This document shows, piece by piece, positions 1-33,185 of a stretch of 33,185 bases of DNA (position 1 is its first letter; each line of letters begins with the position of its first letter). The translations under genes were made by a program, and so were the position numbers. The notes under the pieces are model-generated. The model saw nothing but the letters and a program-made list of their open reading frames with translations, was not told the DNA's origin and did not search any database. The stretch is from Flavobacteriaceae bacterium (lineage in GTDB: Bacteria; Bacteroidota; Bacteroidia; Flavobacteriales; Flavobacteriaceae): NCBI GenBank assembly GCA_002728855.1, contig PBWA01000044.1, positions 1 through 33,185 on the forward strand, read 5' to 3'.

Positions 1-1839
1 ACAATTACTTATAGCTCATCAGATGCAAGTATTGCTAGTGTAGATCCTGTAACAGGAGAGGTGACAATTAATAGTGTGGGTTCTGGCTCTGTTATTTTAA
101 CAGCTCATCTTGCTTCGGATGGAAATTATAATTCAACTACAGTAACAACCACCTTATTAATTGATAAAGCCAATCAGTCAATATTGGTTAGTGATTTACC
201 TGGGATTAAGCCATTAAAAGATTTTTCAGTTATATCATTAAGAGCAAGTTCAACTTCCGGAGCTCCTGTTTATGCTAATATCAGCAATGGATCAGCTGCT
301 AATTTAAGAGAACCAGGGAGTGCTAGGAAAGTATCTGCTTCCGGTTATGAACTTTTTAGTATTAACACTACAGGTCTTGTTACCCTAACCTTTTCAACTT
401 TACTTGCTGATCATCCAAATTACAACCCTGCATCATTAAGCCTCTCGATGGATGTTGTAAAGGTAAATCAAAACATTACAGTTAGCGATCCTGGACCTTT
501 AACTCTTTATTATTCTGAGGGATTAACTTATAGCATTGATGCTTCTTCTGATTCTGGGCTTTCGGTTAACTACCAGTTTATTTCTGGATCTGGTGTTTCA
601 CTCTCTGGTAATACTCTAAGCATTAGTGATATTGGAGAGAAGATTGTTGATGTAGAGCAGCCAGGAAATACGGAGTATAATATGGCTGCTACTCGAAGAG
701 TTATTATAAATGTTCTTCCAGGGATAACTGTTCTATCAAATCTTGATCTACCAGATAAAATTTTTACTGACGACAGTTTTACTTTCCCTCCAGTAACCTC
801 GAACAGACCAGGGGAGATAATCTACACAAGTAGTGATCCATCAGTTGCCCAGGTGATAGGTGGTAAAATAGTCATCAATGGGGTTGGTTCATGCACTATT
901 ACAGCGATACAGGAGTCAACTAGATTATATACACAAGGCTATACAAGCACAGTGTTTTTCGTTGGAGATACCGACAATGATAATGATGGAATAGGGGATA
1001 GTTTTGATAATTGTCCTACTGTAGCAAACCCCGATCAGAGAGATACTGATGGTGACGGTGCGGGTAATCTTTGTGATTTGGATGATGATAATGATGGATG
1101 GACAGATGAGGTGGAGGTAACCTGCGGGACAGATGCTCGAGACCTTGATAGTGTCCCTTTAGACACTGACAAGGATGGAGAAGCTAACTGCATAGATACT
1201 GATGATGATAATGATGGATGGGATGATCAGGTTGAGAAAACTTGTGGCACTGATCCTCTTGATCCAAGTAGTGTCCCTGTAGATACTGATGGAGATAAAA
1301 TAGCAAATTGTATTGATTCAGATGATGATGGAGATGGATGGGCAGATGAAGAAGAAACAAATTGCGGATCAGATCCCTTAGACGCAAGCAGTTATCCTAT
1401 AGATACCGATGGAGATGGAGAGAGTAACTGTTATGATACAGATGATGATGGAGACGGGTGGTCTGATGAAGCAGAGGCAATTTGTAATACAGATCCTTTA
1501 AATGCATTTGATTCTCCTGTTGATCGAGACAACGATGGAGATCCTAGTTGTACAGATCCTGATGATAATCAAATTTTTGTATCGCCACTTTTAACTCCTG
1601 GAGTTGTTGGTCCAGAATCTACATGGAAGATCGTTAATCTTGAGCAGTATCCTACTTCAATTGTCAGAGTTTATAACAGATACGGTCAGATCGTATTTAA
1701 AAAGGTAAATTATCAAAATGATTGGGCTGGTACTTATGACAAAACCGGAGAACTTCTTCCAGCAGGATCATACTATTATGTAGTTGAGGTATTAGAGACA
1801 GGCAAGTTTAAAAAAGGCTGGCTATATCTAACTTATTAA
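1..1839 (+). CDS. Large surface/secreted protein, C-terminal part: Ig-like repeats, TSP3 calcium repeats, T9SS type B sorting domain
   Basis: The frame is open to the left edge, so this is the last 612 residues of a longer protein; the GTG at 61 in the ORF track is not a real start. The N-terminal part contains bacterial Ig-like (Big2-type) segments such as 'ITYSSSDASIASVD' and a second one near residue 280. Residues about 320-520 are aspartate-rich thrombospondin type 3 repeats (DxDxDGxxD), a known calcium-binding fold. The last 85 or so residues (WKIVNLEQYPTSIVRVYNRY ... GSYYYVVEV) match the gliding-motility-associated C-terminal domain that routes proteins through the type IX secretion system as type B cargo; the usual TPNGDG opening is degenerate here. 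It is therefore probably exported and surface-attached. An adhesin or matrix role is plausible but inferred. The stop codon interlocks with that of the convergent M16 peptidase. Confidence 0.85.
   Translation, partial: TITYSSSDASIASVDPVTGEVTINSVGSGSVILTAHLASDGNYNSTTVTTTLLIDKANQSILVSDLPGIKPLKDFSVISLRASSTSGAPVYANISNGSAANLREPGSARKVSASGYELFSINTTGLVTLTFSTLLADHPNYNPASLSLSMDVVKVNQNITVSDPGPLTLYYSEGLTYSIDASSDSGLSVNYQFISGSGVSLSGNTLSISDIGEKIVDVEQPGNTEYNMAATRRVIINVLPGITVLSNLDLPDKIFTDDSFTFPPVTSNRPGEIIYTSSDPSVAQVIGGKIVINGVGSCTITAIQESTRLYTQGYTSTVFFVGDTDNDNDGIGDSFDNCPTVANPDQRDTDGDGAGNLCDLDDDNDGWTDEVEVTCGTDARDLDSVPLDTDKDGEANCIDTDDDNDGWDDQVEKTCGTDPLDPSSVPVDTDGDKIANCIDSDDDGDGWADEEETNCGSDPLDASSYPIDTDGDGESNCYDTDDDGDGWSDEAEAICNTDPLNAFDSPVDRDNDGDPSCTDPDDNQIFVSPLLTPGVVGPESTWKIVNLEQYPTSIVRVYNRYGQIVFKKVNYQNDWAGTYDKTGELLPAGSYYYVVEVLETGKFKKGWLYLTY
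1042..1560 (+). repeat. 120-bp tandem repeats encoding 40-residue calcium-binding units
   Basis: Cysteine codons open successive units at 1123, 1243, 1363 and 1483, exactly 120 bp apart. Each unit follows the plan CGTDPLD..S.P.DTDGD...NC.D.DDDGDGW.DE. A shorter leading unit begins at 1042. The DNA is repetitive as well as the protein (gatgatgatggagatggatg-type stretches), which points to fairly recent duplication. The paired Cys and the aspartate ladders are typical of TSP3-like stalks. Confidence 0.85.
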
Positions 1840-4712
1840 TTAACAAAAAGGTCGGATTCTTTTACCGTAATTATTTCTCCATATCTTTTTAGTTCATCTA
1901 AATTAAATCTTGACACATCACCAACAATAGTTATAATCATAGGTTTATTTTGTATTTCAGCTTTATAAAAATCAACAATTGATTTGAAAGAGAGGTTATT
2001 GTATTGCTCTAATAAAAGCTTATTGGGATCATCATCAAAACCCTGTCTTTTCCAGCTTTCAATCCTTTCGATTAAATTTCTAAAACTTGGCCTTGAAGTT
2101 TTAGAACTTTCAATTAAAGAAGACTTTATCATTTCCAATCGTTCTGGTTTTTCAGGCATGTTTAAAATTAGATCATTCATGACCCTAACAGATTCAATTG
2201 TTTTATCAGCTTGGCAACCCACATAACCAATGAAAGAATTATTCTTTCCTTCCATAGGAGCTAAATTGTATTGAGCGAATGTAGAATATGCTAATGATCT
2301 AAACTCTCTTATTTCTTGAAAAACGATACTTGACATATCATCTCCAAAATATGAATTAAATGCATTTGAAAAATGAGCTTTTGAATTAGATCTTTTACCC
2401 CCTTCAATATTGAAAACAATATGACTTTGAATACTTTTCTTGTTGTTTAAAATGTATATTTTATTTCGTGTTGGCTTTTGTCTATCAAAGACGACAAAGG
2501 GTTCCCTTGGCATGAGTTCTTTCTCTGTATTTAAATATTTGTCACAAAGTAATTTTAATTGGCTCAACTCTGTGTTTCCAACAAAATGAATTGTTTTTTC
2601 ATAATTTAGAATAGTCTTATAAGCACTTTCTAATCTTACTGCTTTAAGTTTTTTGATCTCTTTTTTTGTTAACTCCCTTAGTCTTGGGGCTTTATCTCCT
2701 AAGAGGGCATATTCATTGAGTGTTTGGGCTAAAAATATAGGTTGTTCTAGATTTAACTTTCTTTGAGTTTTAAATTCTTCAACTGCTTGAGATACTTTTT
2801 TCTCATCAAAGACAAGATTATTTATTAATTCTTCAGTGAGGACAAGAATTTTTTCAAGGTTTGATTCAATTCCTGAAACAATTAAAGACACATTATTTTC
2901 TGTGGCGTTAAAATAATAAGTAGATCCAAGTTGATGAAATGCTTCTTTAAGCTCAGCAACAGAGTACCTATCTGTCCCTAAAAGACTTAAATAATTGCCT
3001 AAAAATCTGATTTCAGGAATTTTATAAAGTCCGACACCAAATTTTATTTTTAGATCAAAAACATTATTGAATGGATTTTTAGTTTTTATAATTGAAATAT
3101 TATCTCCTAGATTAGCTTCCTGAGTATCAGTATTATAGTTTACGTATTTTGCCTGGTATTGAAAAGGCTTAATTTCTAAAAGTTTTTTGCTATAATTTGA
3201 ACTTGCATTAGTATTAGACATTTGAGGTTGATATCCTGGTTTATCTAACTTTTCTTTTTTTGGAGATCCCATTCTAGAATAAAAGCACAGATAATTATCT
3301 CCGAAATATTTTTTAGCAACTTGAACAATGGCATCCTTATCTATATTTTCGATGGCCTGATAATTTTCGTAATACTCTGTCCACTTTTTTTCTTGCATAA
3401 AGGCTTCTACCATTTCAAGGGCTCTACTTTCATTACTTTCCCATTTGTATGATATCTCTTTTATTTTATTAATTTTCAGGGCTTCAACGTATTGATCAGA
3501 AAACTCTCCTTTTTTTAGTTTTTCAATCTGTTCTATGATTATATTTTCAGCAGCATCTAGTTTTTGGCCTATAAGTTTAGGAATAAAATATACAGCCGTA
3601 GCTCCGTAATCAATGTTGCCAATTTCAAATAACCCAGCTTCCATTAATTTACCTTCGTCTCTAAGTTTATTTAAATATCCGGTTTCTTCGAGGTTATAAA
3701 GAGTCTTTAAAGCCATTTCAAAAATTAAATTGTCTTTATCTCCTTGTTTAGGAGACCGAAAAACAATTGCCCCAAGTTTAATGGGGGTTAATTTTTTTTC
3801 AACTAATTCTCTCCTATTAAATGGTTCTTCTAAATATTCAGGGAATTCAGGAATCTTACCTGATCTTAATTTTCCAAAGGTTTGTTCAATTAGCGGGATA
3901 ATTTTTTCAGAATTAAAATCACCAGAGAGAGATAGGACCATATTATTTGCCACATAATAAGTATTAAAAAAATCATACATTTTTTGTAATGAGGGATTTT
4001 TTAAATGCTCAACTTTTCCAAGAACAGTTTGTTGACCATAGGGATGTTTTTTGTAAACATGTTTAGCAACTTCTTCAAAAACATTTTCAAAGGGGTCATC
4101 CATTGATATATTCTTTTCCTCATAAACTGTTTCAAGCTCAGATTGGAATAACCTGAACACCGGATTTTGGAAACGATGACTATAGATTTCCAGCCATCTA
4201 TTAATTTGATTAGGAGGAAAGCTGTTGTAATATGCTGTATAATCCTCATTTGTAAATGCATTAACATCAAGTCCTCCCATTTGCTTGAGGAGTTTGTCAA
4301 GCTCATTAGGAATAGCATATTGTGAGGCTTTGATAGAAATTCTATTGATTTCTTTTTGGATTGAAGAACGCTTTTCCTGCAAATTAGTTTTAGATAAATT
4401 TTCATAAAGTTTGCTAATGCTGTCAAGATAAACTTTTTCATTTTCGTAATCGGTAGTTCCTAATTCTTGCGTTCCTTTAAACAGAACATGTTCTAGATAG
4501 TGAGCAATACCAGTTGCATCTTTTGGATCGTTTTTACCCCCAGCTTTAACTCCAACAACACCATATATATTTGAGCTTTCACGATTTTCACTAAGCATCA
4601 CCGTTAATCCATTTTCTAAAACATATTCTTTAACTTCAATTGATTGATTTGCTTTTTGACTAAAAACAAGACTTGAAAAAATCAGCAATAAAAATAATAA
4701 TGCTCTACTCAT
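1836..4712 (-). CDS. Secreted M16 family zinc metallopeptidase (insulinase/pitrilysin-like), two-domain
   Basis: This 958-residue protein starts with a signal peptide (about residues 1-18, LLFLLLIFSSLVFSQ) and so acts in the periplasm or at the outer membrane. The inverted zinc motif HxxEH is present as HYLEH at residues 71-75, and the downstream acidic ligand region SELETVYEEKN lies near 191-201. Spacing between them is longer than in insulysin because of a charged helical insert around 95-140. The C-terminal half, about 540-950, resembles the second, non-catalytic M16 domain; family members use both halves to enclose peptide substrates. It is divergent from the exchanger gene and ends in a 4-bp overlap with the upstream-convergent surface protein. 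The substrate is unknown. No TAnnTTTG promoter was found in the 86-bp upstream gap. Confidence 0.9.
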   Translation of the reverse strand: MSRALLFLLLIFSSLVFSQKANQSIEVKEYVLENGLTVMLSENRESSNIYGVVGVKAGGKNDPKDATGIAHYLEHVLFKGTQELGTTDYENEKVYLDSISKLYENLSKTNLQEKRSSIQKEINRISIKASQYAIPNELDKLLKQMGGLDVNAFTNEDYTAYYNSFPPNQINRWLEIYSHRFQNPVFRLFQSELETVYEEKNISMDDPFENVFEEVAKHVYKKHPYGQQTVLGKVEHLKNPSLQKMYDFFNTYYVANNMVLSLSGDFNSEKIIPLIEQTFGKLRSGKIPEFPEYLEEPFNRRELVEKKLTPIKLGAIVFRSPKQGDKDNLIFEMALKTLYNLEETGYLNKLRDEGKLMEAGLFEIGNIDYGATAVYFIPKLIGQKLDAAENIIIEQIEKLKKGEFSDQYVEALKINKIKEISYKWESNESRALEMVEAFMQEKKWTEYYENYQAIENIDKDAIVQVAKKYFGDNYLCFYSRMGSPKKEKLDKPGYQPQMSNTNASSNYSKKLLEIKPFQYQAKYVNYNTDTQEANLGDNISIIKTKNPFNNVFDLKIKFGVGLYKIPEIRFLGNYLSLLGTDRYSVAELKEAFHQLGSTYYFNATENNVSLIVSGIESNLEKILVLTEELINNLVFDEKKVSQAVEEFKTQRKLNLEQPIFLAQTLNEYALLGDKAPRLRELTKKEIKKLKAVRLESAYKTILNYEKTIHFVGNTELSQLKLLCDKYLNTEKELMPREPFVVFDRQKPTRNKIYILNNKKSIQSHIVFNIEGGKRSNSKAHFSNAFNSYFGDDMSSIVFQEIREFRSLAYSTFAQYNLAPMEGKNNSFIGYVGCQADKTIESVRVMNDLILNMPEKPERLEMIKSSLIESSKTSRPSFRNLIERIESWKRQGFDDDPNKLLLEQYNNLSFKSIVDFYKAEIQNKPMIITIVGDVSRFNLDELKRYGEIITVKESDLFVN

Positions 4713-4798
4713 AATAATTTTTTTTATAATATAGAAAGAAACCCGAATTTAGCAGGTTTTTTTTTAATACTATGGCGTATATTTAGAAAATTTTATTT

Positions 4799-5731
4799 AT
4801 GGCCATATTAGCAGTATTTGCTGGTCTAGTTATTTTAGTTAAGGGTGGCGATTGGTTACTTCAATCAGCTGTTTCATTGTCATTGAAACTTCAAATACCA
4901 AAAATGGTTATTGGAATGACAGTTGTTTCTTTTGCTACTTCTATGCCTGAATTAATTGTAAGCGTAAATTCAGCTCTTAGTGGACATTCAGATCTTGCTT
5001 TTGGAAATGTTTTAGGATCCAATATTGCCAATATTGCATTTGTTTTGGCTGTAGTAATAATCATTGCCCCTATAAATGTTTCAAAGAGTTTTTACAAAAC
5101 GGATTTTCCAATGATGATTTTTGCAACTGCATTATTTTATTTTTTTGTAGCATTTGATTCAAAATTAGAAGTTTATGAAGGAACAATTCTTTTCTCTGTT
5201 TTAATATTATTTCTCTTTTTTCTAATTAGAATTAGAAAAAAAGAAGAAGCTGAAGATGAAATTGAAGAAGATAATGTTTCTTCTTTAAAGAGTTTTTACT
5301 ATTTATTGATAGGCGGATTTGGATTATGGTTAGGATCAGAAACTCTTGTAAAGGGAGCTGTTGCTCTCGCTTATGATTTTGGTGTTAGTGAGAGAATTAT
5401 AAGCATTTCAATTATCTCTGTTGGAACAAGCATACCTGAATTATCAGCTTCAATAGTTGGAATAATTAGAAAGCAAAAAGCTATTTCCCTGGGTAACCTA
5501 ATAGGATCTAATATTTTTAATATTCTTGCAGTTATGGGGATTACATCAATGATAACTCCTATAATTATTAAAGATCAAGGTTTATTAGAAAATGATATTT
5601 GGTGGATGATTGGAATTTCTGCAATAGTACTTCCTCTTGTTTTCTTTCCAAGAGGGAATCGTCTTGGTTGGATTGATGGAATTATTTTGCTAACGCTATA
5701 TCTAATTTTTATAATCCCTTTAATTCTATAA
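4799..5731 (+). CDS. Calcium/sodium antiporter of the CaCA superfamily (YrbG-like)
   Basis: This 310-residue integral membrane protein has the two inverted alpha-repeats that define Na+/Ca2+ exchangers. Repeat one has ATSMPE at about residues 46-51 and GSNIANI at 73-79; repeat two has GTSIPE at 209-214 and GSNIFNI at 236-242. The acidic residues in these motifs line the ion site in the family. About ten hydrophobic segments are visible, and an acidic loop (EEAEDEIEED, about 149-158) separates the halves, which may act as a cytosolic regulatory loop (inference). Length is normal for the bacterial YrbG/CaxA type. An earlier ATG at 4772 runs straight into a stop, so 4799 is the start. It is transcribed alone and ends at a strong hairpin shared with glnA. 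Confidence 0.92.
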   Translation: MAILAVFAGLVILVKGGDWLLQSAVSLSLKLQIPKMVIGMTVVSFATSMPELIVSVNSALSGHSDLAFGNVLGSNIANIAFVLAVVIIIAPINVSKSFYKTDFPMMIFATALFYFFVAFDSKLEVYEGTILFSVLILFLFFLIRIRKKEEAEDEIEEDNVSSLKSFYYLLIGGFGLWLGSETLVKGAVALAYDFGVSERIISISIISVGTSIPELSASIVGIIRKQKAISLGNLIGSNIFNILAVMGITSMITPIIIKDQGLLENDIWWMIGISAIVLPLVFFPRGNRLGWIDGIILLTLYLIFIIPLIL

Positions 5732-5760
5732 AAAACCCACTTCTAAAAAGTGGGCTTTTA
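5731..5760. terminator. Bidirectional intrinsic terminator between exchanger and glnA
   Basis: Perfect stem CCCACTT / AAGTGGG (5736-5742 and 5748-5754) around a 5-nt loop, with an A-run on the left and a T-rich run on the right. It lies between two convergent genes, so it can end transcription from both sides. Confidence 0.85.
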
Positions 5761-5790
5761 CTTAATCTTAACTATAAAAAGATTTGACTA

Positions 5791-6798
5791 TTAAACCTTA
5801 ACTGACTTAACTGTTTTAATTATTCTACCTGCAATTTTATATGGATCACCATTTGATGCAGGGCGTCTATCCTCAAGCCAACCTTTCCATCCATTTTCAA
5901 CTGTCATTATAGGAATTCTTATAGAAGCTCCTCTATCAGAAACCCCATAGCTGAACTCAGTGATTGATTGAGTTTCATGATCACCGGTTAATCTTTGATC
6001 ATTATATGCCCCATAGACTGCAATATGTTCATTAACTACAGGCTCAAAAGCTTCACATATTTTATTGTAAACCTTTTCAGATCCACATGTTCTTAATGTA
6101 GTGTTAGAAAAATTAGCATGCATTCCAGAACCATTCCAATCTGTTGGACCTAATGGCTTTGGATGGTACTCAATAGCTAAACCGTATTGTTCAGCAGTTC
6201 GCTCGAGTAAGTATCTAGCTACCCACATTTCATCACCAGCTTGTTTTGCACCTTTAGCGAAAGTTTGAAACTCCCATTGCCCAGCAGCAACTTCAGCGTT
6301 TGTTCCTTCAACATTAATTCCTGCCTCAAGACAAATGTCAAGATGCTCATCCATGATTTCCCTACCAAACGTATTTTTACCCCCAACTGAACAATAGAAT
6401 TGACCTTGGGGAGTTTGATCTTTTGGGAAACCAAGAGGCAAATTAGTTTCGGGATCCCAAATAAAATATTCTTGTTCAAATCCAAACCAAAAATCATTGT
6501 CGTCGTCGTCAATAGTTGCTCTTCCGTTAGATATATGAGGAGATCCATCAGCGTTTAGAACCTCAGTCATTACTAAAAATGCATCTTTTCTGACTGGATC
6601 AGGGAAAATAGCAACAGGTTTTAAAAGGCAATCTGACGAACCACCCTCAGCCTGAAGAGTAGAGCTTCCATCAAATGACCACATAGGACAATCTTTGAGT
6701 TTACCACCAAAGTTGCTAACGATTTTAGTTTTACTTCTTAAATTGGCTGTAGGAACATATCCGTCGAGCCAGATGTATTCTAATTTAGATTTACTCAT
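5791..6798 (-). CDS. glnA: Glutamine synthetase, eukaryote-like GSII class
   Basis: It joins ammonium to glutamate using ATP in the cytoplasm. At 335 residues it is much shorter than GSI (about 470) or GSIII (about 700) and fits GSII. The GSII signatures appear in order: WSFDGSS near 40-46, FGFEQEY at 105-111, EGTNAEVAAGQWEF at about 164-177, WNGSGMHANF at 221-230, RLTGDHET near 269-276 and DRRPASNGDPY near the C-terminus. The Glu and Arg residues in these segments are metal and substrate ligands in known GSII structures. It stands alone on the minus strand. The 294-bp upstream gap to purM is very AT-rich, with the palindrome TTTATTAATAAA and repeated CATTAG, but I found no TAnnTTTG or sigma-54 -24/-12 element for glnA. 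Functionally it pairs with amt and glnB further along. Confidence 0.96.
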   Translation of the reverse strand: MSKSKLEYIWLDGYVPTANLRSKTKIVSNFGGKLKDCPMWSFDGSSTLQAEGGSSDCLLKPVAIFPDPVRKDAFLVMTEVLNADGSPHISNGRATIDDDDNDFWFGFEQEYFIWDPETNLPLGFPKDQTPQGQFYCSVGGKNTFGREIMDEHLDICLEAGINVEGTNAEVAAGQWEFQTFAKGAKQAGDEMWVARYLLERTAEQYGLAIEYHPKPLGPTDWNGSGMHANFSNTTLRTCGSEKVYNKICEAFEPVVNEHIAVYGAYNDQRLTGDHETQSITEFSYGVSDRGASIRIPIMTVENGWKGWLEDRRPASNGDPYKIAGRIIKTVKSVKV

Positions 6799-7068
6799 GT
6801 GATTAAATTTTTAAGATTTATAATTAAGACACCTAAAATTAAGAATACTAATTAATTTCCTACTTTAATTTTAAAAGGGTTTTCAATTTTTATTAATACA
6901 GTATTTTTTTTCACTTTAATTTATTTAATTGATAAAAATAAGGGGTCAAAAATCATAAATTTTCATTAGTCTATTTATTAATAAATCATTAGAATTATAT
7001 TTATTCAAATATCTCGTAGTTTTTTAAAAAATACAATAGGATTTACAAGATTAGATCATTAGATATAT

Positions 7069-7076
7069 TACTTTTG
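7069..7076 (+). promoter_or_regulatory. Candidate -7 element (TACTTTTG) for purM
   Basis: It matches the Bacteroidota TAnnTTTG consensus and ends 17 bp before the purM ATG, giving a leader of roughly 10 nt. No clear TTG/TTTG -33 partner is visible at the expected distance. Confidence 0.55.
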
Positions 7077-7092
7077 TAATGATAGTTTTTTT

Positions 7093-8262
7093 ATGGAGAG
7101 CAATCGTTATCAAAAAAGAGGCGTTTCTTCGAAAAAAGAAGATGTTCACGATGCAATTAAAAATATAGACAAAGGGATTTTTCCAAAGTCCTTTTGTAAA
7201 ATTATCCCTGATTATGTTACTAAAAGTCAAGACCATGTTGTTGTTATGCATGCTGATGGAGCAGGAACTAAATCTTCTCTTGCATATGTTTATTGGAAGG
7301 AAACCGGCGATAATTCTGTCTGGAAAGGTGTTGTACAAGACTCAATAGTCATGAATATTGATGATCTATTATGCGTTGGTGTAACCAGTGATATTATGCT
7401 TTCATCAATTATTGGTAGAAATAAAAATAAAATTCCTGCGGAAGTTATTTCATCAATAATAAATGGGACGCAGGAAATTATTGATGAACTTGATCCTTTA
7501 GGTATAAAGATTTATAATACTGGAGGAGAAACCGCAGACGTAGGTGATCTTGTAAACACAGTGATTATAGACTCATGTGTTTTTTCAAGAATTCTCAAAG
7601 CTGATGTTATTGATAATGCAAATATTAAAAATGGGGATCTAATTGTAGGACTTGCATCTTTTGGACAGGCGACATATGAAAAAGAGTATAATTCTGGAAT
7701 AGGAAGTAATGGTTTGACTTCTGCAAGACATGATGTTTTTAGCAAATACCTTATGGAAAAATATCCAGAGAGTTTTGACTCAAGTATTCCCTCGGAGTTA
7801 GTTTACTCTGGGTCAAAAACTTTGATTGATTACATTGATTCATCACCTATAAATATTGGTAAAATGATCCTTTCTCCAACAAGAACTTATGCTCCTGTCA
7901 TCAAGGAAATTTTTAATCAAGTCAACAGGATTGATATTCATGGTATGGTTCATTGTAGTGGAGGAGGCCAAACTAAGGCTCTGAATTTTGTTGAAAAGCT
8001 TCATATTATAAAGGATAATTTATTTAAAGTCCCGCCAATTTTTGACTTAATTCAAAAAGAATCAGGAACTTCTCCTAAGGAGATGTATCAAGTTTTTAAT
8101 ATGGGACATAGAATGGAATTATATGTAAATCCTAATATAGCAGAGAAGATTATTGAAATCTCAAAATCATTTGAGATTGAAGCGAAAGTAATAGGAAGAG
8201 TTGAGGCTTGTAAAACAAGAAAATTATCAATTTATTCTGACTTGGGAAGCTTTGAATATTAA
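7093..8262 (+). CDS. purM: Phosphoribosylformylglycinamidine cyclo-ligase (AIR synthetase)
   Basis: PurM closes the imidazole ring to make 5-aminoimidazole ribotide, step five of purine synthesis. The 389-residue sequence has the Bacteroidota-type N-terminus (NRYQKRGVSSKKEDVHDAIKNIDK), the glycine/acidic ATP-binding segment MHADGAGTKSSLAY near 53-66, and YNTGGETADVGDLV near 145-158, which is strongly conserved in this subfamily. This group is longer and quite diverged from the roughly 345-residue E. coli enzyme, but the family assignment is firm. It begins a plus-strand cluster with prfA (53 bp gap) and pyrF. Leader is short and there is no Shine-Dalgarno sequence. Confidence 0.93.
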   Translation: MESNRYQKRGVSSKKEDVHDAIKNIDKGIFPKSFCKIIPDYVTKSQDHVVVMHADGAGTKSSLAYVYWKETGDNSVWKGVVQDSIVMNIDDLLCVGVTSDIMLSSIIGRNKNKIPAEVISSIINGTQEIIDELDPLGIKIYNTGGETADVGDLVNTVIIDSCVFSRILKADVIDNANIKNGDLIVGLASFGQATYEKEYNSGIGSNGLTSARHDVFSKYLMEKYPESFDSSIPSELVYSGSKTLIDYIDSSPINIGKMILSPTRTYAPVIKEIFNQVNRIDIHGMVHCSGGGQTKALNFVEKLHIIKDNLFKVPPIFDLIQKESGTSPKEMYQVFNMGHRMELYVNPNIAEKIIEISKSFEIEAKVIGRVEACKTRKLSIYSDLGSFEY

Positions 8263-8290
8263 GTATAATATATTCAACAACTTAAAGTTA

Positions 8291-8298
8291 TATTTTTG
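8291..8298 (+). promoter_or_regulatory. Candidate -7 element (TATTTTTG) for prfA-pyrF
   Basis: It matches TAnnTTTG in the purM-prfA gap and ends 18 bp before the prfA ATG. The surrounding bases (TTTTGTAAT) are the same as at the purM promoter. It suggests prfA-pyrF has its own start as well as possible read-through from purM. Confidence 0.5.
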
Positions 8299-8315
8299 TA
8301 ATATTCAAAGTTAAA

Positions 8316-9392
8316 ATGGAAGAAAAGTTCAAACAAATAAGACATCGGTTTAAAGAAATTTCTGATTTGATGATCAAACCAGATATTATTTCTGATCAAA
8401 AAAAATATATTGACCTCAATAAGGAGTATAAAGAACTTTCAAGAAAAATAGAAAAGTTTGATCAGTTTGATCTTTTAAATATGAATATAAAAGAGGCAGA
8501 GGATTTGATCAAGCACGAGGAAGATAAAGAGATGTTAGAAATGGCAAGAATTCAACTAGATGAATCAAAAACTAAACTTGATTCTCTAGAACAAGAAATT
8601 AAATTTTTATTAATTCCAAAAGATCCAGAAGATTCTAAAAATGTAGTCATTGAAATTAGAGCTGGTACAGGGGGAGATGAGGCTAGTATTTTTGCTGGAG
8701 ATCTTTATAGAATGTATACAAAGTTTTGTCAAGACCTTGGATGGGAGGTCAGTTTAGTTGATTTTAATGAGGGAACTGCGGGTGGATTCAAAGAAATAAT
8801 TTTTGAGGTTTTAGGTGAAGACGTATATAGTGTACTCAAGTATGAGTCTGGAGTTCATCGAGTTCAAAGAGTTCCTCAAACTGAAACTCAGGGAAGAGTT
8901 CATACCTCTGCCGCAACTGTAATGGTCCTTCCTGATGCTGAGGAGTTTGATATTAAAATTGACATGAATGATGTAAGAGTTGATTTTTATTGCTCTTCTG
9001 GGCCTGGTGGGCAATCAGTTAACACTACCTATTCTGCAGTTAGACTTACTCACGAACCCACCGGAATAGTAGCTCAGTGTCAGGATCAAAAATCACAACA
9101 TAAAAATAAAGAGAAAGCATTAAAAGTTCTTCGGTCTCGTCTTTACGAATTAGAATTAAACAAAAAGTTGGAGTCAGATGCTGAAAAGAGAAATTCACTT
9201 GTTTCCTCAGGAGATAGATCTGCCAAAATAAGAACATATAATTATCCTCAAGGAAGAGTAACTGATCATCGAATTGGCCTAACGTTGTATGATTTGCAAA
9301 GCATAATAAATGGCGATATAAAGCAATTAATTGATGAGCTTAAACTTTATCAGAATAACCAAATTTTAAAAGAATCAGGAGAAATATCATGA
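8316..9392 (+). CDS. prfA: Peptide chain release factor 1
   Basis: RF1 recognises UAA/UAG in the ribosomal A site and triggers peptide release. The 358-residue length is standard. An N-terminal coiled-coil domain spans about 1-100. The stop-codon recognition tripeptide region reads VPQTET at about 186-191, so the PxT motif typical of RF1 (not the SPF of RF2) is present with Gln in the middle. The catalytic loop GPGGQSVNT lies at about 229-237, with GGQ at 231-233. RIGLTLYDL near the C-terminus is also characteristic. The last codons overlap the start of pyrF in an ATGA arrangement, implying translational coupling. Confidence 0.97.
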
Positions 9393-10216
9393 ATAATCAG
9401 GATTTATATGAAAGAATTAAAAAGAAAAAATCTTATTTATGTGTAGGTTTAGATATTGACATAGATAAAATTCCAAACTTCATAAGAAAAATGGATGATC
9501 CTATTTTTTCTTTTGCAAAATCAATTATTGATGCAACGTCAAAATACTGCATAGCATTTAAGCCTAATATTGCTTTTTATGAAACATATGGTGCTGATGG
9601 ATGGAGAGCTCTTGAAAAAACTATTGATTATATAAAATCTGAATACCCAGATATTTTTACAATTGCTGATGCGAAAAGATGTGATATTCATAATACGTCA
9701 CAACGTTATGCAAAGGCATATTTTGAACACCTAAATTTTGATTCTATAACGATTTCACCATATATGGGTGAAGATTCTGTTGAACCTTTTTTAAAATATA
9801 AAGATAAACATACAATTTTGCTTGTCTTGACATCTAATTCTGGAGCTAAAGATTTTCAGTTAAATCAATGCAATGATAAAAAATTATTCCATCAAGTGAT
9901 TGAATCTTCAATTAAATGGCAAAACTCTAAACAATTAATGTATGTTGTTGGAGCAAATCATACTGACTTAATTTCTAATATTAGGGAAATAGTTCCAGAT
10001 AATTTTCTGCTCATCCCTGGTGTTGGGGCTCAAGGTGGAAATTTAAGAGAAATTTCTCAAGTTGCTATGAATGATAAATGTGGAATAATCGTAAATTCAT
10101 CTAGAAGCATTATCTACTCATCAAGTGGTAAAGATTTTGATAAGGCTGCATCAATTTCAGCTGAAAAAATTAAAGATCAAATGGAGAATTTTTTGAAAGA
10201 GAAAAAAATTATTTAA
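9389..10216 (+). CDS. pyrF: Orotidine 5'-phosphate decarboxylase
   Basis: It converts OMP to UMP, the last step of de novo pyrimidine synthesis. The 275-residue protein belongs to the longer subfamily (TIGR02127 type), not the E. coli type. Lys58 in FKPN and the catalytic DxKxxDI array (ADAKRCDI, D94-K96-D99) are visible, as are the phosphate-binding loop PGVGAQGG and the adjacent NSSR segment. The ATG shares 4 bp with the prfA stop. It ends 15 bp before the convergent amidohydrolase with no obvious hairpin between them. Confidence 0.95.
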
Positions 10217-10231
10217 CTCTGATTAAATCAT

Positions 10232-11809
10232 TTAATTACCTGGCTGTTTCAAAATAAAGTTTTCCTTTTTTTTAGACAAATCAACCATTTCTTTTACTTC
10301 AGTTAATAATTTTTTCGCATCATATATTACGCCATTTACAATAGTATATTTTATTCCACCTACGCGAATTACTTGATTTTCATTATTAAGTTTTATCGCA
10401 CCAGTTCCATACAAAACCTTTAAATTCTTTAATGGATTTTCCTCGATAATAATAAGATCTGCTTTTTTGCCAATTTGAATAGATCCAATTTCCCGATCAA
10501 CACCAAGAGCTTCAGCTCCATTTAAAGTGGCTGCTCTTATAACTTCTAAGGGATGAAATCCAGCTTCTCTCAAAAGTTCAAGTTCTCTAATGTAACCAAA
10601 ACCATATAGTTGAAATATAAAACCAGAATCAGAACCTGCTGTTACACGCCCACCTCTATTTTTATATTCGTTTATGAAAATCATCCATAGCTTGAAATTT
10701 CTTTTCCACGCAACTTCTTGTTCAGTGCCCCAGTAATGCCAATAGGAACCATGAGAAATTTTACTTGGTTGATAAAATCTCCACAAAGATGGTAAAGTAT
10801 AATGCTCATGCCATTCAGCTCTTCTTGCTCTTTGAAGATCTCTACTTGCTTCGTAAATATTGAAAGTAGGATCAAGAGTGAAATCAAGTCTTAACAACTC
10901 ATTCATCACATTGTTCCAATGCTCTGAATAAGGTTCAGCAGCTTGTTCCCACAATTTTCCAGCTTCTTCAAAACGATGTTGTTCATTTTGGTAATTATAA
11001 TCCAGAGGATAATTCTGAATAGTTTTATCATAAAACAAGGCTTCAGGAAGACCATACCAATGTTCCATTGTTGTTAGACCAGCTCTTGCTGAATTCAAAA
11101 CATTCCATCTTGCAACACTCATTTGAGCATGATGACAGGCAGACCTTAGCCCCAGCTTTTTGTTTTCATCAAGTGCTGCTTTCATTATATGCGGTTCAGC
11201 TCCAAAAAATTTAATTCCATCAGCTCCTTTTTTTGCGTTTTCTCTAACCCATAAACGAGCATCTTCTTCAGTTTTTATAGGATTTTTGGAACCTTGACCA
11301 AATCCAGTATATGCAAAAATTCTTGGTCCAACTATCTCATTTTTTTCAACACGTTCCTTCAATTTTAATGTGTGATTCAGACCTCTTCCACTAGGCTCTC
11401 TAATAGTAGTAATTCCATGAGCTAACCAAAGTTTAAAAACGTAATCCCAATTAGCACCTTGAGAAGAACCTCCAATATGCCCATGCATGTCAATAAATCC
11501 TGGCAAAATATACATATTTGAGGCATCAATGATTTTTCCTTTTGATTTTAATTTAGGTCTTTTAGTAGAATCAATTTTTACACCGGGATAACCTACGAAA
11601 CTTATTTTTTTTATGATATTTTTTTCTATAACTATATCTACTGGTCCCCTTGGAGGTGAACCGTCTCCATTAATTAAAGTTGCACCTCTTATTATTAATT
11701 GTTCATAAGGGCCCTGTTTTGTTTCAGTATTTAATTGAGCAGATGTATTGAAGCAAAATATTAGGGCAAATAGCTGGAAGAAAATTTTTTTATAAATCAT
11801 TTTAACCAT
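10232..11809 (-). CDS. Secreted amidohydrolase-superfamily protein (metal-dependent hydrolase)
   Basis: This 525-residue protein has a signal peptide (residues about 4-24, ending in NTSAQ), so it is periplasmic or outer-membrane associated. The amidohydrolase metal sites are visible: HGH at 109-111 inside LPGFIDMHGHIG, Lys200 in DGIKFFG as a possible carboxylated bridging lysine, HH at 226-227, His250 in TMEHWYG, and the late Asp in TAGSDSG. The C-terminal KADLIII.ENPL segment closes the small beta-sandwich, as in imidazolonepropionase- and prolidase-like members. Substrate cannot be read from sequence. Translation may begin at the second ATG (11800), which gives a better signal peptide. The annotated ATG is only 7 nt from a strong hairpin, which would crowd a ribosome if the message came from upstream. 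Confidence 0.88.
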   Translation of the reverse strand: MVKMIYKKIFFQLFALIFCFNTSAQLNTETKQGPYEQLIIRGATLINGDGSPPRGPVDIVIEKNIIKKISFVGYPGVKIDSTKRPKLKSKGKIIDASNMYILPGFIDMHGHIGGSSQGANWDYVFKLWLAHGITTIREPSGRGLNHTLKLKERVEKNEIVGPRIFAYTGFGQGSKNPIKTEEDARLWVRENAKKGADGIKFFGAEPHIMKAALDENKKLGLRSACHHAQMSVARWNVLNSARAGLTTMEHWYGLPEALFYDKTIQNYPLDYNYQNEQHRFEEAGKLWEQAAEPYSEHWNNVMNELLRLDFTLDPTFNIYEASRDLQRARRAEWHEHYTLPSLWRFYQPSKISHGSYWHYWGTEQEVAWKRNFKLWMIFINEYKNRGGRVTAGSDSGFIFQLYGFGYIRELELLREAGFHPLEVIRAATLNGAEALGVDREIGSIQIGKKADLIIIEENPLKNLKVLYGTGAIKLNNENQVIRVGGIKYTIVNGVIYDAKKLLTEVKEMVDLSKKKENFILKQPGN

Positions 11810-11816
11810 AATACAA

Positions 11817-11843
11817 AATACCTTCAGATGATCTGAAGGTATT
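11817..11843 (-). terminator. Perfect 13-bp inverted repeat, probable terminator read on the minus strand
   Basis: AATACCTTCAGAT and ATCTGAAGGTATT flank a single G; a realistic hairpin has an 11-bp stem and a 5-nt loop. On the minus strand it is followed by TTTTGTATT, on the plus strand by A-rich sequence, so termination fits minus-strand transcription coming from the amt operon. It sits directly before the amidohydrolase start codon. Confidence 0.6.
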
Positions 11844-11850
11844 AAAAATA

Positions 11851-11923
11851 ATGGATTCTAAAAACAAAACAAAGTAATTAAAATCTTAACCTATGAAAAA
11901 AATGCAAAATTTTTAGAATCCAT
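11851..11923. repeat. Stem-loop with 14-bp perfect arms and a 45-nt loop
   Basis: ATGGATTCTAAAAA (11851-11864) is perfectly inverted at 11910-11923. It is separated by 7 bp from the hairpin on each side. No coding function or known RNA family was recognised. Confidence 0.6.
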
Positions 11924-11930
11924 ATTTTAT

Positions 11931-12028
11931 AAAAAGGGGAGTTAGTCATAATGTAAAGCAACATGAGTAAAGGATTGGTTTATGGCATAAATCAAAACCC
12001 AAAATACATTATAAAAACTCCCCTTTTT
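11931..12028. ncRNA. Candidate structured RNA element downstream of amt, 98 nt
   Basis: Outer arms AAAAAGGGGAGTT (11931-11943) and AACTCCCCTTTTT (12016-12028) pair over 13 bp. Inside them ATAATGTA (11948-11955) pairs with TACATTAT (12005-12012), and an apical 7-bp stem TTGGTTT/AAATCAA (11975-11981 with 11989-11995) closes a 7-nt loop. The apical stem has a G-U pair as plus-strand RNA but a mismatch as minus-strand RNA, slightly favouring the plus strand. Position, 25 bp after the amt stop, favours a 3' UTR or terminator on the minus strand. The nested pairing is seen; that it is a functional RNA is inference. Confidence 0.4.
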
Positions 12029-12053
12029 CTAGTAAACAAACCAAACAAAAAAA

Positions 12054-13292
12054 TTATAGTTGATTCAATCTAAAATCAGCATAGGCTTCCATGCTGTGTT
12101 CAGAAAGATCAAGACCTTTTTTCTCTTCTTCTTCACTTACTCTAAGCCCAGTTACTGCTTTGACAATAATGAGTAAAATAAATGAAGTAATTACACAAAA
12201 GGCACCAATTATTCCTACGCCTCCTAATTGGATAAGGAATTGATCCATACCAGCTAAGTCTCCAAAGCATCCAACTGCTAGAGTTCCCCAAATACCACAA
12301 ATTAAATGAACAGCTATTGCTCCTACTGGATCATCAAGTTTTAATTTTTCTATAAATGAAATACCTAGAACAACTAGTATCCCAGCAAAAATTCCAATTA
12401 AAATTGAATCTGTTGGAGACATTAGGTCAGCTCCAGCAGTAATTCCAACAAGACCTCCTAATACACCATTCATGAACATAGTAATATCATAATTTTTATA
12501 AAGTATACTTGCAAAAAAAGCAGCTGAGACACCTCCTGCCGCAGCAGCAAGACAAGTAGTTACCAAAGTGAGAGAAGTTAAGGTTGGATCAGCTGATAAT
12601 ACAGAACCACCATTAAAACCAAACCATCCTAGCCAAAGTATTAATACACCTGCAGCGCCTAGCGGTAGATTATGACCTGGTAGTGCTCTTGCTTTACCTT
12701 TGTCATCAAATTTTCCAATTCTTGCACCTAAAATGTAGACAGCAATCAGTGCAGCCCATCCGCCAACTGAATGTACTAAAGTGGAGCCTGCAAAATCATA
12801 AAATCCTAATCCGTCGAGAAATCCTCCTCCCCATTTCCATGATCCAACAATAGGGTAAACAAGACCAACGTATAAAATTGCAAAAAGCATAAAACCACTC
12901 AGTTTAATTCTTTCTGCTACGGCACCAGATACTATTGTTGCAGCTGTTGCAGCAAACATTCCTTGAAAAAGAAAATCTGTCCACCAAGTGTAACCTCCAT
13001 CTGCATAACTAAAGTCCATTCCACCCTCTGGAGCAGTAATCCCAAATCCTGCAAATTTTAGAACTCCCATATCTCCGTCTTCAAATCCAGGATACATGAG
13101 ATTAAATCCACCTATACAGTATATGAGTAGCCCTGTAGTTATTACAAAAAAGTTTTTAAATAAAATGTTGATAGTATTTTTCTGACGAGTTAAACCACTT
13201 TCTAAAAAAGCAAAACCCATATGCATAAAAAAGACTAAAAAGGTACAGACCATCATCCATACATTATTAATAGTAAGTATTGTAGTTTCCAT
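12054..13292 (-). CDS. amt: Ammonium transporter (Amt/MEP/Rh family)
   Basis: The 412-residue protein has eleven or so hydrophobic helices and conducts ammonium across the inner membrane. The conserved pore residues are visible: Phe gate in GMFAATAA near 111-118, first pore His in STLVHSVGGWAAL (H174), and second pore His in IAVHLICG (H329). FAFLESGLTR near 28-36 is the typical N-terminal signature. There is no cleaved signal peptide, so the N-terminus is as in shorter Amt proteins. It follows glnB by 8 bp, the classic amtB-glnB/K pairing (here with glnB first), so P-II very likely blocks this channel when nitrogen is plentiful. It is the last gene of a three-gene operon, followed by the stem-loop region. 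Confidence 0.96.
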   Translation of the reverse strand: METTILTINNVWMMVCTFLVFFMHMGFAFLESGLTRQKNTINILFKNFFVITTGLLIYCIGGFNLMYPGFEDGDMGVLKFAGFGITAPEGGMDFSYADGGYTWWTDFLFQGMFAATAATIVSGAVAERIKLSGFMLFAILYVGLVYPIVGSWKWGGGFLDGLGFYDFAGSTLVHSVGGWAALIAVYILGARIGKFDDKGKARALPGHNLPLGAAGVLILWLGWFGFNGGSVLSADPTLTSLTLVTTCLAAAAGGVSAAFFASILYKNYDITMFMNGVLGGLVGITAGADLMSPTDSILIGIFAGILVVLGISFIEKLKLDDPVGAIAVHLICGIWGTLAVGCFGDLAGMDQFLIQLGGVGIIGAFCVITSFILLIIVKAVTGLRVSEEEEKKGLDLSEHSMEAYADFRLNQL

Positions 13293-13300
13293 AATAAAAT

Positions 13301-13639
13301 TTAATTAAGTGATTTATTTCCTTTTTCTCCAGTTCTAATTCTATAGGCTTCATCCACTGGGAGTATAAAAATCTTCCCATCTCCAATGCGATCTGTTGCT
13401 CCAGAATCAATTATAGCTTTAATAGTTTTATCAACAAATGAATCTGATACAACAATTGACAAGTATCTCCTTTGGATTTCCGATGTGCTATAGGTTATTC
13501 CTCTATATACATGACCTTCTTTTTCATTTCCTATTCCTGTAACATCCCAATAACTGAAAAAATTAACTTCTACAGCATGAAGAGCATCTCTAACCTCTTC
13601 AAACTTTGATTTTCTGATGATTGCTTCAATTTTTTTCAT
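13301..13639 (-). CDS. glnB: Nitrogen regulatory P-II protein
   Basis: P-II senses 2-oxoglutarate, ATP/ADP and sometimes glutamine status and controls ammonium channels and other targets. The 112-residue length and start (MKKIEAIIRKSKFEEV) are standard. The T-loop reads TGIGNEKEGHVYRGITY; Tyr50 corresponds to the uridylylated Tyr51 of E. coli by alignment with YRGAEY, so the modification site exists, though I cannot tell whether a GlnD-type enzyme is present. The nucleotide-binding C-terminal part is GDGKIFILPVDEAYRIRTGE. It sits between the porin-like gene (14 bp) and amt (8 bp), so its main partner is almost certainly this Amt. Confidence 0.95.
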   Translation of the reverse strand: MKKIEAIIRKSKFEEVRDALHAVEVNFFSYWDVTGIGNEKEGHVYRGITYSTSEIQRRYLSIVVSDSFVDKTIKAIIDSGATDRIGDGKIFILPVDEAYRIRTGEKGNKSLN

Positions 13640-13653
13640 GATAGCTTTAAATA

Positions 13654-14313
13654 TTAAAGTGAAAATCCAAAGACAAGATACATTTGATCAGCAGAGGGAT
13701 TATAAATCAAGTTGCTTGATAAAGGCAATGAGAAGTCATCTGTTATTTTTAATTCTTTCCCATAACTTAGGGCAATTTCAATGAGCTCAAAGTCTCCAGA
13801 ACCTGTATAAAAACCATCTCCTAAGCCTAATGTAAAACCAATCTCTTCGCTAAGTGGAACACTACCAGCAATGTATGTGTCACCATCTTCAAAGAAGTAT
13901 CCTCCAGTTAAACTGACTGGTCCTAATTCTAAACCTAACATACCTTCCCAAACTCCACTATCGAAGTATTTGGTAGTACCACCAGTTGTTATATCAGGGA
14001 AAATATAGTTTGTAATTGTTACTGCAACCGGACCATATGAAAGTGATGCATATAGATCAAGTTCATCTGCTAGAGAATCATTTGCATAAGCTCCCCAGAA
14101 TCCAACTTCAAATCCGAAGTCATCTTCTTCCCCTCCTGCAGCGTAAGACATATATGGCTGAATTGAAGGACCATTTGAGTATGCGCCACCTCTCCAAACA
14201 TATCTACTCATAAAGTCTGCGCCAATATCAACTTGAGCTAACGCTTGGTTCACTGACATAATAGATATTATTGCGATTGAAAATATTTTTAATGATTTAC
14301 TGATTTTTTTCAT
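13654..14313 (-). CDS. Outer-membrane porin-like protein, resembles the TorF family
   Basis: A signal peptide (about residues 1-27, ending in NQALAQ) leads into a 190-residue mature protein rich in alternating, aromatic-rich beta strands and ending in a C-terminal Phe-Ser-Leu (YLVFGFSL), as expected of an outer-membrane barrel. The opening DIGADFMSRYVWRGGAYSNG resembles the 'YVxRGxxxSxxxPxxQ' start of TorF-type putative porins. It is the first gene of the operon with glnB and amt, which suggests a role in letting ammonium or small amines cross the outer membrane; that role is inferred only from position. A TAnnTTTG element precedes it. Confidence 0.75.
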   Translation of the reverse strand: MKKISKSLKIFSIAIISIMSVNQALAQVDIGADFMSRYVWRGGAYSNGPSIQPYMSYAAGGEEDDFGFEVGFWGAYANDSLADELDLYASLSYGPVAVTITNYIFPDITTGGTTKYFDSGVWEGMLGLELGPVSLTGGYFFEDGDTYIAGSVPLSEEIGFTLGLGDGFYTGSGDFELIEIALSYGKELKITDDFSLPLSSNLIYNPSADQMYLVFGFSL

Positions 14314-14340
14314 AACGATATTATTTAGTTAATAATTCGC

Positions 14341-14373
14341 CAAATTTATGTATCAAATAATAACAGAAAACAA
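14341..14373 (-). promoter_or_regulatory. Candidate promoter of the porin-glnB-amt operon
   Basis: On the minus strand TAAATTTG (14348-14341) matches TAnnTTTG and lies 28 bp from the porin start. A TTG at 14373-14371 is 22 bp upstream, at the long end of the -33 spacing used in Flavobacterium. Confidence 0.5.
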
Positions 14374-14383
14374 TAATTCAATC

Positions 14384-14411
14384 ATGGATTATTGATTTTT
14401 GTATAATCCAT
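14384..14411. promoter_or_regulatory. Inverted repeat upstream of the nitrogen operon promoter, possible operator
   Basis: ATGGATTAT and ATAATCCAT are perfect 9-bp arms around a 10-nt spacer. It lies just upstream of the predicted -33 of the porin-glnB-amt operon. An activator or repressor site is one reading; since plus-strand T-residues follow it, a weak terminator is another. Confidence 0.4.
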
Positions 14412-14513
14412 TTTTAGATCATTGAAAAAATGAAAAATTCTTTTTTTTAAATGTTATTAATTATCAAATCCTCAAACAAATGAAGAATTGTAAATTAATG
14501 ATGTGAAAAAATG

Positions 14514-14900
14514 TTATATCCTCAAATAAATTATCTTCTCAAAAAGAAAACCTAAATAAACCAACATTGCTCCAAAAAAAATACTTATAGAAATGTATGC
14601 TATGGAATTCAAATAATTCTCCGATTTAAAAAATGAAAAATTTTCAAATGCAAATGCCGAAAATGTAGTAAATCCGCCACAAATTCCAATTCCTAAGAAA
14701 AGAACTAAATCAGATCTGGATTCAACTGAATGACGAGATACATAGCCCATAATTAATCCAATTAAAAAACATCCTAATAAATTTACAGTAAGAGTCCCCC
14801 AGGGGAAATTTGTGTTTTCATTTGGCATTATTTTAACCAGTAGAAATCTAGCAATACTTCCAAAACCTCCACCTAAAAAAACCAGTATTAATTGTTTCAA
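14514..14900 (-). CDS. crcB: Fluoride ion channel CrcB/FluC
   Basis: This small four-helix membrane protein of 128 residues exports fluoride as a dimer. The signatures are GGGFGSIARF near 10-19, GTLTVNLLGCFLIGL near 35-49 and the pore/Na+ site segment GGFTTFSAFAFE near 75-86. The start codon is TTG: no ATG or GTG exists between it and an in-frame stop, and the protein begins at the usual family position. The upstream small membrane gene ends 18 bp before it on the same strand, so the two probably share a message. No fluoride riboswitch was recognised upstream. Confidence 0.93.
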   Translation of the reverse strand: MKQLILVFLGGGFGSIARFLLVKIMPNENTNFPWGTLTVNLLGCFLIGLIMGYVSRHSVESRSDLVLFLGIGICGGFTTFSAFAFENFSFFKSENYLNSIAYISISIFFGAMLVYLGFLFEKIIYLRI

Positions 14901-14918
14901 AATAAAAATGATTAAGGA

Positions 14919-15110
14919 TTAATTTTTTTGAGTTAATATTTTTATTAAAAAAAGGAGTAAAATAAGTGAGATGAAAACAATTAGTATTTTATAACTGCCT
15001 TTATAATAAGTTTTATTCCCTTTAAAATCTTTTCTGTATGAAAATACTAGGATTGTTACAAAAGATATGAAAAATATTATTGCAAATGCTAATTGTCCTT
15101 GACTGAACAT
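14919..15110 (-). CDS. Small two-helix membrane protein, conserved-looking, function unknown
   Basis: The 63-residue product has two hydrophobic helices (about 8-24 and 42-60) joined by a basic loop (YRKDFKGNKTYYKGSYK). I recognise the general pattern from flavobacterial genomes but no function. It has an ATG start, a short gap to crcB on the same strand, and is divergent from the NTP pyrophosphatase gene 54 bp away, all of which support a real gene. Confidence 0.7.
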   Translation of the reverse strand: MFSQGQLAFAIIFFISFVTILVFSYRKDFKGNKTYYKGSYKILIVFISLILLLFLIKILTQKN

Positions 15111-15164
15111 TTAGTTTTTTTACTAAATTAGAAAATTATTATAAATTTTATAAATCCTTCTTAA

Positions 15165-15557
15165 ATGATTAACAAAGAATTAAAGCATGTTGAAGATTTT
15201 CATAATGCTTTTGGCTTGGGTGTTGCAAAAAAACCTACAATTGATTTATCCAAAGAAACAATTAAATTAAGATTTGATTTAATGAAAGAAGAAAATGAAG
15301 AATATTTTGAAGCGGCAAAGAGAAATGATATGGTTGAAGTAGCAGATGCATTAGGTGATATGTTATACATCTTGTGCGGAACTATTTTATCTCATGGAAT
15401 GCAGGATAAAATCCATGAGATTTTTGAAGAAATACAAACGAGTAATATGAGTAAACTGGGTGATGATGGTAAGCCAATATATAGAAAAGACGGTAAAGTA
15501 ATGAAAGGACCAAAATACTTCAAACCAAATATAAGAGCTATTTTAGAGGACAATTAG
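15165..15557 (+). CDS. MazG-like/PRA-PH all-alpha NTP pyrophosphohydrolase
   Basis: The 130-residue protein carries the ExxE...ExxD metal-binding pattern of the all-alpha NTP pyrophosphatases: EENEE at 42-46 and EVAD at 58-61, with GDMLY following. Such enzymes hydrolyse (d)NTPs to monophosphates plus pyrophosphate, typically as house-cleaning or as phosphoribosyl-ATP hydrolases. The C-terminal segment with 'NMSKLGDDGKP' and 'KGPKYFKP' is typical of a stand-alone subfamily whose substrate is not settled. HisE is unlikely, since no his genes are near. Its stop codon interlocks with that of ilvE. Confidence 0.85.
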   Translation: MINKELKHVEDFHNAFGLGVAKKPTIDLSKETIKLRFDLMKEENEEYFEAAKRNDMVEVADALGDMLYILCGTILSHGMQDKIHEIFEEIQTSNMSKLGDDGKPIYRKDGKVMKGPKYFKPNIRAILEDN

Positions 15558-16600
15558 TTAACAGGAAACCTCCACCCAAAAGGGTCATCAGTCAAATTAT
15601 ATTGAATAGAGGTTATTTTTTCCTTCAATATTTCAGCAAAAGAATTTTTGATAGGATTGATTTCAAATTTTTTATTATCAAACTTAAAACTACTTATTGG
15701 ACACAAAACAACCGCAGTTCCTGTTCCAAAGATTTCTTTTAATTCACCTTTCTTGTGAGATGATATAATTTCCGATACTTTGATTGGTCGAACCTCTGTC
15801 TTAATCTTTAGACTATTAGATAATTGAATAACACTTTTTCTGGTTACTCCATCTAAAATCCTATCATTTAAAGGACTTGTAACAAGTGTATCATTGATTC
15901 TAAAAAAAACATTCATTGTTCCAGCTTCTTCTAGATATTCATGATTATTGGCATCTGTCCAAATGATTTGATTACATCCTTCTTTCTCCGCTAAGCTTGT
16001 TGGATAAAATTGAGCAGCGTAATTACCTGCTGCCTTTGCATAACCAACACCACCACTAGCAGCTCTACTATATTGCTCAGAAATTAAAACATCAATTCTA
16101 CCTCCATAATAAGATTTCACTGGACAACAAATGATGAAAAAAATATATTCTTTGGATGGATTTGCTTGAAGATTTGGTGAACTAGCAAAAATGAAAGGCC
16201 TTATGTATAGGGAGTTACCAACACCTGATTTAATCCATTCTGAATCTATCTTTAAAAGCTTAGTTAATCCTTTAAAAAATATGTCTTTTGGTAATTCAGG
16301 CATATTTAATCTTAACGAAGATTTATTCATTCTTTTAAAGTTTTCTTCTGGACGGAAAAGCCAAACTTTCTCCTTTGAATCTTTATAAGCTTTCATTCCT
16401 TCAAAAATTGATTGCCCATAATGGAATGAACTGGTTGAAGGATCTAAACTAATTGGACCATAAGGTAAAATTTTTGGACTATTCCATAAACCTTCAGAGT
16501 ATTTACAAATGAACATGTGATCTGAAAAAGTAGTTCCAAATGAAATATTATCAAAATCAATATTTTCAAGCTTGGATTTTTTAGACTTATGTATTTCCAT
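15554..16600 (-). CDS. ilvE: Branched-chain amino acid aminotransferase
   Basis: This PLP enzyme performs the last step of valine, leucine and isoleucine synthesis and the first of their breakdown. It is the longer BCAT-II type: SFHYGQSIFEGMKAY near 58-72, catalytic lysine K189 in GYAKAAGNYA, EEAGTMNVFF, and GTAVVLCPI toward the C-terminus. The ORF track starts at a TTG (16621), but a TAnnTTTG element lies over that codon, so the ATG at 16600 is the likely start and gives 348 residues. It is divergent from the SDR gene and convergent, with a 4-bp overlap, with the pyrophosphatase. Confidence 0.95.
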   Translation of the reverse strand: MEIHKSKKSKLENIDFDNISFGTTFSDHMFICKYSEGLWNSPKILPYGPISLDPSTSSFHYGQSIFEGMKAYKDSKEKVWLFRPEENFKRMNKSSLRLNMPELPKDIFFKGLTKLLKIDSEWIKSGVGNSLYIRPFIFASSPNLQANPSKEYIFFIICCPVKSYYGGRIDVLISEQYSRAASGGVGYAKAAGNYAAQFYPTSLAEKEGCNQIIWTDANNHEYLEEAGTMNVFFRINDTLVTSPLNDRILDGVTRKSVIQLSNSLKIKTEVRPIKVSEIISSHKKGELKEIFGTGTAVVLCPISSFKFDNKKFEINPIKNSFAEILKEKITSIQYNLTDDPFGWRFPVN

Positions 16601-16618
16601 TGTATATATATAATTTGC

Positions 16619-16626
16619 CAAAGTTA
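16619..16626 (-). promoter_or_regulatory. Candidate -7 element (TAACTTTG) for ilvE
   Basis: It matches TAnnTTTG on the minus strand, 19 bp before the ATG at 16600, and overlaps the TTG that the ORF track chose as the start, so it decides between the two starts. No convincing -33 was found. Confidence 0.55.
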
Positions 16627-16703
16627 ATTTTTATTAACAATTAAATGCATTTTTTTTATTAATGAAAAACAATTTTAATATATATTGTCAATATAACTAG
16701 CAG

Positions 16704-17630
16704 ATGAAAATTTTAATAACAGGAGCTACTGGTTTAATTGGAAAAGCCATAATCAGATTGGCTTTAAATCGAAATTTCAAAGTCAATTATCTGACTAGAG
16801 ATAAAACTAAAATTAAAAGCAGCGCTAACTGTAATGGATTTTACTGGGATATAAATAAAGATTATATAGATCTAAAATGTTTTGAAGGTGTTAATGTGAT
16901 TATAAATTTAGCAGGAGAAAAGATTTTTCAAAAATGGACAAATCAAGCTAAAAAAGAAATTTTATTTAGTAGAATAAAGCCAATCAACTTATTAATTAAG
17001 GGAATCAAATCATCAAAAAAAATTGGTATAAAATCTTTTATTTCTGCATCTGCTATTGGAATTTATCAAAGTAACTTTGAGAAGTATTATAGTGAAGATG
17101 AGATAGATGATCCTCGAAATTTTATTCAAAAAATTGTTTGCGATTGGGAAAAAAAGTCTCTCAGTGTCAGAAAATATATTCCTAACACCTCAATTCTAAG
17201 AATTGGTTTAGTTTTATCAAAAAATGATGGCTATATGAAAGAGACAGATTTCCCAATGAAATTTGGCTTTGGAATACAATTGGGTTCAGGAGAGCAATGG
17301 CAAAGTTGGATTCATATTGATGACATAGCAAATATATTTTTATTTATAGCTAAATTAAATTTAAGTGGTATTTATAATGCAGTTGCTCCAAAACCTTTAA
17401 CTCAAAAAGAATTTTTAAAAAAAATTAGAGAAACAAATAGCAGAAAATTTATAATTATAAAATTGCCCATTTTTTTTCTAAGATTTTTATTTGGTGAAAG
17501 AGCTTGTTTATTAATTGATAGTCATAGAGTTAGTTCAAAAAAAATCATTAAACTTGGATACAAGTTTTTATATAATGAAGCTGATCATGCTTTAAATAAT
17601 TTATATAAACGTAATGACAATTTGACATAA
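16704..17630 (+). CDS. TIGR01777-family SDR (NAD(P)-dependent epimerase-like, YfcH/SDR39U1)
   Basis: The N-terminal Rossmann motif is GATGLIG at residues 7-13. The family-specific segments NLAGEKIFQKW, ISASAIGIY and the SWIHIDDIANIFLF stretch with its GSGEQWQSW lead-in are present, followed by a C-terminal DUF1731-like part (AVAPKPLTQKEFLKKI). Length 308 is usual. The catalytic Tyr of the YxxxK motif is not in its normal context, as is common in this family. Biological substrate is unknown. It is plus-strand and overlaps the predicted -33 of the grpE promoter at its 3' end. Confidence 0.9.
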   Translation: MKILITGATGLIGKAIIRLALNRNFKVNYLTRDKTKIKSSANCNGFYWDINKDYIDLKCFEGVNVIINLAGEKIFQKWTNQAKKEILFSRIKPINLLIKGIKSSKKIGIKSFISASAIGIYQSNFEKYYSEDEIDDPRNFIQKIVCDWEKKSLSVRKYIPNTSILRIGLVLSKNDGYMKETDFPMKFGFGIQLGSGEQWQSWIHIDDIANIFLFIAKLNLSGIYNAVAPKPLTQKEFLKKIRETNSRKFIIIKLPIFFLRFLFGERACLLIDSHRVSSKKIIKLGYKFLYNEADHALNNLYKRNDNLT

Positions 17631-17652
17631 TAAATTTTTGGCAATACTTTTG
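17621..17652 (+). promoter_or_regulatory. Promoter of grpE-dnaJ
   Basis: TTTG (17621-17624), a 20-bp spacer and TACTTTTG (17645-17652) form the best complete Bacteroidota housekeeping promoter in the window, 24 bp before the grpE ATG. No CIRCE-type inverted repeat is present nearby. Confidence 0.7.
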
Positions 17653-17675
17653 TGTATCATAATAAGTAAAAAATC

Positions 17676-18191
17676 ATGGCTAATACAGGTAAATCTAGAG
17701 TTAATTCTCCAAAAAAAAGAAAATCTGCAAATAATAGTTCACAGAAACTTAATGACTTAAAGACTGAGTTAAATGAAGAGAAGGACAAGTATTTAAGATT
17801 GTTTGCAGAATTTGAAAATTTCAAAAAAAGAACTGCTAAGGAGAGACTAGAGCTTTTTAAAACAGCTGGACAAGATATCATTTCCTCTTTGTTAACAATC
17901 TTAGATGATTTTAATCGTGCAGAAAAGCAGTACAAAAAAAATGATTTAACTTCTGAAATAGAGGGTTTTATCCTAATAGGAAATAAATTTAAAGACATAT
18001 TAAAAAATAATGATCTTGAGGAAATGTTAACCAAACCAGGAGATGAGTTTGATTCTGATAAACATGAAGCAATATCTCAAATACCAGTTAATACAAAAAA
18101 TAAAAAAGGAAAAATAATTGATATAGTTGAAAAGGGTTATCAGCTAGGTGAAAAAATAATACGCTACCCAAAGGTGGTTGTAGGCAAATAA
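17676..18191 (+). CDS. grpE: Nucleotide exchange factor GrpE
   Basis: GrpE releases ADP from DnaK. The 171-residue protein has a lysine/serine-rich tail (about 1-25), a long coiled-coil helix (about 25-75, KYLRLFAEFENFKKRTAKE) and the C-terminal beta domain with GDEFDSDKHEAISQ, GYQLGEKIIRYPKVVVGK. Those signatures and the adjacency to dnaJ (6-bp gap) make the call firm. dnaK is not in this window. Confidence 0.96.
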   Translation: MANTGKSRVNSPKKRKSANNSSQKLNDLKTELNEEKDKYLRLFAEFENFKKRTAKERLELFKTAGQDIISSLLTILDDFNRAEKQYKKNDLTSEIEGFILIGNKFKDILKNNDLEEMLTKPGDEFDSDKHEAISQIPVNTKNKKGKIIDIVEKGYQLGEKIIRYPKVVVGK

Positions 18192-18197
18192 GTATTT

Positions 18198-19310
18198 ATG
18201 AAAGAGGATTTTTATGAAATATTAGGAATTGATAAATCTGCTAGTTCAGCTGAAATAAAAAAAGCTTATCGTAAAAAAGCTATCGAATATCATCCAGATA
18301 AAAATCCTGGAGATAAAAATGCAGAAGCAAATTTTAAAAAAGCAGCTCAAGCATACGAGATTTTAAGTGATCCTAATAAACGAAAACAATATGATCAGTT
18401 TGGACATGCTGCTTTTGAAGGGGGTGGTTTTGGAAGTGGAGGAATGAATATGGATGATATTTTTAGTCAATTTGGAGATATTTTTGGTAGTGCATTTGGG
18501 GGAGGTTTTAGTGGATTTAGTGGTTTTGGACAAACCCAAAACAGGTCAAGAGGTACGAATTTAAGAATCCGTGTTCAGCTAAGTTTAAATGAAATTTATA
18601 ATGGTGTAAGCAAAAAGATTAAAGTTAAAAGAAAAGTTGAAGCAAGTGGAGTTTCATATACAACCTGTTCAACTTGCAAAGGCTCAGGACAAATAACAAG
18701 AGTAAGTAATACGATTTTAGGGAGAATGCAATCATCTAGTGTGTGTGATGTCTGCAGAGGAAATGGTAAAACAATTTTGAATAGACCACAGGGTTCTGAT
18801 GAAAACGGAATGATTTTAAGTGAAGAAACAGTTGAAATCAAAATTCCACCCGGTGTAGAGGAGGGTATGCAATTAAAAGTTTCTGGTAAAGGAAATGCTG
18901 CTCAAGGGGATGGAATTTCTGGTGATCTACTAGTTTTAATTGAAGAATTACCAGATGAAAAATTTATTCGCGAAGGCAATCATATCCATCATGATTTACA
19001 CATAAGTATTTCAGAGGCTGCTCTAGGTGTTTCAAAAGACATTGACTTACTAGAAGGTAAAGTTAGGATAAAGCTTGAATCAGGAATTCAATCAGGTAAA
19101 ACATTACGCTTGAGAGGAAAAGGATTACCTGATATGGAAGGTTATGGTAAAGGTGATTTATTAATTCATATTAATGTTTGGACACCAAAAGAACTTAATA
19201 GGGAGCAAAGGCAATTTTTTCAAAAGATGCTTGATGATGATAATTTTAAACCAAATCCAGAAAAATCTGAAAAATCATTTTTTGAAAAGGTAAAAGATAT
19301 GTTTTCATAA
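18198..19310 (+). CDS. dnaJ: Chaperone DnaJ with a reduced zinc-finger domain
   Basis: DnaJ delivers unfolded clients to DnaK and stimulates its ATPase. The J domain (1-70) has HPD at 32-34, followed by a Gly/Phe-rich linker (75-118) and the two beta-sandwich client domains. The zinc domain normally has four CxxCxGxG motifs. Here only two remain, CSTCKGSG (157-164) and CDVCRGNG (183-190), separated by the usual ITRVSNTILGRMQ spacer, which identifies them as motifs II and III (zinc site 2). Where motif I should be the sequence is VEASGVSY, and in place of motif IV it is NRPQGSDENG. The total length, 370, is otherwise normal and there is no frameshift. It may be a real lineage variant. Confidence 0.94.
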   Translation: MKEDFYEILGIDKSASSAEIKKAYRKKAIEYHPDKNPGDKNAEANFKKAAQAYEILSDPNKRKQYDQFGHAAFEGGGFGSGGMNMDDIFSQFGDIFGSAFGGGFSGFSGFGQTQNRSRGTNLRIRVQLSLNEIYNGVSKKIKVKRKVEASGVSYTTCSTCKGSGQITRVSNTILGRMQSSSVCDVCRGNGKTILNRPQGSDENGMILSEETVEIKIPPGVEEGMQLKVSGKGNAAQGDGISGDLLVLIEELPDEKFIREGNHIHHDLHISISEAALGVSKDIDLLEGKVRIKLESGIQSGKTLRLRGKGLPDMEGYGKGDLLIHINVWTPKELNREQRQFFQKMLDDDNFKPNPEKSEKSFFEKVKDMFS

Positions 19311-19426
19311 AATTTAAAAAGTTTAATTATTTGACTTTTAAAGATCTAATCAATTTTAATTTTATCTAAATAGGTGGGTGACTTTTATATTATCTTAGCA
19401 GATATTTGATAAACTCATTTATTGTA

Positions 19427-19443
19427 ATATATACTGTATATAT
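19427..19443. promoter_or_regulatory. Palindrome overlapping the start of the response-regulator gene, possible operator
   Basis: ATATATAC-T-GTATATAT forms perfect 8-bp arms around one base and covers the first two bases of the ATG at 19442. Position would suit autorepression or translational control. The AT-only composition makes chance occurrence possible. Confidence 0.35.
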
Positions 19444-20608
19444 GATAAAAAAAATATTGTTAATTGAAGATGAAGTTCCTATCAGGAGAGTTTTATCTAA
19501 AATTCTTACTGAAGAAAATAAAAATTATATTTTAACTGAAGCTGAAGATGGAAAGTCTGGTTTGACTCAACTTTCAAAGACAAATTTTGATTTGGTTTTA
19601 TGTGATATTAAAATGCCGAAAATGGACGGAATTGAGGTTTTAAAAAAAGCTAAAGAAAAAAATACTAATGTTCCATTTATAATGCTAACAGGTCATGGAA
19701 ATATTGAAACCGCTGTAAAAGCCATGAAATATGGAGCATATGATTTTATTCCAAAGCCACCAGACTTAAATCGTTTACTTACTTCTGTCCGTAACGCTCT
19801 AGAGAGGAAAGATTTAGTTTCAGAAAATAAAAAATTAAAGAGAAAAATTTCTGATAAGTATAAAATAATTGGAGATTCTAAAGAAATTAACAAAATACAT
19901 GATATTATTGATAAAGTTGCTCCTACCGATGCAAGAGTTTTAATTACTGGAGAAAATGGAACGGGCAAGGAATTAGTCGCTCACCAATTACATGAAAAAA
20001 GTCTCAGAAATGATAAACCTTTTATTGAATTAAATTGTGCCGCTATCCCATCTGAATTAATTGAAAGTGAATTATTTGGACATTTAAAAGGGTCATTTAC
20101 CTCGGCAATAAGAGACCACTCAGGAAAATTTGAAAAAGCAAATAATGGAACACTCTTTTTGGATGAAATTGCAGATATGAGTTTAAATGCTCAAGCAAAA
20201 GTACTTAGAGCTCTAGAAGAAAATAAAATTCAAAAGGTTGGAGGTTCTAAGGATATAATGGTTGATGTTAGAGTTATTGCGGCAACAAATAAAGATCTTG
20301 ATCAAGAAATAAAAAACGGAAAGTTTCGTGAGGATCTATATCATAGATTAGCCGTTATTCTTATTGAAGTTCCACCATTGAATAAGAGAAAAGATGATAT
20401 TCCAATTTTAGCAAATTATTTTCTTAAAACTATTTCAGAAGAGCAAGGAGTTGAAGTTAAGAATCTCTCTGGAAAGGCTATTGAAAGACTAACTAAGTAT
20501 TCATGGACAGGAAATGTCAGAGAATTGAGAAATGTCATTGAGAGATTAATCATTTTAGGTAATAATCCAATAACTGATGAGGATATTAATCAATTTGCTG
20601 CTAAATAA
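19442..20608 (+). CDS. NtrC-like response regulator: receiver + AAA+ domain, no DNA-binding domain
   Basis: From the ATG at 19442 (the track's 19406 is a TTG and adds an implausible extension) the protein has 388 residues. The receiver domain spans 1-118 with acidic pair E9-D10, phosphoacceptor D55, T83 and K105. The AAA+ domain has Walker A GENGTGKE (170-177) and Walker B GTLFLDE. The sigma-54 contact loop GAFTGA reads GSFTSA at 217-222. The protein stops about 20 residues after the WTGNVRELRNVIERL sensor II segment, so the Fis-type HTH normally found in NtrC relatives is absent. I recall similar HTH-less proteins in flavobacteria, so this is probably a lineage-typical form. No histidine kinase is adjacent. 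Whether it activates sigma-54 promoters is open. Confidence 0.9.
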   Translation: MIKKILLIEDEVPIRRVLSKILTEENKNYILTEAEDGKSGLTQLSKTNFDLVLCDIKMPKMDGIEVLKKAKEKNTNVPFIMLTGHGNIETAVKAMKYGAYDFIPKPPDLNRLLTSVRNALERKDLVSENKKLKRKISDKYKIIGDSKEINKIHDIIDKVAPTDARVLITGENGTGKELVAHQLHEKSLRNDKPFIELNCAAIPSELIESELFGHLKGSFTSAIRDHSGKFEKANNGTLFLDEIADMSLNAQAKVLRALEENKIQKVGGSKDIMVDVRVIAATNKDLDQEIKNGKFREDLYHRLAVILIEVPPLNKRKDDIPILANYFLKTISEEQGVEVKNLSGKAIERLTKYSWTGNVRELRNVIERLIILGNNPITDEDINQFAAK

Positions 20609-20615
20609 ATCAGAA

Positions 20616-21995
20616 ATGTTTAAAATTATATTCATATCAATTTTTTTCTTTTTTAGTTCCTTTCTTTTTTGCCAATCGAGTATTGTAGAGGAGGATTTTA
20701 GAAAGATTTACAAAATCGCACTAACAGAAGGAAAAACATACGAATGGTTAGAACATCTTTCAAATCAAATAGGAGGTCGTTTATCAGGATCATTTAATGC
20801 TCAAAGATCTATAGAATGGGCTAAAGAAGAATTAGAATCATTGGAATTAGACAGCATTTGGCTTCAGCCTGTGATGGTCCCAAAGTGGGTGAGAGGAACA
20901 TTTGAATATGCAAGTATTGAGTCTAGTCCTGGAAATACAATTAGTGTGCCTGTATGTGCCCTAGGGGGATCTGTTGCAACTCCATCATCTGGTATTAGCG
21001 CTAATGTAATTGAAGTTAACGATTTTGATGAACTTAAAGAATTAGGCAAAAAAAAAGTTCAAGGTAAAGTAGTTTTTTTTAATCGTCCAATGAGTCCAGA
21101 TTTAATAAATACTTTTGAATCTTATTCTCAAGCAGTAAATCAAAGATTCAATGGTGCTGAAGAAGCTGCAAAACTTGGAGCTAGAGCTGTAATAGTTCGT
21201 TCATTAAACCTAAAGCTAGATGACTTTCCTCATACTGGATCAATGAGTTATGGAAATCTAAAATTAAGAGAAAGAATCCCTGCCGCTGCTATTAGCACAA
21301 ATGGTGCAGAACTACTAAGTTCAATGCTTTCTCTTAATTCTAATCTGAAATTTTTTTTAAAACAAAATTGTAAAAATTATCCTGATGTGCTTTCATATAA
21401 TGTGATTGGAGAAATAAGAGGTAGTGAAGATCCTGATGAGATTATTTTAGTTGGCGCTCATCTTGATTCATGGGATCTTGGTGACGGAGCACATGATGAT
21501 GGTGCTGGAATTGTGCAATCAATGGAAGTGCTGAGAATTTTTAAAAAATTAAAATATAAACCAAAAAAAACTGTAAGAATTGTTTTTTTTATTAACGAGG
21601 AAAATGGATTAAGAGGCGCCTTAGCCTATGCAAATCAGGTAAAAAAAATTAATGAAAAACATCTTTTTGCACTTGAATCCGATGCAGGTGGTTTTACTCC
21701 AAGAGGTTTCAGTTTTGATTGTATGGATGAAGATTTTCAAAAAATAATTTCTTGGAAAAAATATTTTGAGCCATACATGGTTGATTATTTTGTTAGGGGA
21801 GGCAGTGGAGCAGATATTAAGCCATTGAAAAACAACAAAGTTGTTCTAGCTGGACTTAGACCTGACTCTCAAAGATATTTTGAATATCACCATTCCGACA
21901 ATGATACTTTTGAAGCAATTAATAAGAGAGAACTAGAACTCGGAGCTGCTGCAATGACGGCCTTAATATATTTAGTTGATACTTTTGGTTTTTGA
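20616..21995 (+). CDS. Secreted M28 family zinc peptidase (carboxypeptidase Q/PGCP-like)
   Basis: The ATG at 20616 gives a clean signal peptide (MFKIIFISIFFFFSSFLFCQ), whereas the track's start at 20577 adds 13 residues that overlap the regulator gene. The mature enzyme has a PA-like insert around 100-245 and a catalytic domain with the di-zinc ligands of family M28: AHLDSWD (H282, D284), HDDGAG (bridging D at 294-295), NEENG (catalytic/ligand Glu 328-329), LESDAGG, and EYHHSDND near the end. Likely cleaves di- or oligopeptides in the periplasm for amino acid scavenging. Follows the regulator by 7 bp, so co-transcription is likely. Confidence 0.92.
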   Translation: MFKIIFISIFFFFSSFLFCQSSIVEEDFRKIYKIALTEGKTYEWLEHLSNQIGGRLSGSFNAQRSIEWAKEELESLELDSIWLQPVMVPKWVRGTFEYASIESSPGNTISVPVCALGGSVATPSSGISANVIEVNDFDELKELGKKKVQGKVVFFNRPMSPDLINTFESYSQAVNQRFNGAEEAAKLGARAVIVRSLNLKLDDFPHTGSMSYGNLKLRERIPAAAISTNGAELLSSMLSLNSNLKFFLKQNCKNYPDVLSYNVIGEIRGSEDPDEIILVGAHLDSWDLGDGAHDDGAGIVQSMEVLRIFKKLKYKPKKTVRIVFFINEENGLRGALAYANQVKKINEKHLFALESDAGGFTPRGFSFDCMDEDFQKIISWKKYFEPYMVDYFVRGGSGADIKPLKNNKVVLAGLRPDSQRYFEYHHSDNDTFEAINKRELELGAAAMTALIYLVDTFGF

Positions 21996-22022
21996 AAAAG
22001 AATTAATTTTCTGCTACTTTCT

Positions 22023-23426
22023 ATGGCAATGCTTTTAAATTATACTAAAGAATTTAAATATAATTTCAAACTTGCCTATCCAGTTATTATTGGAATGCTT
22101 GGACACACTTTTGTCCAATTTATCGATAATATAATGGTTGGTCAACTAGGTACTGCCGAACTAGCAGCTGTCTCTTTGGGTAATAGCTTTGTTTTTGTTG
22201 CAATGTCTCTTGGCATAGGATTTTCAACAGCTATCACTCCTTTAATTGCAGAAGCTGACGGATCTTCAAAAATCAATAGGGTAGGAAAAATTTTTATTCA
22301 TGGACTTATCTTGTGTATTTTTTTAAGTTTAATTCTATCTTTTTCTACTTTATTTTCTCAGCCATTACTTAAGAAAATGGGTCAGCCAAAAGATGTTGTT
22401 TTTTTTGCTGAACAATATCTTTTTTGGGTTTCATTATCTTTAATTCCAGTTATTGCATTTCAGGGATTTAGACAATTTTGTGATGGTCTTTCATATACAC
22501 AACCAGCTATGTATGCAACTCTTGTTGGTAATTTAATTAATGTATTTTTAAATTACTTTTTAATTTTTGGGTACGGGGGATTTCCAAAAATGGGAGTTGA
22601 AGGAGCTGCAATCGGAACCTTAATTTCAAGAGTTATAATGTTTATTCTTATTGTTTGCTATGTTAGTTTTAGTAGAAAATTTACGGTTTACTTAAACAAT
22701 ATTTTCAGGTTTAAAATTAGTTTGAAATTGTTTAAAAAAATTATTTCATTAGGTTTTCCTTCTGCACTTCAAATGTTCTTTGAAGTTATTTTTTTTACTT
22801 CAGCAGTTTGGATGGCAGGACTTCTTGGAAAAAATCCACAAGCCTCAAATCAAATAGCTTTAAACCTTTCCTCAATGACATATATGATTGCTTTCGGATT
22901 AGGTGTTGCTGCAATGATAAGAGTTGGAAATCAAAAGGGGAAAAATGATTTTATTGAACTGAGAAGAATTGGTTTTTCTTGTTTTTTACTTGTTTTAATT
23001 TTAGATCTAATTTTTTGTCTATTCTTCCTATTTACTCATGATTTACTTCCATGGCTATATCTTGACGGAAATAATCCATCAATTTTTTCAGATGTTATTG
23101 AGGTAGTTGAGCTTTCAAGTAAGCTAATTATTATTTCTGCTTTTTTTCAAGTTTTCGATGGGATACAGGCAGTTGTACTAGGTTCTTTGAGAGGTTTTCA
23201 AGATGTCAATTTGCCAACAGTAATTATATTTTTTTCCTATGGAATTGTTGGTTTTCCTATATCTTATCTATTAGGAATTGAATTGTTTTATGGTGTTGTA
23301 GGAATATGGATAGGTCTTCTTGTAGGATTAGCTACTTCAGCTGTACTTCTATTAATCAGATTTAATTATCTTTCAAAGAAGTATATTTTAATTTTTTTAA
23401 AAAAATCAATATCTAATAATGATTGA
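22023..23426 (+). CDS. MATE family multidrug/metabolite exporter (NorM-like)
   Basis: This 467-residue polytopic membrane protein shows about twelve helices and the MATE features: IDNIMVGQLGTAELAAVSLGN near the N-terminus, FRQFCDGLSYTQPAM, and GVEGAAIGTLISR near the end of the first half. MATE proteins export drugs or metabolites using Na+ or H+. Cargo is unknown. It starts 27 bp after the M28 gene and its stop overlaps the PAP2 gene by 8 bp. Confidence 0.93.
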   Translation: MAMLLNYTKEFKYNFKLAYPVIIGMLGHTFVQFIDNIMVGQLGTAELAAVSLGNSFVFVAMSLGIGFSTAITPLIAEADGSSKINRVGKIFIHGLILCIFLSLILSFSTLFSQPLLKKMGQPKDVVFFAEQYLFWVSLSLIPVIAFQGFRQFCDGLSYTQPAMYATLVGNLINVFLNYFLIFGYGGFPKMGVEGAAIGTLISRVIMFILIVCYVSFSRKFTVYLNNIFRFKISLKLFKKIISLGFPSALQMFFEVIFFTSAVWMAGLLGKNPQASNQIALNLSSMTYMIAFGLGVAAMIRVGNQKGKNDFIELRRIGFSCFLLVLILDLIFCLFFLFTHDLLPWLYLDGNNPSIFSDVIEVVELSSKLIIISAFFQVFDGIQAVVLGSLRGFQDVNLPTVIIFFSYGIVGFPISYLLGIELFYGVVGIWIGLLVGLATSAVLLLIRFNYLSKKYILIFLKKSISNND

Positions 23427-23988
23427 TGATATAATTATATATGATAAAACACTTTTTGTTTATCTAAATAATTTAGGAAGTAATGAATTTGATTTTATTT
23501 GGATTATTCTCTCAAATAAGTTGATTAATATTTTTTTATATGCAGGTATCGTTTTTCTATTTTTTAAAAATAGTAATATAAAATCCGCTACTAAATTAGT
23601 TTTGTTTATTTTATTAATGATATTATTTACTGATCAGACTACCAATTTAGTTAAAGATAGTTTTTCTAGATTAAGACCATGTCATGATCCTTTTCTTTCT
23701 GATATAACTAGACTTGTTAAAGATTCGTGTGGTGGCTTATATGGATATTTTTCAGCACATGCTTCAAACTCTTTTGCTCTAGCCATATTTTTTAATGGAA
23801 TTCTTAAAAATAGATCTAAATATCTCGGAGTTTTTTTTATTATAGTTGCCTTTTTAGTTGGATATAGTAGGATTTATCTTGGAGTACATTATCCTCTTGA
23901 CGTTGTTTCAGGAGCATTTTACGGAATTTTTTCAGGATATATTTTTTATGTATTTTGGAAAAGAATCAAAGTAGATATAAAAAATTAG
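23419..23988 (+). CDS. PAP2-family membrane phosphatase
   Basis: The three-part PAP2 signature is present: K79xxxxxxR86P87, the middle motif as FSAHAS (111-116, where many members have PSGH), and SR...H...D with S150-R151, H157 and D161. Six hydrophobic segments surround them. Such enzymes dephosphorylate lipid phosphates such as undecaprenyl pyrophosphate or phosphatidate, at the periplasmic face. Substrate here is inferred only. Overlap with the MATE gene suggests one transcript; the stop interlocks with a small gene on the other strand. Confidence 0.92.
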   Translation: MIDDIIIYDKTLFVYLNNLGSNEFDFIWIILSNKLINIFLYAGIVFLFFKNSNIKSATKLVLFILLMILFTDQTTNLVKDSFSRLRPCHDPFLSDITRLVKDSCGGLYGYFSAHASNSFALAIFFNGILKNRSKYLGVFFIIVAFLVGYSRIYLGVHYPLDVVSGAFYGIFSGYIFYVFWKRIKVDIKN

Positions 23989-24188
23989 TTTTCTTTTTTT
24001 GTTCTTTTTCTTATAAAAAATTCTTCAACAGCTATTGAGATAATAACTAGAGCAAAAAATTTTATTATTTGATTTTTATCCCAAGTCAGAGGATTAAAAT
24101 TCATTTCAAAACTTGGAAAATTAATTGATCTAATTATATACCAAAGTAGAATAATTGCAAAAAAAGTTTTAATTCTTTTATGATTCAT
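23985..24188 (-). CDS. Small membrane protein, function unknown
   Basis: The 67-residue product has two hydrophobic segments (about 8-20 and 42-58), a basic N-terminus and a basic tail (RKRTKKEN). No family was recognised. Support comes from the ATG start, the hydrophobic pattern, the 32-bp spacing after msrA on the same strand, and the 4-bp stop overlap that matches other gene junctions here. Confidence 0.55.
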   Translation of the reverse strand: MNHKRIKTFFAIILLWYIIRSINFPSFEMNFNPLTWDKNQIIKFFALVIISIAVEEFFIRKRTKKEN

Positions 24189-24220
24189 GAAAAATCTTCT
24201 TTTGTATGCGTATCCCTAAA

Positions 24221-24880
24221 TTAATGTTTATTGTCTTTTTTTAGAAACTCAGAATATTTTTTTTGAAATTTTTTTAATCTAGGAATTGACACATTAATTA
24301 TGTATGGATTATAAGGATTTTTATTTTCAAAATTTTGATGATATTCTTCAGCTCGAAAAAATTTCTTTAAAGCCTTAACTTCTGTCACGATTTTATTTTT
24401 AAATGATTTATTTCTAATCAAGTAGTCAATATAACTTTCAATTATTTTTTTTTCATTTTCATTTTGGTAAAATGCAATTGATCGGTATTGTGACCCCTTG
24501 TCTGGTCCTTGCCTGTTTAGAGTAGTTGGATCATGAGTTCCAAAGAAAATTTGAACAAGATTTTCAAAACTTATGATTTTTGGATTATATATTACCTCCA
24601 CAGCTTCTGCATGACCTGTTTTACCAGTTAAAATTTTTTCATAGCTTGGATTTTCTGTTTCTCCACCAGCATATCCTGAATACACCTCTTCAACTCCTAA
24701 TACACTTTCATAAATTGATTCTACACACCAAAAGCAACCAGATGCAAAATAAGCTTTTTTAAACTCCTTAGAAGTTTGATTATTTAAAGAAATATTTTTT
24801 TGGATTTCTTTTGAGCTTTTTGTTTCTGTAAAACAAGAATTGATACTTAAAAAAAACAATAGGGATAGAAAAATTTTCAT
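24221..24880 (-). CDS. msrA: Peptide methionine sulfoxide reductase MsrA, lipoprotein form
   Basis: It reduces methionine-S-sulfoxide in oxidised proteins. The catalytic motif GCFWCVES (C49, C52), YSGYAGGETENPSYE, TGHAEAVEV, DPTTLNRQGPDKGSQYRS and EEYHQNF are all present. A signal peptide with lipobox LSINSC (C16) shows that it is exported and lipidated, so it repairs periplasmic or outer-membrane proteins. The only cysteines are C16, C49 and C52; no C-terminal resolving cysteine is present, so C52 probably acts as the resolving residue (inference). It lies 4 bp after the glycosyltransferase gene. Confidence 0.96.
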   Translation of the reverse strand: MKIFLSLLFFLSINSCFTETKSSKEIQKNISLNNQTSKEFKKAYFASGCFWCVESIYESVLGVEEVYSGYAGGETENPSYEKILTGKTGHAEAVEVIYNPKIISFENLVQIFFGTHDPTTLNRQGPDKGSQYRSIAFYQNENEKKIIESYIDYLIRNKSFKNKIVTEVKALKKFFRAEEYHQNFENKNPYNPYIINVSIPRLKKFQKKYSEFLKKDNKH

Positions 24881-24884
24881 TTAT

Positions 24885-26030
24885 TTATGGTTTTAAATTA
24901 ATACTTTCTATAAAATTCATGGTATCTATACAGAACTTTTCCCATGTATAATATTTTCTTCTAAGTAATATTTGATTCTTCATTTCCTGATAATTTTTGG
25001 TTACTATAGCCTTTTTAATCCCATCAGCAATTGAACTAGGATTTATCTCACAAATAACTCCAGTTTTATCTTCTAAAATTTGATTTGATAAACCTGGGAT
25101 ATTAGTTGTAACAACGGGTTTCAAATATTTATATGCTAGTGGAGTAATTCCACTTTGACTAGCAGTTTTATATGGCTGAACAACTACTTTAGATGCACAA
25201 AATAGGTCTCTTAATTTATCTTTTGTTTGAAAATGATCAAAAATTTTAACTTTATTTTGAATTTCATAGTTTTTAATTTGCTTAATATAAGCTGATTTAT
25301 TTTTATAAAATTCACCTGCTATTAATAACACTAATTCTTGGTTTTCATCAGATATTTTTTTGAATGCGTCAATTAGCATGTCTAAACCCTTATACTCCCT
25401 TATTAATCCAGCAAATAGTATATATTTTTTATCATGATTAAGGCATAGTTTTTCTTGAGCTTTTTTTTCATCGATAGTATCTGGCAAGAAATTATTTATT
25501 GGATGAAAAAGCGGTAGAATCTCTTTTGATGAACATTGCTTAATTTGATTTGAAACATATGAGGATAGAGTAATAAAGCAGTTACATGTCTTTTGAAAAA
25601 GGTTATTTAGAAAATTATCAGAAAATCTTCTTTCATGTGGAATCCAGTTGTCAACAAGGCCAATTATCTTTGTCTGACTTGAAATTCTTTTTCCTATACT
25701 AAACCAGCATGGAGCTAGGAATGGTGTCCAGTACCTTATGAATAAATATTTTGGTTTGATTCTATTTATTTCATTAGATAATTTTATCCAGTTAATAGGA
25801 TTCATACTATGAATTTTTCTTTCAATATTAAGTCCATTTGGTTTTAAATCTTCACTCAATTGAGTTTTTCCAGGGAAAATTATATTTGGGTATTGAAACT
25901 TAAAAGTCCACACATAAACTTGATAATTTAATTTTTTTAATGTCATTGCAAATTCATTCTGAGTTTCTGCAATGCCTCCCCTGTAGGGATGTGAAGGTCC
26001 TAATAGTAAAATACTATTTTTAGATTGCAT
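24885..26030 (-). CDS. Glycosyltransferase family 4 (GT-B fold)
   Basis: The 381-residue protein starts at the ATG at 26030 (MQSKNSILLLGPSHPYRGGIAET); the track's start at 26060 is a TTG that adds 10 residues. The glycine-rich N-terminal loop and the C-terminal donor-site domain (KYILFAGLIREYKGLDMLIDAFKK near 205-228, VVQPYKTASQSGITPLAYKY) are characteristic of GT4 enzymes that move sugars from nucleotide donors onto lipids or polysaccharides. Acceptor unknown. It overlaps the upstream desaturase gene by 11 bp and precedes msrA by 4 bp, so the three share an operon. Confidence 0.9.
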   Translation of the reverse strand: MQSKNSILLLGPSHPYRGGIAETQNEFAMTLKKLNYQVYVWTFKFQYPNIIFPGKTQLSEDLKPNGLNIERKIHSMNPINWIKLSNEINRIKPKYLFIRYWTPFLAPCWFSIGKRISSQTKIIGLVDNWIPHERRFSDNFLNNLFQKTCNCFITLSSYVSNQIKQCSSKEILPLFHPINNFLPDTIDEKKAQEKLCLNHDKKYILFAGLIREYKGLDMLIDAFKKISDENQELVLLIAGEFYKNKSAYIKQIKNYEIQNKVKIFDHFQTKDKLRDLFCASKVVVQPYKTASQSGITPLAYKYLKPVVTTNIPGLSNQILEDKTGVICEINPSSIADGIKKAIVTKNYQEMKNQILLRRKYYTWEKFCIDTMNFIESINLKP

Positions 26031-27282
26031 CTTGGAGAAATTTATTTTTTTCTCTATCAAGAAATAAAACTATTATGAAACTTGTTAAAAAATAGATTAA
26101 TGAAAAATAATAGAGTAATGGGGAAAGATTAAAATAAAATTCTTTATGTGTAGGATAAATAAAAAATAAAATCCCTAAAGTATTAATAAGATATTGGAAT
26201 TTTATAGCCCAATTATAGCCGTCCATTAGAGCAGTATAACTAAAGACGCACAATAGAATCAAAAAGCTGAAAAGCCATTTTTGAGTATAATAAAACTCTG
26301 AAAAATTTAAGAGGAATATAAATAAAATTATGTTTGTAGAAATCAATTGAAAAAGAGCCCAAAATTTAAGCAGTTTTGAACTTGGGGTATTATATTTTTC
26401 AAGCGCAAAAACATCCTCGATTATATTTGAAGGATATTTTTCTTTTACATCTTTAGGTCTCCAACCTGTTGGTTTTATCCATAAGATGAATTTATCTTTC
26501 CACTTCTTTGTTCTCCACGCATCAAGAAATAATCCCCAAAAATGTTTAAAATTAATAATGATTGGATTCCAAGTTTTTACAGGTTTTAATACACCAAAAA
26601 CAGGAGGTTCATTCTCTAGTTCTTCTTGGAATGTTCCGAATAATCGGTCCCAAACACAAAAAATTGCTGAAAGATTTTTATCAATATATATAGGATTAAT
26701 TGCATGGTGAACGCGATGTTGTGAAGGTGTAACAAAAATATATTCTAAAAAACCAAGTTTTCCAATATGTCGGGTATGATACCAAAATTGACCAAAAAGA
26801 TGAAGAGGAGCTAAAACATTAATAACTTTTTGAGGTATTCCTAAAAAAGCAGCAGGGATTAAAAAAATTGCAGTGTAACCTAATAAATTAGAAATACTCT
26901 GGCGAAGTGCGCAAGCAAGATTGAATTCTTCGCTACTGTGATGAATTATATGTTGATTCCAAAAAAAATTTATTTTATGATTTAGCCTGTGATTCCAATA
27001 ACTTGAAAAATCAACACAGATGAACGCTATTATATAAACCCAAATTGAGCTTTCAATTGTAATAAAAGATAATTGAGCTTTTAAGTATGGGTAGGAAACT
27101 AATATTAACACTAATCCAAGTGAGTCTTTAATAATATTTGTAAGACCAGAACTTAGACTAGATATTGTATCCATAAAAGTATAGGTTTGTTTACCTTTTA
27201 AATGACCATAAATTATTTCAGCCAAAACTAAAAGCATAAAAATTGGAATAGCAAAAAGTAGAGCGTTAGCGTATGCTTCCAT
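26020..27282 (-). CDS. Sterol desaturase/fatty acid hydroxylase superfamily membrane oxygenase
   Basis: This 420-residue protein has the three histidine boxes that bind a di-iron centre: HRLNH (98-102), HIIHH (111-115) and HRVHH (189-193), plus intermediate histidines in FWYHTRHIG (169-172). Helices flank them, and an extra C-terminal region (about 300-415) carries four or five further helices. The order and sequence resemble the alkylglycerol monooxygenase (TMEM195)-like branch more than true sterol desaturases. It probably hydroxylates or desaturates a membrane lipid. First gene of the operon with the glycosyltransferase and msrA, under a good promoter. Confidence 0.9.
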   Translation of the reverse strand: MEAYANALLFAIPIFMLLVLAEIIYGHLKGKQTYTFMDTISSLSSGLTNIIKDSLGLVLILVSYPYLKAQLSFITIESSIWVYIIAFICVDFSSYWNHRLNHKINFFWNQHIIHHSSEEFNLACALRQSISNLLGYTAIFLIPAAFLGIPQKVINVLAPLHLFGQFWYHTRHIGKLGFLEYIFVTPSQHRVHHAINPIYIDKNLSAIFCVWDRLFGTFQEELENEPPVFGVLKPVKTWNPIIINFKHFWGLFLDAWRTKKWKDKFILWIKPTGWRPKDVKEKYPSNIIEDVFALEKYNTPSSKLLKFWALFQLISTNIILFIFLLNFSEFYYTQKWLFSFLILLCVFSYTALMDGYNWAIKFQYLINTLGILFFIYPTHKEFYFNLSPLLYYFSLIYFLTSFIIVLFLDREKNKFLQDAI

Positions 27283-27307
27283 TATTAAAATTAAAATAAT
27301 TTAAACA

Positions 27308-27336
27308 CAAATTTAACAATTGGATTCTTAAGCAAA
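27308..27336 (-). promoter_or_regulatory. Candidate promoter of the desaturase-glycosyltransferase-msrA operon
   Basis: On the minus strand TTTG (27336-27333), a 17-bp spacer and TAAATTTG (27315-27308) match the flavobacterial consensus, 26 bp before the ATG. Confidence 0.6.
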
Positions 27337-27355
27337 CATCTTTCTTAATCAAATT

Positions 27356-30300
27356 TTAATCATTTAGAACCCATTCGCCCCTATTAATAAGAGGTTCTGC
27401 TTGTTTATATTTAACTTTTTTAGTTTCCCCCGAGCTAATATTTCTTATGATCACCTTTTCATTTCTTCCAATTTTGGGCTTTTCCCTTACAATAGTTTCA
27501 GTTACTTGGCTCTGTTGATTTCCAGCATTTGCTCCAACACTTCTATTTCTTTGAGCTAATTCCTCACTATTTAAAACCTCATCTTTTGATGTTCTATAGC
27601 TTTCAGATTCTTTTCTTTGTTTTGCTTCAGTTATCGATGACTCATTATGTGTTGGAATATTTCCTTTGAAAAGAAATGATAGAACTTCTTTATTTAGTTT
27701 ATTAATCATCGATTTAAACAATTCAAATGACTCAAATTTATAAATCAAAAGAGGATCTTTTTGCTCATGAACAGCTAGTTGAACAGATTGTTTTAATTCA
27801 TCCATTTTTCTTAGATGAGTTTTCCACTCTTCATCAATTAAAGCAAGAGATATATTTTTTTCAAAATCATCAATTAGGGTTTTACCTTCAGACTCATAGG
27901 CATTTTTAAGATTAGTTACAACATTTAATGTCTTTACTCCGTCTGAGAATGGGACAACAATTCTTTCAAATTTATTATTTGTTTTTTCAAAAACATTTTT
28001 AATAACTGGATAGGCGATTTCAGCACTTGATTTATTTTTATTTTGATAATTAGAACTTAAAATATCATATAGTTTATTAATAATTTCATTCTCCTCAGAA
28101 TCATTAAATTCTGATTCGTCAATTGGAGATGTAATTGAAAAATTACTTATTATTTCAAATTCAAAATTTTTATAATCATTAGATATTTTATTTTCCGTTG
28201 TAATATTTTCACATGTATCAAATAGCATATTTGCAATATCTACCTTTAATCGATTACCTAGGATTGCATTTTTTCTTCTTTTATATATTACCTCTCTTTG
28301 TGCGTTCATCACATCATCATACTCAAGAAGTCTTTTTCGAATTCCAAAATTATTTTCTTCAACTTTTTTCTGTGCGCGTTCAATAGACTTAGTCATCAGT
28401 GAATGTTGAATTACCTCACCTTCTTTAAGCCCCATTCTATCCATTACTTTTGCAACTCTTTCTGAGCCAAAAAGCCTCATAAGATTATCTTCAAGGGAAA
28501 CATAAAATTGTGAGCTCCCTGGATCCCCTTGCCTTCCTGATCGACCTCTTAATTGACGATCTACTCTTCTTGAGTCATGTCTCTCTGTACCTACAATAGC
28601 AAGACCACCAGAATTTTTAACTTCATTAGATAGTTTAATGTCAGTTCCTCGACCTGCCATATTTGTAGCAATTGTTACTACTCCATCTTTTCCAGCTTCA
28701 GCAACAATTTCAGCTTCTTTTTTATGTAGTTTAGCGTTTAGGACATTATGATAAACTTTCCTTATTTTAAGCATTTTACTTAGTAATTCAGAAATTTCTA
28801 CTGATGTTGTACCAATAAGAACTGGTCTCCCCTCTTTTGATAAAGAAACGACTTCATCTATTACGGCATTATATTTTTCTCTCTTAGTTTTATATATCAA
28901 ATCATTTTTATCATCTCTAGCAATTGGTTCATTTGTTGGAATTTCTACAACATCTAATTTATATATTTCCCAAAATTCTCCTGCCTCAGTAATTGCAGTT
29001 CCTGTCATGCCAGAGAGTTTTTCATACATTCTGAAGTAATTTTGAAGAGTTATTGTTGCAAAAGTTTGAGTCGCAGCTTCTATTTTGACATTTTCTTTTG
29101 CTTCAATTGCTTGATGTAGGCCATCAGAATATCTTCTACCATCCATAATCCTTCCTGTTTGCTCATCAACAATCATTACCTTATTCTCCATGACAACATA
29201 TTCTATATCTTTTTCAAAAAGAGTGTAAGCTTTTAAAAGCTGATTCATTGAATGAATACGCTCTCCTTTTGTGTCAAATTCTTTGAAAAGATTTTCTTTT
29301 TGCTTTGCTTCTTCTTTTGGATCTAAATTTTGATTTTCAATTAAGGCAACTTCATTTCCAATATCCGGAAGAATAAAAGAGTTTTTATCATCATTATTTT
29401 TAGAAAGTGTTTCTATACCCCTGTCTGTAAGTTCAATTTGATTATTTTTTTCATCAATAGTAAAGTATAATTCGGTATCAACTTTTGGCATTTCCCTGTT
29501 ATTGTCTTGCATGTAGAAGTTTTCAGTTTTCTGAAGTAGTTGTTTGATACCTTCTTCACTAAGAAATTTAATAAGTGCTTTGTTTTTGGGAAGTCCTCTG
29601 AAAACTCTCAACAATAAGAATCCCCCTTTTTCAGTATCTCCAGCAGCTAAAACTTTCTTACAATCAGCTAAGACACTAGTTAATAATTTTCTTTGTTTAG
29701 AGACTAAATCTGCTATTTTAGGCTTTAATTCATCAAACTCATGTCTATCTCCTTTTGGAGTTGGCCCGGATATTATTAGAGGGGTTCTGGCATCATCAAT
29801 CAAAACTGAGTCAACTTCATCAATAATTGCATAATGATGTTTTCTTTGAACAAGATCATCAGCGGAATGAGCCATATTATCCCTTAAATAATCAAATCCA
29901 AACTCATTATTTGTACCATAAGTAATATCAGCCTTATATGCATCTCTTCTCTCTTGACTATTTGGTTTGTGATAGTCAATACAATCAATACTTAGTCCAT
30001 GGAATTGAAAAATTGGCCCCATCCACGAACTATCTCTTTTAGCTAAATAATCATTCACCGTTACCAGATGAACACCTTTTCCAGTTAAAGCGTTAAGATA
30101 AATCGGTAAAGTGGCAGCAAGTGTTTTACCTTCACCTGTTTGCATTTCAGAGATTTTTCCTTGATGTAGAGCTATGCCACCAATGAGTTGGACATCATAA
30201 TGTACCATATCCCATATTATAGGTTTTCCTGCGGCATCCCATGAATTAGTCCATATCGCTTTATTGTCTTTGAGCCTTATGAAATCATTTTCTTGGGATA

Positions 30301-30718
30301 GGATTCTATCATATTCAGTTGCTTCAACTTCAATTTCTTTATTATTTAAAAATCTTCTACAAGTCTCCTTAACCACTGCAAAAGCTTCAGGAAGAATTTC
30401 ATCTAAAGTTTTTGATATTTTTTGCTGTAAAGCATTTTCAAACTTATCAATCTTTTGATAAAGAATTTCTTTTTGATTGAGATCTTCAGTTTTTTGAATT
30501 TCTAATTCATTTTGTTTTATTTCTTGAATTAAATCATTTGATTCATTAAAAATTCGTTTTTTAAATTCATTTGTTTTATCTCGAAGATCATCATCAGATA
30601 ATGAATTATATGAGCTGTAAAAAGAATTTATCTTATCAACTATTGGATAAATTTTAGATAAATCTTTTTTTGCCTTGTTTCCAACAAAAATTTTTAAAAT
30701 AGAATTTAATAGACCCAT
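27356..30718 (-). CDS. secA: Protein translocase ATPase SecA
   Basis: SecA drives preproteins through SecYEG. Walker A MQTGEGKT lies at 192-199, DEVDSVLIDDARTPLIISG near 300, AGRGTDIKLS and the VDRQLRGRSGRQGDPGSS segment in the second motor domain. At 1120 residues it is far longer than E. coli SecA (901): an insertion follows the DART segment (about 320-430, charged and helical), and the N-terminus has a longer helical stretch (about 60-105). The C-terminus ends in YKQAEPLINRGEWVLND and lacks the CxCxSG...CH zinc tail that binds SecB. Both features fit flavobacterial SecA as I know it. It is single, with TAAATTTG just upstream. Confidence 0.97.
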   Translation of the reverse strand: MGLLNSILKIFVGNKAKKDLSKIYPIVDKINSFYSSYNSLSDDDLRDKTNEFKKRIFNESNDLIQEIKQNELEIQKTEDLNQKEILYQKIDKFENALQQKISKTLDEILPEAFAVVKETCRRFLNNKEIEVEATEYDRILSQENDFIRLKDNKAIWTNSWDAAGKPIIWDMVHYDVQLIGGIALHQGKISEMQTGEGKTLAATLPIYLNALTGKGVHLVTVNDYLAKRDSSWMGPIFQFHGLSIDCIDYHKPNSQERRDAYKADITYGTNNEFGFDYLRDNMAHSADDLVQRKHHYAIIDEVDSVLIDDARTPLIISGPTPKGDRHEFDELKPKIADLVSKQRKLLTSVLADCKKVLAAGDTEKGGFLLLRVFRGLPKNKALIKFLSEEGIKQLLQKTENFYMQDNNREMPKVDTELYFTIDEKNNQIELTDRGIETLSKNNDDKNSFILPDIGNEVALIENQNLDPKEEAKQKENLFKEFDTKGERIHSMNQLLKAYTLFEKDIEYVVMENKVMIVDEQTGRIMDGRRYSDGLHQAIEAKENVKIEAATQTFATITLQNYFRMYEKLSGMTGTAITEAGEFWEIYKLDVVEIPTNEPIARDDKNDLIYKTKREKYNAVIDEVVSLSKEGRPVLIGTTSVEISELLSKMLKIRKVYHNVLNAKLHKKEAEIVAEAGKDGVVTIATNMAGRGTDIKLSNEVKNSGGLAIVGTERHDSRRVDRQLRGRSGRQGDPGSSQFYVSLEDNLMRLFGSERVAKVMDRMGLKEGEVIQHSLMTKSIERAQKKVEENNFGIRKRLLEYDDVMNAQREVIYKRRKNAILGNRLKVDIANMLFDTCENITTENKISNDYKNFEFEIISNFSITSPIDESEFNDSEENEIINKLYDILSSNYQNKNKSSAEIAYPVIKNVFEKTNNKFERIVVPFSDGVKTLNVVTNLKNAYESEGKTLIDDFEKNISLALIDEEWKTHLRKMDELKQSVQLAVHEQKDPLLIYKFESFELFKSMINKLNKEVLSFLFKGNIPTHNESSITEAKQRKESESYRTSKDEVLNSEELAQRNRSVGANAGNQQSQVTETIVREKPKIGRNEKVIIRNISSGETKKVKYKQAEPLINRGEWVLND

Positions 30719-30740
30719 GAAGAAAAAAAAATATTTAGTT

Positions 30741-30748
30741 CAAATTTA
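30741..30748 (-). promoter_or_regulatory. Candidate -7 element (TAAATTTG) for secA
   Basis: Minus-strand match to TAnnTTTG, 23 bp before the secA ATG. No clear -33 partner was seen. Confidence 0.5.
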
Positions 30749-30790
30749 AGTAAAATAAAGCCTGAAATTGACTTTTGAATGGATTATGAA

Positions 30791-31012
30791 TTAATATTCA
30801 TCTTCATTCCAAAGATAATCTTCTTCTGTAGGAAAATCTGGCCATATTTCTTCAATGGACTCATAAATATCCCCTTCATCTTCCATGGATTGAAGATTTT
30901 CAACAACTTCTAGCGGAGCTCCAGTTCGAATTGAAAAGTCGATAAGCTCATCTTTACTTGCAGGCCATGGGGCATCACTTAAATATGATGCAAGTTCTAA
31001 TGTCCAATACAT
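30791..31012 (-). CDS. DUF2795 domain small acidic protein
   Basis: This 73-residue acidic protein (MYWTLELASYLSDAPWPASKDELI...) matches the DUF2795 pattern found widely in Bacteroidota: an N-terminal hydrophobic helix, a PWPASKDEL turn, and GAPLEVVENLQ followed by an acidic tail (EEDYLWNEDEY). Function is unknown; the acidic character suggests a soluble partner protein. It lies upstream of secA on the same strand, 72 bp away, with separate promoter elements for each. Confidence 0.88.
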   Translation of the reverse strand: MYWTLELASYLSDAPWPASKDELIDFSIRTGAPLEVVENLQSMEDEGDIYESIEEIWPDFPTEEDYLWNEDEY

Positions 31013-31029
31013 AATAAAATCAATTTTTG

Positions 31030-31059
31030 CAAAAATATATTTTTAACTTAAAATTGCAA
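31030..31059 (-). promoter_or_regulatory. Candidate promoter of the DUF2795 gene
   Basis: On the minus strand TTG (31059-31057), a 19-bp spacer and TATTTTTG (31037-31030) match the consensus, 18 bp before the ATG. The rest of the 223-bp gap to 31235 shows only AT-rich sequence and no RNA gene that I can see. Confidence 0.55.
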
Positions 31060-31235
31060 GAATTGTTGCTGTTTTTTTTAGTATCTCAATTTATCAGTTA
31101 GAAAATAGAATTGTCTGTAAATTTATGACATACAATAAACTATTATTTTAAGTGCGGACATATATAATTCAACATTAAAAAATCAATCTAAATATATCTA
31201 TATTTATTAAAAATTAGTTTGAAAATAATTTTTGA

Positions 31236-32414
31236 ATGCAAGAAATTTTCATTAGTTCAGTAATTAAATTTTTAAAAATCTCATTTTTATTTTTTTTGTA
31301 TCCTTTTACTGTATTTTCAATTGAAGGTAAAAATGAGCTCTTTTCTGTTGTAACAATTGGGCCATATCAAAATGAACTATATAGCGCTTTTGGACATTCT
31401 GGCATTAGATATCAAAATTTTGAGAAAAATATAGATGTATTTTATAACTATGGTGTTTTTGATTTCAATCAACCAAATTTTTATACAAATTATGTTAAAG
31501 GTGAACTATTATATATGGTTGGGAAATATGATTATAGTTTTTCTGAAAGATATTATTCTAATCAAGAAAGATATATAAAAGAACAGATCCTAAACTTAAA
31601 CTCAGATGAAAAAATATTTTTATATAATTATCTTGAAAATAATATTAAAGAAGAGAATAAGTTTTATTTGTACAATTATATATATAATAATTGTTCAACT
31701 AAAATAAGAGATATTTTAAAGCTCACAGTTGGTGAAAAATTAAATTTCAATGATCCACCTCTTAATTTATCTTATAGATCTCTTATAGATAATTATTTAC
31801 ACAATTATAAATGGGCAGGTATAGGCATAGATATTTGCTTAGGGTCTGGAATTGACTATATATCATCTAGTTATAATTCTATGTTTTTGCCTGAGTATCT
31901 ATTTTCATCACTTGAAAATGCTACGATAGGAAATAATAAACTTGTATCAGAGACAAAAATAAATAAGTTAGGTAATAATCAAATTTTTTCAAATGGATTT
32001 TTCTCTCCTAACATAGTTTTATCACTCTTTTTATTTATCTCTTTATATTTTTCATATCTACAGATTAAAGGGTATTTCTCATATATATATTTTGATTCTT
32101 TATTGTTCTTTATATCTGGAAGTATTGGTATACTAATTTTATTTTTATGGATTTTCACTGATCATATTTCTGCTAATAATCTTAATATTTTATGGGCTTT
32201 TCCATTTAATATTTTTGTTCCTTTTTTTATTAAAAGGAGCTCCTCAAGATTTTTAAATAACTATATGATGTTGTCTGGAATAATGACATTTTTAATTCTT
32301 TTTTTATGGGTTATTAATTCTAAACTTTTTAATGACTCTTTAATGATTTTTATTTTTTCAATTTTTTTAAGGTCTTCAACTAATGTGATTCATTATTTTA
32401 GGCATAATAATTAA
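31236..32414 (+). CDS. DUF4105 membrane protein, Lnb-like (putative lipoprotein N-acyltransferase family)
   Basis: An N-terminal membrane anchor or signal (about 12-28) leads to a periplasmic domain of about 210 residues with the DUF4105 features FGHSGIRY (H54), NYGVFDF, FYTNYVKGELLY and YNYIYNNCSTKIRD (C153), the papain-like His/Cys pair. Four or five membrane helices follow (about 250-390). To my knowledge DUF4105 includes Lnb, reported as the Bacteroides enzyme that adds the third acyl chain to lipoproteins; family membership is clear, the same activity here is inference. The fit is good biologically, since flavobacteria need a route to triacylated lipoproteins. It is followed 88 bp later by pssA. 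Confidence 0.8.
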   Translation: MQEIFISSVIKFLKISFLFFLYPFTVFSIEGKNELFSVVTIGPYQNELYSAFGHSGIRYQNFEKNIDVFYNYGVFDFNQPNFYTNYVKGELLYMVGKYDYSFSERYYSNQERYIKEQILNLNSDEKIFLYNYLENNIKEENKFYLYNYIYNNCSTKIRDILKLTVGEKLNFNDPPLNLSYRSLIDNYLHNYKWAGIGIDICLGSGIDYISSSYNSMFLPEYLFSSLENATIGNNKLVSETKINKLGNNQIFSNGFFSPNIVLSLFLFISLYFSYLQIKGYFSYIYFDSLLFFISGSIGILILFLWIFTDHISANNLNILWAFPFNIFVPFFIKRSSSRFLNNYMMLSGIMTFLILFLWVINSKLFNDSLMIFIFSIFLRSSTNVIHYFRHNN

Positions 32415-32437
32415 ATATAGAAGTTAGATGAGTAAAA

Positions 32438-32445
32438 TACTTTTG
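32438..32445 (+). promoter_or_regulatory. Possible -7 element (TACTTTTG) for pssA
   Basis: It matches TAnnTTTG, but lies 58 bp before the pssA ATG, farther than the other cases here, and has no clear -33. Confidence 0.35.
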
Positions 32446-32502
32446 CTAAAATAATTCTGTATCAATTACATGCGTATATTGTCTTACTTTTATAAAATTT
32501 AA

Positions 32503-33185
32503 ATGATCAAAAAAATAATCCCATCTTTTTTTACACTTCTTAATCTTATTTTTGGGTGTATTGCTATTTCTTTTGTTTTTACTAATCAGTTTTTACTTGT
32601 TTTCATTTTTATGCTATTAGGAATTTTCTGTGATTTTTTAGATGGATTTTTTGCCAGAATCTTAAATTCAGAGACTGATTTTGGGGTTCAATTAGATTCT
32701 ATGGCTGATGTTATAACTAGTGCATTTTTACCTGGTCTTATTCTAAGCCAAATCATTATTTTAAATGGTAGTAATTCAATCTTAGTTGATTTAAGCTCTT
32801 TTATTAATGAAAAAATAGATTTTATACCATTAGCAATATGCGGTTATATCTTGACTCTCGCAGCAGTTATTAGATTAGCTAAATTTAATATTGATGCAAA
32901 TAATAAAAAGAATAAAGATTTTAAGGGTTTACCTGCTCCAGCAATGGCAATCTTTTTTGGTTCTTTGCAACCATTGATTGAATCCTCAAATTTCATGTTT
33001 TTAAAGCCAGTTCTAGGTTCAAACAATAATTTAATACTTTTAGCAATTTTTTTTGGATTTTTAATGAATTCAAATATTAATTTTTTTTCAATTAAGTCCT
33101 TAAAAGGAACTACTATGGATAAAATGTTTAAAATAGTTATAGTTTTAACTGGAATTGTTTCTGTTTTTATTTTCGGTTTTGCTGG
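32503..33185 (+). CDS. pssA: CDP-diacylglycerol--serine O-phosphatidyltransferase, 3' end outside window
   Basis: The ORF track omits this gene because it has no stop before the right edge. I translated it from the ATG at 32503: MIKKIIPSFFTLLNLIFGC, then the full CDP-alcohol phosphotransferase signature DFLDGFFAR-x8-GVQLDSMAD (residues about 44-69), the helices around it, and FNIDANNKKNKDFKGLPAPA, which is typical of the serine-specific PssA branch. It makes phosphatidylserine from CDP-diacylglycerol and serine, the precursor of phosphatidylethanolamine, at the inner membrane. About 227 residues are visible, so only the last few are probably missing. Confidence 0.92.
   Translation, partial: MIKKIIPSFFTLLNLIFGCIAISFVFTNQFLLVFIFMLLGIFCDFLDGFFARILNSETDFGVQLDSMADVITSAFLPGLILSQIIILNGSNSILVDLSSFINEKIDFIPLAICGYILTLAAVIRLAKFNIDANNKKNKDFKGLPAPAMAIFFGSLQPLIESSNFMFLKPVLGSNNNLILLAIFFGFLMNSNINFFSIKSLKGTTMDKMFKIVIVLTGIVSVFIFGFA

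Follow-up and report, generated by a model that had tools for sequence, protein, structure and literature searches.

The intrinsic (Rho-independent) terminators of Flavobacteriaceae, the message-stabilising hairpins or tandem terminators of 3′ untranslated regions (3′ UTRs), and the small RNAs derived from Bacteroides transcripts are the described systems closest to the region analysed here, an intergenic gap containing three hairpins (H1, H2, and H3). H1 resembles the intrinsic terminators, with its perfect, short, G/C-containing stem, its 3-nt loop, a U-rich tail, and a location between the end of a transcript and the next gene, but its tail is interrupted. Intrinsic terminator loops are usually 3-10 nt long, and those of H2 (45 nt) and H3 (72 nt) lie far outside this range, lacking the characteristic short loop, which speaks against a terminator role for these two hairpins.

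As in message-stabilising 3′-UTR hairpins and tandem terminators, several hairpins stand between a stop codon and the end of a transcript; H1, H2, and H3, however, are not copies of one repeated unit, differ in age and sequence, and have a putative function. The 3′-UTR-derived and intra-operonic small RNAs of Bacteroides (PMC7366714) are likewise structured RNAs following a coding gene, with a terminator at the end, whereas the putative RNA of the gap has no conserved seed and is not conserved outside the genus. The H1-H3 region is a known kind of thing, of which the stacking is unusual.

Three hairpins between amt and an amidohydrolase gene

The window, i.e., the whole stretch of 33,185 nucleotides that was analysed, corresponds to contig C44 in a metagenome-assembled Flavobacteriaceae genome (G000) of 1.62 Mb. 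The gap holding H1, H2, and H3 (11811-12053) is bordered on both sides by genes of the minus strand. In the order of that strand, we found a gene encoding a putative porin (13654..14313), so named in the sequence-only reading, whose product had no match at E <= 0.001 in searches of Pfam and NCBIfam; a gene encoding a glnB-type PII protein (13301..13639; PF00543); the ammonium transporter gene amt, located upstream of the gap (12054..13292; PF00909); the gap; and a gene encoding an amidohydrolase with a signal peptide (10232..11800; PF01979). The latter is co-directional and lies downstream of H1; the earlier description of the gap as the mere end of an operon had missed it. Its start is most likely the ATG at 11800, ~17 nt downstream of H1, because an in-frame upstream ATG at 11809 reads ATA in the corresponding sequence of the sister species (G001). 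The genome also encodes another Amt protein (G000:C1:14252-15454), a more distant paralogue with 46% identity.

The arms and coordinates of the three inverted repeats proved correct when re-checked. H1 (11817..11843, minus strand) is a perfect inverted repeat with 13-bp arms and a 1-nt centre, which as RNA gives a stable, short hairpin of 12 bp, including G/C pairs, with a 3-nt loop. H2 (11851..11923, minus strand) has a 14-bp stem and a 45-nt loop, and A/T pairs extend its stem into both spacers. H3 (11931..12028, minus strand; 98 nt) is characterized by a 13-bp basal stem (AAAAAGGGGAGTT), with 72 nt between its arms, followed by an 8-bp inner stem and a 9-bp apical stem, the whole being flanked by A5/U5. 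On the minus strand, the calculated stabilities of H1, H2, and H3 were -14.4, -17.1, and -29.0 kcal/mol, respectively. In the ensemble of the whole gap, all three stems formed together, with pairing probabilities near 1. The two spacers are indeed of the same length (7 bp), as had been pointed out, but they are not independent features: both are strands of the A/T-rich extension of the H2 stem, whose arms extend over 11842-11864 and 11910-11932 (87% complementary), so that the equal spacing follows from a single stem.

That three such repeats are unlikely to have arisen by chance is borne out by comparison with shuffled and genomic sequences. Relative to dinucleotide shuffles, the fold of the gap had a z-score of -6.8 on the plus strand and -7.7 on the minus strand, and none of the 200 shuffles folded equally well. 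In a background sample of 346 kb (313 kb of G000 stretches and the window; 36 kb intergenic), the gap ranked second among the 32 gaps of 120-400 nt, the only one with a stronger fold being a gap with two tRNA genes. Moreover, H1, H2, and H3 represented three of the seven intergenic perfect repeats of this sample that passed our cut-offs (arm length 11 bp or more, 3 or more G/C, and a loop no longer than 110). Intrinsic terminators were found for 10 of 256 genes in G000, compared with 0 in shuffles. Judging from these folding models, all three are real RNA hairpins. None of the families of Rfam 15 matched the gap at the gathering score, with chance-level matches alone at relaxed thresholds, and exact scans of viral contigs for the arms of H1, H2, and H3 gave no match.

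H1 and the junction in other marine Flavobacteriaceae

In 17 other marine Flavobacteriaceae, drawn from a scan for the amidohydrolase and picked because they showed the hairpin arrangement, a single short hairpin followed by a U-run occupies the same place, before the same amidohydrolase gene and after amt or the porin gene. The gap in these relatives is usually 70-100 nt long, with one hairpin (for example AACCTCCTG..CAGGAGG), a run of U6-U9, the motif TAT[AC]TT, and the ATG. Three loci (L064, L092, and L129) exhibited the same gene order without a clear hairpin, and in some other relatives the amidohydrolase gene is preceded by different genes.

Stem variation was followed over nine pairs in 19 sequences (the 17 relatives and H1 of G000 and G001); since the MAFFT alignment of the terminators misregistered the arms of the porin group, pairs were counted from hand-set arms. 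Standard pairs were present in 19 out of 19 sequences at positions 3-7, and positions 5-8 changed on both sides of the stem, with the variants TA/CG at position 5, TA/CG/TG at position 6, CG/TA/TG at position 7, and AT/TA/CG/GC at position 8. The G-U cells of the stem pair only on the amt strand. Because of the shared location and these paired changes across the 19 sequences, H1 is most simply regarded as the orthologue of the family's intrinsic terminator between amt or porin and amidohydrolase. Read on the minus strand, the gap would be the 3′ part of the amt message, terminated by H1; this view gained support from the matching terminators of the 17 genomes, their paired stem changes, and the one altered stem base of H2 in G001, which retains a pair on the minus strand only. 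The proposed covariance check had a divided outcome: relatives yielded paired changes for the H1 stem, but no further homologues of H2 or H3.

The tail that follows H1 on the minus strand (11806..11816; TTGTATTATGG) is a weak, interrupted U tract in this sequence comparison. The 3′ side of H1 reads GGUA-UUUUGUAUU, with UUUU followed by an interruption (UAUUUUGUAUU), versus U6-U9 in the relatives. Within the tail, positions 11815-11808 (TGTATTAT, compared to TATATTAT in G001 and TAT[AC]TT in the 17 relatives) resemble a -7 box, for which TAnnTTTG was used as the consensus (PMC9723704); the box reads TGTATT in G000. The position of TAT[AC]TT after the terminator suggests that the amidohydrolase gene may have its own transcript start right after the terminator. 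With a box reading TGTATT and an interrupted U tract, both signals look weakened in G000.

A conserved terminator immediately followed by TAT[AC]TT was observed upstream of the amidohydrolase gene at L067, L070, L073, L074, L081, L085, L090, L091, L096, L104, and L119; a -33 element would there fall within the terminator hairpin, as a compact overlap of terminator and promoter. At three other loci (L111, L124, and L131), the gap after an amt-like gene measures only 35 nt, so that a 14-bp hairpin (AAAACTGCAATGTG) found 56-93 nt past the stop codon of that gene already falls within the first part of the following gene.

Distribution and age of H2 and H3

In G001, which belongs to a sister species of the same genus, H1 and H2 are present and ~125 nt including H3 are absent, so that H2 follows the amt stop codon almost directly. 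One base of the H2 stem differs between the two species; in G001, the altered position pairs as G-U on the minus strand but is an A.C mismatch on the plus strand, and the H2 fold of G001 amounted to -14.9 kcal/mol on the minus strand versus -8.7 kcal/mol on the plus strand. On the minus strand, both long hairpins are followed by a U tract: H3 ends in CCCC-UUUUU (U5) and H2 in AUCCAU-UAUUUUU (UUAUUUUU), with U8 after H2 in G001.

H2 was found in the two examined species of the genus, and not in Flavobacteriaceae outside it. H3 was found as a single copy in G000 and not at all in G001, unlike a multicopy palindromic element or MITE, and the search among relatives gave no further homologue of either hairpin. 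As only two sequences are available for H2 and one for H3, covariation applies to H1 alone. From the short gaps of the relatives, a gain of H3 in G000 is favoured over a loss in G001, this comparison covering two genomes only; the genome being metagenome-assembled, an assembly error at H3 may also be involved.

In a different species, an unrelated hairpin of ~96 nt occupies the same slot at L125 (about 3779-3902), between amt and an ordinary terminator, and is absent from the close relative L085. Together, the cases of G000 and L125 indicate that long hairpins entered the slot between amt and amidohydrolase at least twice. The L125 hairpin has a second copy in the same genome (L197; G202:C33:14601-14725), 73% identical over 122 nt and located between two unrelated genes, and these two copies possibly represent a dispersed hairpin element. 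Two candidate features were rejected: a short peptide in H2 (MDSKNFAFFS), whose frame is not kept in G001, and a 12-mer (CCATAAACCAAT) that recurs in H3, in the insert of L125, and in the gap of L071, which had seemed to link the long hairpins but is a common idiom of 5′ UTRs and of a separate terminator-linked element.

We also observed a recurring element, R1, in marine Flavobacteriaceae, which often exhibits a TAnnTTTG-like box, a small hairpin (AATTCTTCA..TGAATT), a near-invariant AATTGGTTTATGGTTA, a G/C terminator hairpin, and a U run. It is located at G000:C2:36977-37049 (L196, L218) and G001:C121:6682-6758 (L219), with further loci at L174, L176, L180, L181, L186, L190, L200, L205, L206, L209, L210, and L211. 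An R1 covariance model matched both genomes of the genus, and strongly two further genomes of the family; as it was built from motif-selected sequences, matches below about 38 bits are doubtful. R1 had no Rfam match at gathering and is a candidate small RNA or leader. The R1 model did not match H3 and scored only 12.1 bits at H1 (E 0.7).

Function of the gap and competing readings

We consider it probable that the gap combines a conserved terminator, H1, with two younger hairpins, H2 and H3, in the 3′ UTR of amt, which would act as auxiliary terminators, as protectors of the 3′ end, or as both. The gap would then be the 3′ UTR of the glnB-amt message on the minus strand, in which transcription would meet H3, then H2, and then H1, the inherited stop; H2, of genus-level age, and H3, of species-level age, would have arisen later in the stretch from the amt stop codon to H1. 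The two would most likely be large-loop auxiliary terminators and/or roadblocks shielding the 3′ end of the message, and may partly compensate for H1, whose U tract is weakened. The sequences show the positions and pairing potential of the hairpins, the orthology of H1 with its covariation, the lineage distribution of H2 and H3, and the minus-strand bias of H2; that transcription stops within the gap, and that H2 and H3 aid the stop or protect the end, is what we infer. The U-rich tract after each hairpin on the minus strand and the short terminator at this junction in many relatives count in favour of this reading; the weakness of the H1 U tract relative to the U6-U9 of the relatives counts against it.

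H1 might instead be the only working part, with H2 and H3 as neutral palindromic insertions, debris of mobile or dispersed elements in a permissive 3′ UTR. We regard this as possible but rather unlikely: H3 is missing from the sister species, and the L125 hairpin, found in the same slot, absent in L085, and with a partly identical copy elsewhere, shows similar behaviour, but G000 carries H3 only once and shows no clear target duplication, and both species have retained H2 and its one-strand pairing. Since it concerns origin, neutral insertion can coexist with a function in termination or protection. An origin as invertible promoter segments (invertons) would fit inverted repeats around 45- and 72-nt spacers upstream of the gene of a secreted enzyme in Bacteroidota; with spacers this short, H2 arms unrelated to those of H3, and an H2 spacer whose orientation did not differ between the two genomes compared (one per species), we give it hardly any credence.

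The remaining readings concern the RNA itself. The hairpins precede the amidohydrolase ATG on the coding strand, and H1 ends ~17 nt before it, which would suit a regulated 5′ leader of the amidohydrolase that resembles an attenuator or riboswitch and is terminated by H1. Such a leader is improbable, given that the hairpin of the relatives is part of the transcript coming from upstream and is then followed by TAT[AC]TT, with the amidohydrolase start expected after the hairpin; moreover, the three stems form together with probabilities near 1, without a competing antiterminator fold, and no leader or riboswitch of Rfam matched. The sequence-only reading had proposed a small regulatory RNA released from the 3′ region of amt, in line with the strong fold (z -7.7) and the existence of 3′-UTR-derived small RNAs in Bacteroidota (PMC7366714). 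This proposal was left unsupported and appears very unlikely, as H3 is missing from G001, H2 is confined to the genus, no Rfam family matched, and the comparison revealed no conserved, unpaired stretch that could serve as a seed. Its more specific version, in which processing of the amt message would release H3-H2-H1 as a small RNA that responds to nitrogen, arose recently in this lineage, and targets the amidohydrolase or nitrogen genes, has an equally slim chance. An RNA read from the plus strand, the alternative raised earlier, is poorly supported: the gap is not preceded by any gene that would be read into it on the plus strand, and H2 of G001 folds better on the minus strand. The small RNA, the amidohydrolase leader, the invertons, and the plus-strand RNA are each less supported than auxiliary termination or 3′-end protection by H2 and H3.

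The H1-H3 region alone does not point to a new regulator. With its fixed gene junction, at which a conserved, covarying terminator is combined with a rapid gain of large hairpins within one genus, it provides a small, concrete case in which to study the evolution of 3′ ends in the nitrogen-uptake messages of streamlined marine bacteria.
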